NCBI RefSeq assembly: GCF_003233725.1
Contig: NZ_QKQV01000004.1
Location: 124,001-188,000, forward strand
Origin: Mesonia sp. K7
Lineage (GTDB): Bacteria; Bacteroidota; Bacteroidia; Flavobacteriales; Flavobacteriaceae
Length of the DNA: 64,000 bases
Direction of reading: 5' to 3'
Below the pieces are notes generated by a model. It was not told the DNA's origin and did no database searches. It worked only from the letters and a program-made list of their open reading frames with translations. Every line of letters starts with the position of its first letter. Positions within the stretch are counted from its first letter, which is position 1. A program made the translations under genes and the position numbers. Positions 1-64,000 of this stretch are shown here, piece after piece.

Positions 1-92
1 CAATCTTCGATATAGATCTGAGAAGACGATGTGTCTAATAACATCGATATTTCTTCCCAGCAATAAGGGCATTGAAAAAAATGTTCTATCAT
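1..92 (-). CDS. CPXCG-type cysteine-rich zinc-ribbon protein, N-terminal fragment
   Basis: Only the first 30 codons are in the window and the gene runs off the left edge. The start reads MIEHFFQCPYCWEEISMLLD, with a CPYC knuckle at residues 8-11. This matches the opening of the short (about 60 residue) CPXCG cysteine-rich proteins of Proteobacteria and Bacteroidota, whose second Cys pair would lie beyond the edge. Their function is unknown, but they are assumed to bind zinc. The ATG overlaps the TGA of the upstream ABC-F gene in an ATGA arrangement, so the two are probably translationally coupled. The call rests on one motif and the start context. Confidence 0.6.
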   Translation of the reverse strand, partial: MIEHFFQCPYCWEEISMLLDTSSSQIYIED

Positions 93-2008
93 GCTTCTAA
101 CATTTCGAGTTCTAACTGCTTGTCCTCCCAGTTTTTCATCATTTTTTTGAGTTCTTGTTTTTTAGACTCATAGTTTTTAAAAAACACCTCATCTCCAGAA
201 GTTTGCTCGTAATTATCTGCCAATTGTGTGTCTAACGATTTGAGTTCACTTTCCAACTTATTGATGTTTGCCTCTAAATTACTGATTTTATTTTTTAATG
301 ATTTTAGTTTTTTCTGTTCATCATAGGTCAGCTTTCGCGAAATTTTATCCGTAGAAACATTCTTTTTTACTTCCTCTTTCTTTTCAAGTTCCCTAATGTT
401 TTCTACTTTTCTTTCTGCCAAATAACTATCGATATCGCCTAAATACTCTTTGATGCGATGGTCTTTAAATTCATATACCTTATTGGTCAAACCTTGTAAA
501 AAATCACGATCATGCGAAACTAAAATCAAGGTTCCTGTAAAATTATTAAGTGCTTCTTTTAAGACATTTTTCGATTGAATATCGAGATGGTTTGTCGGCT
601 CATCCATCACCAAAACATTAAAAGGTTGTAGTAACATTTTTGCTAAAGCCAAACGGTTACGCTCTCCTCCAGAAAGCACTTTTACATATTTTTCTACTTC
701 GTCTCCACGAAATAAAAACGCTCCTAAAATATCTCTTACTTTGGTACGATTGGTTTCATTTGCCGCATCAATCATGGTGTCGAGTACGGTTTTATTTCCG
801 TCAAGATAATCTGCTTGATTTTGGGCAAAATACCCGATTTGCACATTATGACCCAGCTTTAAACTTCCTTCATGCTCAATTTCATCTACTATAATCTTTG
901 CCAAAGTAGACTTTCCTTGACCGTTTTGTCCTACAAAAGCGGTTTTAGAATTACGTTCAATCAAGAAATCAATGTTTTTTAGCACCTCTTTATTTCCATA
1001 ACTTTTAGAAACATTTTCGGCTTCGATAACCACTTTACCCGGATTGATTGAAACCGGAAATTGTAATTTCATTACAGCATTGTCTTCTTCATCGACTTCT
1101 ATTCGGTCTATCCGGTCTAGTTTTTTAACAAGCGATTGCGCCATTGATGCTTTAGAAGCTTTTGCCTTAAATTTTTCGATGAGTTTTTCGGTGTGTTCTA
1201 TCTCTTTTTGTTGGTTTTTTTGGGTAGCCAATTGTTGCTCTCTTCGTTCTTTTCGCAACACAAGGTATTGTGAGTAAGCTTTATTGTAATCATAAATCCT
1301 ACCCAACGAAATCTCAATGGTTCTATTGGTCACATTGTCGAGAAACATCTTATCGTGCGAGACAATTACCACACAACCTTGATGGCTTTTTAGAAAATCT
1401 TCTAACCAGATAATACTCTCTATATCTAAGTGGTTGGTAGGCTCATCGAGCAGTAATATATCGTTATTTTGAAGCAGGAGTTTAGCCAGTTCAATACGCA
1501 TTCGCCAACCTCCGGAAAAAGTATCGGTTTTTTTATGGAAATCTTCTCTGCTAAAACCCAAACCTTGTAAAATTCGTTCAGTTTCACCTTGGTAATGGTA
1601 ACCTCCCAAAATTTCGTATTGGTGTTGCAGTTCATTTACATCAATCATCAATTGATGATAAGCCTCACTTTCGTAATCGGTTCTTTCCGCTAGAGCAGAA
1701 TTGACTTCCTCTAATTTCGTCTCGATCTTTTTTATTTCCTCAAATGCTTCGTAGGATTCTTCCAAAACCGTTCTTCCCTCCTCAAAATCGATATCTTGTT
1801 TTAAAAACCCAATGCTAATATCTTTTTCATAAGCCAACTGCCCAGAATCGGAAGCAATTTCTTTAGAAAGCAATTTGAGCAAGGTAGATTTTCCTGCTCC
1901 ATTTTTTCCAACCAAACCCACACGATCTCCAGCACCAAGTCTAAACGTGATTTCCTCAAACAAATATTCGCCTTGAAAAGAGATAGATAAATTATGTACG
2001 TTAAGCAT
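89..2008 (-). CDS. ABC-F family ATPase (EttA/Uup/YheS type)
   Basis: A cytosolic protein of 639 residues with two ABC ATPase domains and no membrane segments, which defines ABC-F proteins; these act on the ribosome (translation factors or antibiotic protection). Domain 1 has Walker A at residues 34-42, signature FSGGWRMRI at 164-172 and Walker B/DEPTNHLD at 184-195. The linker (about 260-305) is helical and basic, as in the interdomain arm that reaches the P-site tRNA. Domain 2 has Walker A at 360-368, signature LSGGE at 445-449 and DEPTNHLD at 469-476. The C-terminus (about 560-639) is a charged coiled coil like that of Uup/YheS. The subfamily cannot be fixed by eye. A -7-like box lies at 2032-2039. 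The downstream CPXCG gene overlaps by 4 bases. Confidence 0.93.
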   Translation of the reverse strand: MLNVHNLSISFQGEYLFEEITFRLGAGDRVGLVGKNGAGKSTLLKLLSKEIASDSGQLAYEKDISIGFLKQDIDFEEGRTVLEESYEAFEEIKKIETKLEEVNSALAERTDYESEAYHQLMIDVNELQHQYEILGGYHYQGETERILQGLGFSREDFHKKTDTFSGGWRMRIELAKLLLQNNDILLLDEPTNHLDIESIIWLEDFLKSHQGCVVIVSHDKMFLDNVTNRTIEISLGRIYDYNKAYSQYLVLRKERREQQLATQKNQQKEIEHTEKLIEKFKAKASKASMAQSLVKKLDRIDRIEVDEEDNAVMKLQFPVSINPGKVVIEAENVSKSYGNKEVLKNIDFLIERNSKTAFVGQNGQGKSTLAKIIVDEIEHEGSLKLGHNVQIGYFAQNQADYLDGNKTVLDTMIDAANETNRTKVRDILGAFLFRGDEVEKYVKVLSGGERNRLALAKMLLQPFNVLVMDEPTNHLDIQSKNVLKEALNNFTGTLILVSHDRDFLQGLTNKVYEFKDHRIKEYLGDIDSYLAERKVENIRELEKKEEVKKNVSTDKISRKLTYDEQKKLKSLKNKISNLEANINKLESELKSLDTQLADNYEQTSGDEVFFKNYESKKQELKKMMKNWEDKQLELEMLEA

Positions 2009-2031
2009 TAAAAAGTGTTTTTAAATGACTG

Positions 2032-2039
2032 CAAAGATG
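2032..2039 (-). promoter_or_regulatory. Probable -7 box of the ABC-F gene
   Basis: On the minus strand this reads CATCTTTG, one mismatch from the Bacteroidota TAnnTTTG consensus, followed by CA, about 24 bases upstream of the ATG. It sits back to back with the plus-strand box of the DUF983 gene, giving two divergent promoters within about 20 bases. Confidence 0.45.
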
Positions 2040-2041
2040 CT

Positions 2042-2049
2042 TAATTTTG
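2042..2049 (+). promoter_or_regulatory. Probable -7 box of the DUF983 gene
   Basis: TAATTTTG matches TAnnTTTG exactly and lies 18 bases before the ATG at 2068. It covers the TTG at 2047 that could otherwise be read as an upstream start, which argues for the ATG. Confidence 0.5.
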
Positions 2050-2067
2050 CAGTGTAAAACAACGATA

Positions 2068-2454
2068 ATGAGTTTAAAAGGAACCAAAATTTATAGCATT
2101 TTGACAGGAGTTTGCCCTATTTGTCACCAAGAAAGTATGTATAAAGAGAAAAATCCATATAAACTCATCCGTATTTTTGATATGAACGAACGCTGTTCTC
2201 ATTGCAACACTAAATATAAAATTGAGCCCTCTTTTTTCTTTGGTGCTATGTATGTAAGTTATGCCATTGGAGTAGCGATTAGCTTTTGTGTGTTTTTAAT
2301 TGCTCACTATGGATTTAAAACTTCACTTTTAGGTGCTTTTTGGTCAATCGTGGTTGCTCTTGTTGTTTTAATGCCTATTATCATTCGTCTTTCCAGAAAC
2401 ATCTGGATAAACATCTATCTACATTACGATAAAAACTTTGCTAAAAATCAGTAA
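2068..2454 (+). CDS. DUF983 family membrane protein
   Basis: A protein of 128 residues from the ATG at 2068. The N-terminal half holds two CxxC knuckles (CPIC at about 16-19, CSHC at 43-46), a likely zinc ribbon. Two hydrophobic membrane segments follow, at about 55-78 and 85-105. This cysteine ribbon plus two-helix arrangement is the DUF983 family, common in Bacteroidota and Alphaproteobacteria and of unknown function. I chose the ATG over the in-frame TTG at 2047 because that TTG falls inside the probable -7 box. The 3' end overlaps the convergent FAD oxidoreductase by 7 bases. Confidence 0.82.
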   Translation: MSLKGTKIYSILTGVCPICHQESMYKEKNPYKLIRIFDMNERCSHCNTKYKIEPSFFFGAMYVSYAIGVAISFCVFLIAHYGFKTSLLGAFWSIVVALVVLMPIIIRLSRNIWINIYLHYDKNFAKNQ

Positions 2455-3491
2455 AAACGAGCCACATCAAAATCTTTTGGAATACTTTTATTTCTTAAAA
2501 TAAAATCTACCAAAACACTAGACACTTTTGGAGCAAACAATAAACCACGACTTCCAAAACCGTTACAGACAAATATATTTTTGTGACTTTTATGTGCACC
2601 TATAATAGGGTTTCTATCATAAACTGTTGGTCTTTCTCCTGCTTCTTGCTGAACCACTTCAAAAGGAACTTTTAAAACTTCATTCAAAGAATTAACCATT
2701 TCTCGTTTGGCTTTTTCTGTAGGCTCTAAATGATGATGATCACGTTCGTAGGTTGCGCCCACTTTATACAAATCGTTTCCTTGCGGAATGATAAAAAAAT
2801 GATGCTTGACGATTACACCAAGTTCTAAGGCTGGAGATTTTATAGTAATGTACTCGCCTTTATTTCCATTAATAGGCATATTTTGAAAGTAAGGGTTATT
2901 TTTAATACTACTTCCCTCACAAAAAACAATATATTTTGCTTTGTAACCTTTATATGCAATACTATTTTCCTTAACCTTTAATTCATCATAAGAAAAATGG
3001 TTTTCTTCAAATTGATTTTGCTGTTGAAGCTTTTCTTTATAATTATTTAGAAGCTGAACCGTGTCTATAAGAGCCGTATTTTTAGTTTTTCCAAACTTGT
3101 GGACTGTATGTAAGTTTGCAATATTGGGTTCCAAATCATCTTCCATAAAATAATGAAAATTATTCTTTTCTGAAGTCGTTAACCAATCGTTTTGATCTCC
3201 AGGGTTTTTTAATACTTTATAGATAGGTTGCTCCTTAAAAGTACGTGCATTTAAATACGAGTCTAAATCTTTGAAAAAAGACTTTGCATTTTCGTAGAGT
3301 TCCTGGCCATTATCTAGCATTCGGTAGTAACCTAAATTTATGGGGCTTATAATTCCTCCTGCAACTTTCGTTGCACTTTGATGTTGATTGTTAGCAATCA
3401 CCAAAAAGGTTTTGTTTGCCTGTTCTAATCGTCTACAAAGTGACAAGCCAGCAATACCAAAACCTAAAATAATAAAGTCTACCTGTTTCAT
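2448..3491 (-). CDS. FAD-dependent oxidoreductase (DAO family)
   Basis: A protein of 347 residues. The N-terminus carries the dinucleotide-binding motif GFGIAG at residues 10-15, followed by an Arg/Glu-rich helix. The C-terminal GFGSRG segment, preceded by an RPTVYDRNPIIG stretch, is the second FAD-contact region of D-amino-acid-oxidase/glycine-oxidase-like enzymes. It probably oxidises an amine or amino acid in the cytosol; the substrate is unknown. There is no signal peptide. The ATG is firm because the FAD motif starts only nine residues in. It begins five or six bases after the T-tract of the gldN terminator, so its own promoter must lie upstream of that hairpin (see 3541-3548). Its 3' end overlaps the DUF983 gene tail to tail. 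Confidence 0.85.
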   Translation of the reverse strand: MKQVDFIILGFGIAGLSLCRRLEQANKTFLVIANNQHQSATKVAGGIISPINLGYYRMLDNGQELYENAKSFFKDLDSYLNARTFKEQPIYKVLKNPGDQNDWLTTSEKNNFHYFMEDDLEPNIANLHTVHKFGKTKNTALIDTVQLLNNYKEKLQQQNQFEENHFSYDELKVKENSIAYKGYKAKYIVFCEGSSIKNNPYFQNMPINGNKGEYITIKSPALELGVIVKHHFFIIPQGNDLYKVGATYERDHHHLEPTEKAKREMVNSLNEVLKVPFEVVQQEAGERPTVYDRNPIIGAHKSHKNIFVCNGFGSRGLLFAPKVSSVLVDFILRNKSIPKDFDVARFY

Positions 3492-3496
3492 ATCAT

Positions 3497-3524
3497 AAAA
3501 AAACGCCCTTGTTCAGGGCGTTTT
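3497..3524 (-). terminator. Rho-independent terminator after gldN
   Basis: AAAACGCCCT and AGGGCGTTTT form a 10 bp stem around a short loop, with a run of T on each side, so it could act in both directions. On the minus strand it ends the gldKLMN operon. It also lies within the leader of the FAD gene that starts at 3491. Confidence 0.85.
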
Positions 3525-3540
3525 AATTTTATATTGTTTG

Positions 3541-3548
3541 CAAAGATT
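3541..3548 (-). promoter_or_regulatory. Possible -7 box of the FAD oxidoreductase, overlapping the gldN stop
   Basis: The minus strand reads AATCTTTG followed by CA, one mismatch from TAnnTTTG. It overlaps the gldN stop codon. A transcript from here would start around 3534 and carry the whole terminator hairpin in its leader. Confidence 0.35.
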
Positions 3549-4443
3549 AGTAATTCCAAAGATTAGCTTCAAAATCTCTTATTGTCTCTTTGATTCTTTG
3601 AGACTCTAACAATTGCATAAGAGTGTTATCTGCTATATAATCATCTACCTCTCGATCTCCATAAACGTTATCCTCTTTTTCGATCACTGCATCAAAACGT
3701 CTTGAGTTTAGCAAATGGTCGAATGTGATAGGTACAGCAGAGTTTTGCTCATTAAATACATAGTTGGCATGCATCTGTTTACGAACCTCTGGGTAAAAAA
3801 CCCAAAACAAATCTACTGGAACTACCTCTAAATCTGGATTCTCTTGTTGTTGTAATTTGTTTTGTGCTGAAACTACAACTGGACATAAAGCCAAAAGTCT
3901 CCAACGTAAATCACCTTGTCTCTTATCTACATACCAATATCCACGGATTCTGTAACCAGCAACATCTGCTGGCTTAATTTCTGCCATAGAATAATGCCAT
4001 TCTTCAACCGCTTCTCCTGCATTTTGAGCCGCTATACCTTCATCGTTTAATACCTTTACAGACAAGTTGGTCTCCAACTGTTCCATAGGATAAGTTTGAT
4101 GAAAATAAGAATCGTAATACATAGTTACGCTATCTTTTTTGATAGCTTCAATTAAAACCTCAAACAAAGAACGACGTCCTTGACTAACTTTATCTAACGG
4201 GAATAGTAATGGAAAGTTTACACGTTGGTTTAAATCAATATACTCCCAAGTTGTCTTAGCCCACATTACATCTCTATCATCAACATATCCGTATGGTAAA
4301 GGTTCAGTATTGGCATCGTTTTCTATTTGCGCTTGACTTTTCTTACCAATTTCATCAGGCTTTGTAGCATTTAAGATGTTACTTTGAGCATACATACTTA
4401 AAGTAGCAATAAAAGCTAATACTAAAAAACAACTCTTTTTCAT
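3547..4443 (-). CDS. gldN: T9SS/gliding motility protein GldN
   Basis: A protein of 298 residues with a signal peptide (about 1-19, ending MYAQ), so it is periplasmic. GldN (PorN in Porphyromonas) is the component that joins the GldK outer-membrane ring to the GldM shaft of the type IX secretion system. The sequence has the family's PYGYVDDRDVMWAKTTWEYIDL region at about 50-71 and a closing IKETIRDFEANLWNY. The length is normal for the family. It is last in the gldK-gldL-gldM-gldN operon, 15 bases after gldM, and is followed by a strong terminator. Confidence 0.96.
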   Translation of the reverse strand: MKKSCFLVLAFIATLSMYAQSNILNATKPDEIGKKSQAQIENDANTEPLPYGYVDDRDVMWAKTTWEYIDLNQRVNFPLLFPLDKVSQGRRSLFEVLIEAIKKDSVTMYYDSYFHQTYPMEQLETNLSVKVLNDEGIAAQNAGEAVEEWHYSMAEIKPADVAGYRIRGYWYVDKRQGDLRWRLLALCPVVVSAQNKLQQQENPDLEVVPVDLFWVFYPEVRKQMHANYVFNEQNSAVPITFDHLLNSRRFDAVIEKEDNVYGDREVDDYIADNTLMQLLESQRIKETIRDFEANLWNY

Positions 4444-4458
4444 AAATATAATATTTTA

Positions 4459-6006
4459 TTAATCTGTCAATTCAATTACTAACGGAGCTACTCTTGGTAA
4501 CTTATAGCTTGAGTTTCCAGAAATTTTTGCGTTGATATCAAAAATCTGAATCACATCACCACGTTTAGCTGAGTTTAAAGCAGCTTCTGCAGCTCCGTTA
4601 AGTCTTGTACCGTTTACTTGTACTACTGGCTTACCAATTACTTGGAATTTAAATCCTGAAACCACTAAATTTAAATCGAAGTCAAAATCTGGAAGCTTTG
4701 CGCTTACCGGAGAAACCTGAACAGCTCTTCTTGATAAACGAATAGTACCATCCATACCGTCTTTTGCTCCAATTACACCCACTGGACGTGGAATTTCTTT
4801 AATTCTAAATGTTTTACTATCTGAAACAGTTTCACCGTTTGGTAATTCCCCAGAAACGTTAATTTTAACCTCTCTCGCTTTTACATTGGTTACGTCCATC
4901 ATATAGCTTCCAGCTCCTCCAGATTGTCTTAGACCTGGTGCATTTGCACTTACTACAGGAACACCTGGAATAGAAATCGTCATTGGGTTTTGTACCCCAC
5001 GATAAACCACGTTCATTTTATCTGCAGAGATAACCGCTGCGTTTGGTTTTGGAATTACTGCATAAGAACTTTCGATAGGAATAGATTTCACTTCACCATC
5101 TTCTGTAAACTGAATCTCTCCTTTAAGTTCTCTTTCCCCAACATTTCCTGCTGGAAAATCTAAAACTACTTGACCGTTTTCCATTTTCTCCATTTCAGCA
5201 CCGTTGATGATAACCTTATCAAACTGAGTGTTTTCATCAACTCTACCTAAAACAACTCTACCAGTAAAATTCTCACCGTTAAAGAATGCTGTTTTATCAG
5301 CAATAACGATAGCTTTATAGTTTGTTAAAGAAACTTGACTCCCTAAGTTACCTTGGAACATTGCTGACAAGACCTCGCTTTCAGTAGACTTAATATCAGA
5401 CTGCATTTTAGTCAATTTAGTAAGTGACGCAATTAAAGGGAAACCTACAAAATGATAGTTGATGTAATCTCTTTTTACCTTTTCACCGTCAACAATATCT
5501 TCAGTAGAAAACTTCTCCTCTAACTGTTTCTTTTGAACGGGAAATTGATCACCCATTTCTGCAGCTACTTTCGTTCTATAGTCTTTAATTTTGTTTAGAA
5601 ACTCTTGTCCCTCTGGTGAAACTTTACCTCCTCTGTAGAAAAGTTCATCAAAGTAATCTCCTTTATCCATAGATTCGTAATCTCTCTTATCATCCATTTC
5701 AGCTGTCGCTTCATTTTTAAGATTTTCGATATATGAATATAATTCATTTGAAGCTGCACTAATTTTTTTAGCCTTTTCTTGTAAAGGAACATATTGCTTA
5801 GGTTGTTCAGCCGCTTTTTCAGCTAAGCCTGCCATAAAAGCATTGTTTCTATCAGTAGCTGTTCTATTGTGCTGCTCAAAACTTTCGTTAAACGTACCAA
5901 AAGCAGTTAATACTTCTTTAGACATATTTAGTGCCATCATTGCGATGAATACCAAATACATTAAGTTAATCATCTTCTGCCTTGGTGATAATTTGCCTCC
6001 TGCCAT
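4459..6006 (-). CDS. gldM: T9SS/gliding motor shaft protein GldM
   Basis: A protein of 515 residues. It opens with the GldM signature MAGGKLSPRQKMINLMYLVF, a short cytoplasmic tail leading into a single inner-membrane helix (about 12-32). The rest is a long periplasmic region: a helical part to about 220, then beta-rich domains. In the family, a GldM dimer threads through the GldL ring and passes proton-driven rotation to GldK/GldN at the outer membrane. The length is typical. It starts 38 bases after gldL and is followed closely by gldN. Confidence 0.97.
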   Translation of the reverse strand: MAGGKLSPRQKMINLMYLVFIAMMALNMSKEVLTAFGTFNESFEQHNRTATDRNNAFMAGLAEKAAEQPKQYVPLQEKAKKISAASNELYSYIENLKNEATAEMDDKRDYESMDKGDYFDELFYRGGKVSPEGQEFLNKIKDYRTKVAAEMGDQFPVQKKQLEEKFSTEDIVDGEKVKRDYINYHFVGFPLIASLTKLTKMQSDIKSTESEVLSAMFQGNLGSQVSLTNYKAIVIADKTAFFNGENFTGRVVLGRVDENTQFDKVIINGAEMEKMENGQVVLDFPAGNVGERELKGEIQFTEDGEVKSIPIESSYAVIPKPNAAVISADKMNVVYRGVQNPMTISIPGVPVVSANAPGLRQSGGAGSYMMDVTNVKAREVKINVSGELPNGETVSDSKTFRIKEIPRPVGVIGAKDGMDGTIRLSRRAVQVSPVSAKLPDFDFDLNLVVSGFKFQVIGKPVVQVNGTRLNGAAEAALNSAKRGDVIQIFDINAKISGNSSYKLPRVAPLVIELTD

Positions 6007-6044
6007 ATTTATCTAATTTTTTTGTTAAGTTAAAATTGTAAATA

Positions 6045-6680
6045 TTATGCGTTTGGACGCATAGCAGTTAACATACCTCCGTAAACATTGTTTAAGCTAG
6101 ATAAATTAGTAGCTAAGTTTTGCATTTCAGACTGAAGTTTTGATGCATTTTCTGCAACAGCTTGATTCGCTTCTGCTTGTCTGCTTGCAGACTCTAATTG
6201 TACTTTATACAAGTTGTTTAAAGATTCCATTTGTGCAGCTGCCAAAGTCATTTCTTCGCTGTATTTCTTTTGAGAAGTAATCGCATCTACGGTAGGTGAC
6301 ATGTTCTTAGCAGCACCTTCAAAGTTTCTGATACTATCACCTAAACTGCTCATTAATTCACCATCTATTTTCGCTTCTTTAAGCATGTTATCTAGTTTTT
6401 TAGATAATAAGCCTTCTGCTTCTTGAGCTTCTTTGATGTTTTTTCTTGAAGCTTCTCCACCAGCTAATTCTGGATAAACAAGAGACCAGTCTAATTCGTC
6501 ATCTGCAGGTTCGAACGCAGAATACGCAAATACTAATGCTTCTACAATAAGACCTGCAATAAGCATAGGGTTTGCAAATGGCCAGTGCATAATTTTAAAT
6601 AAAGCTCCTAAAATTACTACTGCTGCTCCAAGACCATATACCATATTGGTCAATTTCTTTGCTGATTTTGATTTTGCCAT
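6045..6680 (-). CDS. gldL: T9SS/gliding motor stator-like protein GldL
   Basis: A protein of 211 residues. Two membrane helices fill residues 13-33 and 38-56. Glu47 in helix 2 sits where the family has the essential proton-carrying glutamate of the GldLM motor, and Lys/His residues (K29, H32) lie at the end of helix 1. The cytoplasmic C-terminal part is a long, probably helical domain. GldL forms the inner-membrane ring around the GldM helix and uses the proton motive force. It lies between gldK (65 bases) and gldM (38 bases). Confidence 0.97.
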   Translation of the reverse strand: MAKSKSAKKLTNMVYGLGAAVVILGALFKIMHWPFANPMLIAGLIVEALVFAYSAFEPADDELDWSLVYPELAGGEASRKNIKEAQEAEGLLSKKLDNMLKEAKIDGELMSSLGDSIRNFEGAAKNMSPTVDAITSQKKYSEEMTLAAAQMESLNNLYKVQLESASRQAEANQAVAENASKLQSEMQNLATNLSSLNNVYGGMLTAMRPNA

Positions 6681-6745
6681 AATTAATTTAATTTAAGTTT
6701 TAGTTGTTTAAGTTTATTTAATTTGAGTTAAGTTTTTAATTTTTA

Positions 6746-8122
6746 TTATCTCGCACCTCCACCTTGAGCGAAATCGAAATCTTCTCCAGGTGCATCTTGT
6801 ACTGTTCTAAAGCCAATATAGCTTCTCGCAGAATCTGAATATTCGTAATCTCTGGTGCTAACTTGTAAGTAATATTCTACATCTTTCCAGGATCCACCAC
6901 GAGTAACTTTACGTTTATTGTTTTTGTCGTTTACGTTAGGGTTCATCGAAGAATAGAACTCATACGATGAAGCATCGTAAGAAGAATCCACCCATTCTGC
7001 AACGTTACCTGACATATTATAAAGGTTAAAATTATTTGCTTCATAAGCATCGGCTTCAACCGTGTATAATGCCTGATCTGCCGCATAATCACCTCGCAAA
7101 GGTTTAAAGTTTGCCAAAAAGCAAGCTCTATCGTTCATTGCGTAAGGACCTCCCCAAGGAAAAGTTCCTGACTCTAAACCACCTCTTGCTGCATATTCCC
7201 ATTCTGCCTCAATAGGTAAACGATACATATTTACTCTATGCTGACCTTTTTCTGTTTTATAGCCATTATGTAACAGTGTTCTCCAATCACAAAAAGCTTT
7301 TGCTTGTTTCCAACTCACACCAACCACTGGGTACTCATCATAAGCCGAGTGCCAGAAATAGTCATTATGCATCGGAACATTATAAGAATAATGGAAATCT
7401 TTAATCCAAACAGTTGTATCTGGATAAACCGCTACTTGATCTTCTTTTATAAAATCAGAACGATTACCTTGAGCTCTTGCCGCTTCTTCTATGTCTAAGT
7501 ATTTAAAACTGTATACAAACTTAGTAACATCCATCAAACGCATACCATTATATGATTGGTCGTTTGGAAGATAAAATTCATCCATTACATATACGTAAGA
7601 CTCATCTGGATATTCATCTTTTTCCCAAATGATGTCTACATCCCAGTTGATACCTTGCTGGTTGGGATCGTAATGCTTAGAGTACTGTTGATAAGGAGTT
7701 TGCGTTTGTTGATTATTACCTCCTTGAGCAGTAGCAGAGCCTTTGAAAGCAAAATCAGCAATAGAACCATTGTTACCTCCAGCACTTCCACCACCTGATA
7801 ATTCTGCCTCTTCTCCTAGACGTTGACGGATTACAGAATCCCTCGTCCAGTGAACAAATTGACGGTACTCAGAATTGGTAATTTCGGTCTCATCCATGTA
7901 AAATGAATTTACCGTAACGGTTTTGGTAGGAGCATCGTCTACTCCTGCCATATCGTCGTCTGATTTACCCATGATAAAAGCACCTCCTGGAACTAAACTC
8001 ATTCCGTAAGGTTTTTCTGCGTGCCATTTTTTACCTTTTACTCCTACTAATTGCCCATTGGTATTACCTCCACAACTAGCTAAAAAAGCAGATATTACTA
8101 GAATAGCAAAAATTTTTCTCAT
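6746..8122 (-). CDS. gldK: T9SS/gliding lipoprotein GldK
   Basis: A protein of 458 residues with a lipoprotein signal peptide whose lipobox LASC places the lipidated cysteine at residue 17. The body is a formylglycine-generating-enzyme (SUMF1)-like fold; near the C-terminus are NMSGNVAEWVDS, RGGSW and a YIGFRTV ending. In GldK/PorK the fold is structural: the protein forms the periplasmic outer-membrane ring with GldN. A Gly/Asn/Gln-rich insertion lies at about 107-145. It is the first gene of gldKLMN; a promoter with both boxes at good spacing lies at 8166-8196. Confidence 0.96.
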   Translation of the reverse strand: MRKIFAILVISAFLASCGGNTNGQLVGVKGKKWHAEKPYGMSLVPGGAFIMGKSDDDMAGVDDAPTKTVTVNSFYMDETEITNSEYRQFVHWTRDSVIRQRLGEEAELSGGGSAGGNNGSIADFAFKGSATAQGGNNQQTQTPYQQYSKHYDPNQQGINWDVDIIWEKDEYPDESYVYVMDEFYLPNDQSYNGMRLMDVTKFVYSFKYLDIEEAARAQGNRSDFIKEDQVAVYPDTTVWIKDFHYSYNVPMHNDYFWHSAYDEYPVVGVSWKQAKAFCDWRTLLHNGYKTEKGQHRVNMYRLPIEAEWEYAARGGLESGTFPWGGPYAMNDRACFLANFKPLRGDYAADQALYTVEADAYEANNFNLYNMSGNVAEWVDSSYDASSYEFYSSMNPNVNDKNNKRKVTRGGSWKDVEYYLQVSTRDYEYSDSARSYIGFRTVQDAPGEDFDFAQGGGAR

Positions 8123-8165
8123 AACTTATATTAAGGTTAAGATGATCTTTTTAATTATAAGGGCG

Positions 8166-8196
8166 TAAACCTATCTAAATATTTCCTAAAAAACAA
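8166..8196 (-). promoter_or_regulatory. Promoter of the gldKLMN operon
   Basis: On the minus strand, TTG (8196-8194) is followed by 20 bases and TAGGTTTA (8173-8166), which matches TAnnTTTG in seven of eight positions. This is the usual Bacteroidota spacing. The leader to the gldK ATG is about 40 bases. Confidence 0.55.
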
Positions 8197-8232
8197 TAAT
8201 TTTTTAAAAAAAAGTTAAAATTTAGAAAACAT

Positions 8233-9393
8233 CTACACTTCATTTTTCCTTTGCGCTTTCCACCAGCGCTCTGGAATATTTTGATTACAAGCATCTAAAT
8301 AATCTTGATGCGTACAAGGCAATAACGTGGTTTTATCTAAATTATTGTTAAAACCATTAAAAATTGAAATTTCTATCCACCAACGACCAGAAATCTCGCT
8401 TTTGTAAAATGTTAAAACCTCATCTTCTATAAGGACCTTGTACTTTATAAAATCTTTTTGAGCTTGAAGAGTATTTTCATTTTTTCGATAAGCTACTCCC
8501 TCTAAAAAGTACCATAAAATTTGGGCAACCAACATAATACTATTTTCTGAGTTTTGCAAATTTTCTAGATGATATAAACCAAAACTAGATAATTGGTCAC
8601 TTATGCCTGCATATCTTGCAATTCTACAGATTTCTCTGTTGGTAAAACCATTTGGGTTTCCGATGGTATTCTTTTCTTGAAAAGATTCTATGGTATTGAT
8701 ATCGATAGCTACAATATCGGCATTTCTAAAAATGGGCTCTGTTTTTTCGATGTTGGAAGTGGCTTCTCCAAGTCTTATTGCATCAAAATACAATTTCTCT
8801 AAGAGATCTATTTCTTCTTGCGAATTATAAAACGTTTGATAACCTACATTAGAATAGTTATATAAGTTATAGGGTTGATTAATGACCATTTTCCCTACGT
8901 ATGAGGATGATGAAATTGGTGCCTCGGTATTCCCTAAGTCAAACTTGGTGTCTACGTTTACATAATTAATCATTTTACCAAAATCGTCGTAAGCTCGGTA
9001 ATTGGCATAAACCAAATCTTGACTTCCTCCTAATATAATAGGTATGATTTTGTTTTTAACCAATTCGGCAACAATAGACTTTAAAGCAAAATAAGTATCT
9101 TCTACAGAATTTCCTGGGTGGATATTTCCTAAATCTGCAACTTGAAAACCCCAGTTTCCTGCATACAATTGATAAAATTTTTGCCTGATTTCCTGAAAAG
9201 GATAGGCATCATAACCTGACTGAAGGTTACTTCTTCTATTCTCTAAAACTCCTAAAACAGCAACTTTTATACTCGATAAATCTGGGAACTTTTCTTGTGT
9301 ATGGATTTGAATTTGATTTCCCAACAGATTTTTATCTTGAAGAAAAGTCTCATCAAACTCAATATTTATCGGGTGAAGAAAATCGGTCCACAT
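8233..9393 (-). CDS. Arginase/formimidoylglutamase-fold protein with altered metal site
   Basis: A protein of 386 residues with the layout of the arginase/agmatinase/formimidoylglutamase superfamily. Orthologues beside topA in flavobacteria are usually labelled formimidoylglutamase. The family's manganese ligands are changed: GGDH is here GGSQ (Gln125), DxHxD is DTKFD (Asp148, Lys150, Asp152) and DxD is DIN (Asp231, Asn233). Three of the six usual ligands are therefore missing, and hydrolysis of arginine or formimidoylglutamate is doubtful. No signal peptide or membrane helix is seen. It starts only 3 bases after the topA stop, so it is very probably cotranscribed with topA. The fold call is good; the activity in the usual name is not supported. 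Confidence 0.75.
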   Translation of the reverse strand: MWTDFLHPINIEFDETFLQDKNLLGNQIQIHTQEKFPDLSSIKVAVLGVLENRRSNLQSGYDAYPFQEIRQKFYQLYAGNWGFQVADLGNIHPGNSVEDTYFALKSIVAELVKNKIIPIILGGSQDLVYANYRAYDDFGKMINYVNVDTKFDLGNTEAPISSSSYVGKMVINQPYNLYNYSNVGYQTFYNSQEEIDLLEKLYFDAIRLGEATSNIEKTEPIFRNADIVAIDINTIESFQEKNTIGNPNGFTNREICRIARYAGISDQLSSFGLYHLENLQNSENSIMLVAQILWYFLEGVAYRKNENTLQAQKDFIKYKVLIEDEVLTFYKSEISGRWWIEISIFNGFNNNLDKTTLLPCTHQDYLDACNQNIPERWWKAQRKNEV

Positions 9394-9396
9394 AGG

Positions 9397-11901
9397 TTAC
9401 TTTTTCTTTTTGGTCGTTGTTTTTTTTGTGGTTTTCTTTTTAGCAGTCTTCTTTTTTGGTGATTTTTTCTCGATGAGTTCTTTCACCTCTTCCAACGTAA
9501 GTTGAGAAGCATCTACAGTTTTCGGTAGTTCAATCTTTATTTTTCCTTTGGTAATCTTACTTCTTCCCCAACGTGCTTTTTCTACTTTTATCCCTTCGTC
9601 TTTCCAATGATGAATCACCTTATCAATCTCCTTTTGCTTCTTATCCTCAATCAGTTCTTCGATATCATCGTTAGATAAGTTATCAAAATCATACTTTTTA
9701 TTCACATTTATAAAAATGCCATTCCATTTGATAAAAGGCCCAAATCTACCTACGCCTTTTTGCACGTCGTGTCCTTCATAATTATAGATAGGAGCATCGG
9801 CTTTTTCTTTGGCTGCGATCAGTTCCATAGCGCGATCTAAGTCTACGTCAAGCGGATTTTCACCTTTTTCTAGCGAAACAAACTTTTTTCCGTAACGCAC
9901 ATAAGGCCCGTAACGTCCATTATTTACCTCAACACTTTCTCCTTTATACTCACCTAAGGCTTTTGGGAGTTTAAACAAGTCTAGAGCTTCTTCAAAAGTA
10001 ATCGTGTTTAGTGATTGATCTTCCATCAGGCTCGCAAAAAGTGGCTTTTCTTCATCGTCGACCGTACCAATTTGCACCATCGGACCAAATTTTCCTAACC
10101 TTACGCTCACTTGCCTTCCTGTATTCGGGTCGGTTCCTAAAATGCGCTCACCAACTTCCCGCTCTGCATTTTCGGCAACATCTTCTACCCGTGGGTGAAA
10201 ATCTTTATAGAAATCGCTCATCATTTGTGTCCACTTTTCATTTCCTTCGGCAATGTCGTCAAAATCTTGCTCTACCTTGGCGGTGAAATTATAATCGAGA
10301 ATACTACTAAAGTGTTGCACCAAAAAGTCGTTGACCACCATTCCTATATCGGTTGGCATCAATTTTCCTTTGTCGGCTCCAACAGTTTCCGTTAAGGTTT
10401 TTTCAGAAATTTTATCTGCTTCCAAAGTAAATTTAAGATATTTCCTTTCTTGACCCTCCAAACTTCCTTTCTCTATATAGTTTCTATTCTGAATGGTAGA
10501 AATGGTTGGTGCATACGTAGAAGGTCGACCAATACCCAATTCTTCCAACTGTTTTACCAGCGAAGCTTCCGTATATCTTGAAGGTTGCCTTGTGTATCTT
10601 TCTGTCGCTGTGATGTATTGGTTTTGCAAATCGTCACCTATTTTCATCGTTGGCAACAAACCTGCTTGCTCTTCGTCTTCTTCGTCTTTTCCTTCTAGGT
10701 AAACTTTTAAAAACCCATCAAACTTGAGCATTTCACCATTTGCCGTAAATTCTGTCGTATGTTTATCTGCTTTTACTTTGACATTGGTTCTTTCTAATTG
10801 CGCATCACTCATTTGCGAAGCAATCGCACGTTTCCAGATCAGCTCATACAACCGCTGTTGATCGTATTCTACATTGATCGATTGATTTTCGAAATTGGTC
10901 GGACGAATAGCTTCGTGTGCTTCCTGTGCTCCTTTACTTTTTCCTTTGTAATTTCTGGCTTTGTGGTATTTTTCGCCGTAAGCGGAAATAATCTCTTGCT
11001 GCGCTCCGCTTTTTGCCTCATCTGAAAGGTTCACACTATCGGTTCTCATATAGGTAATGTGCCCCGCCTCGTACAAACGTTGCGCCATTGTCATCGTTTT
11101 ACTCACCGAAAAATAAAGTTTTCTTGCCGCTTCTTGTTGTAAAGTAGAAGTGGTAAATGGCGGCGCAGGTGACTTTTTCGCAGGCTTTTTGGTTAAATCG
11201 GCTACTTCAAAATTAGCTCCTATATTTTCTTTTAAGAAATTCTCAGCTTCAGCTTTGGTGTCGAAGTTTTTAGGCAATTTTGCTTTAAAGCTTTTACCCT
11301 TTTCCGTTAGAAATTCGGCATCTATACGGTAGAAAACCTGTGGTTTGAAATCTTGTATTTCGCGTTCGCGTTCTACAATCAAACGTACCGACACCGATTG
11401 AACACGACCAGCCGATAATCCTCCTTTTACTTTTCGCCATAAAACTGGTGAAAGCTCATAACCCACCAAACGGTCTAAGACTCGTCTCGCTTGTTGTGCG
11501 TTGACCAGATTATAGTCTATTTCACGAGGGTTTTCAATCGCTTTAAGGATGGCTTTTTTGGTGATTTCATGAAAAACAATACGCTTGGTTTTGTTTTTAT
11601 CTAACTTTAAGACTTCTGCCAAATGCCATGCAATCGCTTCTCCTTCACGGTCTTCATCACTCGCCAACCAAACGGTATCCGCTTTATCGGCAAGGCTTTT
11701 TAATTTTTTAACGACATCTTTCTTGTCTTTACTTACAATATATTTTGGCTTAAAATCTTTCTCAACATCAACTCCCAATTCTTTTGCCGGTAAATCTGCC
11801 ACGTGCCCAAAACTAGATTCCACCTGGTATTCTTTTCCTAAAAATTTCTCGATGGTTTTAGCCTTTGCAGGTGACTCTACGATTACTAAATTTTTTGCCA
11901 T
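9397..11901 (-). CDS. topA: DNA topoisomerase I
   Basis: A type IA topoisomerase of 834 residues that relaxes negative supercoils. The TOPRIM domain is at 1-120 (VIVESPAKAKTIEKFLG; acidic DEDREGE at 82-88). The catalytic tyrosine is Tyr284 in GHITYMRTDS. Downstream, the GIGRPSTYAPTIS segment is clear. The C-terminus lacks the cysteine zinc fingers of E. coli TopA. It has topoisomerase C-terminal repeats instead (GKFGPMVQIG, GRYGPYVRYG, GRFGPFIKW), ending in a lysine-rich tail (KKKTAKKKTTKK) that probably binds DNA. A promoter box lies at 11922-11929. The arginase-fold gene follows after 3 bases. Confidence 0.97.
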   Translation of the reverse strand: MAKNLVIVESPAKAKTIEKFLGKEYQVESSFGHVADLPAKELGVDVEKDFKPKYIVSKDKKDVVKKLKSLADKADTVWLASDEDREGEAIAWHLAEVLKLDKNKTKRIVFHEITKKAILKAIENPREIDYNLVNAQQARRVLDRLVGYELSPVLWRKVKGGLSAGRVQSVSVRLIVEREREIQDFKPQVFYRIDAEFLTEKGKSFKAKLPKNFDTKAEAENFLKENIGANFEVADLTKKPAKKSPAPPFTTSTLQQEAARKLYFSVSKTMTMAQRLYEAGHITYMRTDSVNLSDEAKSGAQQEIISAYGEKYHKARNYKGKSKGAQEAHEAIRPTNFENQSINVEYDQQRLYELIWKRAIASQMSDAQLERTNVKVKADKHTTEFTANGEMLKFDGFLKVYLEGKDEEDEEQAGLLPTMKIGDDLQNQYITATERYTRQPSRYTEASLVKQLEELGIGRPSTYAPTISTIQNRNYIEKGSLEGQERKYLKFTLEADKISEKTLTETVGADKGKLMPTDIGMVVNDFLVQHFSSILDYNFTAKVEQDFDDIAEGNEKWTQMMSDFYKDFHPRVEDVAENAEREVGERILGTDPNTGRQVSVRLGKFGPMVQIGTVDDEEKPLFASLMEDQSLNTITFEEALDLFKLPKALGEYKGESVEVNNGRYGPYVRYGKKFVSLEKGENPLDVDLDRAMELIAAKEKADAPIYNYEGHDVQKGVGRFGPFIKWNGIFINVNKKYDFDNLSNDDIEELIEDKKQKEIDKVIHHWKDEGIKVEKARWGRSKITKGKIKIELPKTVDASQLTLEEVKELIEKKSPKKKTAKKKTTKKTTTKKKK

Positions 11902-11921
11902 AATTGTATTTTGTATGATTG

Positions 11922-11929
11922 CAAAAGTA
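11922..11929 (-). promoter_or_regulatory. -7 box of topA
   Basis: The minus strand reads TACTTTTG followed by CA, an exact TAnnTTTG match 20 bases upstream of the topA ATG. Confidence 0.55.
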
Positions 11930-12057
11930 TATGATTTTTTTTATTTCGTTTTTTGGAAGCCATGAAAAGTTTTATGACCATCTTAAATTAGAGCATTTGT
12001 TTTATAATAATAGACTACAAAACTTTAAATTAGTCTTTTATTTTAAATCATTCATTA

Positions 12058-13209
12058 ATGAGATTATTTTTTCTTTTATTGATACTTATTTCGTGCAAAC
12101 AAAACAACAAACATCTCAGCGAATTAGAAAAAGAACATATAATAGTTTACGCTGATTATAGTAAGTGTAGCGATAACCAGGTTTTTTATTTGTTTGATGA
12201 ATCAAATAATATTTTAGATTCTTTAGATTCATCTCTATCAGATCAAGAAGTAAGAATTCTAAGTCAAAACCCTAAAAGGATGTATATTAGTCCCTCTAAA
12301 GGTTTAGAAAAATTCAAAACTTTTTATTTTGATAAAGGCGAAAATAAATTAGCAATAGATTGCAAAAAAGATATTGACTCTGTTAAAATCATTGGTTCTA
12401 AAATTAATGAAGAATACGAAAGCCTTCATAACCATAATTATGGTATAAATAAAGCTTTGCTATACAACTATGAATTAATACGCATCAATAACCAGCTCAT
12501 TCAAAATTCATATTTTAAAAAAGATAGCATTCAGTTAATAATTGATAAATTAAAATCAGAACAAGAGATAATATTAGAAAAATATCTTCTATCTGAACTA
12601 GATTTCTTTGAAGGTAAAACAAGTTCTTATTTGTTTGTTGATCACTTAAGCCTTCTTATTTCAAGATCGTATGCAAAAAAACATATAGATAGAATAACCT
12701 CTATTTACAAAAACCTAACTCCAGATATTAAAAATACCGATAAAGGAAAATTACTAAAAGAAAGAATAGATGTTTTTTATAAAAGCAATGTTGGAAGCAA
12801 TATATCAAACATTACCCTTAATGATATTTCAAAAAAACCAATAAATTTTAATAACCTAAAAGGAAAATACTTGTTGATAGATTTTTGGGCTTCTTGGTGT
12901 GTTCCTTGTATTCAAGATTTTCCTTTCTTAAAGAATTTAAAAAAAGCCCATAAAGAGAATCTTAATGTGATATCTATTTCAATAGATAAAGATATTACCT
13001 CATGGGAAAAAGCGATTAAAAAACATCAAATTGATGGCTTTATACACATTTCATTGGCACAAAACCAAGCTTTAAGAGTAGCTGAGAGAACTTTTTCAGT
13101 AACGGGTATTCCTGTGAAAATATTAGTAAATCCTGAAGGAGTTATTATTGGGCGATGGAGAGGTTATGATACTGGTCATCATCTTGAAATCAAAAAGCTA
13201 ATTCAATAA
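12058..13209 (+). CDS. TlpA/ResA-like thioredoxin lipoprotein
   Basis: A protein of 383 residues with a short lipoprotein signal (lipobox LISC, Cys13), so it is predicted to be membrane-anchored in the periplasm. Residues about 250-383 are a TlpA-type thioredoxin domain with active site WCVPC (Cys281, Cys284) and the cis-proline loop TGIPVKIL. The N-terminal 230 residues are Lys/Asn/Ile-rich and match nothing I recognise, though many Bacteroidota TlpA proteins carry such a partner domain. Its likely role is thiol-disulfide exchange on exported proteins. It stands alone, divergent from topA and upstream of miaB. Its AT content looks higher than its neighbours', and no clear promoter is visible. 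Confidence 0.85.
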   Translation: MRLFFLLLILISCKQNNKHLSELEKEHIIVYADYSKCSDNQVFYLFDESNNILDSLDSSLSDQEVRILSQNPKRMYISPSKGLEKFKTFYFDKGENKLAIDCKKDIDSVKIIGSKINEEYESLHNHNYGINKALLYNYELIRINNQLIQNSYFKKDSIQLIIDKLKSEQEIILEKYLLSELDFFEGKTSSYLFVDHLSLLISRSYAKKHIDRITSIYKNLTPDIKNTDKGKLLKERIDVFYKSNVGSNISNITLNDISKKPINFNNLKGKYLLIDFWASWCVPCIQDFPFLKNLKKAHKENLNVISISIDKDITSWEKAIKKHQIDGFIHISLAQNQALRVAERTFSVTGIPVKILVNPEGVIIGRWRGYDTGHHLEIKKLIQ

Positions 13210-13304
13210 TTGTAATTAATCATTGCGGTTTCTATAATTAGAAATACAACAGAATTCTACTTCATACAAAGAAAACTTTGCTTTATTATTTAACACGCTG
13301 TCAG

Positions 13305-13336
13305 TTTGTCATATACTTTATTTCTTGGTATATTTG
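13305..13336 (+). promoter_or_regulatory. Promoter of miaB
   Basis: TTTG (13305-13308), 20 bases, then TATATTTG (13329-13336): a textbook Bacteroidota promoter, 30 bases before the miaB ATG. The upstream box is embedded in TGTCAGTTTGTCA, a direct repeat of TGTCA. Confidence 0.7.
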
Positions 13337-13366
13337 CAGTTCTAATTTTTAAGCATATTTGGATTT

Positions 13367-14812
13367 ATGGAGAAGGTGATTGAAGAAAGTAAACAAGGTA
13401 CATCGCTTGTTCTGGAGGGAAATACAATCAACACCAAAAAACTTTTTATCGAAAGTTATGGTTGCCAAATGAATTTTAGCGATAGTGAGATTGTAGCTTC
13501 CATTCTTGCCAAAGAAGGTTTTAACACTACTCAAAACATAGAAGATGCCGATTTGGTTTTGGTCAACACGTGTTCTATCCGTGACAAAGCCGAACAAACC
13601 GTGCGTAAACGTCTCGAAAAATACAACGCTGTTAAAAGAATCAACCCAAAAATGAAAGTGGGTGTTCTCGGCTGTATGGCAGAACGTTTAAAGAGCAAGT
13701 TTTTAGAAGAAGAAAAAATTGTAGATCTCGTCGTAGGCCCAGATGCCTACAAAGATTTACCCAACTTGATCGAAGAAGTAGACGAAGGCCGAGATGCGAT
13801 TAATGTGATTTTATCGAAAGAAGAAACTTACGGCGATATCTCTCCGGTGCGCTTACAATCGAATGGAGTGACTGCTTTTGTTTCTATCACTAGAGGTTGT
13901 GACAATATGTGTACCTTTTGCGTAGTACCTTTCACCAGAGGACGCGAACGAAGTCGTGACCCACAAAGTATTGTTGAAGAAATAAATGATTTAGCCAATA
14001 AAGGTTTTAAAGAAGTTACTTTACTTGGGCAAAATGTTGATAGCTACCTTTGGTATGGTGGTGGCCTGAAAAAAGATTTTGATAAAGCCAGCGAAATGCA
14101 AAAAGCTACTGCTGTAAATTTTGCAGGATTGCTTGATATGGTTGCCAAAGCACAACCAAAAATGCGTTTTAGATTTTCGACTTCCAATCCGCAAGATATG
14201 ACGCTTGATGTGATTGAAGTGATGGCAAAGCATCAGAACATTTGTAAATACATTCACTTGCCAGTACAAAGTGGTAGCGATAGGATTCTTCAGAAAATGA
14301 ATCGTTTGCATACCAGAGCAGAATATTTTGAGTTGATTGACAACATCAGAAAACTAATTCCAGATTGTGCTATTTCGCAAGATATGATTGCTGGTTTTCC
14401 AACAGAAACCGAAGAAGACCATCAAGACACGCTTTCGCTGATGGAATATGTAAAGTATGATTTCGGATTTATGTTTGCTTATTCTGAAAGACCAGGAACA
14501 ATGGCAGGCAGAAAGTTTGAAGATGACGTACCTGAAAAAGTAAAAAAGAGAAGGTTACAAGAGATTATTCAGCTACAGCAAAAACATTCTCTGTATCGTA
14601 CTGAAGAGCATTTAGGAAAAACAGAAGAGGTTTTAATCGAAAAAGAATCCAAAAAATCTGATTCACACTGGAGTGGAAGAAACACTCAAAACACAATGGT
14701 AGTTTTCCCGAAAGAAAATTATAAAGTAGGTGATTTTGTAAATGTAAAAATTACTGACTGCACCAGTGCAACTTTAATTGGCGAAGCTGTGGGATATTCA
14801 GATAACAATTAA
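13367..14812 (+). CDS. miaB: tRNA-2-methylthio-N6-isopentenyladenosine37 methylthiotransferase MiaB
   Basis: A protein of 481 residues that adds the 2-methylthio group to i6A37 of tRNAs reading UNN codons. The N-terminal UPF0004 domain opens with [13 protein letters not shown] and carries the three cysteines for the auxiliary Fe-S cluster. The radical-SAM motif is GCDNMCTFC (Cys178, Cys182, Cys185). A TRAM-like RNA-binding domain closes the protein. The first 20 residues before the domain are unconserved, as in other flavobacterial MiaB proteins. It begins a tight run of genes: the sigma-54 activator starts 6 bases after the miaB stop. Confidence 0.97.
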
Positions 14813-14818
14813 TATGGT

Positions 14819-16078
14819 ATGGAAAGCATACAAGCAACCAAACAACGTTTCGGAATTATTGGTAACGACCCAAGACTAAACCGGGCTATCGAAAAAGCGA
14901 TACAAGTAGCTCCCACCGATATTTCGGTGTTGGTCACTGGTGAAAGTGGTGTCGGGAAAGAGAGTATTCCTAAAATCATCCATTCGTTATCACATCGTAA
15001 ACACGGTAAATATATCGCTGTAAACTGCGGAGCTATCCCAGAAGGAACAATAGACAGTGAGCTTTTTGGTCACGAAAAAGGAGCTTTTACAGGAGCTACT
15101 CAGACACGTAGCGGTTATTTTGAAGTTGCCGATGGCGGAACTATATTTTTGGACGAAGTAGGCGAATTGCCTTTGACCACACAAGTACGTTTGTTGCGGG
15201 TTTTAGAAAATGGCGAATTTATAAAAGTAGGTTCGTCACAAGTGCAAAAAACCAATGTGCGTATTGTTGCAGCTACCAATGTCAATATGTTTGACGCTAT
15301 AAAAAAAGAGAAATTTAGAGAAGATTTGTATTACCGTTTAAGCACGGTAGAAATCAACCTTCCACCTTTAAGAGAAAGAAAAGATGACATTCATTTGTTG
15401 TTTCGAAAGTTTGCATCCGATTTTGCTCTAAAATATAAGATGCCAGCGATAAAACTCAACGAAGAAGCTACACAAATGCTATTGAGTTACCGTTGGTCGG
15501 GAAACATTAGACAGCTTCGAAATATAGCCGAACAAATTTCGGTATTAGAACAAAACAGAACGATTACACCGCAAACCCTTCGCTCCTATTTACCTAACCA
15601 GAGTAGTAATTTGCCTGCCGTAATCGAAAGTAAAAAGCAAGACAGCGATTTTAGCAATGAGCGTGAGATTTTGTACAAAGTTCTGTTCGATATGAAAAAT
15701 GACCTCAACGACTTGAAAAAACTTACGTTGGAATTGATGCAAAACGGCAGCGAAAAAGTAAAAAGTGACAACGAAACACTCATCAATAAGATTTACGGTA
15801 ACAGTTCCGATAAAGACTATGAAGAGCAAGAAGAAGAGGAAGACGAATTAGAAATTTTACAAATTTCGCATTCGCAGCAGCAAGAAGAAATAAAAGAGGA
15901 CAAATACGCTTTTGCGGAAGAAATCGAAGAAGAAGAAACCCTTTCTTTGCAAGAAAAAGAAATTGAGCTTATCAAAAAATCTTTGGAACGCCATAACGGC
16001 AAACGAAAAGCGGCAGCAGACGAACTTGGGATTAGCGAACGTACATTATACCGAAAAATAAAACAATACGATTTATAA
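14819..16078 (+). CDS. Sigma-54-dependent transcriptional activator (AAA+ and Fis HTH, no sensor domain)
   Basis: A protein of 419 residues. The AAA+ domain starts almost at once: Walker A GESGVGKE at 41-48, the sigma-54-contacting loop GAFTGA at 88-93, Walker B IFLDEVGE at about 104-111. After an unusually acidic linker (about 325-385, long runs of Glu) comes a Fis-type helix-turn-helix at about 393-419. There is no receiver, GAF or PAS domain, so activity must be set by amount, a partner protein or the linker. It sits between miaB (6 bases) and lptE (one-base overlap). A sigma-54-like element precedes groES 1.7 kb downstream, but a direct link is inference. Confidence 0.93.
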   Translation: MESIQATKQRFGIIGNDPRLNRAIEKAIQVAPTDISVLVTGESGVGKESIPKIIHSLSHRKHGKYIAVNCGAIPEGTIDSELFGHEKGAFTGATQTRSGYFEVADGGTIFLDEVGELPLTTQVRLLRVLENGEFIKVGSSQVQKTNVRIVAATNVNMFDAIKKEKFREDLYYRLSTVEINLPPLRERKDDIHLLFRKFASDFALKYKMPAIKLNEEATQMLLSYRWSGNIRQLRNIAEQISVLEQNRTITPQTLRSYLPNQSSNLPAVIESKKQDSDFSNEREILYKVLFDMKNDLNDLKKLTLELMQNGSEKVKSDNETLINKIYGNSSDKDYEEQEEEEDELEILQISHSQQQEEIKEDKYAFAEEIEEEETLSLQEKEIELIKKSLERHNGKRKAAADELGISERTLYRKIKQYDL

Positions 16079-16581
16079 TGAAAAACCTCTTTAAATTATT
16101 TACAATTGTTTGTTTTTTTTCGCTTTCAAGCTGCGGTATTTATTCACTTTCTAATGCTGAAGTTGGTGACGCGCAAACCTTTCAGGTAGAGTTTTTCAGA
16201 AATACGGCAAGCATTATAGAGCCTGGTATCGACAGGCAGTTTACCAATGACCTCCAGGATTTAATACAAAACCAGACCAATCTAGGTCTAACTACTTCCA
16301 ACGGCGACTTGATTTACGAAGGTGAGATTACACAATATTACATTGCCCCGATGACCGCCACGAGCGATAGTAGAGCGGCACAAAACCGTTTAACAATCGC
16401 TATAAATGTTAGGTTTACCAACACGCTTGACCCTGAAAAGGATTTTGAAAGATCGTTTACCTTTTATTACGATTACGATGCCAATTTACAAATGGTTGGC
16501 TCAACGTTAGACACGGCTCTCGAAGAAATTTATACTCGAATCACCCAAGATATTTTTAACGCTTCACTCACCAACTGGTAA
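16078..16581 (+). CDS. lptE: LPS assembly lipoprotein LptE
   Basis: A lipoprotein of 167 residues; the lipobox is LSSC (Cys19), followed by GIYSLS. In the Bacteroidota LptE family the protein plugs LptD and helps insert lipopolysaccharide in the outer leaflet. The mature part has the expected FxVxFFRNTA, two-helix and beta pattern, with a C-terminal TRITQDIFNASLTNW. Its ATG shares a base with the activator's stop (TAATG), and its stop is immediately followed by the TPR gene's ATG. No lptD is in the window. Confidence 0.88.
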   Translation: MKNLFKLFTIVCFFSLSSCGIYSLSNAEVGDAQTFQVEFFRNTASIIEPGIDRQFTNDLQDLIQNQTNLGLTTSNGDLIYEGEITQYYIAPMTATSDSRAAQNRLTIAINVRFTNTLDPEKDFERSFTFYYDYDANLQMVGSTLDTALEEIYTRITQDIFNASLTNW

Positions 16582-17400
16582 ATGGAAAAAGAAGAATACA
16601 TCGCAAAAACAGCAAATTTAGAAACGGTAAATCACAACGATTTGCACGAACTCGATTTGCTCTTGGCGAAGTATCCTTATTTTCAGTCGGCAAGAGCCAT
16701 GCGACTCAAACTTCTCAAAAACACCAACAGTTTTGAGTATAATTTTGAACTTAAAAGAACAGCTGCTTACACAAGTGATCGTACTGTTTTATTTGATTTT
16801 ATCACTTCCGTGGAATTTGACCAAAACCAGCTTTCGCAGGAAATAAAAGCAAGAGAAACCGAAGAAGCAAGTTTTGCAGCAAAACAAAATTCCGCTGTAA
16901 GCGAAAAGCCAACTCATAACTTCGAAATGGAAGATCACGAAGTGAATCAAGTTTTAGATCCAGAACTTTTTCAAACGAAGAGCAATGAAACTGAAATCGA
17001 AGATGAAGATAAAATTGAACTCGAAAGAAGTGAATTAGAAATAGGAAAACCTTTAGAGTTTGATCAAACCGAGACACATTCCTTTACCGAATGGCTCAAA
17101 CTTACCTCGATGAAACCGATAGTGAGAGAAAAATCGGAAAAAGAGCAAAATTTTGAGCTCATCGATAAGTTCATCAAAGAGAATCCAAAAATTAATCCTT
17201 CTAAAGAAAACAGCCCAACAGTTCCTGTTTTAGAACCAAGTTCAACCAACTTGATGACCGAAACTTTGGCAAGAGTTTACTTGGAACAAAAAAAATATGA
17301 CAAAGCTATACAAGCTTATAAAATATTAATTTTGAAATATCCAGAAAAAAGTAGTTTATTTGCAAACCAAATTCGAGCAATCGAAAATTTAAAAGAATAA
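16582..17400 (+). CDS. Tetratricopeptide-repeat protein
   Basis: A protein of 272 residues without signal peptide. The last 45 residues are one clear TPR unit (ARVYLEQKKYDKAIQAYKIL) and the start of another. The N-terminus (about 1-60) is also helical and repeat-like (LDLLLAKYPYFQSARAMRL). The centre is a Glu/Ser-rich, probably disordered stretch. Its function is unknown; the repeats suggest a scaffold. It starts directly after the lptE stop and is followed 13 bases later by secG. That lptE-TPR-secG order recurs in flavobacteria, which suggests a role in envelope assembly. Confidence 0.8.
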   Translation: MEKEEYIAKTANLETVNHNDLHELDLLLAKYPYFQSARAMRLKLLKNTNSFEYNFELKRTAAYTSDRTVLFDFITSVEFDQNQLSQEIKARETEEASFAAKQNSAVSEKPTHNFEMEDHEVNQVLDPELFQTKSNETEIEDEDKIELERSELEIGKPLEFDQTETHSFTEWLKLTSMKPIVREKSEKEQNFELIDKFIKENPKINPSKENSPTVPVLEPSSTNLMTETLARVYLEQKKYDKAIQAYKILILKYPEKSSLFANQIRAIENLKE

Positions 17401-17413
17401 AATAATCAACAAT

Positions 17414-17752
17414 ATGTTTACAGTATTTTTAATAGCAATCGTTTTAGTAGCCTTTTTATTGGTGGTTGTAATTATGGTGCAAAACCCAAAAGGTGGCGGA
17501 TTGTCATCTTCTTTTGGTGGTGGAGGTACACAGCAATTAGGAGGTGTAAAAAACACCACAGACTTCTTAGACCGTAGTACTTGGGTATTGGCAACCGTGC
17601 TTATCGCTTTAGTCCTATTATCAAACGTGGTCATTTTTGGAAGTGGAGACTCTCAAGAATCCAGAATTATGAAAAGTGATGTAGAAACTTCTACTCCTGC
17701 AACCAATGCTACTGACAACCAACTTGTTCCTGAAAGCAACAACGAGAATTAA
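17414..17752 (+). CDS. secG: Preprotein translocase subunit SecG
   Basis: A protein of 112 residues with two membrane helices (about 2-22 and 54-74). Between them is the SecG hallmark QNPKGGGLSSSFGG followed by FLDRSTW. SecG supports SecYEG-dependent export in the inner membrane. The tail after residue 75 is a short, polar, probably disordered extension. It is last in the miaB run and is followed by a strong terminator. Confidence 0.96.
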   Translation: MFTVFLIAIVLVAFLLVVVIMVQNPKGGGLSSSFGGGGTQQLGGVKNTTDFLDRSTWVLATVLIALVLLSNVVIFGSGDSQESRIMKSDVETSTPATNATDNQLVPESNNEN

Positions 17753-17773
17753 GAAACGGTTTTATCCTTATAC

Positions 17774-17810
17774 AAATGCCATCTTGTCACCACTTGATGG
17801 CATTTTTTTT
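17774..17810 (+). terminator. Rho-independent terminator after secG
   Basis: AAATGCCATC pairs with GATGGCATTT across a 12-base loop and is followed by an uninterrupted T run. It separates the miaB-secG genes from groES-groEL. Confidence 0.88.
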
Positions 17811-17813
17811 ATT

Positions 17814-17847
17814 CTGACAGTAAAAACTGGCTTGGCATACTTTTCGA
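17814..17847 (+). promoter_or_regulatory. groES upstream region with sigma-54-like element
   Basis: TTGGCATACTTTTCGA (17832-17847) resembles the sigma-54 consensus TTGGCACNNNNNTTGC: the -24 half is nearly perfect, while the -12 half keeps only the T and G at the expected spacing. CTGACAG at 17814-17820, just upstream, is the exact reverse complement of CTGTCAG in front of miaB. No good TAnnTTTG box is seen before groES. Confidence 0.4.
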
Positions 17848-17895
17848 ATATAAGCGAGTAAAATAAAAATTAATCATTTAAAATATTTATAACCA

Positions 17896-18171
17896 ATGGC
17901 ATTAAAATTTAAACCATTAGCCGATAGAGTACTGGTAGAGCCAGTAGCGGCCGAAACCCAAACCGCTTCAGGAATTTATATTCCAGATTCAGCAAAAGAA
18001 AAACCTCAACAAGGTAATGTAGTTGCAGTAGGAAAAGGAAAAAAAGACCACGAAATGACGGTTAAAAAAGGAGACGCCGTTCTTTACGGAAAATTTTCGG
18101 GAACCGAATTAAAACTAGATGGAAAAGATTATTTAATTATGAGAGAAGATGAAATTTTAGGGATTTTATAA
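17896..18171 (+). CDS. groES: Co-chaperonin GroES
   Basis: A protein of 91 residues, the lid of the GroEL folding chamber in the cytosol. It begins ALKFKPLADRVLVEPV, has the mobile loop around residues 18-33 (AAETQTASGIYIPDSA), and ends DYLIMREDEILGIL. The length is normal. It is followed 54 bases later by groEL, the conserved order. A stress-type promoter is likely in the gap after secG. Confidence 0.97.
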   Translation: MALKFKPLADRVLVEPVAAETQTASGIYIPDSAKEKPQQGNVVAVGKGKKDHEMTVKKGDAVLYGKFSGTELKLDGKDYLIMREDEILGIL

Positions 18172-18210
18172 GTCCTTTTTTTCATTTAAAATCATTTCTA
18201 AAAAACATAA

Positions 18211-19866
<1,656 letters not shown>

Positions 19867-19889
19867 TCACTCAAGCACTTTATAAAATA

Positions 19890-19918
19890 AAAAATCCGCT
19901 TTTACAGCGGATTTTTTT
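19890..19918 (+). terminator. Rho-independent terminator after groEL
   Basis: AAAAATCCGCT and AGCGGATTTTT form an 11 bp stem with a five-base loop and a T run. The A run on the other side means it may also stop transcription from the convergent muiA-like gene. Confidence 0.9.
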
Positions 19919-20000
19919 ATGCTTTATGATGTCAGTACCTTTCTGAAAAAAAAATTATTTCGCTTCGCTTTTAATGACCATTACGTCATAACAAGTGAAT

Positions 20001-20051
20001 GTCATGAGCGAAGTTATCTCATTTTGAAAGACTGCTTTTTCTCGCAATGAC
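20001..20051 (-). repeat. Degenerate dispersed palindromic intergenic repeat
   Basis: Read on the minus strand, GTCATTGCGAG opens the element and its other arm ends CTTCGCTCATGAC, an imperfect palindrome. It resembles the GTCATTGCGAG...GAAGCAATCTC repeats scattered between genes in many Bacteroidota. It begins two bases after the stop of the muiA-like gene and could cap that gene's mRNA. Only one copy is in the window, so membership in a genome-wide family is inference. Confidence 0.5.
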
Positions 20052-20053
20052 GT

Positions 20054-21658
20054 TTAATTCAAGTTAATCTTTTTGTCTTTCGGGAATTTTACCACATAGG
20101 AGAACTGTCTTTCTTGTTTTCCGTTAGCAGATAGGTTCACTTTCCAGGTGAGAATGCCGGTGTCTTTTTTATAATCTGCATTACCTACTTCTACATCGTC
20201 TACTTCTATTTCTTTGTTTTGAGAAATCGGAACTCTATCGACCATCGTGACTTCCACAGGAATATTCTTATTATTTTTCAGCGTAAGCTTATAGGTTTTA
20301 TTAACGATTCTGGTATTTCCGAAGAAGGATTTATCTTTGAGATCGTTGACTTCTTCACGTTCGACAACCAAACTCGGATCTTCGCCTAACGAAACCACAA
20401 AATCTTCTTCTACACTAAACGGATCGATAAAAGTTTTACCAGCGTAATTTCCGTTGAAGTAAATTTTGGCTTCCCCTGGCAACAAATCGAAGTTTTCCCA
20501 CTCTTCTAGTTTTGCGGTTAAATACACTTTCTGTTGTAACACGGGTGCCGAAAAATATTCGTAATCGGCTGCAATGTTAAACTCATCTATGGTAATACTT
20601 GTGTTTTCTTTAGACGAATATATACTGTATTTTTTTGTGATGTTAAATAGCTTATGCGTCATATTATCGGCTTTGGTAACTTCGGGTTGTCTTACCACAG
20701 CTTCCTCTCTCATTTCCCCAGCATCATCAGCTTCTAATCTAACACCTGCAACTTTCCCTTGTAAAGCTTGCTCTACACTACCATTCATATAACCATAACT
20801 ATAGTATTGTATAAAATTTAAGTATAGAGGCGTTAAATCTGGTTTTTGGCTGTTGAGATTTGGGTTTCCGGTAGAGAGTGTTACCGAGACATTTTCCCAA
20901 TCGTTTCCTGTGTTTTGAAAAACATTGGCTTTGTAATGAAATGAAAGCGGTTGGTTCGTATTATCGGTTTTGATATCGTAAGTTGGATACCAACCCGCGT
21001 TTCTCACATTATAACTGATTTCGAGATTGAGATTACTATTTCTCTCTGCATCTAAGGTCAAGAAAATTTCGCCACGACGCTCGTTTCTCTCGTTCTTAAG
21101 TTTATTAAACTCCTGGGTAATATCATTTACTTCCTGACTCAACTCATTGATTTCTTGATTGAGATCGTAAATTTCGTTTTGTATTTCAGCAATTCGCCTT
21201 CTGTAATATTCCGCGTAAGCGTTAAGTTGTTCTATCGTTACATTTTCATGTTCGTTATTTACTTTTTTGTTTTCTTTCAATAAAGATTCTTCTTCGCGCA
21301 AAGCAGTAACTTTATTACGGAACATGGCCAAAGCTCTGTTTCTTTCTAAGTAAATTTTTTCTATTTTATCATATTCGGCTTGGTTGATTTTCTTCTCTAG
21401 GTAGTTAATTTCAAATTTTATGGAATTGATGGTAACATCATTCAAACCGCTTATCTGAATACTGTTTGGATCTATTTCTGGTGACAATCCGCTAATTTTC
21501 ACCAAAGAAACACCTTGCGGAAGTGAGACTTCCGAAACACCAGAAATCTGTGCTCCTTTTAGAAAAACGGTCACTTCTTTAATCTTGAAGTTAGGAGAAA
21601 TCTCGTTCGCAAAAATAAAAAATGGGGAAAGTAAAAAGAGTAAAAATTTTGTTCTCAT
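20054..21658 (-). CDS. MuiA/DUF4139 family exported protein
   Basis: A protein of 534 residues with a signal peptide (about 1-17). It has an N-terminal DUF4140-like beta domain (about 25-85), a long coiled coil (about 88-195) and a DUF4139 beta domain to the end. This is the layout of the mucoidy-inhibitor MuiA family, whose molecular role is unknown. Inside the DUF4139 region, residues 294-309 (SVEQALQGKVAGVRLE) resemble the plug motif of TonB-dependent receptors, which is unexpected in a protein with no barrel. It is monocistronic, lying between the clpX terminator and the groEL terminator region. Confidence 0.83.
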   Translation of the reverse strand: MRTKFLLFLLSPFFIFANEISPNFKIKEVTVFLKGAQISGVSEVSLPQGVSLVKISGLSPEIDPNSIQISGLNDVTINSIKFEINYLEKKINQAEYDKIEKIYLERNRALAMFRNKVTALREEESLLKENKKVNNEHENVTIEQLNAYAEYYRRRIAEIQNEIYDLNQEINELSQEVNDITQEFNKLKNERNERRGEIFLTLDAERNSNLNLEISYNVRNAGWYPTYDIKTDNTNQPLSFHYKANVFQNTGNDWENVSVTLSTGNPNLNSQKPDLTPLYLNFIQYYSYGYMNGSVEQALQGKVAGVRLEADDAGEMREEAVVRQPEVTKADNMTHKLFNITKKYSIYSSKENTSITIDEFNIAADYEYFSAPVLQQKVYLTAKLEEWENFDLLPGEAKIYFNGNYAGKTFIDPFSVEEDFVVSLGEDPSLVVEREEVNDLKDKSFFGNTRIVNKTYKLTLKNNKNIPVEVTMVDRVPISQNKEIEVDDVEVGNADYKKDTGILTWKVNLSANGKQERQFSYVVKFPKDKKINLN

Positions 21659-21716
21659 TATTAAAATGGTTTTGTTTTTATTTTACTAAACAAAAACAAA
21701 GCCAAAAAGAAACAAG

Positions 21717-21748
21717 CAAAAAAAAGCGGCTCTTAGGAAACCGCTTTT
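21717..21748 (-). terminator. Terminator overlapping the clpX stop codon
   Basis: On the minus strand AAAAGCGG pairs with CCGCTTTT and a T run follows. The 5' arm lies in the last clpX codons and the stop codon is in the loop, so translation to the stop would compete with hairpin folding. Confidence 0.8.
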
Positions 21749-22971
21749 AATTTTTTTATTTCTACTTTATTGAGTGCTTTTTCAGCGTATGCTTTTGTTA
21801 TTTTGAGCTCTTTTTCGCCACTGTCTGGCATTTCGAACATCGCATCTGTAAGAATCGCCTCACACAATGAGCGTAAACCCCTTGCTCCCAATTTGTACTC
21901 GATGGCTTTTTCTACAATGTATTCTAAGGCTCCTTCGGTAATAGAAAACTCAATGTCATCCATCGCAAAAAGCTTGGTGTATTGTTTGACCAATGAGTTT
22001 TTAGGTTCTGTTAGAATAGCCCTTAGAGTCTTCGAATCCAATGGATTGAGGTAACTTAAAACAGGCAGGCGACCGATAATTTCTGGTATTAACCCAAAGT
22101 CTTTTAAATCTTTTGGGATGATATATTTTAAAATATTATCCTTTTCGTAATCGTCTTCAATTTTAGAAGCACTATAACCTACCGCTTGAAAGTTGAGCCG
22201 TTTTGCAATCGCTTTTTCAATTCCATCGAAAGCTCCACCAGCGATAAATAAAATGTTTTCGGTATTTACCTCGACAAATTTTTGGTCGGGATGCTTTCTT
22301 CCTCCTTTTGGTGGAACATTTACAGTCGTTCCTTCCAATAGTTTCAATAAGGCTTGCTGTACACCTTCACCACTTACATCCCTTGTAATAGAAGGGTTGT
22401 CGCTCTTTCGGGCAATTTTATCGATCTCATCGATAAAAACAATGCCTTGCTGTGCTTTATCGACATTGTAATCTGCCGCTTGTAATAGGCGAGTCAAAAT
22501 ACTTTCTACATCTTCACCTACATAGCCTGCTTCAGTAAGTACGGTAGCATCGACAATTGCCAACGGAACATTTAGCATTTTTGCAATGGTTTTTGCCAGC
22601 AATGTTTTTCCTGTTCCGGTTTGACCTACCAAAATGATGTTACTTTTCTGAATTTCGATATCGTCTTGCTCATCATCTTTGGTTTGCAATAACCTTTTAT
22701 AGTGGTTATAAACAGCTACTGATAGTACTTTTTTGGTATATTCTTGACCAATCACATACTGGTCTAAGAAATCTTTTATTGCTTTGGGCTTTTTTAGTTT
22801 AAATTCAGATTTAAGCTCTATTGCTCCTTCTTGCTTCGATTCTTCAATCACAATACCGTGAGCTTGTTCGATACAACGATCACAAATATGCGCATCTAAT
22901 CCTGCAATTAACAGATTAGTCTCCGGCTTTTTGCGACCACAAAACGAACATACTAAATCGTCTTTTGCCAT
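21733..22971 (-). CDS. clpX: ATP-dependent Clp protease ATP-binding subunit ClpX
   Basis: A AAA+ unfoldase of 412 residues that feeds substrates to ClpP. The N-terminal zinc-binding domain has Cys8, Cys11, Cys30 and Cys33. The AAA+ module has Walker A GQTGTGKT (about 116-123), Walker [10 protein letters not shown] (about 176-184), the pore loop YVGEDVE (about 151) and the ClpP-binding [10 protein letters not shown] segment, where the family usually has an IGF-type loop slightly earlier. It starts 3 bases after clpP, so clpP-clpX is an operon. A terminator overlaps its stop. Confidence 0.97.
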
Positions 22972-22974
22972 AAA

Positions 22975-23664
22975 TTATTTTTTTACTTCATTTCTGGTTA
23001 AAATCTCATCTATCATACCATATTCTTTTGCTTTATCAGCTTTCATCCAGTAATCACGATCACTATCGCTATAAACTTTATCGTAAGACTGACCACTGTG
23101 TTTTGAAATAATTTGGTATAATTCCTCTTTTAAAGTAAGAATTTCTCTTGCTGTAATTTCGATATCACTCGCTTGACCTTGAACACCTCCTAAAGGTTGG
23201 TGAATCATCACTCTAGAATGCGGCAAGCCACTACGTTTTCCGTGCGCTCCTGCGCATAATAAAACTGCAGCCATAGAAGCGGCAATACCGGTACAAATGG
23301 TTGCTACGTCTGGTTTGATAAATTGCATGGTGTCGTAAATTCCGAGACCTGCATATACACTTCCTCCTGGTGAATTGATATAAATTTGAATGTCTTTACC
23401 AGCATCGGCACTTTCTAAAAAAAGCATTTGCGCTTGTACAATATTAGCCACTTGGTCGTTGATGCCTGTACCCAAAAAGATGATTCTGTCTAACATCAGA
23501 CGTGAGAAAACATCCATGGCGATAACATTGAGTTTACGCTCTTCAATAATATTTGGGGTTAAGCCAACGGGCATCATACTCGATACTATTTTTGAGTAGT
23601 AATTACCATTGATCCCTTGGTCTTTGATGGCAAATTTTTCAAATTCTTTACCTATATCTTTCAT
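22975..23664 (-). CDS. clpP: ATP-dependent Clp protease proteolytic subunit ClpP
   Basis: A serine peptidase of 229 residues; fourteen copies form the chamber used with ClpX. The catalytic serine is Ser130 in GIAASMAAVLL and the histidine is His155 in SRVMIHQPLGG; the Asp of the triad lies near 204. The N-terminus is about 25 residues longer than in E. coli, a propeptide-like extension usual in Bacteroidota. It lies between tig and clpX, and a hairpin terminator lies between tig and clpP. Confidence 0.97.
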   Translation of the reverse strand: MKDIGKEFEKFAIKDQGINGNYYSKIVSSMMPVGLTPNIIEERKLNVIAMDVFSRLMLDRIIFLGTGINDQVANIVQAQMLFLESADAGKDIQIYINSPGGSVYAGLGIYDTMQFIKPDVATICTGIAASMAAVLLCAGAHGKRSGLPHSRVMIHQPLGGVQGQASDIEITAREILTLKEELYQIISKHSGQSYDKVYSDSDRDYWMKADKAKEYGMIDEILTRNEVKK

Positions 23665-23690
23665 ATTCTAATCGCTATTAATGTTTAAAT

Positions 23691-23719
23691 AAAAAGCGTT
23701 AACCTTTTCTGATTAACGC
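23691..23719 (-). terminator. Terminator between tig and clpP
   Basis: On the minus strand GCGTTAA pairs with TTAACGC around a ten-base loop and is followed by TTTTT. The stem is only 7 bp, so some read-through from tig into clpP-clpX is likely; no clear separate clpP promoter is seen. Confidence 0.6.
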
Positions 23720-23752
23720 CTTAAATATACTTATATTATCTTAGTTAGAAGT

Positions 23753-25075
23753 CTATTGGTATACTTCTTTAACAAAATTTTCGTAAGTAACTTCCTTGGT
23801 TTTTAAGTTGGCGTTTTCTTTGTAAAAATCCAACAACTTTTGGTTCATCACTTGCTCTGAGATTTTACGCACTTCCTCTTGGTTAGACAGAACTCTTGCC
23901 GTAATATCTTCTAAATCTTTATCGGAAGGATTCGTTTGCCCAAATTGTGCCATTTGCATTTTGATACGGTCTTTGGTCATATCTTTGATTTCATCAAAAG
24001 TAACTTGCATTTTGTTCTCTTGAATCAATTTTCCTTCGATCAACTGAAAACGCAAACCCTTTTCGCTCTTTTCGTACTCTTCTTTAGCTTCTTCAGCAGA
24101 AAGTTCTTTTTCGCCGCTTACTTGAATCCATCTTTGTAAAAATTCATCTGGCAAATCAAACTTTGTATCTTCAATTAAACGCTCGGTAACGTCGTTTAAC
24201 AATTGTTGATCGCTTTGCTGTACAAACTGCTTTTCTGCGTCTTCTTTTATCTTTTCTTTTAACTCTGTAACGGTTTTTACGTTATCTTTTCCGAAAAGCT
24301 TATCGAACAACTCTTGGTCTAAATCGGCAGGAATTTGTTCACTGATTTCTGTAATTTCAAAATCAACATCGATTTCTAAATCGTGCGCTTTATCGTGATC
24401 TACTTTTAAAAAGTGCATCAAATCGTGATCGTCTTCAAACAAATTTTTGGTCGAAAAAGTAAGTTTATCACCTACTTTTGCCCCTATTAATTTGTTGACA
24501 TTTCTTTTTCCTTTTATTTTATCTAACGAAAAGGTAGCATCGTTATCTATATTTTCTTCTTGGTTTGTAAAAATCCCAGTAACGTTTACACCTTCTTCTA
24601 CTTCATTTTTAGTTTGGATTTTTCCGTATTGCTTTTGGATGGTTTTGATCTGGTTGTCAATCATTTTATCATCCGCCACAATTTTGTAATGGGTAATCGG
24701 TTTTTTGGTATTTACTTCAACGTCAAATTTTGGAGACAAACCTAATTCAAACTCAAAAGTATAGTCATCTTTATCCCAATTAAAATCTGGTTGGTCTTTA
24801 GGAAGTGGATTTCCGAGAAGTTCAATTTTCTCTTCGTTGATAAATTTATTTAAGGTTTCTTGCAATAATTTGTTTACCTCATCTACCAAAACAGCTTGAC
24901 CGTATTGCTTTTTGATAAAACCCATGGGTACATGACCTTTTCTAAAGCCAGGAATATTTGCCGTTTTCTTATAATTTTTTAATACTTGCTCTACTTTTGG
25001 GTTGTAGTCATCTTTACTGATTTCTACTTTTACAACCGCATTTAATTCATCGATGTTTTCTCTCGTAATATTCAT
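23753..25075 (-). CDS. tig: Trigger factor
   Basis: The ribosome-bound folding chaperone, 440 residues from the ATG at 25075. The ribosome-binding signature is the GFRKGHVPMGFIKKQYG stretch at about 46-62. A reduced PPIase-like middle domain and a helical C-terminal domain follow. An in-frame TTG 30 bases further upstream is rejected because it falls inside the -7 box TAGTTTTG at 25103-25110, which would be transcription start sequence rather than message. It precedes clpP and clpX, the common tig-clpP-clpX order. Confidence 0.95.
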   Translation of the reverse strand: MNITRENIDELNAVVKVEISKDDYNPKVEQVLKNYKKTANIPGFRKGHVPMGFIKKQYGQAVLVDEVNKLLQETLNKFINEEKIELLGNPLPKDQPDFNWDKDDYTFEFELGLSPKFDVEVNTKKPITHYKIVADDKMIDNQIKTIQKQYGKIQTKNEVEEGVNVTGIFTNQEENIDNDATFSLDKIKGKRNVNKLIGAKVGDKLTFSTKNLFEDDHDLMHFLKVDHDKAHDLEIDVDFEITEISEQIPADLDQELFDKLFGKDNVKTVTELKEKIKEDAEKQFVQQSDQQLLNDVTERLIEDTKFDLPDEFLQRWIQVSGEKELSAEEAKEEYEKSEKGLRFQLIEGKLIQENKMQVTFDEIKDMTKDRIKMQMAQFGQTNPSDKDLEDITARVLSNQEEVRKISEQVMNQKLLDFYKENANLKTKEVTYENFVKEVYQ

Positions 25076-25102
25076 AGACTTTTCTTCTAAAAAATTGGAG
25101 TG

Positions 25103-25110
25103 CAAAACTA
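25103..25110 (-). promoter_or_regulatory. -7 box of tig
   Basis: The minus strand reads TAGTTTTG, an exact TAnnTTTG match followed by CA, 27 bases upstream of the ATG at 25075. Confidence 0.6.
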
Positions 25111-25153
25111 CAATTTATTTAACTAACAACCAATTTTTTAGAAGAATTATACT

Positions 25154-25489
25154 TTAGTCTAAAATCGAATTGACAATCGATTGTAAAATGGTCAGCAACA
25201 AACTAAAAATAAGTGCCCACCAAAAGCCATCGACATCAAATCCGCTTAAAAGCGAATCTGCAATGAGAACAATAAAAGCATTGATGACCAAAAGAAACAA
25301 ACCTAAGGTTAGAATGGTGATGGGCAAGGTTAACAACACAATAATTGGTCTGAGTATAAGGTTGAGAATACCTAAAATAATCGCCAAAATAATCGCATCT
25401 AAATAACCATCTGTCGTTACACCAGGCAGAAAATAGGCTAAGAAAACCACGATAACTGCCGTGAGCAAAAGTTTTAAAATAAGTCGCAT
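25154..25489 (-). CDS. Phage-holin-4-2/YvlD family membrane protein
   Basis: A small, very hydrophobic protein of 111 residues with four membrane helices (about 4-24, 30-48, 54-78, 88-108). The LNLILRPIIVLLTLPITILTLGLF segment is diagnostic of the YvlD/"phage holin family" group. Despite the name, this is a conserved chromosomal family of unknown function, and nothing around it suggests a prophage. It lies alone between the SGNH-lipoprotein terminator and tig. Confidence 0.82.
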   Translation of the reverse strand: MRLILKLLLTAVIVVFLAYFLPGVTTDGYLDAIILAIILGILNLILRPIIVLLTLPITILTLGLFLLVINAFIVLIADSLLSGFDVDGFWWALIFSLLLTILQSIVNSILD

Positions 25490-25514
25490 AATTGATAGTG
25501 TTTTTATAAAGATA

Positions 25515-25546
25515 AAAAAGGTATCCTCTTTCGAGAATACCTTTTT
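25515..25546 (-). terminator. Terminator after the SGNH-hydrolase lipoprotein gene
   Basis: AAAAAGGTAT pairs with ATACCTTTTT, with an inner CTC/GAG and one mismatch, and T runs on both strands. It ends the FadL-SGNH operon and separates it from the YvlD-like gene. Confidence 0.85.
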
Positions 25547-25567
25547 AAAATAATTAACTATTTTCTA

Positions 25568-27202
25568 TCAATAAAGTGCTGGGCCTTCACTGTACTGTCC
25601 AACATTTACATTCGGAATTTCAGCCTCATATTTTAGCTCGATAGCTTTGATAATTTCATTGGCAATAAATGCATAACCTCTTGGTGTAAGATGGATTCCA
25701 TCTAAAGAAAATGCCCCACCTGTAGCAAATTCGCTTGTAAGAAAAGTACCATCTTCTAAACTTAAACCTCCATTTGCCAACTGATCTAATAACGCATTGG
25801 CATCTACAAACGCTAAATTGTTTGCGTCTGTTATCGCTTTAATGGTTTGATTGTATGCTGTTGTCGCTGCGGCAACCTCATCTTGCTCAGCTTTTATAAG
25901 CACGTATTGATCTTCTAAAGGATAAGTAATCCCATTGATCGATAATTGAGCTGCCTCTGCTTGCGGTACTCCCATACCAACTAAAGTTGCCACTCGATCT
26001 TCATTTACTACACCAATCACAGATGATGTAGTCAATAAAATTAAATCTTCATAATCAGTTCTATCCGCATCATCACTGGTATCACTTGGTGTCACCAATT
26101 CTGGTTCGTAAATGGTTTGTCTTGCCTGACCGTATTGTTGCCCAAAAATTTGCGCTTGTGCTGGAGGAACTCCTGCTCCTGTCAACACTGCTGTTAATTG
26201 AGCTGACATATCTGGCAAGGACTCATCTTTTACCACCAAACCACTTGGCCCAGACTCTGAAAACTGAATCGATCTTTCCGGAACTCCTAAAAATGCAAAA
26301 GCCTGGTTGAGTTGCGCATAAGTTCCATTAAGGGTTGCTAACTGACCTTCTAAGTCTGCTGGAGAAATAGGTTGTGTTGGCACTGTGTTAAAAAAAGCGG
26401 TTGAAGCTACGTCAGGAATGTTTAAAACCACACCAGAAGAAGCTCCTGCAGAAATCATACCGTCAACAATTTGCGTATATGCACCACCAAAAACATTTGG
26501 GTCTGTGATATCGTTTGGCCCGTAGGTAGAAGGATCGAAATTACCTGTCTGGTCTACTCCAATTCCGCCTGAAGTAGCATAACTCAACACATCATTATTT
26601 CCTATCCATAAACTAAAGAAAGTAGGATTCTGTGCTACTGCGTCTTCTAAAACTGTAGTGTTTTCTGCACTTCTAAATCTCACAAAATAAGGGTTGGCTT
26701 GACCTGTTTGAACTCCTGCAACGTTTCCATAACCTGGAGCTAATAAATGAAAAGATTTTGCTCCTGGAACGCCCATGTTATTAAAGCCTCCACTTAACGT
26801 ATTGGTCACCTCTGTTGTTGGTGTGCCATCAACTGGCACTGGTGATGGTGAGCCCTCAACAAGAGTTAATTTTAGTCGAGGAGCTGCGATTTGATTTCCT
26901 CCCAGTAACAATCCACCTAGGTTATCATTCATCAAGGGTTGGGTAAATTCTCCGCCTCCAACTTGCATAAACTGTTGCGCTAAGATATTTGGAAACGAAT
27001 TTTCTTGCCCTCGAATATACAATGCACCATCAGCATAACCAGCAGTTAGTGAGTTTCCTAAAGCAACATAGGTTGTAAAATCTGCAGAACCTTGGTCAAA
27101 ATAACCACCATCTTCTACCGGGTTATCAAATTCTGGTTCGCAAGACGCAAAACCTATGGCTGCAATTGCGATATATGATATATGTCTTAATTTCATTTTC
27201 AT
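25568..27202 (-). CDS. SGNH/GDSL hydrolase lipoprotein
   Basis: A protein of 544 residues with a lipoprotein signal (lipobox FASC, Cys21). SGNH block I is GNSLTAGYADGA (nucleophile Ser51), the Gly block is in GVPGAKSFHLL, block III is IGNNDVL and block V is DGIHLTPRGYAF near the C-terminus, so the full catalytic set is present. Substrates are unknown; esterase or lipase activity on the envelope side is likely. Its ATG overlaps the stop of the upstream FadL-family porin (TAATG). This pairing of porin and SGNH lipoprotein suggests joint uptake and processing of a fatty or acylated compound. Confidence 0.86.
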   Translation of the reverse strand: MKMKLRHISYIAIAAIGFASCEPEFDNPVEDGGYFDQGSADFTTYVALGNSLTAGYADGALYIRGQENSFPNILAQQFMQVGGGEFTQPLMNDNLGGLLLGGNQIAAPRLKLTLVEGSPSPVPVDGTPTTEVTNTLSGGFNNMGVPGAKSFHLLAPGYGNVAGVQTGQANPYFVRFRSAENTTVLEDAVAQNPTFFSLWIGNNDVLSYATSGGIGVDQTGNFDPSTYGPNDITDPNVFGGAYTQIVDGMISAGASSGVVLNIPDVASTAFFNTVPTQPISPADLEGQLATLNGTYAQLNQAFAFLGVPERSIQFSESGPSGLVVKDESLPDMSAQLTAVLTGAGVPPAQAQIFGQQYGQARQTIYEPELVTPSDTSDDADRTDYEDLILLTTSSVIGVVNEDRVATLVGMGVPQAEAAQLSINGITYPLEDQYVLIKAEQDEVAAATTAYNQTIKAITDANNLAFVDANALLDQLANGGLSLEDGTFLTSEFATGGAFSLDGIHLTPRGYAFIANEIIKAIELKYEAEIPNVNVGQYSEGPALY

Positions 27203-28458
27203 TATAATTTATAAGTTACACCTAAACCAACTAACACTGCATTACTTTTATAAGTTCCTTCGAAAGGCACATTTTGTCCGTTTTCTTGGTAATAATCATA
27301 AGATTCGGTAATTTCTTTAAAATGTAAGTAGGTAAATGCTGCATCAACTGCAAATTTTTGGTTGATTTGATACGTAAAACCTCCTGTATAACCTTGAGAA
27401 TCGTTTCTTGGAGTTTCTGGAGCATAATAACCTGATTGAACAGGCGACTGATCGAAATAATAACCTGCTCTTAAGAATAATTTATCCATCGCTTGGTATT
27501 GTAAACCTAATCTGTAGATAGAAGAGTCTTCATAGTTTCTTGGGTTAGAGGAATCTGGATAGTCTTCTGGAGCAAAATCGATATCTAGACTCTCGTAAGC
27601 ACTCCAAAAGTTTCTGTTGTAATCTACAGCAACTAGCCATTTATCCATAAATTCATAAGAAAAACCTATACTTAGCTCTGCTGGCATTGGCAGTTCTGCC
27701 GTAAACCCAACAGTTCCGTTTTCTACCGGCGCCAAAGGAGAATTCGGTACATTTCTAAATGTAGCATCCCCATCTTCAGCTTTCATGGTAATTTCTGATC
27801 GGTAATTGATTCCGATTTTTAGTTTTTCCATCGGTGTAATCATCGCACTGGCAGACCAACCAAAACCATTAGCACCTTTCGCTTCTAAATCTACATTAGA
27901 ACGGTTTCCTTCTTCATCGGTAAGTGTTCTGTTCAAATTTCTATTAAAAGTCACACTCCCGGTCGCATAAATTGGCCCAGCACCCAAACTAATTAAGTCG
28001 TTGATTTTGTATGAAACCAAAGGTTGGATAAATACAGCTGAAAGTTCAATCTCATTAACCAAGTGCGAACCAGCCCAATCGGTTGGCCACTTTACTGTAC
28101 TTCCGTAAGGTGTAGTAACACTTAAACCTAAAGCTAATTTTTCGTTTAACTTATAAGAAAACCCAATATAAAAAGGGGTTTTTAAAATACCATCTGTTTC
28201 AGCAAATTGCCCTGTAGAAGTGTTTTGCCATTTGGCATTTGCCATGACTGCTGTTGCTCCTACCGAAACATTTATTTTATTCTCTAAGTGTATTAAACCC
28301 GCAGGGTTAAAAAATGCTAATTCGGCACTATTTACGACAGCAACTCCGGCGTGGCCCATCGCTAAAGCCCTTTGTCCTTGTGTGCTCACACGATAACCTC
28401 CCGCATAAGTTATGGCCGAAACCATAAGCAAAGAGATCATAAAAAAGAGTTTTTTCAT
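27202..28458 (-). CDS. OmpP1/FadL family outer-membrane transporter
   Basis: A protein of 418 residues with a signal peptide (about 1-19). It begins GGYRVSTQGQRALAMGHAGVAVVNSAELAFFNPAGL, the N-terminal plug of FadL-type channels (quoted in part: SAELAFFNPAGL). The remainder is alternating beta strands ending VLVGLGVTYKL, typical of an outer-membrane barrel. The family moves long-chain fatty acids and other hydrophobic molecules. It has its own -7 box at 28532-28539 and is followed without a gap by the SGNH lipoprotein. Confidence 0.9.
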   Translation of the reverse strand: MKKLFFMISLLMVSAITYAGGYRVSTQGQRALAMGHAGVAVVNSAELAFFNPAGLIHLENKINVSVGATAVMANAKWQNTSTGQFAETDGILKTPFYIGFSYKLNEKLALGLSVTTPYGSTVKWPTDWAGSHLVNEIELSAVFIQPLVSYKINDLISLGAGPIYATGSVTFNRNLNRTLTDEEGNRSNVDLEAKGANGFGWSASAMITPMEKLKIGINYRSEITMKAEDGDATFRNVPNSPLAPVENGTVGFTAELPMPAELSIGFSYEFMDKWLVAVDYNRNFWSAYESLDIDFAPEDYPDSSNPRNYEDSSIYRLGLQYQAMDKLFLRAGYYFDQSPVQSGYYAPETPRNDSQGYTGGFTYQINQKFAVDAAFTYLHFKEITESYDYYQENGQNVPFEGTYKSNAVLVGLGVTYKL

Positions 28459-28531
28459 ACTAATTTAGTGATTTGTTAATTTTTGTTCATATCAAATTAA
28501 AACATAAAAAAGTAGATTTCAAAGGAATTTG

Positions 28532-28539
28532 CAAAATTA
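28532..28539 (-). promoter_or_regulatory. -7 box of the FadL-SGNH operon
   Basis: The minus strand reads TAATTTTG followed by CA, an exact TAnnTTTG match. The leader to the ATG would be about 65 bases. Confidence 0.5.
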
Positions 28540-28559
28540 TTATGCAGGCATAGGAAATT

Positions 28560-29327
28560 TTAACTTTGTAAATATTGCAACACCGTTTCGTAAAAATCTT
28601 TAGGTTTTTCAGCGTGAATCCAATGTCCTGCTCCTTTTATGGTCACCAATTTGCTTTTCGGAAAATGCTTTTTAATGGTTTCTGTATCGCTTTCGCGGAT
28701 ATAATCTGACTGGTCACCATTTACAAAAAGGGCGTTACCGTTATAGATTTCGTTGTCATTTATAGCTTGACCAACATGCTCTACTTTCTCTTCCAACACC
28801 GAAATATTCATCCGTAAAGCCAGGGTATCTTTATCTTTTCGATACAGGTTTTTCAGTAAAAATTGTCTTACTCCAACTTCTTTGACAAAGTTTTTTAGGA
28901 TATCATCGGCATCTTCACGCGAATCTAAATTTGAACGGTGCAAAGCGGTCAAGCCTTCTAAAATAGCCTGATGATGTGGCGCATAATATTTTGGCGCGAT
29001 GTCCACAACAATTAGCTTTTCGACACTGTTTGGGTAATTTACCGCAAATTTCATCGCCGTTTTTCCACCCATAGAATGACCAATAACACTCGCTTTGTCG
29101 ATGTTGTGTTCTTTCTGATAATCTTTGATATCTTCTGCCATTAATTCGTAATTGAACTCATCGGTATGCGGACTTCTACCGTGATTCCGTTGGTCGATAA
29201 GGTGCACCTGAAAACCTTCATCTGCAAACTGCTTCCCGAGTGTTTTCCAGTTGTCACCCATTCCGAGAAATCCGTGAAGGATAAACAATGGTTTTCCCTC
29301 TCCTATTATTTTTGAGTATAACTTCAT
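28560..29327 (-). CDS. Alpha/beta hydrolase (YbfF-like esterase)
   Basis: A protein of 255 residues with the alpha/beta-hydrolase fold. The oxyanion HGFLGMGDNW is at 18-27, the nucleophile elbow GHSMGG has Ser85, and the catalytic histidine lies in GAGHWIHAEKP near 236. The HGRSP segment at about 49-53 is typical of the YbfF esterase group. Its substrate is unknown and it is probably cytosolic. It starts 3 bases after the pdxJ stop, so the two are cotranscribed. Confidence 0.88.
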   Translation of the reverse strand: MKLYSKIIGEGKPLFILHGFLGMGDNWKTLGKQFADEGFQVHLIDQRNHGRSPHTDEFNYELMAEDIKDYQKEHNIDKASVIGHSMGGKTAMKFAVNYPNSVEKLIVVDIAPKYYAPHHQAILEGLTALHRSNLDSREDADDILKNFVKEVGVRQFLLKNLYRKDKDTLALRMNISVLEEKVEHVGQAINDNEIYNGNALFVNGDQSDYIRESDTETIKKHFPKSKLVTIKGAGHWIHAEKPKDFYETVLQYLQS

Positions 29328-29330
29328 CGC

Positions 29331-30044
29331 TTATTTTAAAAGTTGTAAATATTTTTTGACGACTGTTTCCAAACCATCGTACAAAGCTTCCGAAATTAGT
29401 GCATGACCAATGGAAACCTCCAATAGATTTGGAATATTTTCTTTGAAGTATTTGATATTCTTCAAAGACAAATCGTGACCTGCATTAATGCCTAAACCTA
29501 ACCGATTCGCTACTTTCGCGGAAGCGATATAAGGCCTGATGGTATCTAAATTTCCTTTTTCGTAACCCGAAGCAAAATCTTCAGTATACAACTCAATCCT
29601 ATCGGTTCCGGTATGTTTTGCAGCTTCTACCATTTCAACAACTGGATCAACAAAAATAGACGTGCGAATACCATTTCTCTTGAATTCAGCAATTACTTCT
29701 ACCAAAAAATCTTTGTGCTTTTTGGTATCCCAACCGGCGTTAGATGTAATGGCGTCGGGAGCATCGGGCACTAAAGTTACCTGCATAGGTTTATTTTTTA
29801 GAACCAAATCGATAAAGGTAGGTGTTGGATTTCCTTCGATATTGAATTCGGTTTTTACCACAGGTTGTAAATTCCGCACATCTTGATAAGTAATATGTCT
29901 TTCGTCTGGTCGCGGATGAACCGTGATGCCTTGTGCACCAAAAGATTCTATCCTTTTTGCAGCCTCAACAAGGTTAGGAATACTTCCGCCACGAGCGTTT
30001 CTAATCGTTGCAATTTTATTGATGTTTACGCTTAGTTTTGTCAT
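29331..30044 (-). CDS. pdxJ: Pyridoxine 5'-phosphate synthase PdxJ
   Basis: A protein of 237 residues that condenses 1-deoxyxylulose 5-phosphate with 3-amino-2-oxopropyl phosphate to give pyridoxine 5'-phosphate, the last step of the DXP-dependent B6 pathway. It begins KLSVNINKIATIRNARGG, followed by GITVHPRPDERHI and later NAGHDLSL, all PdxJ hallmarks. The length is normal. It is transcribed from a box at 30063-30070, divergent from the CBS-domain gene, with the alpha/beta hydrolase downstream. Confidence 0.96.
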   Translation of the reverse strand: MTKLSVNINKIATIRNARGGSIPNLVEAAKRIESFGAQGITVHPRPDERHITYQDVRNLQPVVKTEFNIEGNPTPTFIDLVLKNKPMQVTLVPDAPDAITSNAGWDTKKHKDFLVEVIAEFKRNGIRTSIFVDPVVEMVEAAKHTGTDRIELYTEDFASGYEKGNLDTIRPYIASAKVANRLGLGINAGHDLSLKNIKYFKENIPNLLEVSIGHALISEALYDGLETVVKKYLQLLK

Positions 30045-30062
30045 TTATACACTTTTTAGTCA

Positions 30063-30070
30063 CAAAAATA
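30063..30070 (-). promoter_or_regulatory. -7 box of pdxJ
   Basis: The minus strand reads TATTTTTG, an exact TAnnTTTG match, 18 bases upstream of the pdxJ ATG. Confidence 0.5.
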
Positions 30071-30128
30071 CAAAGTAGAATTTCTTTTATGTTTTTTAAA
30101 ATCATTAATTTGCGTTAAAATCAAGATT

Positions 30129-30788
30129 ATGCAATTGTCAGATTTTCTTATCAACGATATCAAAATTCAGTCTATTAAAGAGCCTGTTAAACACTTTAGA
30201 AATCTATTTAATGAATTAACCTACAGTCATTTACCTATTGAAAAAAAAGGCAAATATGTTGGGTGTATTTTCGAAAATGATGTACGTTGTTTTGATAGTG
30301 ATAAAACCATAGAAGATTACGAATATGCTGTCGAGTGTTTTTTTGTTACCACCAATGACAATTGGCTGGAAGTGATCAAAACTTTTAGTGACAACAACAC
30401 CAACTTAATGCCCGTTATAGATGAGGAAACCAAAGAATATATTGGTTATTTTGAGCTGAACGATATCATGACGTTGTTTAACGATACGCCATTTCTAAAG
30501 GAAAGCGGAGCGATTATCGTGGTGCAAAAGTCTTTTGAAGAATATTCGTTAAGCGAAATTGCACAAATTGTTGAATCTTCTAATTCTAAACTTATCGGAG
30601 CTTTTATCAGCAAGATAGAAAACGATATGGCTGAAGTCACGCTAAAAACGAATTCGCGTGGTGTAAACGAAGTAATCCAATCATTTAGAAGGTATGGTTA
30701 TCAGATTATCAGTTCGCACCAAGAAGATATGTTTACCAAAAACCTAAAAGATCGTGCGAGGTATCTAGACAAGTACCTCAACACTTAA
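30129..30788 (+). CDS. CBS-domain protein
   Basis: A cytosolic protein of 219 residues with two CBS repeats (about 1-60 and 65-125, the second with NLMPVIDEETKEYIGYFELND). A C-terminal ACT-like segment follows (about 135-200: GAIIVVQKSFEEYSLSEIAQIVE). CBS pairs usually sense adenine nucleotides. It is followed 24 bases later by nadK, and this pairing is common in flavobacteria, so regulation tied to NAD or ATP state is plausible but unproven. Confidence 0.8.
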   Translation: MQLSDFLINDIKIQSIKEPVKHFRNLFNELTYSHLPIEKKGKYVGCIFENDVRCFDSDKTIEDYEYAVECFFVTTNDNWLEVIKTFSDNNTNLMPVIDEETKEYIGYFELNDIMTLFNDTPFLKESGAIIVVQKSFEEYSLSEIAQIVESSNSKLIGAFISKIENDMAEVTLKTNSRGVNEVIQSFRRYGYQIISSHQEDMFTKNLKDRARYLDKYLNT

Positions 30789-30812
30789 ACCAACATAAAA
30801 AAATCTAGCCTT

Positions 30813-31706
30813 GTGAAAGTCGCAATTTACGGTCAGTTTTACCACGAAGATTCAGGAAAATACATTCAAGAGCTGTTGGATGAGTTAGAAGCACAAGATG
30901 TAGAAGTGCATATCGAAGAAAATTTCCTGAAAATCATCAACGAAACAGAAGAAATCAATAAAAAATACCCTCAATTCGATACGTTTACTAAAATCGATAA
31001 TTCGTACAGCTACTTCTTTAGTATTGGTGGCGATGGTACGATTTTAAAATGCATTAACTATGTGAGAGACACCAAAGTCCCTATTGTTGGTATCAATACC
31101 GGACGATTGGGCTTTTTAGCCACAATACAAAAAGACGAGATCAAATCGATGCTCAAAGCTTTAAGCGAAAAAAATTACACCATTTCCCGAAGAGAATTAC
31201 TAAGCATTGCAACAACTCCAAAAAACCAAAGTCTTTCTGATATGAATTTTGCTTTAAACGAGATTGCTATCAGCAGAAAAAATACCACTTCGATGATTAC
31301 CATAGATGCTTGGTTAGATGGAAAATACCTCAACGGTTATTGGGCAGATGGTTTGATTGTGGCAACACCAACTGGTTCTACGGGTTATTCTTTAAGTTGC
31401 GGTGGACCAATCATTACGCCAGAGACAAAATCGCTGGTCATTACACCTATTGCTCCACATAATCTTAATGCGAGACCATTAGTAATTCCTGATGATACAG
31501 AACTCACATTAAAAGTTTCGGGAAGAGAGGATGAGTTTTTGGTATCGTTAGACTCTAGACTTACCTCGCTAAATAACGAAACTACAATGACACTTAAAAA
31601 AGCAGATTTTACAATTGGCCTTGTCTCTTTAGAGCAAGAAAGTTTTGTGAAAACACTAAGAAAAAAGCTCTTATGGGGCGAAGATAAAAGAAATAAAAAA
31701 CAATAA
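30813..31706 (+). CDS. nadK: NAD kinase
   Basis: A protein of 297 residues that phosphorylates NAD to NADP in the cytosol. The GGDGT motif is at 72-76 and the family's NxE segment is ALNEIAISRK. The PTGSTGYSLSCGGPI loop is at about 188-202. The start is the GTG at 30813, giving KVAIYGQFY as the first beta strand, which fits the family. It follows the CBS gene in the same direction. Confidence 0.95.
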   Translation: MKVAIYGQFYHEDSGKYIQELLDELEAQDVEVHIEENFLKIINETEEINKKYPQFDTFTKIDNSYSYFFSIGGDGTILKCINYVRDTKVPIVGINTGRLGFLATIQKDEIKSMLKALSEKNYTISRRELLSIATTPKNQSLSDMNFALNEIAISRKNTTSMITIDAWLDGKYLNGYWADGLIVATPTGSTGYSLSCGGPIITPETKSLVITPIAPHNLNARPLVIPDDTELTLKVSGREDEFLVSLDSRLTSLNNETTMTLKKADFTIGLVSLEQESFVKTLRKKLLWGEDKRNKKQ

Positions 31707-31775
31707 ATACAGCTATAATTTGTTAACTAATAAGTAGAAAACGAATGTAAATTAAGTATTCGATAACTTAATTCA

Positions 31776-31783
31776 TATATTTG
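31776..31783 (+). promoter_or_regulatory. -7 box of the porG-uppS-bamA-ompH cluster
   Basis: TATATTTG followed by CA is an exact TAnnTTTG match, 16 bases before the porG-like ATG. Confidence 0.6.
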
Positions 31784-31799
31784 CAAACTTTAGAAAATT

Positions 31800-32495
31800 A
31801 TGAGACATTTTATAGCCATTTTTATAATGCTACTTTACGTCAACATATCGCAAGGACAAACCTATGAAATAGGACCTTACATCGGAGGTTCTAATTATAT
31901 TGGTGATATTGGTTCTACACAATATGTTAACCCAGAAAATTTAGTAGTTGGTGGTTTATTTAAATGGAATCGTTCTAATAGACACTCCTTTAGGCTATCT
32001 GTTTTACACACTACGATCGATGCTTCTGATGCAAACAGTAGTGACAACAGAAGAATTGAAAGGGATTTAGCATTTGAAAATCAAATTACAGAAGTTTCTT
32101 TAGGTCTAGAGTACACTTTCTGGGAATGGAATTTACATCATTTCAAAAAGCAACTTACTCCGTATTTATACACTGGTTTAACCGGAGTTTTTACCGACGA
32201 TAAATACCTAAGCAATCGTACCAATACCATCATAACGAATGATAGCAAAGTAGTCGCTGCAATTCCTATGGTTATTGGCGTTAAAGCTACTTTAGACACT
32301 CAATGGATTTTTGGGGTAGAATTGGGAGCGAGGTATATGTTTACCGATAATTTTGACGGAAGCACCCCCGAAGAATTTGATGGCGGAGAAGTTTATCCTC
32401 ATTTCGGAAATCAGAACACCAATGATTGGTATATGTTTGCCGGCATTACGGTTACCTATTCCTTCGGAAGAAAACCTTGTTATTGTAATTTTTAA
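31800..32495 (+). CDS. porG: PorG-like T9SS outer-membrane protein (DUF6089 family)
   Basis: A protein of 231 residues with a signal peptide (about 1-19, ending SQGQ) and an eight-strand-sized beta-barrel: YEIGPYIGGSNYIGDIG at the start, repeated aromatic strands, and a VTYSFGRKPCYCNF end. This matches the PorG family, which in Porphyromonas associates with the PorK/PorN ring. The position directly upstream of uppS and bamA is the known porG context. The stop overlaps the uppS ATG (TAATG). The gene symbol is inferred from family and context. Confidence 0.8.
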   Translation: MRHFIAIFIMLLYVNISQGQTYEIGPYIGGSNYIGDIGSTQYVNPENLVVGGLFKWNRSNRHSFRLSVLHTTIDASDANSSDNRRIERDLAFENQITEVSLGLEYTFWEWNLHHFKKQLTPYLYTGLTGVFTDDKYLSNRTNTIITNDSKVVAAIPMVIGVKATLDTQWIFGVELGARYMFTDNFDGSTPEEFDGGEVYPHFGNQNTNDWYMFAGITVTYSFGRKPCYCNF

Positions 32496-33235
32496 TGGAT
32501 TTAAAAAACCAAATAAATAAAGATAAATTGCCGCAACACATTGCCATTATTATGGATGGGAATGGTCGGTGGGCAAAAAAACAAGGTTTAATCCGGACAA
32601 AAGGTCATGAACAAGGTGAAAATTCTGTAAGAGAGACCGTAGAAATATGTAGGGAAATAGGCATCAAAAATCTAACTTTATTTGCTTTTTCAACAGAAAA
32701 CTGGAATCGCCCAAAGTACGAAGTCAATACCTTGATGAGATTACTTGTGAAATCCTTAAAAAAAGAGATCGAGTCTTTTCAGAAAAATGACATTAGGCTT
32801 AACGCCATCGGCAATTTAGATTTGCTTCCTGAGAAACCAAAAAAAGAACTTCTCGAAGCTATCAAAGATACAAAAGACAACAAACACATGACCTTAACCG
32901 TAGCTTTAAGTTACGGCTCTAGAGAAGAGATCGTTTCTGCCGTAAGAAAAATAGTCGAAAAGACGACGTCTGGAGAATTAAACGGCAGCAAGATTACAGA
33001 ACAAACTATAGATGAGCATTTATACACCTCAGACATTCCTGATGTAGATTTACTTATCAGAACAAGTGGTGAAGAACGCATCAGCAATTTTTTATTATGG
33101 CAAATCGCTTACGCGGAATTATATTTCACGGAAGTACTGTGGCCAGATTTCACCAAAGAAGATTTATTAAAAGCAGTTATCAATTACCAAAACAGAGAAC
33201 GTAGATTTGGAAAAACAAGTGAGCAGATCAATTAA
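32495..33235 (+). CDS. uppS: Isoprenyl transferase (undecaprenyl diphosphate synthase)
   Basis: A protein of 246 residues that extends farnesyl diphosphate with isopentenyl units in cis to make the C55 lipid carrier for peptidoglycan and LPS. The catalytic motif is HIAIIMDGNGRWAKKQGL with Asp21, and the C-terminal DLLIRTSGEERISNFLLWQ and ELYFTEVLWPDF motifs are intact. It overlaps porG by one base and is followed 7 bases later by bamA, a classic uppS-bamA arrangement. Confidence 0.96.
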   Translation: MDLKNQINKDKLPQHIAIIMDGNGRWAKKQGLIRTKGHEQGENSVRETVEICREIGIKNLTLFAFSTENWNRPKYEVNTLMRLLVKSLKKEIESFQKNDIRLNAIGNLDLLPEKPKKELLEAIKDTKDNKHMTLTVALSYGSREEIVSAVRKIVEKTTSGELNGSKITEQTIDEHLYTSDIPDVDLLIRTSGEERISNFLLWQIAYAELYFTEVLWPDFTKEDLLKAVINYQNRERRFGKTSEQIN

Positions 33236-33242
33236 CCTATCG

Positions 33243-35822
33243 ATGATAAAAAAGCTAATCACCTTATTACTTATCATATTTAGCACACAGCTAGTAGAAG
33301 CCCAAGATATCGCTTTGGGTAATGGTCAAAAATATACCATTGGTAAAATTACAGTTACAGGAACCACAAATTATAACGAAAGTACAGTCATTGCCTATAC
33401 AGGATTAAAAACCGGACAAAGTATTTATATTCCAGGTGATAGATTAAGTAATGTCATTAAAAAGTTATGGGACTTAGAACTTTTCTCTGATGTAAACATA
33501 TACGTGGTAGGTATACAAGGTACGGTTGCCAATTTAGAAATAGAAATAAAAGAGTTGCCTACGATAGGAAAAATTACTTTAGTTGGGATAAAAAATCGCA
33601 AATCAAAAAAAGAAAAATTTCTTAAAGATTATGAGCTCAAAACCGGAACTAAGATTACCGAAAACCTCATCACAACTACTGAAAATAAGATAGAGAAAGA
33701 CCTTGCAAAAAAAGGACACCTCTTTGCAGAAGCTACGATAACTACTAAAGATATACCTGCAGACACTATTTCTTCTGATGAAGGAAAAAAAGTAGAGTTT
33801 ATTGTAAATGTAGATAAAAAAGACAAAGTAAAAATTGCTAATTTTAATATAGAAGGCAATGAGGTGTTTTCTGACGCAAAAGTAAGAAGGCAGTTTAAAA
33901 CTAAAAGAAGAAATTTTCTACGCTTTTGGAAAAGATCAAAATTTATTGAAGAAGATTACGAAGCTGGCAAACAGAAACTCATCGAAAAATATAAATCTAA
34001 AGGTTATCGGGATGCAAGAATAGTTGCTGACACCATGACTGTAAAAAATGACAAAGCCGTTGAATTAGCTATAAATTTAGAAGAGGGAGACAAATATTAT
34101 TTTGGAAACATCTCTTTTTTAGGGAATACGGTTTATACAGACCAACAACTTCGTAGAGTTTTAGGAATTGCTAAAGGCGACACATACAACGGTACTCTTT
34201 TAGATAAGAAAATTGCGGACATTGAAAATCCGGAAGCTAACGATATCACCAATTTATACCAAAACAATGGTTATTTGTTTGCTCAAATCAATCCAGTTGA
34301 AACCAAGGTTTATAACGATACTATCGATTTTGAAATAAGAATTTACGAAGGTAAATTGGCCTATTTTGATAAAATTACGGTTACTGGAAACGACAAGACC
34401 AACGACCATGTGATTTATCGTAATTTAAGAACAAAACCAGGTCAGATCTACAGTAAACAAGATGTAGTTAGAACGGTAAGAGAATTAGGAGCTACTGGTT
34501 TTTTTAATGCAGAAAAACTAAGTCCAGACTTTAATGTAAACCCAGCAGACGCAACCGTAGATTTAAATTATCACGTAGAAGAAGCTGGAGCTAGTCAAAT
34601 ACAATTACAAGGCGGTTATGGTGGCGGTGGCTTTGTAGGCACTTTGGGGTTATCTTTCAATAATTTTTCTATAAAAGGAATTTTTGATAAAGATGCTTAC
34701 AAGCCATTACCTATGGGCGATGGGCAGACTTTATCATTACAAGCACAAGCTGCAACTTTTTACCAAACTTACAGTCTGTCTTTTTCAGAACCTTGGCTTG
34801 GTGGCAAAAAACCTATTAGATTAAGTACCTCTTTTTCATATAGCAAACAATTTCAATTTGATTTCGTAAATAGAGATGTCGATCGTTCCCAAAATTTTAA
34901 TATCATCGGAGGTTCTATAGGTTTAGCAAAACGATTAACCATACCCGATGATTTCTTTACAGCTTCAGCTGCATTGAGTTTTCAATATTATGATTTAAAT
35001 AATTTTCAAGTTGCACGTTTATTTAGATTTGAAAATGGTTCCGCAAGAAACTTCGCACTTACTTTAGGATTAACTAGAGATAACACCTACACCAATCCTA
35101 TTTTTCCCATGGGTGGGTCAAGCTTTGGAATAACAGCAAAACTAACACCTCCATATTCAGCATTCAATGGAGTAGATTACGCTAACTTAGAAAACCAAGA
35201 AGAATTTCAAAATGTAAACGGCTCTCCTAATTACGCTGCCATTGATCAAGAAAAGTATAAATGGTTAGAGTATTATAAAGTAAAATTTAATGCTAATTGG
35301 TACAATAATCTTTTTGCAAAATTAGTTTTAAGAACTGGAATCGAATTGGGATATTTAGGCGCTTACAACCAAGATAGAGGCATCCCTCCTTTTGAAAGGT
35401 TTTTCTTAGGAGGAGATGGTTTAGGGGGATATTCTTTAGATGGCAGAGAAAATATTAGACTGAGAGGTTATCCTAACCAATCTGTATATCCTGCCTCTAG
35501 AACTGGTACTATAACAGAAAATTCTTCGTATGGAGCACCTATATATAATAAATTCTCTTTAGAATTGAGATACCCTATTACATTAAAGCCTCAAGCATCC
35601 ATTTTCACACTTGCCTTTGCTGAAGGTGGCGCAAGTTATGACAGCTTTAGAGAGTATAATCCGTTTTTATTAAATCGTTCTGCCGGACTAGGATTACGTA
35701 TATTTATGCCGGCATTCGGAATGTTAGGAATTGATTTTGGATATGGATTTGACCCAATTCCTGGAACAGAGAGTGGTGCCAACGGATGGGAAACACATTT
35801 TATTATCGGTCAACAGTTTTAA
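33243..35822 (+). CDS. bamA: Outer-membrane protein assembly factor BamA
   Basis: A protein of 859 residues from the ATG at 33243, chosen because it starts a signal peptide (MIKKLITLLLIIFSTQ, cut near EAQ). About 430 residues of POTRA domains come first (IGKITVTG, IGKITLVGI, IANFNIEGNEVFSDAKVRR, YFGNISFLGNTVYTD, FDKITVTGN), then a beta barrel with the FERFFLGGDGLGGYSLDGRE strand and a terminal FIIGQQF with C-terminal Phe. BamA inserts barrel proteins in the outer membrane. It lies between uppS and the ompH pair. Confidence 0.96.
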   Translation: MIKKLITLLLIIFSTQLVEAQDIALGNGQKYTIGKITVTGTTNYNESTVIAYTGLKTGQSIYIPGDRLSNVIKKLWDLELFSDVNIYVVGIQGTVANLEIEIKELPTIGKITLVGIKNRKSKKEKFLKDYELKTGTKITENLITTTENKIEKDLAKKGHLFAEATITTKDIPADTISSDEGKKVEFIVNVDKKDKVKIANFNIEGNEVFSDAKVRRQFKTKRRNFLRFWKRSKFIEEDYEAGKQKLIEKYKSKGYRDARIVADTMTVKNDKAVELAINLEEGDKYYFGNISFLGNTVYTDQQLRRVLGIAKGDTYNGTLLDKKIADIENPEANDITNLYQNNGYLFAQINPVETKVYNDTIDFEIRIYEGKLAYFDKITVTGNDKTNDHVIYRNLRTKPGQIYSKQDVVRTVRELGATGFFNAEKLSPDFNVNPADATVDLNYHVEEAGASQIQLQGGYGGGGFVGTLGLSFNNFSIKGIFDKDAYKPLPMGDGQTLSLQAQAATFYQTYSLSFSEPWLGGKKPIRLSTSFSYSKQFQFDFVNRDVDRSQNFNIIGGSIGLAKRLTIPDDFFTASAALSFQYYDLNNFQVARLFRFENGSARNFALTLGLTRDNTYTNPIFPMGGSSFGITAKLTPPYSAFNGVDYANLENQEEFQNVNGSPNYAAIDQEKYKWLEYYKVKFNANWYNNLFAKLVLRTGIELGYLGAYNQDRGIPPFERFFLGGDGLGGYSLDGRENIRLRGYPNQSVYPASRTGTITENSSYGAPIYNKFSLELRYPITLKPQASIFTLAFAEGGASYDSFREYNPFLLNRSAGLGLRIFMPAFGMLGIDFGYGFDPIPGTESGANGWETHFIIGQQF

Positions 35823-35853
35823 TTTGGCACGATATTTTCTAATACACAACAAG

Positions 35854-36648
35854 ATGAAAAAAAGTATTTTATTTCTTTTCGCAATTTTTGCACTAAGTAC
35901 AACCTCTTATGCACAAAGAGGTCTTAAAATCGCTTATGTTGATATGGATTATATTTTAAAAAATGTGCCAGAATATCAGCAAGCAAGTACACAACTTGAC
36001 GCAAAAGCCCAAAAGTGGAAATCTGAAATTGAGGTTATGCGAAATAAGATTGATGATATGAAACAAACTTTGGAAAACGAACGACCTTTGTTAACCAAAG
36101 AACTTATTGAAGAACGTGAAGAAGAAATTGCCTTTGAAGAAAAAAAGATGCTCGATTATCAACAAGAAAAGTTTGGACCCCAAGGCTCTTTAATTGTTAG
36201 CAAAAGACAACTGGTACAACCTGTACAGGATCAAGTTTTTAATGCAATACAAGAAATAGGTTTAAAAAGAGAATATGATTATATTTTCGAAAATTCATCG
36301 AATGCCTTAATGCTTTTTTCTGCCGATCGTCACGATATAAGTGACCAAGTCTTAACAATGATTGGTCGAAATGCTAGATTGAGTAAAAATGAGATAAAAG
36401 AACAAGAAGAAGAAAAATATAAATCTGTTGAGCAAGCTAGAGAAGATAACCAAGAAGAAGCACAACGCCAACAAGAAAGACAAGAAAGAGAAGACGAAAG
36501 AAATGAAATGCTCAACGAACGCCAGCGCATGAGAGACTCCATACGCCAAGCAAGGCAAGCAGAGTACGAAGAAAGACGACGTAAGCTTTTAGAAGACAGA
36601 CAAAGGCGCAGAGACAGTATAGAACAAGCCCGAAATAATAATAGATAA
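35854..36648 (+). CDS. OmpH/Skp family chaperone with long charged C-terminal tail
   Basis: A protein of 264 residues from the ATG at 35854, which starts a good signal peptide (to about SYAQ at 20). Residues 21-170 are the Skp-type fold: YVDMDYILKNVPEYQQA, a coiled-coil tentacle and a return strand. After about 185 the sequence becomes almost pure Arg/Glu/Gln coiled coil, with the repeated block RQRMRDSIRQAR / RQRRRDSIEQAR at the end. That tail is about 80-90 residues beyond a normal Skp. The protein is periplasmic and probably carries unfolded barrel proteins to BamA, encoded just upstream. Confidence 0.9.
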   Translation: MKKSILFLFAIFALSTTSYAQRGLKIAYVDMDYILKNVPEYQQASTQLDAKAQKWKSEIEVMRNKIDDMKQTLENERPLLTKELIEEREEEIAFEEKKMLDYQQEKFGPQGSLIVSKRQLVQPVQDQVFNAIQEIGLKREYDYIFENSSNALMLFSADRHDISDQVLTMIGRNARLSKNEIKEQEEEKYKSVEQAREDNQEEAQRQQERQEREDERNEMLNERQRMRDSIRQARQAEYEERRRKLLEDRQRRRDSIEQARNNNR

Positions 36649-36690
36649 TCAATAATAAAAATTCAATAATTACAAATAACAACAAGAAAA

Positions 36691-37206
36691 ATGAAACAGT
36701 TTAAAACTTTATTAATAGCATTAACATTAGTATTAGGTTCGTATGGTATTTCTAGCGCACAAACCAAAGTTGCCCATATCGCAACACAAGATTTGATTGA
36801 ATCTATGCCTACTTATAAATCTGCTATGAGCGAATTAGAAAAAATAGAAAACACCTACAGAGCAGATATCGATGATTTATTGAAAGAGGCTCAAAGTAAA
36901 AACCAACGCTACCAACAAGAGGCTCCAACAAAGACCGATCAAGAAAATGCGGCAAGGGCTCAAGAGTTACAAGCTACACAAGAAAAAATAGTTCAATTTC
37001 AGCAAAATGCTCAAAAAGAGTTACAGAAAAAAGAAAATGAGCTTTTAAAGCCTATCTACGAAAAAGCAAGAGAAGCTATTCATAAAGTAGCAAGAGCTAA
37101 AGGTTACGATTATGTGTTAGATTCTACAATCGGTGCAGGAGGAGTTCTTTTAGCAGATGGTTACGATCTTCTAAAGGATGTGCAGAAAGAATTAGGCATC
37201 AACTAA
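36691..37206 (+). CDS. OmpH/Skp family periplasmic chaperone
   Basis: A protein of 171 residues with a signal peptide (to about SSAQ at 24) and a standard-length Skp fold: VAHIATQDLIESMPTYKSAM, a coiled coil (about 50-125) and AKGYDYVLDSTIGAGGVLLADG. It is the second of two adjacent paralogues after bamA; unlike the first it has no extra tail. A terminator follows. Two skp-like genes behind bamA is a common Bacteroidota arrangement. Confidence 0.92.
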   Translation: MKQFKTLLIALTLVLGSYGISSAQTKVAHIATQDLIESMPTYKSAMSELEKIENTYRADIDDLLKEAQSKNQRYQQEAPTKTDQENAARAQELQATQEKIVQFQQNAQKELQKKENELLKPIYEKAREAIHKVARAKGYDYVLDSTIGAGGVLLADGYDLLKDVQKELGIN

Positions 37207-37230
37207 TTTTTTTAATCATAAAAACTTTAT

Positions 37231-37267
37231 AAAGCACTTCTATTTTTAGAGGTGCTTTTTTATTTTT
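37231..37267 (+). terminator. Terminator after the ompH pair
   Basis: AAAGCACTTCT pairs with AGAGGTGCTTT (one G-T pair) around a short T-rich loop and is followed by T runs. It closes the porG-uppS-bamA-ompH-ompH cluster. Confidence 0.85.
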
Positions 37268-37284
37268 AAGCTTATTTTAAAACC

Positions 37285-38079
37285 ATGCAAAAAGATAATC
37301 CCATAGGAATGTTTGACTCTGGAGTTGGCGGCACTTCTATCTTAAAAGAAGTATACAAATTACTCCCCAATGAAAAAATTATTTATTTGGCAGATAGCAA
37401 AAATGCGCCTTATGGTTCTCGTTCTCAACAAGAGATTATCGATCTTTCTATCAAAAACACAGAATTCCTGCTAGAAAAAGGAGCTAAAATAATTGTCGTT
37501 GCTTGCAATACAGCTACCACCAACGCAATAAAGGTTTTACGGGCAAATTATACCGTTCCCTTTATAGGAATTGAGCCTGCGATCAAACCTGCAGCCTTAA
37601 AATCTACCAATAACATTATTGGAATACTCGCTACTAAAGGAACTCTCTCTAGCGAACTTTTTTCGGAAACCTCTAAAGTGTTTGTTCAAAACACTAAAAT
37701 CATAGAGGTTGTAGGAGAAGGTTTAGTACCTTTAATTGAAAACGGTGATCTACACAGCCAAAAGATGATAAGCTTGCTAGAAAAACTCTTAAAACCCTTT
37801 ATTGAAAACCAAATTGATTACCTTGTTCTAGGTTGCAGTCATTACCCGTACATTATTCCACAGATAAAAAGAATATTACCCGATAATGTAAGCATTATAG
37901 ATTCCGGTGAAGCTGTCGCAAAACAAACAAAAGCGGTTTTAGAAAGCAAAAATCTTTTAAGTGATCATTCCTTAACTGAAAAACCAACACTCTACACCAA
38001 CAAAGATATTGAAGTTTTAGAACTTTTGTTAGACAACAAAAATCTTCAGAAATACCGTATTAGCTACTTAGATTTTTAG
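37285..38079 (+). CDS. murI: Glutamate racemase
   Basis: A protein of 264 residues that interconverts L- and D-glutamate for peptidoglycan. The two catalytic cysteines are Cys74 (VVACNTATT) and Cys184 (LGCSHYP), with Asp11 in MFDSGVGG. The length is normal. It starts 18 bases after the ompH terminator and converges on the PorP/SprF-like gene, overlapping it by 4 bases at the 3' ends. Confidence 0.96.
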   Translation: MQKDNPIGMFDSGVGGTSILKEVYKLLPNEKIIYLADSKNAPYGSRSQQEIIDLSIKNTEFLLEKGAKIIVVACNTATTNAIKVLRANYTVPFIGIEPAIKPAALKSTNNIIGILATKGTLSSELFSETSKVFVQNTKIIEVVGEGLVPLIENGDLHSQKMISLLEKLLKPFIENQIDYLVLGCSHYPYIIPQIKRILPDNVSIIDSGEAVAKQTKAVLESKNLLSDHSLTEKPTLYTNKDIEVLELLLDNKNLQKYRISYLDF

Positions 38080-39092
38080 TAGTTGATAGCTGGACAATTA
38101 CAATGATATGGTTCTTTAGATCCACCAAAATTGTAACCTAAGGTGATTTGGTGAAAACCATTTGATAAAATCAAAGCATTTACTTGATGCGTGTAGGTAT
38201 AAGCAAACATAAACTTGTTGAAGTTAATCCCTACAAAAGGTGAAAAATGCTGTAACTTTTGGCTTTCAATAGTTCCTAAACCATCTTCCGTAAATTCTGC
38301 ACCATCAAGGCTTCTTCTATAAGATAAACCACCCCAAATTTGACCAAAATCTAATTCTCTATACACTTTAAAGTTACCATCGATTGCAGATTCCCCTGTT
38401 TCTTCTTTTGTTTGGAACATAATTGAAGGTTCAAAACTCCAATCAGAGTTATACTGAGAAAAAACATAGCCTAACGAAAGTAAATATTGTCTTTGGTTTT
38501 CAGATTCTAACTCAGTAAAAATTCTACGTGGTGTAGGAACAATATTTTTTGCTGTAAAGTGTGCGTAAAAATCTAGAAAGAAGTAAGACATACCAAAGTC
38601 CACATTAAATACAGACTCACTATTATTTCCTCCTGTAATAATTGGATCATTAGGATTTGTACCTCCAATCAAGTCACTTTCATCAAGACCTTCTTGTACC
38701 ACGCCCACATTTAAACCAAAAGACAACTGGTTGAGGTCTACCCTATCTCTAGAAAGCAGCAAGTGATAGGCAAATGTTGCCATCGCGCCTTGTTGAGAAA
38801 ACCTACCATTGTTATCATTATAAATAATCGCACCAACACCAATATTAGACTCTCCTATTCTTCCGTTTATCGTTAGGGTTTCTAAAGAAGGAGCATCTTC
38901 TATATCAAACCACTGTCGACGAGCTGTAAGTCTAATCTTATTATTGATACCTGCTCCAGCCATCGATGGGTGAATAAGGTAATAATTATCGGTAAGATAG
39001 TCATAATAAACTGGGACTCCTCTCTCTTGTGAAAACGATATAATAGGTAAACTGAAAAGTATAAGAAGTAAGTAGGGTTTTAAATATCTCAT
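38076..39092 (-). CDS. PorP/SprF family T9SS outer-membrane protein
   Basis: A protein of 338 residues with a signal peptide (about 1-21, ending SFSQ). It shows the PorP/SprF start: PVYYDYLTDNYYLIHPSMAG, then RRQWFDIEDAPSLETLTING. The rest is amphipathic strands ending HQITLGYNFGG and a cysteine-containing tail (YHCNCPAINY). Members are 14-strand barrels that dock surface adhesins or T9SS cargo. Flavobacteria have many paralogues; this one, beside murI and not beside an adhesin gene, may be the T9SS-core PorP. Two CGCCAAAATAA copies lie upstream. Confidence 0.88.
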   Translation of the reverse strand: MRYLKPYLLLILFSLPIISFSQERGVPVYYDYLTDNYYLIHPSMAGAGINNKIRLTARRQWFDIEDAPSLETLTINGRIGESNIGVGAIIYNDNNGRFSQQGAMATFAYHLLLSRDRVDLNQLSFGLNVGVVQEGLDESDLIGGTNPNDPIITGGNNSESVFNVDFGMSYFFLDFYAHFTAKNIVPTPRRIFTELESENQRQYLLSLGYVFSQYNSDWSFEPSIMFQTKEETGESAIDGNFKVYRELDFGQIWGGLSYRRSLDGAEFTEDGLGTIESQKLQHFSPFVGINFNKFMFAYTYTHQVNALILSNGFHQITLGYNFGGSKEPYHCNCPAINY

Positions 39093-39112
39093 GTTTTTTT
39101 ATGTTGTTAAGG

Positions 39113-39194
39113 CGCCAAAATAAAAAATTAAGAAAAATAAGTCTTTAGCTACTTTTATAGACTTTAGCATTTTCTTAAGATTTCGCCAAAATAA
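39113..39194 (-). promoter_or_regulatory. Two copies of CGCCAAAATAA upstream of the PorP/SprF gene
   Basis: The 11-mer occurs at 39113-39123 and again at 39184-39194. On the minus strand it reads TTATTTTGGCG, close to a -7 box (TAnnTTTG with one change), so these may be tandem promoters; the proximal one would give a leader of about 15 bases. Confidence 0.3.
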
Positions 39195-39282
39195 GAAATT
39201 TCTTTATATATAAAGCATAATTTCTGAAAAATTAAAAACGAATATAAGGCGTAAATATATTTATTTCAACACATATGTTTAG

Positions 39283-39290
39283 TATTTTTG
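39283..39290 (+). promoter_or_regulatory. -7 box of the NFU-type gene
   Basis: TATTTTTG is an exact TAnnTTTG match, 15 bases before the ATG at 39306, and it overlaps the in-frame TTG at 39288, ruling that start out. Confidence 0.6.
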
Positions 39291-39305
39291 TCAAAAATTA
39301 AAGCC

Positions 39306-40211
39306 ATGAGTAATTATTCGCTTGAAATAGTACCCACAACACGTCCAAACATCTATAAATTTGAAGCTAATTCGTTTTTAGTAAATCATAAAAATTATGA
39401 ATTTAAAAACATAGACGATGCAAAAAAATCGCCATTAGCCCAAAAATTATTCTATTTTCCTTTTGTTAAAACGGTTTTTTTAGCACAAAATTTTGTGGCA
39501 ATAGAAAAATATGACATCGCCGAATGGACAGATATAAAAGATGAACTGAAAAATACCATTGAAGAACTGTTAAATTCTGGCGTAAAAATTATTGAAGAAG
39601 GTGAAGACAAAAAAGGAAACATACCAGTAACGGTGTACGCTGAAAGCACGCCTAACCCAAAAACAATGAAGTTTGTTGCCAACAAAAAATTGGTGTTACA
39701 ATCTTCAGAATACAAGTCGATAGATGATGCAAAAAATTCACCTTTAGCACAAAAATTATTTCATTTTCCTTTTGTAAAAGAGATTTTTATCGACGAAAAC
39801 TACATTTCTATCTCTAAATATGACATCGCAGAATGGGAAGATATTACCTTAGAGCTTAGGGAGTTTATCCGCAATTACATTCAAGAAGGAAATGAAGTAG
39901 TAAAAACGGGTCAAAATTCCGCTACGACGAAAGAAACACAACCAGAAGTTACCGCTCAAAAAAATCTTGACGATACCTCAAAGGAAATTATTGCCATTCT
40001 TGACGAATATGTAAAACCAGCGGTTGCAAGCGATGGAGGAAACATTTTGTTTGATTCGTACAACGAAGAAACCAAAACCGTAAAAGTAATCTTACAGGGT
40101 GCTTGTAGCGGTTGCCCGTCTTCTACTTTTACCCTTAAAAATGGCATCGAAAACATGCTGAAAGAGATGCTTCACAACAAAGTAAATACGGTTGAAGCCA
40201 TTAACGGTTAA
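39306..40211 (+). CDS. NFU/NifU-family Fe-S scaffold protein with duplicated N-domain
   Basis: A protein of 301 residues from the ATG at 39306. The C-terminal NifU domain (about 225-301) holds the cluster-binding CxxC in GACSGCPSSTFTL. Upstream are two copies of the Nfu N-terminal domain in tandem (about 5-90 and 105-190). They share the blocks DAK(K/N)SPLAQKLF, FPFVK and KYDIAEW. Normal NFU proteins have one such domain. The protein probably holds or transfers Fe-S clusters in the cytosol. The start is set by the -7 box covering the alternative TTG. Confidence 0.92.
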   Translation: MSNYSLEIVPTTRPNIYKFEANSFLVNHKNYEFKNIDDAKKSPLAQKLFYFPFVKTVFLAQNFVAIEKYDIAEWTDIKDELKNTIEELLNSGVKIIEEGEDKKGNIPVTVYAESTPNPKTMKFVANKKLVLQSSEYKSIDDAKNSPLAQKLFHFPFVKEIFIDENYISISKYDIAEWEDITLELREFIRNYIQEGNEVVKTGQNSATTKETQPEVTAQKNLDDTSKEIIAILDEYVKPAVASDGGNILFDSYNEETKTVKVILQGACSGCPSSTFTLKNGIENMLKEMLHNKVNTVEAING

Positions 40212-40233
40212 AATTTCGCTTAAAGCGGAAATA

Positions 40234-40264
40234 AAAAAGGGTAGAATTTAATTCTACCCTTTTT
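40234..40264. terminator. Bidirectional terminator between the NFU gene and the phosphate transporter
   Basis: AAAAAGGGTAGAAT and ATTCTACCCTTTTT form a perfect 14 bp stem around a three-base loop, with A and T runs on either side. It serves two convergent genes. Confidence 0.92.
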
Positions 40265-40283
40265 GTTTTATCGTGATTAAATT

Positions 40284-42536
40284 TTAGTACTGTCTTTTTG
40301 CATCTTCGTAATACTGCTGAAATAACTCCAACAAACTAATTGTTGATGTTGCCAGATCTTTGGTTTCCAACAGTAAACCAAAGTAAAGCTTTGAGTTTTT
40401 CGGACTAGAATCTGAAGTTCTAATTCTATCGATTTGTTTTTGAATCAATCCAGAAATCTTATCGATAAGTTGTTGCTTATCTGATATTATTGTTGAGATT
40501 CTATCGAAAGAATGTGACTCAAAAACATCCACAATATTATCAAATAACACCTGAAGGTCTCTGTCAATGTTCTTTAGATCTCTAATCTGGTTGAATTTTA
40601 GATTCTTATGGTTATTATTTACATGTTTATAACTCGATCTTGTTATTTGCGAAATCGACTGCACCATATCCTGTATATGATCTAAAAACAAAATATAAAA
40701 TTTGCTAGCTTCAACAGGACTATCTTCTAAAGATTTGATAAAGTAAAAAACGTTATCTTTTAATTCTTCAACTTGTTTTTCTAAGTCTTTTAGCTTTTTA
40801 CTGTCCTTTTTGAGTTTACTTACATCATGATAACCCAAGTGATCTATCACTTTACTGTATCGCTTATTAACATCTGCAATTACCGTAGAAATATTTTCAG
40901 AAGTTTCTATCGTAATTTCGTTTATAGTAATAATATCTTGACGGTTAAATCTCTTTTTGCTTTTCTCTAATTTTGCTTTTCTCTTGTGAATAATGGTTGT
41001 TCTAATAATAAAGAAGAAAGCTAAAATTACTAAGAAAACAACAGCAGTCATACCACCATACCATATAATAAGCGCAAATAAAGCAGCTGCTAAAAAGGCA
41101 ACAATTGCTGTAACAAACCAACCTCCAACAACATTTACAACTCCTGCGACACGATAAACCGCACTTTCTCTATCCCAAGCTCTATCAGCTAGTGAAGTAC
41201 CCATCGCTACCATAAAGGTAACATAAGTTGTAGAAAGTGGTAATTTTAAGTTGGTACCTATAGAAATTAGAATACTTGCAACAACTAAGTTTACCGAAGC
41301 TCTAACCATATCAAAAGTTGGCGCATCAAATCTTTTGCTTGGCACCAATTCTTTAGGTTTCTGAAACTGGTTTTCTATTTTATTTTTTAAGGAAGAAGGT
41401 AAAACAGAAGTAAATGCATTTCCTACCAAAATAGAATACCTCACCAACAATCTAGAAAAGTTATTAGGCTCAAATTTTTCTGCTCCTTCGCCTTGTCTAG
41501 CCAAGCTTAACTCGGTTTCTACAACAGACTTTGCCTTACTAGACAACCACAATGTTGTAACCATGATACCTCCGGCTATAATTAACAAAAGTTCTGGTGT
41601 TTGTACTGAACCTGCCAAACCACCCATGTTGAATTCTGATGGAGCTACTCCAGATTCCATCCATAACTGAAAAGACTGCCAAGCCGCAATAGGCACACCA
41701 ATAAAGTTTACCAAATCGTTTCCTGAGAAAGCTAAAGCTAAAGCAAAGGTTCCAATAAGAATAATTACTTTAAGTATGTTTACCTTAAAAGCACTCATAA
41801 TTAACTGTGAGATGATAGACCAAAACACAAAGCTTATAAGAATAATGATTAAGGTGTTATTATTGACAAAGTCTTTAACCTCCGAAGGTATAAAAGCAAT
41901 GGCTTTCATCCCTTTTATGAAAATAAAATAAGTTATCGCTGTTATAGAAAGTCCTCCAAAAACAGCTCCAAAATATTTTATTTTTTTCTCATAATTAAAA
42001 GAGAAAACAAGCCTAGACAAGTATTGCACTAAAGCACCGACACTAAAGGCGATCACGACCGAGAGTAAAATACCTAAAATAATCTCTAAAGCCTTGCTCG
42101 AATTGATATATGTAGCAATTTCTTCAAAACCTTGACCACCTTCATAAATTTTTAATGCCGCTATACAAACTGAAGCTCCCAAAAGTTCAAAAACAATAGA
42201 AACAGTTGTTGATGTTGGTAAACCAAGTGAGTTAAAAAAATCGAGTAATAAAACATCGGTAATCATCACGGCGACGAAGAGAATCATAATCTCGTCGAAA
42301 TAAAATTTTCCAGGAAGAAAAATTCCTTTTCGGGCAACTTCCATCAAACCACTCGAAAATATTGCTCCAATTGCAACCCCAATACTTGCAACAATCATAA
42401 TTGTTCTGAAAGAAATTGCTTTTGAACCTATGGCTGAGTTAAGAAAATTAACTGCATCGTTGCTCACCCCTACTGCTAAATCTGTTATTGCGAGTACAAA
42501 TAAGATAACTAGCAATACAATATAAAAGTTCTCCAT
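40284..42536 (-). CDS. PiT-type inorganic phosphate transporter fused to a PhoU-like (DUF47) domain
   Basis: A protein of 750 residues. The first about 520 residues contain ten or more membrane helices with the duplicated PiT signatures GVSNDAVNFLNSAIGS (N-terminal) and FSGNDLVNFIGVPIAAW (middle), plus GLPTSTTVSIVFE and LPLSTTYVTFMVAMG. Residues about 545-750 are a soluble helical domain of PhoU/DUF47 type. In other bacteria pit and the DUF47 regulator are separate adjacent genes; the fused form is usual in Bacteroidota. It imports phosphate with protons or sodium. Five 15 bp tandem repeats end 12 bases upstream of its ATG. Confidence 0.93.
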   Translation of the reverse strand: MENFYIVLLVILFVLAITDLAVGVSNDAVNFLNSAIGSKAISFRTIMIVASIGVAIGAIFSSGLMEVARKGIFLPGKFYFDEIMILFVAVMITDVLLLDFFNSLGLPTSTTVSIVFELLGASVCIAALKIYEGGQGFEEIATYINSSKALEIILGILLSVVIAFSVGALVQYLSRLVFSFNYEKKIKYFGAVFGGLSITAITYFIFIKGMKAIAFIPSEVKDFVNNNTLIIILISFVFWSIISQLIMSAFKVNILKVIILIGTFALALAFSGNDLVNFIGVPIAAWQSFQLWMESGVAPSEFNMGGLAGSVQTPELLLIIAGGIMVTTLWLSSKAKSVVETELSLARQGEGAEKFEPNNFSRLLVRYSILVGNAFTSVLPSSLKNKIENQFQKPKELVPSKRFDAPTFDMVRASVNLVVASILISIGTNLKLPLSTTYVTFMVAMGTSLADRAWDRESAVYRVAGVVNVVGGWFVTAIVAFLAAALFALIIWYGGMTAVVFLVILAFFFIIRTTIIHKRKAKLEKSKKRFNRQDIITINEITIETSENISTVIADVNKRYSKVIDHLGYHDVSKLKKDSKKLKDLEKQVEELKDNVFYFIKSLEDSPVEASKFYILFLDHIQDMVQSISQITRSSYKHVNNNHKNLKFNQIRDLKNIDRDLQVLFDNIVDVFESHSFDRISTIISDKQQLIDKISGLIQKQIDRIRTSDSSPKNSKLYFGLLLETKDLATSTISLLELFQQYYEDAKRQY

Positions 42537-42548
42537 CGAATGGTTTTA

Positions 42549-42623
42549 TTTATTTTGAACGTGTTTATTTTGAACGTGTTTATTTTGAACGTGTTTATTT
42601 TGAACGTGTTTATTTTGAACGTG
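42549..42623. repeat. Five exact tandem copies of a 15 bp unit
   Basis: TTTATTTTGAACGTG is repeated five times without a mismatch (units at 42549, 42564, 42579, 42594, 42609). In the direction of the phosphate transporter the unit reads CACGTTCAAAATAAA and the array ends 12 bases from the ATG. A weak -7-like GAATTTTG lies just upstream of the array, so the repeats would be in the mRNA leader. The rest of the 235-base gap, to 42771, is AT-rich with nothing else recognised. Confidence 0.97.
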
Positions 42624-42771
42624 CAAAATTCTCTTAAATATCTGAAAAATGAAATGTTCTATTGTTACCAAATTATTAATTTTTTCGAATTAATTTGGAA
42701 TTGATATAAATTATATTTTAGCCGATTTATTTGTGTTATATTAGCATATATATAGTAAACAAAAATAAAAA

Positions 42772-43482
42772 ATGAAAAACTACCTAAGTATTTCTCTATT
42801 GCTTTTAATCACTCAGCTTATGACAGCTCAAATGTTTGTTAAACCTCTGAACATACGTAATCAGACAGACTACTATGGAATTGGTTATATAAATTTTGAT
42901 AATAGAGAAATAAAAATAGAGGATTTGACAGGATCTATTTATTATAATGAGAAAGTTGTTCCTGCAACAATTATCGACTTAAATACTGGAGAGACAATTA
43001 ATGTTTATGTTCGATACAGGATTTTTGATGATAAGTTTGAAGTTAACCCTCACTATGATAGCGATAAGATTGTTTACCTTGATAGAAGTGACCAATATAG
43101 CCTAATTATGAATGGGAAAGAATTTATTTTCTCTTACATTCTACCAACTAAAATAAATGGTGTGAATAATGGCTATTTACTAACCCTCTTAAAAAGTGAT
43201 AAAGTAAAACTTTATAAAAGAATGAGTCAAAAAATAAATCAAAAAGTTAAAGATGAATATGGTCAAGCCAGAACAGTAGAGATGCATTTAGTAAACAATT
43301 CTCATTATTTCGTAGAGATAAACAACAATTTAGTAGAAATTATACCTCACAAAAAAGAAGCTTATAAAGCTTTTCCTGATCATCAAAAAGAGTTAGAGAC
43401 TTATATCAAAAAAGAAAAGCTAAAGTTTAAAGACGAAGAAGAAGATTTGAAAGCATTAGTAAATTACTATATCAGCCTTTGA
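42772..43482 (+). CDS. Exported protein of unknown function
   Basis: I do not recognise the family. It has 236 residues with a clear signal peptide (about 1-19, ending LMTAQ), so it is periplasmic or outer-membrane associated. The mature part looks beta-rich to about residue 150 (IGYINFDNREIKIEDLTGSI, RYRIFDDKFEVNPHYDSDKI, MNGKEFIFSYILP). A Lys/Glu-rich helical C-terminus follows (about 185-236). There are no cysteines. A TATATTAG element at 42737-42744 could be its -7 box. It diverges from the phosphate transporter and converges on tsaB; nothing in the context fixes a function. Confidence 0.75.
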   Translation: MKNYLSISLLLLITQLMTAQMFVKPLNIRNQTDYYGIGYINFDNREIKIEDLTGSIYYNEKVVPATIIDLNTGETINVYVRYRIFDDKFEVNPHYDSDKIVYLDRSDQYSLIMNGKEFIFSYILPTKINGVNNGYLLTLLKSDKVKLYKRMSQKINQKVKDEYGQARTVEMHLVNNSHYFVEINNNLVEIIPHKKEAYKAFPDHQKELETYIKKEKLKFKDEEEDLKALVNYYISL

Positions 43483-43501
43483 TAAATCACAGCCATATAA
43501 T

Positions 43502-43533
43502 AAAGAAGTATCCGTAAATACGGATGCTTCTTT
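43502..43533. terminator. Bidirectional terminator between the orphan exported protein and tsaB
   Basis: AAAGAAGTATCCGT pairs with ACGGATGCTTCTTT (13 of 14 pairs with one G-T) around a four-base loop. The right end overlaps the tsaB stop codon. Confidence 0.85.
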
Positions 43534-44197
43534 ATTTCCCTCCAACGACAAAATCTTTTAGGTAAAAAGGCTCAAAGTAGGCAACGTCTTCAAATTGCTG
43601 TTGCTGAAATTTCGTGAAAGCTAAATCAACCATAAAGCGAGCAGAGGGATTTTGCTCTATAAACTCAACATTGCCAACTTTGATAGTCTCATTTATTTTT
43701 TGATTGGAATTTCCAATGAAAATGAGCTTTTTATTATCCAAATCTTTAAAAGAATTTTCATCGATCACCTTTGCATAAGTTTCCTTGATCGCTTTTAGAC
43801 TTCCGTTTTGACGAAAATAAATTGCTGTATAAATTTCCATACGACGAGCGTCAAGATTTGGAATGATGTATGCATCCCCCTGAACTTGACTTGTCAAAGC
43901 TTCTAAAGTATCAATAGAAATAAGTGGTTTCTCAAGCGCATAACATAAGCCTTTTGCCGCAGAGACACCAATACGCAAACCTGTGTAAGAACCAGGACCT
44001 TTACTTACCGCTACCGCATCTATTTCAGTTAGAGATTTATGAGCTTTTTTTAAAACATCGTCAATAAACAAGTGAAGTTTCTCTGCGTGCGAAAAATTAG
44101 CTTTGTCTTCTTCTTGAAATACTAAAAGTTTAGCATTTTCTGCTATCGCAACAGAACAATTGGTGGTGGTGGTTTCTATACAAAGAATTACTGCCAA
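43532..44197 (-). CDS. tsaB: tRNA t6A37 synthesis protein TsaB
   Basis: A protein of 221 residues, the scaffold partner of TsaD in making threonylcarbamoyladenosine at tRNA position 37. It starts VILCIETTTTNCSVAI and has the KGPGSYTGLRIGVSAAKGL loop (about 68-86) typical of TsaB, without TsaD's metal motif. The start is a TTG at 44197, three bases after the stop of the efflux adaptor gene; no ATG fits. It thus seems to be the last gene of the efflux operon, an odd partner for a tRNA-modification gene. Confidence 0.93.
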   Translation of the reverse strand: MAVILCIETTTTNCSVAIAENAKLLVFQEEDKANFSHAEKLHLFIDDVLKKAHKSLTEIDAVAVSKGPGSYTGLRIGVSAAKGLCYALEKPLISIDTLEALTSQVQGDAYIIPNLDARRMEIYTAIYFRQNGSLKAIKETYAKVIDENSFKDLDNKKLIFIGNSNQKINETIKVGNVEFIEQNPSARFMVDLAFTKFQQQQFEDVAYFEPFYLKDFVVGGK

Positions 44198-44200
44198 AAC

Positions 44201-45472
44201 CTATTTTTTATTGGTTACCTCAACTTTATCTCCCGGATTTAAGCTCTTGGTGACCAAATTATACGGTCCGGTAACAATCGAATCTCCTACTTTCAAGCCT
44301 TTAGTAATCTCGATATTAGCATCATCTTGTATGCCTGTGGTGACAGGTTGCAATCTCACTTCGCTTCCGTTTTTAACGAAAACACACTCAAAAGTCTCGT
44401 TACTTTCCGAAGTTGTATTGCTATTTGCTGAATCCGTTGTCTTTTTTGTGTTAGTGGTATCGCTTTTCACCACAATCGCACTGATGGGAACCCCAATAAT
44501 ATCTTTTTTACGGTTGGTTATAATATCTACAGTTGCGGTCATTCCCGGCCTAAAGGGAGAATAATTTTTAACATTTTCTTTTAGCAAGTCTTTATATGAT
44601 TCTTCCAAGATTTTTACTTTCACTTTGAAGTTGGTCACCTGATCTGCCGTAAGTGCATCATCTGCTGAGTTTGAAATCTCTGTTACTTTTCCTGCAAATT
44701 CTTTTCCTAGATAAGCATCTACCTCAACAACAGCAGAATCGCCTATACTAACTTTTACAATATCGTTTTCATTAACATCCACTTCAACCTCCATCGCGGC
44801 GAGATCAGCTACTCGTAAAATCTCTGTTCCAGCCATTTGTTGTGTCCCTACAACCCTCTCGCCTAATTCGGCATCGAGTTTAGAAATAGTCCCATCCATT
44901 GGTGCATAAATAGATGTTCTTCCTAAATTATCTCGAGCTTCAGAAACACTAGCCGCTGCACTTTGCACACTATAATAAGCTGACTGTTTATTTGCAAGAG
45001 CCACTTCGTATTGTGATACAATATTATCCCATTCGGACTTTGAAATCACACCTTTGTCAAACAGAGTTTTATTTCTGTCGTAATTGGCCTTTGCTTGTTT
45101 TAGGCTCGCTTCACTCTGCTTTAAAGAAGCTTGAATGTTTTGGTAACTTGCTTGTGAACGTTGTAAGTTAGACTGATAAATATCTGGATTTATTTTTACC
45201 AATAAATCTCCTTTTTCTACCAATTGACCTTCTTTGATCGGTAATTCGATAATTTCTCCAGAAACTTCACTCGACAATTTAACCTCTACTGTGGGTTGAA
45301 TTTTACCTGTTGCCGAGACTGTTTCGGTAATATCCAATGTTTCGATTTTAGCTACTTCAACTTGTTTAAAGTTACCTGTTTTGCCAAACCAACCTGCTTT
45401 TTTGCCCACAACTAATAAAACAATTAGAAAGACAACAGCTAAACCTATATAGAGTAATTTTTTGTTTTTCAT
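44201..45472 (-). CDS. Periplasmic adaptor (membrane fusion) protein of an efflux system, distal copy
   Basis: A MacA/HlyD-type adaptor of 423 residues. There is an N-terminal membrane anchor (about 4-24), then VEVKLSSEVSGEIIELPIKEGQLVEKGDLL (lipoyl half 1, quoted in part: SGEIIELPIKEGQ), a long helical hairpin (about 95-175), the second lipoyl half (YAPMDGTISKL) and beta-barrel domains. A Ser/Thr/Asn-rich insert lies near 340-360. It joins inner-membrane permeases to a TolC channel. The same operon holds a second, clearly related adaptor (46858-47976). It starts 2 bases after the tolC-like gene. Confidence 0.92.
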   Translation of the reverse strand: MKNKKLLYIGLAVVFLIVLLVVGKKAGWFGKTGNFKQVEVAKIETLDITETVSATGKIQPTVEVKLSSEVSGEIIELPIKEGQLVEKGDLLVKINPDIYQSNLQRSQASYQNIQASLKQSEASLKQAKANYDRNKTLFDKGVISKSEWDNIVSQYEVALANKQSAYYSVQSAAASVSEARDNLGRTSIYAPMDGTISKLDAELGERVVGTQQMAGTEILRVADLAAMEVEVDVNENDIVKVSIGDSAVVEVDAYLGKEFAGKVTEISNSADDALTADQVTNFKVKVKILEESYKDLLKENVKNYSPFRPGMTATVDIITNRKKDIIGVPISAIVVKSDTTNTKKTTDSANSNTTSESNETFECVFVKNGSEVRLQPVTTGIQDDANIEITKGLKVGDSIVTGPYNLVTKSLNPGDKVEVTNKK

Positions 45473-45474
45473 GC

Positions 45475-46806
45475 TTATAATTTAAGATCTTCTGGTTCTA
45501 TTCCGAAATACAATTCTAACACTTTTAGTTTAAAAATATAATCATACTTGGCAATATTCATATTTATTTTGGCATTATCAAACCTCAGTTTTGATTGACT
45601 AAAATCGAAAGCATTTGTTAAACCAACATCATAGCGCTCTTTAGCATATTCGTAAGCTAACTCTTGTGACTCGACTACTTTTTGTGAAGCTTCATATGCT
45701 TTTAAAGCTCCTTTTACATCTACATATGCTTGATAAACATTAGATTCTAAATCTAGTTTTGCTTGTTCTAACTGAAACTTATTTAGCTCTAAATTTATTT
45801 TACTACGTTTTACATTATTTCTAACTGCAAACCCATTAAAAATTGGCACATCTAATCTTAAACCATAACCAATACCATCGTTTTGCCATAATTGTTCGGT
45901 AAAAGATCTTTCAAAAAAATCGTTGTCAGAATATCTCGTATTGTATCCGAAAAATGCCGATAAAGTTGGGTAATAATTACTTCGTGTAAGTTGTAAATCT
46001 TTTTCGGCTAATGCTACATTTTGCTCTGCAATTTTTACTTCGTTTCTATTTTCTTCAGCCGAAGCTATAATCTCTTGTACTGGTTTGTTTATGATTTCTG
46101 AAGGAACAATTTCATAAGTTTCATCAACAACATCAAAAGCCTCGTAATCTTTAATTAGTAGTAATTGCGCTAAACTAATCAGTGATATTTTCACATTATT
46201 TTCTGCAACAGCAATATTTTGCTTCTCATCTGCATCTTGTGCGGCTATTTCTAATAAATCTCCTTTTGGTAAAACTCCTGCATCAACTAGGTCTTGAGTA
46301 CGCTGTAATTGTTCTAAAGTGACTAAATTTTGTGAATTTATTACTTTTAGGTTTTCTTTATTTAGTAAAACCTGCAGATAGGAGTTGGCTACGGCAAGTG
46401 TAATATCATCTTTCATTTTATCTAGGCGGTATTGACTAGCTAATCTAGCAAGTTTTGCTCTTTGTAATTGTCTTATATTTCTCAAGCCATCAAACAATGT
46501 TAGGCTAGAACTCACACCTGTCGTAAACGAAGAGAAAGTTTCATTTTCAAACTCATTGGTAACCGGATTAATGTTTGCTCCTGTATTGGTAGAATAAGAA
46601 GCTGAACCGTTTAACGAAGGAATAAAACTTCCTATTGCATCGCTTTTATCTATTTCTGAAGTTTCTAAATCGAGTTCAGATTGCTTGATAGAAATATTGT
46701 TTTTTAAGGCGTGATCTATACATTCTTGTAGTGTCCATTTTTTTTCTTGAGCAGTCAACAAACTTGTGGTAAACACTAAGATTATTAAAGAGAGATAGCT
46801 TTTCAT
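45475..46806 (-). CDS. TolC-family outer-membrane efflux protein
   Basis: A protein of 443 residues with a signal peptide (about 1-19). It begins WTLQECIDHALKNNISIKQSELDLE, the standard TolC repeat start, and shows the internal duplication (second half from about 235: VQEIIASAEENRNEVKIAEQNV). Barrel strands such as GYGLRLDVPIFNGF are also seen. It forms the outer-membrane exit duct of the operon's efflux pump. The length is normal. It lies between the two adaptor genes. Confidence 0.93.
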   Translation of the reverse strand: MKSYLSLIILVFTTSLLTAQEKKWTLQECIDHALKNNISIKQSELDLETSEIDKSDAIGSFIPSLNGSASYSTNTGANINPVTNEFENETFSSFTTGVSSSLTLFDGLRNIRQLQRAKLARLASQYRLDKMKDDITLAVANSYLQVLLNKENLKVINSQNLVTLEQLQRTQDLVDAGVLPKGDLLEIAAQDADEKQNIAVAENNVKISLISLAQLLLIKDYEAFDVVDETYEIVPSEIINKPVQEIIASAEENRNEVKIAEQNVALAEKDLQLTRSNYYPTLSAFFGYNTRYSDNDFFERSFTEQLWQNDGIGYGLRLDVPIFNGFAVRNNVKRSKINLELNKFQLEQAKLDLESNVYQAYVDVKGALKAYEASQKVVESQELAYEYAKERYDVGLTNAFDFSQSKLRFDNAKINMNIAKYDYIFKLKVLELYFGIEPEDLKL

Positions 46807-46857
46807 TGTTTATATTTCTAATAGATTTGTATGAGTTTTTACTTTTTTGTTACAAAA

Positions 46858-47976
46858 TTAGCCTTGCTTAAAGTCGGCTGCTGGTTTTATTTGATTCCAA
46901 ACTTTTATTTCATCGTCCTTACTTATACCTTCAATTACCTGAACAAAAATACCATCGCTTACACCCAATTTTACATTTTTCTTTTCAAATTGTTGATCTC
47001 CGGTTTTTACTTCAACAAAGGGTTCTTTTGTTTTGGGGTCGAATTGAACCAAAGCTTCTTTTATCGCTAAAACATTTTCTGCTTTGTCTAAAATAATAGA
47101 TGCGTTAGCACTTAAACCTGAACGAATAAAGGTACTTTCATCATTTTTCAATGTCCCTTCAATTTCAAATTGTATCGCTCCATTTTCGTCTAAACCTTTT
47201 GGCGCAATATAATCTAATACTGCATCAAACTTCTTGTTTTCGATAGCTCCAACGGTAATTTCCAACGGTAAGCCTTCTTTGATTTTTCCTACTTCAGATT
47301 CATCTACCTTACCTTCAAAAATCATTTTATCTACATTGGCTAAAGTCGCGATGGTTGTTCCTTCGTTAAAATTATTTGCTTCAATTACTTGGTTTCCTTC
47401 CTTTACAGGAACTTCTAAAACCATTCCAGAGATTGTTGCCCTTATTTGTGTGTTTGCTGAAGCTCCGATACCACTTGTCGTACCTGTTTTTACAATATCA
47501 TAGGTTTGTAATGCCGCATTATACGTTTGCTTAGCTTGTTGATAAGCTACTTCTACTTGATCGAACTCATTAGCCGAAATCACACCTTTATCAAAAAGGG
47601 CTTTTTGCCTGTCGTAATTTTTCTTTTGATTATCTAAAGCAATTCTCGCACTTGTAATTTGGTTTTTACTACTTGCCAAATTCGAAACATTAGGCACCAC
47701 TTTCAGTTGCGCAATCAAATCGTTTACTTTTATGGTATCGCCTGCTTTGATATAAATTTTATCGATAATTCCGGAAATGTTAGGTTTAATTAAAATCTCT
47801 TCTTTCGGAACAATACTTCCAGTAGCAACAGTTTCTTTTACAATTGTTTGCATCGAAGGTTTTTCTGTGGTATAGACAATTGGATCTTCTTGGTTCTTTT
47901 TATACAAATAGTACAGCGAACCTATAAACAAAATGCCTATAATCGATAAAATGACAATGGTGATAACTCTTTTCAT
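46858..47976 (-). CDS. Periplasmic adaptor (membrane fusion) protein of an efflux system, proximal copy
   Basis: A MacA-type adaptor of 372 residues. It has an N-terminal membrane helix (about 4-24), KEEILIKPNISGIIDKIYIKAG as the first lipoyl half (quoted in part), a helical hairpin containing LFDKGVISANEFDQVEVAY (about 108-126), a second lipoyl half and a beta-barrel. It shares the NYDRxKxLFDKGVIS block with the distal adaptor, so the two are paralogues. It starts 12 bases after the second permease gene and precedes the tolC-like gene by about 50 bases. Confidence 0.92.
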   Translation of the reverse strand: MKRVITIVILSIIGILFIGSLYYLYKKNQEDPIVYTTEKPSMQTIVKETVATGSIVPKEEILIKPNISGIIDKIYIKAGDTIKVNDLIAQLKVVPNVSNLASSKNQITSARIALDNQKKNYDRQKALFDKGVISANEFDQVEVAYQQAKQTYNAALQTYDIVKTGTTSGIGASANTQIRATISGMVLEVPVKEGNQVIEANNFNEGTTIATLANVDKMIFEGKVDESEVGKIKEGLPLEITVGAIENKKFDAVLDYIAPKGLDENGAIQFEIEGTLKNDESTFIRSGLSANASIILDKAENVLAIKEALVQFDPKTKEPFVEVKTGDQQFEKKNVKLGVSDGIFVQVIEGISKDDEIKVWNQIKPAADFKQG

Positions 47977-47988
47977 TTTTATTTTAAA

Positions 47989-49257
47989 TTATTCTGTTCT
48001 TAAAGCATCTACAGGTTTTATCTTAATTGCATTTTGTGCAGGAATAAACCCTGCCAATAAACCTGAAAAAATCAATATAAATAAAGCGACAGCGATGGTA
48101 CCAATATCTACAGACGGATTGGCAAACATCATATCGTCACTTGGGTTTTGGCTCAACAGGTAATTGACCAACCACAAAACTCCTGTAGCTAAAATAATAC
48201 CTGTCATTCCAGAAATGATAGTTAAAAATATAGACTCGAGTAAAATTTGCCCACGAATAGACCAAGGTGTTGCACCTAAGGCTCTTCGCACTCCAATTTC
48301 TTTGGTACGTTCTTTTACGACAATTAGCATAATATTGCTAATCCCGATAATACCTGAAACGAGTATTAGAACGCCAACTACATAAGCCACAATATTCAAG
48401 ATGGTAAACAAACCATTTATTTTTTTAAACTCTTCGTATAAATCGAAATTTCCGACTGCTCGATCGTCTTCAGGGTGAATGGAATGCCTTTCTTTCACCA
48501 CTTCGATGATATCGTGTTTTAAAACGGTAATAGAATTTCCGTCATTTGCGGTAATCGCCATCCAACCTACAATATCACCCATATTAAAAGCCTGAGAGAA
48601 GCTTGTAAATGGGACATAAATTTCTTTTTGATCTTCTTCTGGGTTTCTGTTTCCGCCCCCACCTTTTTTCTTGTAAGTTCCGATGACTTGGAAGTTTACC
48701 CCATTTATTTTGATATAGCTTCCCAAAACTTCTTCATCATAATCATACATCGTAGATTTTACGCCTTCACCAATGATAGCTACTTTTCTTTTTTCATTGA
48801 TATCATTATAATTTAAAAATCTACCCGAAGTAATGTCCATCGGCTGCTGAGAAATGATTTCAGGATAATCGCCATATACGTTAAAAGCTCCAGTTTTTAA
48901 ACCTCTAACTACATTGTTTGATCCTCCAAAACCACCCAATTGGTTTCTCGGTGAAACATATTTTAAACCAGGGACGTTATCTTTTATCGCTTGAACATCG
49001 CCTGTCTTAAAATTATACCACCTCCCTTTTGGTAGACCTTTGTAGGGTTTTGAAGCTGTTTGTGTCCACATAAACATGCTATTGGTAGCATAACCGCTAA
49101 AACCTTTCTTCACACCATTTTCGAGACCATTACCTGCCGCTAAAAGTATTACCAAAATGAAGATACCCCACAGAACCCCAAAGGCAGTGAGTATGGTTCT
49201 AAACCAATTTGAGGTAAGTGATTCTAATATTTCATTCCATTTGTCTCTACTAAACAT
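47989..49257 (-). CDS. MacB-type ABC transporter permease, second copy
   Basis: A protein of 422 residues from the ATG at 49257. It has an N-terminal helix (about 22-44), a large periplasmic MacB_PCD domain (about 50-265) and three C-terminal FtsX-type helices with the VKERTKEIGVRRALGATPWSI loop (about 315-335). The start is preferred over an in-frame codon 48 bases upstream because it gives the family's MFSRDKWNEILESL opening and overlaps the stop of the first permease (TAATG). It probably forms a heterodimer with that permease. Confidence 0.92.
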   Translation of the reverse strand: MFSRDKWNEILESLTSNWFRTILTAFGVLWGIFILVILLAAGNGLENGVKKGFSGYATNSMFMWTQTASKPYKGLPKGRWYNFKTGDVQAIKDNVPGLKYVSPRNQLGGFGGSNNVVRGLKTGAFNVYGDYPEIISQQPMDITSGRFLNYNDINEKRKVAIIGEGVKSTMYDYDEEVLGSYIKINGVNFQVIGTYKKKGGGGNRNPEEDQKEIYVPFTSFSQAFNMGDIVGWMAITANDGNSITVLKHDIIEVVKERHSIHPEDDRAVGNFDLYEEFKKINGLFTILNIVAYVVGVLILVSGIIGISNIMLIVVKERTKEIGVRRALGATPWSIRGQILLESIFLTIISGMTGIILATGVLWLVNYLLSQNPSDDMMFANPSVDIGTIAVALFILIFSGLLAGFIPAQNAIKIKPVDALRTE

Positions 49258-50501
49258 TATTCGTCTCTTAAAGCAATAATTGGTTTTATTTTTGCCGCTC
49301 GCCAAGCAGGAAAAAATCCAGCGACAGCGCCAGCGATAATCAATATAATAACAGTTGTAATCGCAATTTGAAAATTAACAGACGGGTTGGCTAGAAATTC
49401 TGTATCGACCATTGGACCTGCAAATTCTAGTAACACCAAACCAAGAAACAAACCTAAAAATCCTGCAAAAGCAGTTACAAAAATAGATTCGTGTAAAATC
49501 ATTGCGATGATAGAATAAGGTTGCGCTCCTAAAGCCTTACGAATTCCTATTTCTTTGGTTCTTTCTTTTACAATGATAAGCATAATGTTACTCACACCGA
49601 TAACCCCAGCCATAATCGTTGCAATACCTACAAACCAGAAAAACATTTTAATCATTGCCATCAGGTCGTAAAATTGCTTGGCATTTTCTAATGAATTATT
49701 GACACTTATTGCACTTTTATCTTCTGGGGCAACACTATGATTTTCTTTAAGTTGGCTTTCTAAATCTTGAGAAAAGGCCGCCGAAGCCTGCATAGCTTTG
49801 TCAAAATTTTCTTCAACGGGTAAACTATAAGACAGAAAATTTACTCTATTCGATCCGTTAAAAACTTTTTGAGCTGTTGTAATGGGGATAAAAACACGAG
49901 CTTCTTCTCTTTCTCCACCAGGATCTGTATAAACACCTACGACTTTAAAATTTACTCCAGATAACTGAATGTATTTTCCTAAAGCATCTTCGCTTTTAAA
50001 CAAATCGTCATTTACTTTTTTTCCAATTACAATATTTTTTGTGCTGTGATCTATATCACTTTGGTTAAGGTACCTACCTTTGGTTAAAGTTTGATTTTCA
50101 AGAAACTGATAGTCTGGATAAACCCCTTCTACACGATAACTACCTGTTTCCTTTTTGTAGTTGATGAGACCACCCCAAATTCTAAAAACAGCAGATTTGT
50201 ACTCTAATTTACCTTGATGCTTTTGGTTCACAACTTCGTAGTCTTTATTTCTCAATTGAATTCTCCTACCAGGATTCATCCCATTATGTTCTACTGAAGT
50301 TGTACCTGTCCATACAAAAATAACATTAGCCGCATCGTTTTGAAATTGTTTGGAAATACCGTTTTGCATCCCTGTGCTTACTCCTAAGAGTATTACCAAA
50401 ATAAAGATCCCGGAAAGCACAGAAAGCCCCGTTAGAAAAGTTCTAAGATTATTCTTACGAATGGTTTCAAATATTTCTTCCCAACGTTCTAGATTAAACA
50501 T
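49257..50501 (-). CDS. MacB-type ABC transporter permease, first copy
   Basis: A protein of 414 residues with the same layout as its neighbour: MFNLERWEEIFETIRKN, helix 1 (about 20-42), a periplasmic MacB_PCD domain and three C-terminal helices with VKERTKEIGIRKALGAQPYSI. The ATP-binding domain is encoded separately (50494-51195), unlike E. coli MacB where it is fused. It overlaps the ATPase gene by 8 bases and the second permease by 1, so production is probably coupled. Confidence 0.92.
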   Translation of the reverse strand: MFNLERWEEIFETIRKNNLRTFLTGLSVLSGIFILVILLGVSTGMQNGISKQFQNDAANVIFVWTGTTSVEHNGMNPGRRIQLRNKDYEVVNQKHQGKLEYKSAVFRIWGGLINYKKETGSYRVEGVYPDYQFLENQTLTKGRYLNQSDIDHSTKNIVIGKKVNDDLFKSEDALGKYIQLSGVNFKVVGVYTDPGGEREEARVFIPITTAQKVFNGSNRVNFLSYSLPVEENFDKAMQASAAFSQDLESQLKENHSVAPEDKSAISVNNSLENAKQFYDLMAMIKMFFWFVGIATIMAGVIGVSNIMLIIVKERTKEIGIRKALGAQPYSIIAMILHESIFVTAFAGFLGLFLGLVLLEFAGPMVDTEFLANPSVNFQIAITTVIILIIAGAVAGFFPAWRAAKIKPIIALRDE

Positions 50502-51195
50502 TTGCTTTGGCTCTTACTTGTTTTATGGGTGTATCGTTTATAATCACACCGTCTTTTAAATTGACGATGCGCTTGGTCATATGTGCGATATCATCTTCGT
50601 GGGTGACTACCAAAATAGTTTTTCCTTCGTCATTGATGCCTTGAATTAAATCCATGACTTCATAAGAAGTTTTACTATCTAAAGCTCCTGTTGGTTCATC
50701 TGCCAATAATACTTTTGGATTACTCGCTAAAGCTCTTGCAATAGCTACACGTTGTTTTTGTCCCCCTGAGAGTTCGTTGGGCAAGTGTGTAGCCCAGTTG
50801 GCAAGCCCTACTTTTTCGAGGTATGACATAGAGATATCTATTCTTTCTGAACGACCTACACCTTGATAATACAAAGGCATCGCAACATTATCTAATGCCG
50901 ATTTGTAATTAATAAGATTAAAAGACTGAAAAATAAAGCCTAAAAATTTGTTGCGGTAACGAGCTGCAATTCGTTCGTTAAGATTTTTGATAGGAACGCC
51001 ATCTAACATGTAACTGCCTTCATCGGCTTCGTCTAGCATTCCTAAAATATTGAGCAAAGTAGATTTTCCTGAACCAGAAGAACCCATAATAGAAACTAAC
51101 TCTCCTTCTTTGACCTCAAAGTTGATTCCTTTAAGTACATGAAGTGAATTTGCTCCTGTTTTGTAGGATTTATGTAAGTTTTCAATTTTAATCAT
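50494..51195 (-). CDS. ABC transporter ATP-binding protein (MacB/LolD type)
   Basis: An ATPase of 233 residues powering the two permeases that follow. Walker A is GSSGSGKST (about 38-46), the Q-loop is in FQSFNLI (about 89), the signature is LSGGQKQRV (about 142-150), Walker B is VLLADEPTGALD (about 161-172) and the H-loop is VVTHEDD. It is typical of the MacB/LolD/FtsE group. It is the first gene of the operon ATPase-permease-permease-adaptor-TolC-adaptor-tsaB. A perfect 14 bp palindrome lies 9 bases before its ATG. Confidence 0.95.
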   Translation of the reverse strand: MIKIENLHKSYKTGANSLHVLKGINFEVKEGELVSIMGSSGSGKSTLLNILGMLDEADEGSYMLDGVPIKNLNERIAARYRNKFLGFIFQSFNLINYKSALDNVAMPLYYQGVGRSERIDISMSYLEKVGLANWATHLPNELSGGQKQRVAIARALASNPKVLLADEPTGALDSKTSYEVMDLIQGINDEGKTILVVTHEDDIAHMTKRIVNLKDGVIINDTPIKQVRAKANV

Positions 51196-51204
51196 AGAGA
51201 ATGG

Positions 51205-51218
51205 CTTTCTTAAGAAAG
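51205..51218. promoter_or_regulatory. Perfect 14 bp palindrome upstream of the efflux operon
   Basis: CTTTCTTAAGAAAG is exactly self-complementary and lies 9 bases before the ATPase ATG. It could be an operator for a dimeric repressor, or a small hairpin over the ribosome-loading region. No regulator gene is adjacent. Confidence 0.45.
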
Positions 51219-51294
51219 TATATCATTATGACTCTCAAGATGCCAAAAGGTTACAAAGGAAACTGTTAGATAAATGTTAAAATTTATATAATTT

Positions 51295-51516
51295 TTAACT
51301 TTTAGTGCGATTTCGCATCATTCTGTAGATCGCAAAACCAACTCCTCCAACCAACAAATAAGGGAAAACCATGAGGTACACAATACCATCGTTAATGGCT
51401 TCTGCTGCTTTACCATCGGCTTCACTTTCGAGTACAGCACGACACATCGAGCATTGTGCGAAAAAAATCCGCGGAAGCAAAAACACAAAAACGAGTATGT
51501 ATAACTTTTTTTTCAT
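51295..51516 (-). CDS. Small exported CxxC membrane protein of the oxidase cluster
   Basis: A protein of 73 residues. A signal-like segment (about 1-20) is followed at once by QCSMC, a CxxC pair at Cys22/Cys25, then a polar stretch with acidic residues (RAVLESEADGKAAEAINDG) and one membrane helix (about 45-65) ending in a basic RMMRNRTKS tail. I know no named family. It is last in the run after an SCO-type copper chaperone and DUF420, starting 1 base after DUF420. A role in metal or thiol handling during cytochrome oxidase assembly is inference. Confidence 0.78.
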   Translation of the reverse strand: MKKKLYILVFVFLLPRIFFAQCSMCRAVLESEADGKAAEAINDGIVYLMVFPYLLVGGVGFAIYRMMRNRTKS

Positions 51517-51517
51517 T

Positions 51518-52057
51518 CTAATAATAAGGCACCATAAAAACGTACACCAAAACGCCTGTTATAGCAACGTACAGCCATATTGGGAAAGTATATTTGGCTA
51601 TTTTTTTATGTTTGATATACTCTTTGGTTAAACCTCTGTACATGGTAAACAAAACTAACGGAACAATAATCGCCGAAAGCACAATATGTGTAATCAAAAT
51701 AAAGAAATAAATATAACGCAACACACCTTCACCGCCATAAGGAACCGGATCGTTACTGATTTTTGAAAGCACATAACTCACCAAAAAAATACTGGACAAG
51801 CAAAAAGCCGTAATCATCACATTTTTATGCAAATTAGGCTTGTTTTGTTTGATTAATACATAACCTATGACTAGCAGAATAGCTGTTGTGCCATTAAGAA
51901 CCGCGTGAAAAAAAGGATAGGTTCCTAATTCTAATCCTAACAAATCATACCGCTCTGGAAGGTTGAGTAATATAAAAACCACTAATGGAATGAGCACAGA
52001 CAATACTATAATTATCGGCACGAAAATTTTATCTCTAGTTTTTTGCATGGTTTCCAT
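51518..52057 (-). CDS. DUF420 family membrane protein
   Basis: A protein of 179 residues with five membrane helices (about 13-32, 45-66, 80-99, 117-137, 155-175). The LGTYPFFHAVLNGTTAILLVIGY segment (quoted in part: FFHAVLNGTTA) and the KHKKIAKYTFPIWLYVAITGVLVY end are DUF420 features. The family (CtaM/CtaG-like in gene context) accompanies cytochrome oxidase assembly genes; its function is unproven here. Its start overlaps the SCO gene's stop region by one base. Confidence 0.87.
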   Translation of the reverse strand: METMQKTRDKIFVPIIIVLSVLIPLVVFILLNLPERYDLLGLELGTYPFFHAVLNGTTAILLVIGYVLIKQNKPNLHKNVMITAFCLSSIFLVSYVLSKISNDPVPYGGEGVLRYIYFFILITHIVLSAIIVPLVLFTMYRGLTKEYIKHKKIAKYTFPIWLYVAITGVLVYVFMVPYY

Positions 52058-52677
52058 TAGAGTAGTTTTTTGATGTCTTCTTTTAACATTTCTATTTCTT
52101 TCTTTTCCAGTCCGTCATAGAAGCCTATGGCATTGCCATATTTATCATAACGCGATCGGATATTTCCTTCTTGATCTACTAAGGCAAAATATCCTGAATG
52201 CTCAAAATGACCATCGATGTCTTGGTTGTTATTTACATATAGATTAAAACCTTTATTTGCCAACTCATAAATCGCCTCTCTTTCTCCTGTAAGCATATGC
52301 CAATTCATATGGGTTACACCAACTTTATCTGCATATTTCTTTAGGACTTCTGGCGTGTCTATTTCTGGCGTTATAGTAAATGAAGCTATAGCAAAATTTG
52401 GATTGCCATAAAACTCATCTTGTACATCTACCATATTTTCGTTCATTTTTGGGCAAATGGTTGGGCAAGTAGTAAAGAAAAATTCTACTACATAAACTTT
52501 ACCTTCATAATTTTTGTTGGATATGATTTGATTGTCTTGATTAGTAAATTCAAAATCAGGTACTATACCAATCACCGCCATTTCTGGTTCTTTAAACTTT
52601 TCTACAATTTTTGGGATTGCCCAAATCCCGAAAACCAAAATGACTAATGAAATGCCGATATACGAATAGTTTTTCAT
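52057..52677 (-). CDS. SCO family copper chaperone/thioredoxin-like protein
   Basis: A protein of 206 residues with an N-terminal membrane anchor (about 5-24) and an SCO thioredoxin fold. Copper ligands are the CxxxC pair Cys71/Cys75 in TTCPTICPKMN and His160 in HFEHSGYFALVD. SCO proteins deliver copper to the CuA site of cytochrome oxidase subunit II or reduce its cysteines. The ATG overlaps the stop of the preceding Cys-free SCO-like gene (ATGA). Confidence 0.94.
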   Translation of the reverse strand: MKNYSYIGISLVILVFGIWAIPKIVEKFKEPEMAVIGIVPDFEFTNQDNQIISNKNYEGKVYVVEFFFTTCPTICPKMNENMVDVQDEFYGNPNFAIASFTITPEIDTPEVLKKYADKVGVTHMNWHMLTGEREAIYELANKGFNLYVNNNQDIDGHFEHSGYFALVDQEGNIRSRYDKYGNAIGFYDGLEKKEIEMLKEDIKKLL

Positions 52678-53321
52678 TTTTCTTTATTGTATTTTTTTAG
52701 TGCCAAACGGTATTCTGCCAATATCACCTTGATGTCGTCTGTCATCACATTGCTTAATTCTGCTACCGAACTGGTGTCATAACCATAATTTTCAATTATA
52801 CTTTTATCTTCTTCTCCAGTTCTACCTCGTAAGTTTCGGTTTTTATCGATAATAAAGGCGTGTGTTGTGGCTCCGTTTTTTAATTGTAAATTGGTTTTTA
52901 AACTTTCAAAATGAATTTGAATTTGCATTGGTGTAGTAAAAACAAAATTCCATTTTTGGGTATCGATAGTGGTCGAAAGTTCATCTAGCAAGTTTTGAGC
53001 AGCCTGCTCTTGCCCTTTTTCTGCAACGACCACAAACTGAAAGTCTTCAAAAAGATAGTTTTTATCGTAAATCTCTTCGTTGATGTTAAAGGCATTGCCT
53101 TCCTTATTTTCAACTTGATTTCCAAAGTATAATAAAACGCTAATTTTGTCTTTGAGTTGTACTTTATTTTCCGCTTTAAGCGAAACAAAACCCGCATCGA
53201 AATCTTTTACATTTTCGGTTAACACCGGTAATTTTGCAAAGTGATTGACTCCCGATGAAAAGAATAGATAGGCTGTGATGGGTAACGCAAACAAAACGAA
53301 AAGCACAAATGCCTTTTTCAT
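52674..53321 (-). CDS. Cysteine-free SCO/thioredoxin-like membrane protein
   Basis: A protein of 215 residues with an N-terminal membrane helix (about 4-22) and a soluble periplasmic domain. The segment THAFIIDKNRNLRGR (about 155-169) resembles the HxxxFLIDxxGxIRG strand of SCO proteins, and ISVLLYFGNQ sits where SCO has its cysteine-bearing strand. The protein has no cysteine at all. It is probably a non-catalytic SCO paralogue that pairs with the true SCO encoded next to it (ATGA overlap). The family match is by pattern only. A promoter box overlaps the preceding terminator. Confidence 0.7.
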   Translation of the reverse strand: MKKAFVLFVLFALPITAYLFFSSGVNHFAKLPVLTENVKDFDAGFVSLKAENKVQLKDKISVLLYFGNQVENKEGNAFNINEEIYDKNYLFEDFQFVVVAEKGQEQAAQNLLDELSTTIDTQKWNFVFTTPMQIQIHFESLKTNLQLKNGATTHAFIIDKNRNLRGRTGEEDKSIIENYGYDTSSVAELSNVMTDDIKVILAEYRLALKKYNKEK

Positions 53322-53346
53322 CAGTGAGAATACTTTAAATTTGGTG

Positions 53347-53354
53347 CAAAAATA
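53347..53354 (-). promoter_or_regulatory. -7 box embedded beside the terminator T-tract
   Basis: The minus strand reads TATTTTTG followed by CA, an exact TAnnTTTG match, 26 bases before the ATG at 53321. It directly abuts the T-tract of the 53355-53386 hairpin. Confidence 0.55.
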
Positions 53355-53386
53355 AAAAAGACGGTTTTAAAAACCGCCTTTATTTA
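53355..53386 (-). terminator. Terminator after the oxidase subunit IV gene
   Basis: On the minus strand AAAGGCGGTTTT pairs with AAAACCGTCTTT (one mismatch) and is followed by a T run. It splits the oxidase genes from the SCO genes. Confidence 0.75.
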
Positions 53387-53401
53387 ATGTTTTAACTTTT
53401 A

Positions 53402-53767
53402 TTAGAAGTTCCAAGAAACGTGACCGTTTTTGTAAACTTCGTAAATATAATCACCCTCGGTAAGCAAAATAAAAACAAGGTAAGCGATAAGGAAAATAGC
53501 GGTCCAAACCACCGACCTTCTCAAACCTTTGGTCTCGTGCTCCATATGCATAAATGCCCAAGTGATATAATATGCTTTATAGATAGTCAGAATAATAAAT
53601 ATCCAGTTAAGCAGGCTCATTCTGATGAACTTGGTATCTACCAAAAAGTCTGGTTTAATAATACCTAAAACTACTTCTACAATGGTTACCAAAGAAAGTA
53701 TACCAAATACTATCCAAATTCTTTTGGTTGCAGATCCTTCGTTATGATGTGTTGCTTCGTGTGCCAT
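53402..53767 (-). CDS. Cytochrome c oxidase subunit IV family protein
   Basis: A protein of 121 residues with a short His/Glu-rich cytoplasmic start and three membrane helices (about 16-36, 49-71, 82-104), as in prokaryotic subunit IV. The YITWAFMHMEHETKGLRRSVVW segment (quoted in part: FMHMEHETKGLRR) is characteristic. It stabilises the heme-copper oxidase and has no catalytic role. It lies 9 bases after the long subunit III gene and ends at a terminator. Confidence 0.88.
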   Translation of the reverse strand: MAHEATHHNEGSATKRIWIVFGILSLVTIVEVVLGIIKPDFLVDTKFIRMSLLNWIFIILTIYKAYYITWAFMHMEHETKGLRRSVVWTAIFLIAYLVFILLTEGDYIYEVYKNGHVSWNF

Positions 53768-53776
53768 GTTTTTTGA

Positions 53777-54763
53777 TTATACTAAATAGAAGAATGTAAA
53801 TACAAATACCCAAACCAAATCTACAAAGTGCCAGTAAAGACCAACTTTCTCTACCATTTCGTAGCTTTTGCGTCTCTCGTAAGTTCCTATAATTACATTA
53901 AAGAAAATAATAATATTGATGATCACCCCCGTAAATACGTGAAAACCGTGAAATCCTGTAATAAAGAAGAAGAAATCTGCAAAAAGTGGCGGACCGTATT
54001 CGTTATGCGTTAGGTTTGCACCTTGCACTACTCCAACTGCATTTTCGCTCATCATTTTTAGAGATTCTTCTCTCGAAAGAATTGTCTTCTCCCCTTCTTC
54101 ATTTAACATCTGGATTCTCACCAAAACATTATCGTTAGCTGCAAAACCTTTTTTAACCTCGTTGATAGAAACAGTAGTTGCACTAACCTCATCTTCGGCA
54201 AACCAAAGACCATTTTTTCTTTCGTGAACAACTCTATCTTCTGTAAGTGGTTGTGCAAATTCTTCTAAACTCACACGTTTACCTTCGGTATCTACAAACT
54301 GTAAAATTTGACCTCCTTTGGTCTCAACCGCTCCGTAAGTTCCAGTGATAAAATTTTTCCATTCCCAAGCTTGAGAACCCACGAAAATTGCTCCTCCTAT
54401 AATGGTGAGAAACATGTATAAAATCACCTTGTTTTTCTTCATATGATGACCAGCATCTACTGCCAAAACCATAGTTACCGAAGAAAAGATAAGGATAAAT
54501 GTCATTAAAGCCACATAATACATTGGCGCATCTACACCATGCAAGAACGGAAAGTGATTGAAAACCTCATCGGCAATTGGCCAAGAGTCGATAAATTTGT
54601 ATCTAGAAAATCCGTAAGAGGCAAGAAAAGCCGAAAAAGTTAAGGCATCAGAAACGATGAAAAACCACATCATCATTTTGCCATAGCTAGCTTTTAATGG
54701 AGAAACGGGACCTCCTCCCCAAGTTTTGCCTTCTGTACCTGTTTTTGCAACAGTAGCTTCCAT
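53777..54763 (-). CDS. Cytochrome c oxidase subunit III, long form with extramembrane insert
   Basis: A protein of 328 residues. The membrane helices of subunit III are present (for example MMMWFFIVSDALTFSAFLASYG, FITGFHGFHVFTGVI, LYWHFVDLVWVFVFTFFYL). Helices 3 and 4 are separated by a hydrophilic insert of about 110 residues (about 140-250) rich in Glu/Lys/Val, much longer than in the usual 200-260 residue subunit. The protein is part of the terminal oxidase in the inner membrane. It follows a shorter subunit III gene by 45 bases. Confidence 0.92.
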   Translation of the reverse strand: MEATVAKTGTEGKTWGGGPVSPLKASYGKMMMWFFIVSDALTFSAFLASYGFSRYKFIDSWPIADEVFNHFPFLHGVDAPMYYVALMTFILIFSSVTMVLAVDAGHHMKKNKVILYMFLTIIGGAIFVGSQAWEWKNFITGTYGAVETKGGQILQFVDTEGKRVSLEEFAQPLTEDRVVHERKNGLWFAEDEVSATTVSINEVKKGFAANDNVLVRIQMLNEEGEKTILSREESLKMMSENAVGVVQGANLTHNEYGPPLFADFFFFITGFHGFHVFTGVIINIIIFFNVIIGTYERRKSYEMVEKVGLYWHFVDLVWVFVFTFFYLV

Positions 54764-54808
54764 ATATAGATTGTATTATTTAATGTCTTGCAAAAATAAT
54801 TAATTTTC

Positions 54809-55390
54809 TTATCTAAAGAAATTTAAAAATAAAAAGAGGTAAATCCACAGTATATCTACAAAATGCCAAAAGGTCGCACCCAGTTCAAAACCAAGCATTT
54901 GACCTTCTTTATACTTTTGTTTAGAATTATTATAAATTAAAACCATTAGCACGATTAAACCTGCAAAAATATGAGCCATATGGGCAACTACCACCAAATA
55001 GATAAACGAAGTAGTAATCGTACTTGCGCTGCCTGTGAAAAAATAGCCGTTTTCTAAAATTTGATTAAATCCTTGGAATTGCAGAATTACAAATATAATT
55101 CCTAAAACTAAGGTAACTATCAACCAAATGTTAGCTTGTTTCACTTTGTTTTGTTTGATAAGTTTTTTGGTGTAAATAAGCAATAAGCTACTCAATGCAA
55201 TCACAACCGTACTGTAAAGAAAAGCATCAGGCAATTCAAAATCCTTCAACCAATCTGGTCTATTTTTACTGACCACATATGCACTTGTCAACCCGGCAAA
55301 CATCATTCCCATACTAATGATGGCAAACCAGAGCATCATTTTTTTAGATCTTTCGATCTTTTCTTTATTGGTTCCTTCTGTTAAATCCAT
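54809..55390 (-). CDS. Cytochrome c oxidase subunit III, short form
   Basis: A protein of 193 residues with five membrane helices. MMLWFAIISMGMMFAGLTSAYV opens the membrane part, and HMAHIFAGLIVLMVLIY plus ATFWHFVDILWIYLFLFLNF close it, all subunit III features. It is a compact paralogue of the long form encoded next. Its ATG overlaps the cyoE stop by 10 bases, so production of heme O synthase and this subunit is coupled. Confidence 0.9.
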   Translation of the reverse strand: MDLTEGTNKEKIERSKKMMLWFAIISMGMMFAGLTSAYVVSKNRPDWLKDFELPDAFLYSTVVIALSSLLLIYTKKLIKQNKVKQANIWLIVTLVLGIIFVILQFQGFNQILENGYFFTGSASTITTSFIYLVVVAHMAHIFAGLIVLMVLIYNNSKQKYKEGQMLGFELGATFWHFVDILWIYLFLFLNFFR

Positions 55391-56283
55391 ATTCTTATAA
55401 ATTTATCGGCAACGTATATAATTTGCAACAAAGTGATGTACGAAACACTAGCAAACATAAGCTGCTTTGCCGACTTTTCGTCTCTTTTTTTATATAATTG
55501 AAAAGCGTAGTAAATAAGTCCAGCTCCTATAACTAGAATGAGAAAACCGCCCACATAAGAAAGTAAGAGTCTTCCTGTAAATCCAAAAACGGGAACAATA
55601 GAAATCGCTACTGTCCAAAAACTGTATAAAACCGTTTGTGTTGCTGTGCCTTTATCTCTTTTTCCTGTAGGCAGCATAAAGAACCCTCCTTTTTTATAAT
55701 CGTCATACAACCACCAACCCAACGCCCAAAAATGAGGAAATTGCCAAAAAAACTGAATCATAAATAACGTTCCCGGTTCAATACTAAAGTCATCTGTTGC
55801 CGCAACCCAACCCAACATAAACGGAATGGCTCCCGGAATCGCCCCTACAAAAACCGAAAGTGGTGTTTTTGTTTTTAATGGTGTATAAACACTTGCGTAT
55901 AAAAAAATGGAAATCGCCCCAAACATCGCCGTTGTAGGATTGATGATGTAGAGAATAATTATTCCTAGAATTGTACAAAGTACAGCAATAGTCATCGCTT
56001 GGTTGACAGACATTCTTCCGGAAGGAATTGGTCTATCTTTGGTTCTATCCATCAAGGCATCTAAATCTCTTTCAATAACTTGATTATAGGCGTTAGAAGC
56101 GCCAACCATAAAATAACCACCTATAGCCAAAAGTAAAATCTTAAAAAAATCCACCTCTACAGCACCTAAAAAATAACCGGCAATTGACGAGAAAACAACG
56201 CTTACCGCCAATCGCATTTTGGTAATTTCCTTTAAATCTGATATAAAACTAGACTTATTATTTGAAACAATTGTGCTACTCAA
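55381..56283 (-). CDS. cyoE: Protoheme IX farnesyltransferase (heme O synthase)
   Basis: An integral membrane enzyme of 300 residues that farnesylates heme B to heme O for the terminal oxidase (ctaB in other naming). It is a UbiA-type prenyltransferase with nine or so helices. The diphosphate-binding motif NAYNQVIERDLDALMDRTKDRP (quoted in part: ERDLDALMDRTKDRP) begins near residue 84, and the second acidic motif is YDDYKKGG. The start is a TTG at 56283, 20 bases after an exact -7 box; no better ATG exists before the conserved KEITKMRLAVSVVFSS opening. Confidence 0.94.
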   Translation of the reverse strand: MSSTIVSNNKSSFISDLKEITKMRLAVSVVFSSIAGYFLGAVEVDFFKILLLAIGGYFMVGASNAYNQVIERDLDALMDRTKDRPIPSGRMSVNQAMTIAVLCTILGIIILYIINPTTAMFGAISIFLYASVYTPLKTKTPLSVFVGAIPGAIPFMLGWVAATDDFSIEPGTLFMIQFFWQFPHFWALGWWLYDDYKKGGFFMLPTGKRDKGTATQTVLYSFWTVAISIVPVFGFTGRLLLSYVGGFLILVIGAGLIYYAFQLYKKRDEKSAKQLMFASVSYITLLQIIYVADKFIRIWI

Positions 56284-56302
56284 AAACTCTGATTTTGGAT
56301 TG

Positions 56303-56310
56303 CAAAGATA
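56303..56310 (-). promoter_or_regulatory. -7 box of the cyoE-cox operon
   Basis: The minus strand reads TATCTTTG followed by CA, an exact TAnnTTTG match close to the cyoE start. Confidence 0.6.
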
Positions 56311-56346
56311 ATTGTAATTAAACTTTTACCCATAAGTTTTTGAAAT

Positions 56347-56373
56347 AAAAAAGCTTTCGAGTAGAAGGCTAAA
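56347..56373 (-). terminator. Terminator after the distal tonB gene
   Basis: On the minus strand AGCCTTC pairs with GAAAGCT (one G-T pair) around a short loop and is followed by TTTTTT. It separates the tonB genes from cyoE. Confidence 0.65.
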
Positions 56374-56383
56374 TTTTAAGCAT

Positions 56384-57103
56384 TTATCTCACTTCAAAAA
56401 TAATAGGCAAGGAATATAGAACATTTACGGGTTTGCCGTTTTGTTTACCAGGTTTCATCTTAGGAAGTTTGTATAAAACACGTTTGGCTTCTTCATCTAA
56501 TGCTTGATGTGGCGAGCTCACTTTAATATCTACCACCTCTCCTGAAGAATCAACCTTAAAGGTAGTGTAAATTCTATTTTCGCCTTTTAAGTTTAAGTCT
56601 GAAGCGATATCGGTATCAAACTTTGAGTAAACAAACTTTGAAATGCTTTCGCTAAAACATATTTTTCTTTCTACCTGATTACTGATGTTTTCACAACCCG
56701 GAAAAACGGGAGCTTCTTCTAATTGAAAAATAGGAACATCTATCGGAGTCTCAATAGTAGGAGTAAAAACTTGGGGCGTTACAATGGTATCAACCACTTC
56801 ACCTGCTGGCGGGTTAAAAATTTCAGTAAATTCATCCTCAGGATCGGTTGGTTCTATTGGTAAAGCTTTGGAAATTTTCTTTTTAGGGATTTTTGTATCT
56901 ACAATTTTCGGAGCTTTTTGTTTCGGTGGCGTAAAAACAAAAGGAGGTTCCTCTGAAATGTCATGAGCACTTGCGGTACCAATTGCAATCGTTTCTGCTT
57001 CACTTTTAGTTTCAATCACAACAATTGAAAATAATAAAGCAACTATCAAACCTATTTGAAAATAGATTACACTGGTTTGTTTTGTAGGTTTTTGTGGTTT
57101 CAT
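56384..57103 (-). CDS. Energy transducer TonB, distal copy
   Basis: A protein of 239 residues: an N-terminal membrane helix (about 13-32), a Pro/Lys-rich periplasmic spacer (about 45-130) and a C-terminal TonB domain (about 135-239). This domain carries VFPGCENISNQVERKICF, a Bacteroidota-type cysteine pair, then GEVVDIKVSSPH and MKPGKQNGKPVNVLYSLPI. TonB passes energy from ExbBD to outer-membrane receptors. It is the same length as its upstream neighbour (57215-57934), and the two are tandem paralogues with diverged spacers. ExbBD genes are not in the window. Confidence 0.9.
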   Translation of the reverse strand: MKPQKPTKQTSVIYFQIGLIVALLFSIVVIETKSEAETIAIGTASAHDISEEPPFVFTPPKQKAPKIVDTKIPKKKISKALPIEPTDPEDEFTEIFNPPAGEVVDTIVTPQVFTPTIETPIDVPIFQLEEAPVFPGCENISNQVERKICFSESISKFVYSKFDTDIASDLNLKGENRIYTTFKVDSSGEVVDIKVSSPHQALDEEAKRVLYKLPKMKPGKQNGKPVNVLYSLPIIFEVR

Positions 57104-57167
57104 AAGCTTTAAATTTTAGTTTATAAAAACTTAAAAACAATATTTATACCACAATAGCCTGAAACAT

Positions 57168-57195
57168 AAAAAAAGCCCTCAAAAAGAGGGCTTTA
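57168..57195 (-). terminator. Terminator between the two tonB genes
   Basis: On the minus strand AAAGCCCTC pairs with GAGGGCTTT around TTTTT and is followed by more T. The two tonB genes are thus likely separate transcription units. Confidence 0.85.
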
Positions 57196-57214
57196 CACTT
57201 AATGTTATCGTTAC

Positions 57215-57934
57215 TTATTGTACCTGGAAAACAATCGGTAAAGAGTATAACACCCCAACTGGCTTACCTCTTTGTTTACCTGGAGTCATGCTTGGCAACA
57301 TTTTCACCACACGCTCTGCTTCTTTCTGAAGTCTTGGGTGCGGAGCTCTTGCCTGAACACCTACAATATTACCTTTGTTATCAATCTTAAACTTTACATA
57401 AACCCTATTTGTTCCTGTTAATCCTAACTCTGAGCCTAGATCTGTATTAAACTTAGAGTTCACAAAACTACTAATCTTGTCACTCATACATTTTTTACGC
57501 TCATTGTTCGTTTTAAACTTTTCACAACCAGGAAAAATAGGCACATCTTCGATAGCAGTAAAAGGTACATCTTGAATCTCTTCTTCTACCTCTACAATTT
57601 CTTCTACTTCTACCACTTCAGGAACTTCGTTAGTCACCTCTGTAGATTCTATAATTGTTTCCTCTATTTCTACATCATCTTCCACCACTTCGATTACTTC
57701 CGGAGCTGGTGGTGGTGGTGGAGGTGGAGGCGGTGGAGGCGTATTCAATTGAACTTGTACTTGCTCTTCTTCGTCAAGCTGATCATAATCTACCACGCCA
57801 ATATCTTCTCCTTCAACATCGGTTTTCCATTCAATGGCTCTCCAGGTGATGAAAAGCATCAAAATCATACCAATCTGAAAGAACAAAACACTTGACCTTC
57901 TGAGATCTTTTTTAGGATTTTTCTTTACTTCCAT
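57215..57934 (-). CDS. Energy transducer TonB, proximal copy
   Basis: A protein of 239 residues with an N-terminal membrane helix (about 13-33, SVLFFQIGMILMLFITW), a run of about 11 prolines at 65-75, an acidic Glu/Val-rich spacer to about 130 and a C-terminal TonB domain with IFPGCEKFKTNNERKKCM and MTPGKQRGKPVGVLYSLPI. The spacer spans the periplasm. The acidic, Val-Glu repeated spacer differs from the Lys/Pro spacer of the other copy. Its terminator lies between the two genes. Confidence 0.92.
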   Translation of the reverse strand: MEVKKNPKKDLRRSSVLFFQIGMILMLFITWRAIEWKTDVEGEDIGVVDYDQLDEEEQVQVQLNTPPPPPPPPPPPAPEVIEVVEDDVEIEETIIESTEVTNEVPEVVEVEEIVEVEEEIQDVPFTAIEDVPIFPGCEKFKTNNERKKCMSDKISSFVNSKFNTDLGSELGLTGTNRVYVKFKIDNKGNIVGVQARAPHPRLQKEAERVVKMLPSMTPGKQRGKPVGVLYSLPIVFQVQ

Positions 57935-57983
57935 AATAAAAGTTTAGGATTGCTAATGTAAATATTTTTTATAAAAAACTAAA

Positions 57984-58403
57984 CTAATTACTTAAAATTA
58001 GTTCTCGAATCTTTATTCTTAACATAAACATAACCACAAATGCAAGTAGTGCACCAATGGTATTTGCTAATGCATCATAAACATCGAGTGTGCGATAATT
58101 GGTTAGTCCGTATTGTAAAAACTCAAGAACTATACCAAAAAAAATTGATGCCGCACTTATGAATAAAAAATATTTAAATATATTTTTCCTGTTATTCGAA
58201 TTGATTAAAAAAGTAATTAGCCACAACAAATTCAAACCAAAATAAGCAATCAAATGCAGTAACTTGTCTGCATAATTAAATTCTAGCTTTAGAACTATTT
58301 GGTTTGGGTTAACTAAAGACAGTACAACTATCGCTAGTGAATAGGTTATCGCTAAAACTAATATGGTTTTAGGCGCCAATAAGTTCTTTATAAGCTGCCG
58401 CAT
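57984..58403 (-). CDS. VanZ-like family membrane protein
   Basis: A protein of 139 residues with four membrane helices (about 14-32, 45-62, 75-95, 108-129). The [18 protein letters not shown] segment (about 44-61) and the [26 protein letters not shown] segment (quoted in part: [15 protein letters not shown]) are VanZ-like hallmarks. Function outside glycopeptide-resistance clusters is unknown. The predicted ATG lies 35 bases inside gcvH; a TTG at 58379 would shorten the overlap, so the start is uncertain. It is conserved behind gcvH in flavobacteria. Confidence 0.83.
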
Positions 58404-58749
58404 CTAAAAGATCATTTATTTGGTCTTGATCAGAAATTTTCATTTTAATCATCCAACCATCTCCAAAAGGATCAGTATTGACCAATTCTGGCTCTCCTTC
58501 TAAAGTCTCGTTGAACTCAATGATTTCTCCCGATAAAGGCAAAAACAAATCTGAGACGGTTTTTACCGCTTCTACTGTTCCGAAAACTTCTTCTCTCTCC
58601 AATGTTTCGTCAACGGTTTCTACTTCTACATAAACGATATCTCCCAATTCGCTCTGAGCGAAATCTGTAATCCCAATGGTTGCGATATCACCCTCAATTT
58701 TTACCCACTCGTGGTCTTTGGTGTATTTTAAATTTTCTGGCGTATTCAT
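58369..58749 (-). CDS. gcvH: Glycine cleavage system H protein
   Basis: A protein of 126 residues that carries the aminomethyl group between the P, T and L proteins on a lipoylated lysine. The lipoyl site is Lys63 in [11 protein letters not shown], with the ESVKAASDIY-like context of the family. It begins [14 protein letters not shown], as expected. The rest of the glycine cleavage system is not in the window. It lies 19 bases after the sprA stop and overlaps the vanZ-like gene. Confidence 0.96.
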
Positions 58750-58768
58750 TTTAATTTTAGTTTATATA

Positions 58769-61700
58769 TTAATTTCCGAATGTGTATCTTAAAGTAATAC
58801 CCGATCTAATGGTTGTCTGAGGAAAAGCCGTTGATATTGCATACTCAGAAAAACTATGATCGTAATAAAAAATTGCTGTTAGGTTTTTAGAAAGTGCATA
58901 ATCTGCCTTGAAATTAATCGTCCAGATATCTTGCCCTGCTGTAACCTGACTGTTATTTAAGTCTAAATAACGAATAATGGTTTCGTTATGTCTGTAACCC
59001 AAATCTACTTTAAAGTTAAGGTCACTTCTTATGACTCTTTGTTGTCCTCCAATACGAGTTCCTATTCTTAAATCGCTTAAACGATAACCCAAACCAACAA
59101 TATATTCGTTACCCTGAATTTCAGTCAGCAAATTATTGTCAAAACTAAGCGATAATTGTCTATCTTTTCTAATTTCGGTTAATATTTTTATGGAATTTTT
59201 CAACTCAAAATCAACTTTTACTAAAGGTGAAAATTGTTCTATCAAGTTGATGTTCGAAATTAAAGTAGCATTTTTATAGTTTCCTGATTGGTCTACATTA
59301 AAACTTCCGTAAGGATTATTTCTGTCGTAATCTAGATTACTTTGGAATTGGTTCACCGTGTATATTGCCGTATAACCGTGTTGCAAACTAAATCTCCTAA
59401 ATTTATCTTTAAACCAACCCAAACGCATGAGGCCCGTATACTTTAAATTCCAGTTTGGAAGTGGCGTGTCCCTAAAAGAACCTAACTGAACATCTTCTGC
59501 ATCTTGCCCCGTGTAAGCCGATAAAAATGCGGGTAATAAAACTGCTTGGCTATTTTTTCCAAAACCAATTGGGTAGCCTGTTTCTTGATCAATATTATTA
59601 GGGTTAGACAAATCGATGCCTGCTTGCCTTGCCAAACGATTGGCAATTGTAAGCCTGTTTTCCCTAAAAGTTTCAAAGGTTGCTGAACTCTCTACCGAAT
59701 TACTCGCAAACGCAGAACTAATCATAATCGTAGTAATATTGAAATTACCAAAAGTATTTGGCGTAAGCGATCGGTACTGTAAATCGTCTTGATTCACTCG
59801 ATAGTTTTCTGTATAATTTTCAGAATAATCTCTGTTGGCATTCAAATCTATGGTTAAATCTGATAATAAATCTACACTAGCTTGGAAGCCTAAAGTTCTG
59901 GTTTCGTTTTCTACATATTGCTCGTTAAACTGTTGATAGGATGTCAACCAACCATTACGAGCAGATATTTGCCTGATATCTTCTTGGCTACCAAAAGTGA
60001 AGCCTGCTGTTGGTTTTAATGTTCCTATAAAACCTACGTCGTTGGTATAACCTGGCAAGTAAGTACCATTGGTTTCGTTATAATTTACCGAAAGTCTTTT
60101 TACGGCAGTAATAAAACCAATAGCGGTATTTAAAGCTTTATCTCCTCCAGAAAGTCCATCTCCATTATCTTCCTCAACTTGACCTTCTGTTGCTCCCAAA
60201 CTATTTGCATCTCTAGAAAAGCCCAATCGATTACCTGATTGCTCATTATCGGCTCTTCGCCTACTTTGATTAGTATTTCGTGCTGGTCGTTTTTTCTCTA
60301 AACCTAAATACTTATAGAGCGTATTCATCTCTAAGGTACCGTTAATCTGATGTGTATTTGAGTTTTGTATACTATTTCCTAAATCCGGAATATCTTCCAA
60401 ACTTCTATTGATTTCCGAACCTTTTTGCCATTGGAAAGTTCCTGTATAGGAATAATTGGCGCGTAAAAATTCTAAAATAGGTATTTTGTTAAACGGAATA
60501 TCATAATTCACCTGCAAGTTCTGGTAGTGAATGTTGGGTTGGCCAACTTCAAAAAAGCCATCCCAAACACCAACAGAATTATCCTGGACATTTTCGTCGT
60601 CGATATAATTCCTTACAATTCTATTGTTGGTACTGTTGAAGTTAAACTGAAGCGATTCCGTAATTTTATGATTGATGGTATATTGCCAATCGAAAGTATA
60701 ATTTCGCTGATATAAAACCGGCAAACCAATCGAACCTGGTGGTAAATTGATTTCACGGTATTGCTGTTCGTTGTACTGACGAATAATATTAGAACTCGCT
60801 GATAGGTTGGTTGGTAATAAATTGAAATTAAAATCTTTGATCGGTTTGTAATAGGCACTACTATCTAAGGCTGCAATATTTTTAAAAGGTTCTATTTTTG
60901 TGTTAGGGAAAGCATAATCATAAGTAGCTCCTACATTTACGTTTTGGTCTAACGCATCCTGAATCACAAAATCCCGATGGTCGGTTTGGTTATAGGTTCC
61001 CGAAAAAGTAAAATTTTCTACATCGTAAGGCATTGGCTTTCGCTCTGTATTGGTTCTTTCTTTTCGTAAACCAATCACACTTACACTTTGTATTTTGGTA
61101 TAGTCTTCTGCTCGCTCTCGCAACTCGTCTCTACGCGTTTCATCTTCGGTATTATCGAGCAAGGTTTCTAGTTCTAAATCTAGATATTCTGGATCGTATT
61201 GTGGTGTAATCAATTCTTCTGCTCGGCTGTAACTCACCGGTATTTTTATCCCCCATTTTTTTGGGAGCAGTTGCCCAGCATTTACACTGGTCACTACGTC
61301 ATACTGCTTGACATCTTCTCTACTTCTTTGGTTTGGACCTTGTTCTATCGAACCAAAACCAACTGTACTTCTTTTACCCGTTGCCGAAATCGTTGCAAAG
61401 TCTGCTAAATTGGTATCCATATTTAAAACTGCTGCCCAACCGCCTTCGTCTTTTAAATCAGACATTCTTAATTCATTAAACCAAACTTGACCAGAAGCAC
61501 TTGTTGTTCCTGTATTTTTAAGACCGAGCATCAAAATCCTCACATTCCCAAAACTCGGGTTACCCTTGATACCAATTCGCATTTCGCCAGGATTGTTTCC
61601 TGTTGCTGGGGTTAAATCTTCGGTAAAAAAATTAAGATCACCAGAATTATAGTTTGAATTACCGATAACAATAGATTTTACCTGCTGTAATAAATCCAAC

Positions 61701-64000
61701 GGAAGTTTTAAATCGTTCTCTACCGGCCAAACTGACCTCGGGTCTGAAGAAGTATTGTCACTTACCGTTAACGGAATTTCTATTTGGTAGAAGTTTTCAG
61801 AGAAATCGAGACCCATTCTAATAAAAGCGGTCATCTCACCGTCTAAAAGTGTTGGTTCTGGAACAGGCAAACTTTCTGCGTGTAAAAACATCTCTAAGTT
61901 TTTATACTGTCTCATATCTACCTGAAAGTTCTTGTAAACCGCACGGGAATCTTGAGGAGCAAGATTTTTTACCGTCAATGCTAAAGATTGTTCATCTTCA
62001 CGGATATTCTGATTGTTATTAATCATTTCCTCACGAACAACCCCTGGTGGCGTCACATAATCAGAGGTTTGTTCTTCGCTTACTGCTGTCATTTCAAAAA
62101 CAGTACCCGAAGTTGTATTTGGGTCTGAGCCATCTGGCACTAAAGCTTGGTTATATCTACGATAATCGCCTCTCACTAAATCTAAAGTTCCTAAGCGGAT
62201 CACTACATCATCACTAAAATCAGACAAAAACATACGCATAAAACGCACCGAACGTAAATCGGCGATACCATTTACAGCATAATCTGGCCCTGTTCTTAGT
62301 GGCACTTTAAATTGAACCCAACGTACAGGCATTTGTTGCCCATTTTGTAAGGTTACATTTTGTGTTTTTACATCAGTAATATAATCGTTATCAATTCCTG
62401 GTCTTGTACTGGTGTTATTATCTACACTCATATTAGAGAAAAGGGGTACTTCGTACTCAAAGTAACTGTCAATCGTATTCATGGTATTGTCACGATTCAC
62501 ATCTTCTACTGTTGGTAAAGTACTACTTCCTCTATTGGTCTGAGAAACTTCAGAAGGAGAGTTTCCATCTGTTCCGTTATAATTGGCATAACGCGAGATG
62601 ATATCTCCTTCTGTGTTTAAATAATATTCATAATTATCATTAGAGGGATCTGCTAAACCTGCAAATGCAGGAAATTTTGCCGCTTCTTCTGCATCGCTTA
62701 AACCATCGTAACCAATATCTTGATTGGTTCTTTCTTGCCCTTCGGTGTCAAAAGCGTAAACCAAAGATTGTGTCGATGGCACTTTACCAAAATTGGTTTC
62801 TAAGGTGTTTTGCGTTGAACCATCTGCAGGAAGACCATTCTCGTATTGTTTTCTTCCGTCTTTTAAAACGTCTTCAGAAATATTACCCAAATTAAATGTA
62901 ATTTTACCTTCAGTTATATCTGAATTTTCAGCGTATATAAACGGATCCATCACCCAAAACTCAATAAATTCTACGTTGTATTGCTCAAAATTGGTATTGG
63001 TAATTTCACGCATAATCCCACCAAAATTCTGTTCAGGATCTGGCAAAGAGTTCGTTCCTGCTGCAGCAGGGCTATAATTGTAAGGTCCTCTTTCGTTAGG
63101 GTCGTAAGCCAGATCTAACGTAAAAATAACTTGTGGTTGTCCTTGAACAATATCGGTGTTTGGAAAAATTTCTTCAATAAAAACCCTTCTGGTTGCATAG
63201 GTAGACAAGTTATCGTCATTGATGCCTGATGGTCTTTGGTTGGTATAAAAAATAGGGTCGATAGTGTACCAACCTAATTTTGCTCTTCTATCACCAACTC
63301 CTAAATCATTATTGGCCCTTTCGCCACCAAAACCAATGGGCACACTCGATAAAAACCAACTTTGAGCCGAAAGCATCGATATGTTGGTTTGTGATGCTTC
63401 AAAATCATCCACGTAAGTGGTGGCCTCACCATTAAAATTATCACCACTTGGAGTTCCTGGTTGTAGGTATGCAAATTCACCTCTTAATGAGAAATTAGAC
63501 TCGACGTCAGTATCGATGTTCGGTAACTTATTAACCAATCTTGTAAAAAAAGGAACTTCAGTAGAAAAGTTAAAGTTTAAGCCATACATCGAGTTGTTGA
63601 TTGGCTCATAACCGTAATTGGCCTTTTGTGTAAGTGGCCTTTCATTAAGATTTAAATAAGTACCTCCCACAATAAAGTTTTCACTGAACTGATGTTGTAT
63701 ATCTACTCCAGTAAAACGTTTGGTTTGTTGCCCAAACAGTGCATTATTTTCGGTAGAAACCTGAATTGGTGTATCGGAAGCCAATAATGCCTCGTCGAGA
63801 ATTCTTACCATTCCCATATTATAATCGACCGTATAGTCAACGCCTTCTTGCAAAACTCTTCCACCTGCTGTTACTGTCACCGAACCTTGTGGTACATTAA
63901 AAGCTCCGATAGGTATACCATCTTGCCCACTAGACTTATAACTTCCTTTTAATTGAAATTTGTTCTTTTCGGCATTTTCTTGTTCCGCTTGGATTTTTGT
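58769..64000 (-). CDS. sprA: T9SS translocon/gliding protein SprA, C-terminal part
   Basis: An open frame of 1743 residues running off the right edge; the frame has no stop up to 64000, so the GTG at 63880 is internal, not a start. SprA (Sov in Porphyromonas) is the giant 36-strand outer-membrane translocon of type IX secretion, about 2,300-2,400 residues, so roughly the first 600-700 are missing. Visible features include repeated beta-barrel strands, VTAGGRVLQEGVDYTVDYNMG near the edge and a final SGITLRYTFGN. It belongs functionally with gldKLMN, porG and the PorP/SprF gene of this window, and gcvH follows closely. Confidence 0.96.
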   Translation of the reverse strand, partial: TKIQAEQENAEKNKFQLKGSYKSSGQDGIPIGAFNVPQGSVTVTAGGRVLQEGVDYTVDYNMGMVRILDEALLASDTPIQVSTENNALFGQQTKRFTGVDIQHQFSENFIVGGTYLNLNERPLTQKANYGYEPINNSMYGLNFNFSTEVPFFTRLVNKLPNIDTDVESNFSLRGEFAYLQPGTPSGDNFNGEATTYVDDFEASQTNISMLSAQSWFLSSVPIGFGGERANNDLGVGDRRAKLGWYTIDPIFYTNQRPSGINDDNLSTYATRRVFIEEIFPNTDIVQGQPQVIFTLDLAYDPNERGPYNYSPAAAGTNSLPDPEQNFGGIMREITNTNFEQYNVEFIEFWVMDPFIYAENSDITEGKITFNLGNISEDVLKDGRKQYENGLPADGSTQNTLETNFGKVPSTQSLVYAFDTEGQERTNQDIGYDGLSDAEEAAKFPAFAGLADPSNDNYEYYLNTEGDIISRYANYNGTDGNSPSEVSQTNRGSSTLPTVEDVNRDNTMNTIDSYFEYEVPLFSNMSVDNNTSTRPGIDNDYITDVKTQNVTLQNGQQMPVRWVQFKVPLRTGPDYAVNGIADLRSVRFMRMFLSDFSDDVVIRLGTLDLVRGDYRRYNQALVPDGSDPNTTSGTVFEMTAVSEEQTSDYVTPPGVVREEMINNNQNIREDEQSLALTVKNLAPQDSRAVYKNFQVDMRQYKNLEMFLHAESLPVPEPTLLDGEMTAFIRMGLDFSENFYQIEIPLTVSDNTSSDPRSVWPVENDLKLPLDLLQQVKSIVIGNSNYNSGDLNFFTEDLTPATGNNPGEMRIGIKGNPSFGNVRILMLGLKNTGTTSASGQVWFNELRMSDLKDEGGWAAVLNMDTNLADFATISATGKRSTVGFGSIEQGPNQRSREDVKQYDVVTSVNAGQLLPKKWGIKIPVSYSRAEELITPQYDPEYLDLELETLLDNTEDETRRDELRERAEDYTKIQSVSVIGLRKERTNTERKPMPYDVENFTFSGTYNQTDHRDFVIQDALDQNVNVGATYDYAFPNTKIEPFKNIAALDSSAYYKPIKDFNFNLLPTNLSASSNIIRQYNEQQYREINLPPGSIGLPVLYQRNYTFDWQYTINHKITESLQFNFNSTNNRIVRNYIDDENVQDNSVGVWDGFFEVGQPNIHYQNLQVNYDIPFNKIPILEFLRANYSYTGTFQWQKGSEINRSLEDIPDLGNSIQNSNTHQINGTLEMNTLYKYLGLEKKRPARNTNQSRRRADNEQSGNRLGFSRDANSLGATEGQVEEDNGDGLSGGDKALNTAIGFITAVKRLSVNYNETNGTYLPGYTNDVGFIGTLKPTAGFTFGSQEDIRQISARNGWLTSYQQFNEQYVENETRTLGFQASVDLLSDLTIDLNANRDYSENYTENYRVNQDDLQYRSLTPNTFGNFNITTIMISSAFASNSVESSATFETFRENRLTIANRLARQAGIDLSNPNNIDQETGYPIGFGKNSQAVLLPAFLSAYTGQDAEDVQLGSFRDTPLPNWNLKYTGLMRLGWFKDKFRRFSLQHGYTAIYTVNQFQSNLDYDRNNPYGSFNVDQSGNYKNATLISNINLIEQFSPLVKVDFELKNSIKILTEIRKDRQLSLSFDNNLLTEIQGNEYIVGLGYRLSDLRIGTRIGGQQRVIRSDLNFKVDLGYRHNETIIRYLDLNNSQVTAGQDIWTINFKADYALSKNLTAIFYYDHSFSEYAISTAFPQTTIRSGITLRYTFGN

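Follow-up and report, generated by a model that had tools for sequence, protein, structure and literature searches.

Does the arginase-like protein encoded directly between topA and the type IX secretion system (T9SS) genes gldKLMN of Mesonia sp. K7 still act as a hydrolase, and if it does not, what is it kept for? Secretion and gliding in many Bacteroidota are powered by the T9SS, which genetic and structural studies have examined in detail; the gene that often heads its operon nevertheless seems to have gone undiscussed so far. An earlier note on the 64,000-nucleotide stretch of DNA analyzed here (hereafter, the window) had observed Gln125, Lys150 and Asn233 at three of the six metal-ligand positions of this protein, and had proposed that it is a pseudo-enzyme, conserved as a neighbor of topA and gldK, whose usual name misstates its role.

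The gene (Table 1) is an intact open reading frame in the window, and alignment of its product with canonical relatives, from which the six ligand positions (125, 148, 150, 152, 231 and 233) were taken, confirmed all three substitutions. The six positions read Q, D, K, D, D and N, such that three of six ligands are kept (Asp148, Asp152 and Asp231). Membership of the arginase superfamily was supported by a PF00491 match of 37.9 bits, which is above the cut-off of 22. The best NCBIfam model was TIGR01227 (HutG); however, its score of 49.2 bits lies below the curated equivalog cut-off of 229.15, as do those of four orthologues (55, 71, 45 and 98 bits). The name formimidoylglutamase is thus not earned, and the earlier note was right to distrust it.

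Table 1. Features of the arginase-like gene and its neighbors, in window coordinates.
Feature	Positions	Strand	Remarks
gldN/porN, T9SS ring subunit	3547..4443	(-)	TIGR03523, 243.3 bits
gldM/porM, T9SS motor protein	4459..6006	(-)	TIGR03517, 490.3 bits
gldL/porL, T9SS motor protein	6045..6680	(-)	TIGR03513, 240.8 bits
gldK/porK, T9SS ring lipoprotein	6746..8122	(-)	Directly downstream of the arginase-like gene, 110-nt gap; TIGR03525, 575.6 bits (cut-off 350)
Arginase-like gene, 386 aa	8233..9393	(-)	ATG-started open ORF; PF00491; fold match
C-terminal extension, residues 305-386	8236..8481	(-)	Near-invariant Trp338, Trp339, Cys360 and Tyr365
Codon of Asn233 (Asp ligand position)	8695..8697	(-)	Alignment with canonical relatives
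Codon of Lys150 (second His ligand position)	8944..8946	(-)	Alignment with canonical relatives
Codon of Gln125 (His ligand position)	9019..9021	(-)	Alignment with canonical relatives
topA, DNA topoisomerase I	9397..11901	(-)	Directly upstream of the arginase-like gene, 3-nt gap (9394-9396); TIGR01051, 730.6 bits (cut-off 456.4)
miaB, divergent neighbor	13367..14812	(+)	TIGR01574, 450.8 bits; often in the conserved block

A structure model generated with the window protein and 37 of its orthologues as input (pLDDT 76.1, pTM 0.81) superimposed on the formiminoglutamase of T. cruzi (4myl) with a Z score of 26.9 and an rmsd of 2.7 over 259 residues, covering residues 20-304; comparison of the whole model effectively tests residues 12-306 only. 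The four top Foldseek matches of the same model were all metformin hydrolase chains. No stretch resembling a signal peptide was present, with the maximum 19-residue hydropathy staying below zero within the first 40 residues, and since no signal sequence is apparent we infer that the protein should be cytoplasmic.

To see the ligand positions in a broader context, the window protein was aligned with 237 orthologues, of which 58 came from Flavobacteriaceae genomes, 80 from named genome contigs, 40 from other families or distant members of the family, and 59 from further families of the class. The resulting 238 rows comprise 232 distinct sequences and are heavy in Flavobacterium, which contributes most of the 80 named loci. 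Two fetched loci that are the window itself (L003, L004) were excluded from the orthologue sets, one locus fetched as filler (L262) went unused, and four rows of family f5 (L172-L175) that were absent from the search profile are counted among the 238. The full ligand set (HDHDDD) occurred in none of the 238 rows and in none of the 232 distinct sequences, whereas 18 of the 22 canonical relatives, which belong to the same phylum, possess it, and His150 and Asp233 were never found together (0/238). Conversely, Asp148, Asp152 and Asp231 were all kept in 210 of 238 rows (204 of the 232 distinct sequences). Position by position, the canonical ligand was retained as His125 in 25 rows, Asp148 in 224, His150 in 6, Asp152 in 214 of 237, Asp231 in 225 and Asp233 in 8. 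Position 125 was Gln in 192 rows and Asn in 10, which together with His account for 227 of 238. Lys (120) and Arg (48) occupied position 150 in 168 rows, and Asn (81), Ser (61) and Thr (32) were frequent at position 233. Counted by row, four ligands were kept in 27 cases, three in 187, two in 12, one in 9 and none in 3. Following the assignment known for rat arginase, which we assume holds here, positions 150 and 233 are private to the second metal and positions 125, 148, 152 and 231 form the first site; the second site is then incomplete everywhere, while the first usually consists of three Asp plus Gln or His.

Erosion has gone further in some families. All five loci of family f2 read N-S-I-S-N-D at the six positions, with five ligands lost and one canonical ligand left, and single loci of other families read A-T-R-P-N-G, P-G-Q-H-E-S, N-S-G-D-D-T or E-G-K-N-D-G; the site has been partly or mostly lost in loci of families f2, f75, f51, f80, f83 and f5. 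Whether the three substitutions seen in the window are fixed across orthologues therefore has a divided answer: the loss of a complete ligand set is constant, but the replacing residues vary, especially at positions 150 and 233, and fixation of the exact substitutions was rejected on that ground. Among otherwise canonical arginase-family relatives, single odd ligands were also observed, with one ligand His replaced by Asn in L192 and L198, one Asp replaced by Cys in L201, and one Asp replaced by Asn in L184.

Orthologues are further set apart by an extension of about 80 residues at the C-terminus, which has no counterpart in the 22 aligned canonical relatives; profile matches of the latter end at about residue 305, where the orthologues run on. 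Conservation within the extension is high (Trp338 in 238 of 238 rows, Cys360 in 237, Phe329 in 236 and Tyr365 in 234) and is mirrored in the core by Trp294 (238/238), Glu219 and Arg223 (237 each), residues that are rare in canonical relatives. Searched alone, the extension gave no Pfam family of note (best E 0.19, below the cut-off), no match among PDB sequences and no second copy in the genome. A weak model of the extension by itself (pLDDT 69) had no Foldseek match below an E of 0.56, and because that model is weak, a new fold is not demonstrated. In family f5 (L172-L175 and L253), proteins of 277-379 aa have a degenerate arginase core, but the majority of rows displayed retain the extension's RWW and Cys region.

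A tree computed from the arginase core only, with 34 orthologues chosen from the 238 (no f5 rows among them) and the 22 canonical relatives, separated these two groups by a branch with SH-aLRT support of 98. For pairs of named loci, the median dN/dS of the arginase-like gene was 0.028, 0.045 and 0.043 in successive dS bins of 12, 16 and 122 pairs, which are not independent of one another. These values compare with 0.026-0.035 for topA, 0.020-0.035 for gldK and 0.049-0.134 for gldM. One GldK row behind them is probably wrong, as the ORF picker assigned a GldK to every one of the 80 named loci, L133 included, which ends before that gene. Judged by these ratios, the gene is under strong purifying selection, close to that on topA and gldK, and is no decaying gene. 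A pseudogene or a sequencing error in the window was ruled out by the lack of a full ligand set in 238 of 238 rows together with the low median dN/dS. Ligand loss in a conserved lineage under selection, a trait of metal-less arginase-fold pseudoenzymes, is thus found here as well.

Overall, the pseudo-enzyme proposal is well supported by this comparison of sequences, in which incomplete sites throughout a separate clade stand against mostly complete ones in canonical relatives. Given what is known of the superfamily, such a ligand set makes two-metal hydrolysis unexpected, and the arginase-like protein has very probably lost two-metal catalysis.

What the protein might do instead has to be read largely from the company that its gene keeps. 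In the window, topA, the arginase-like gene, gldK, gldL, gldM and gldN follow each other on one strand. The same arrangement was found in the named loci, where topA immediately precedes the arginase-like gene in all 80 (gaps of 1-133 nt, median 3 nt) and gldK immediately follows it in 79 (median gap 247 nt), the remaining locus ending before gldK. Across 40 further families, represented by one genome each, the arginase-like gene and gldK were on the same strand and 1.2-2.7 kb apart in 27 and on different contigs in 13; in one of these 13 (G418), porP follows the arginase-like gene and the contig then ends. Among 21 loci inspected, each from a different family, 16 had topA, the arginase-like gene, a single gene of 303-333 aa and gldK in this order, and gldL, gldM and gldN come next if the contig is long enough. 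The other five comprised one with two intervening genes, one without topA, one ending after the intervening gene and two with neither arrangement. Nine downstream neighbors were tested, of which eight were PorP/SprF (TIGR03519) and one, at a locus without gldK (L222), was a sigma factor. The order is thus topA-gene-gldKLMN in Flavobacteriaceae and topA-gene-porP-gldKLMN in many uncultured families, the latter matching the porPKLMN operon described for P. gingivalis (PMC5005315), with one extra gene in front. Evidence from Flavobacterium johnsoniae (PMC12635249) indicates that the products of these neighboring genes act together.

The claim of a conserved topA and gldK neighbor accordingly holds for the T9SS operon, with porP in between in other families, but it does not extend to several families outside the Flavobacteriaceae, in which the gene lies elsewhere. 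In f2, TopA is encoded upstream in five of five loci (a stricter ORF picker labels it the immediate neighbor in two of the five) and gldK is absent from the fetched flanks; in f3, f4, f5, f8 and f9 the arginase-like gene adjoins neither topA nor gldK. A scan of positions 8000-12100 for promoters and terminators returned nothing above shuffled sequences. The 3-nt gap by itself suggests co-transcription with topA; with median gaps in the named loci of 3 nt on the topA side and 247 nt on the gldK side, the gene may share its transcript with the former and not with the latter. In many loci miaB also lies within the conserved block, and so does what we take to be an activator-like gene.

Several other features of these loci were recorded. 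The window contains a PorP/SprF-family gene at 38076-39092 (TIGR03519, 202 bits), outside the topA-gldK block, and the genome has six TIGR03519 matches in all; because none of the six falls between the arginase-like gene and gldK, porP seems to have left the block in this lineage. A thioredoxin-like/AhpC-TSA protein of 383 aa is encoded at 12058-13209, between topA and miaB, and in f3 a DUF4369 and AhpC-TSA protein of similar length lies directly downstream of the arginase-like gene (L145, 7262-8404). Given the known GldK-SprF disulfides, these may point to a redox partner near the block. On contig 18 of G160 (L148), the open frame that holds GldK runs to about 680 residues, far longer than usual, and is possibly a fusion.

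The gene was present in 117 of 120 Flavobacteriaceae genomes, including all 100 near-complete ones, and a class-wide search with a profile of 24 diverse rows matched 366 of 395 genomes (319 of 339 near-complete), three of which (G465, G494 and G496, E of about 1e-19 to 1e-20) may represent canonical relatives instead. GldK (TIGR03525, over cut-off) was found in 40 of 40 gene-bearing genomes from the 40 further families. Among the 73 class members of a phylum-wide sample, the Mesonia genome included, search listings were read to give 69 genomes with both, two with GldK only, two with neither and none with the arginase-like gene only. All 109 gene-bearing genomes tested were positive for GldK, which confines the gene to T9SS genomes in these samples. 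The reverse does not hold, as GldK occurred without the gene in f10 (two genomes), f98 (two), f107, f66, one f11 genome and one f94 genome (82% complete). These came from the 20 that were followed among 29 class genomes without a match, a set chosen for lacking the gene, in which GldK exceeded the cut-off in eight of 20 and fell below it in one more. The sample not chosen in this manner contributed no more than two class genomes without GldK (G346 and G354), neither of which has the gene, and support for the association is thin on the GldK-less side. All these samples are phylogenetically non-independent, and neighborhood and co-occurrence may have been inherited together. A core component of the T9SS was ruled out by the GldK-bearing f10, f98, f107 and f66 genomes without a match, whereas confinement to T9SS genomes and linkage across families, both seen here, are traits of a T9SS accessory gene. 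As a separate observation, a GldK match below the curated cut-off lies at 2263430-2263999 on contig 1 of G559, inside an open frame of 2885 residues, and three of five genomes tested from the same family (f11) had no GldK match.

Conserved linkage and one-way co-occurrence together point to a supporting role in type IX secretion or gliding. We tentatively favor a pseudoenzyme of arginase fold and cytoplasmic location, retained because it binds or scaffolds in aid of that machinery, a reading that may well be correct without yet being probable. GldK-bearing genomes that lack the gene, families in which it is unlinked to gldK and the tighter gap to topA may all count against a role in the T9SS. 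The last of these leads to the main competing explanation, in which the pseudoenzyme is tied to topA or to housekeeping, for instance as a sensor of nucleotides, amino acids or polyamines, and the T9SS neighborhood is an accident of a stable block. TopA directly upstream in every named locus, its presence upstream in f2 where gldK was not seen, and the inclusion of miaB and the activator-like gene in many blocks are what such a history would leave behind. However, f3, f4, f5, f8 and f9 carry the gene away from topA and yet have GldK, and the two GldK-less genomes lack the gene too. This explanation is rather unlikely. A different question is how much of the pocket survives. Retention of one metal, at the first site, for catalysis or sensing, with Lys or Arg150 in place of the second metal, would fit the retention of the three Asp, the restriction of position 125 to mostly Gln, His or Asn and the prevalence of basic residues at position 150. 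This is improbable, since f2, f75, f51, f80, f83 and f5 loci have lost part or most of the site. Moreover, when the 386 positions are ordered by conservation, Asp148, Asp152 and Asp231 come no higher than places 56 to 70 and are surpassed by the Trp and Cys residues of the C-terminus, and Glu275, which all but one of the 22 canonical relatives possess, is found in just 95 of 238 rows.

Two further explanations would retain hydrolysis, in the protein itself or in a partner. A working formimidoylglutamase or other ureohydrolase is hardly credible: hutG is the best NCBIfam model, a formiminoglutamase is the best structural match and the window genome encodes a urocanase, but the TIGR01227 score and the ligand set, incomplete in all 238 rows, speak against it, and the Mesonia genome itself holds two other arginase-family genes with six ligands (L001 and L002). 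Co-occurrence with histidine degradation gave a mixed picture, with a urocanase match in 25 of 31 gene-bearing genomes, that of the window included, and none in the other six. The metformin hydrolase chains at the head of the Foldseek results raise the second of these explanations, namely that the protein has no activity itself and pairs with an arginase-family subunit that does, as MetCb/MfmB (PDB 8x3g, 8ryi, 8snf) does in that enzyme. According to one report (PMC11271267), MetCb has lost five of six ligands and binds MetCa, and its clade, with three to five of the six changed, acts as a metal-free binding partner. The window protein is alike in ligand loss, and another arginase-family gene was present in 28 of 30 genomes. 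MetCb/MfmB, however, has an active cognate subunit, whereas no second arginase-family ORF was seen in the 140 loci read with flanks, and in G043 and G116, which are 99 and 96% complete, the gene is the sole PF00491 match. We consider such a partnership very improbable.

Comparison with the closest known systems delimits what is particular to the family. HutG proteins (TIGR01227; PDB 3m1r, 4mxr/4myl), the best profile match, have the arginase fold in common with the window protein over residues ~12-305 (Z 24-27), but the latter differs in its broken two-metal set, its sub-cut-off score, its extra C-terminal extension and its T9SS context. The arginase-like protein of T. brucei (PDB 4rhm, 4rhl, 4rhq) matched in fold at a Z of 19.6; it is eukaryotic, and the titles of its mutant entries (S149D, R151H, S153D, S226D) point to a different pattern of ligand loss that extends to more of the Asp. 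According to the same report (PMC11271267), arginase-fold proteins without a binuclear center are known from T. brucei and MetCb, and the arginase domain of a Fusobacteriaceae ornithine decarboxylase/arginase is reported to be inactive through sequence divergence. That domain is part of a larger enzyme found in some species, whereas the window protein is a stand-alone member of a class-wide family. Metal-less relatives of arginase were hence already recognized elsewhere; what is new is a class-wide, T9SS-linked pseudo-arginase with a C-terminal extension of its own. With respect to the porPKLMN/gldKLMN operon, the arginase-like gene often sits in the same-strand block before porP or gldK, yet in the literature searched its product is not named among the T9SS components, and GldK-bearing genomes without it exist.

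Returning to the T9SS-associated scaffold that we favor, a mechanism can be sketched as follows. The arginase-like protein would have abandoned two-metal guanidino or formimino hydrolysis, and its old pocket, lined by Gln or His125, Asp148, Asp152 and Asp231 with Lys or Arg150 at the second-metal position, would bind a ligand, one metal or nothing. Retention of the Asp triad in most rows suggests that the pocket is still doing something, and a single-metal or ligand-binding site could account for it. Together with Trp294, Glu219 and Arg223, the near-invariant extension resembles a surface for binding, and its conserved C-terminal face may dock on a cytoplasm-facing part of the T9SS. Our best guess for the docking partner would be the cytoplasmic face of GldL, because PorX, the T9SS response regulator of P. 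gingivalis, is reported to bind PorL (PMC5005315). A more elaborate version, in which the protein is an unrecognized cytoplasmic partner of the T9SS/gliding motor whose dead site senses a metabolite and whose new C-terminal docking domain couples this signal to secretion or motility, and in which the gene is probably ancestral in the class, is unlikely in its full form.

No link of arginase-family genes or topA with gldK, porP, gliding or the T9SS was found in the literature searched, coverage of which was partial; a Prevotella paper that mentions arginase, porP and the T9SS together concerns a mobile-element cargo gene. In a Mariniflexile genome paper, formiminoglutamase was the sole step of histidine degradation found, and this may be the arginase-like protein under a misplaced name. 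Caution is warranted over the name formimidoylglutamase in these genomes. The family also offers a natural series of an enzyme fold that sheds its metals stepwise, from four ligands to zero, with something else held under strong selection. If the protein does touch the motor, it would provide a cytoplasmic handle on the regulation of the T9SS.
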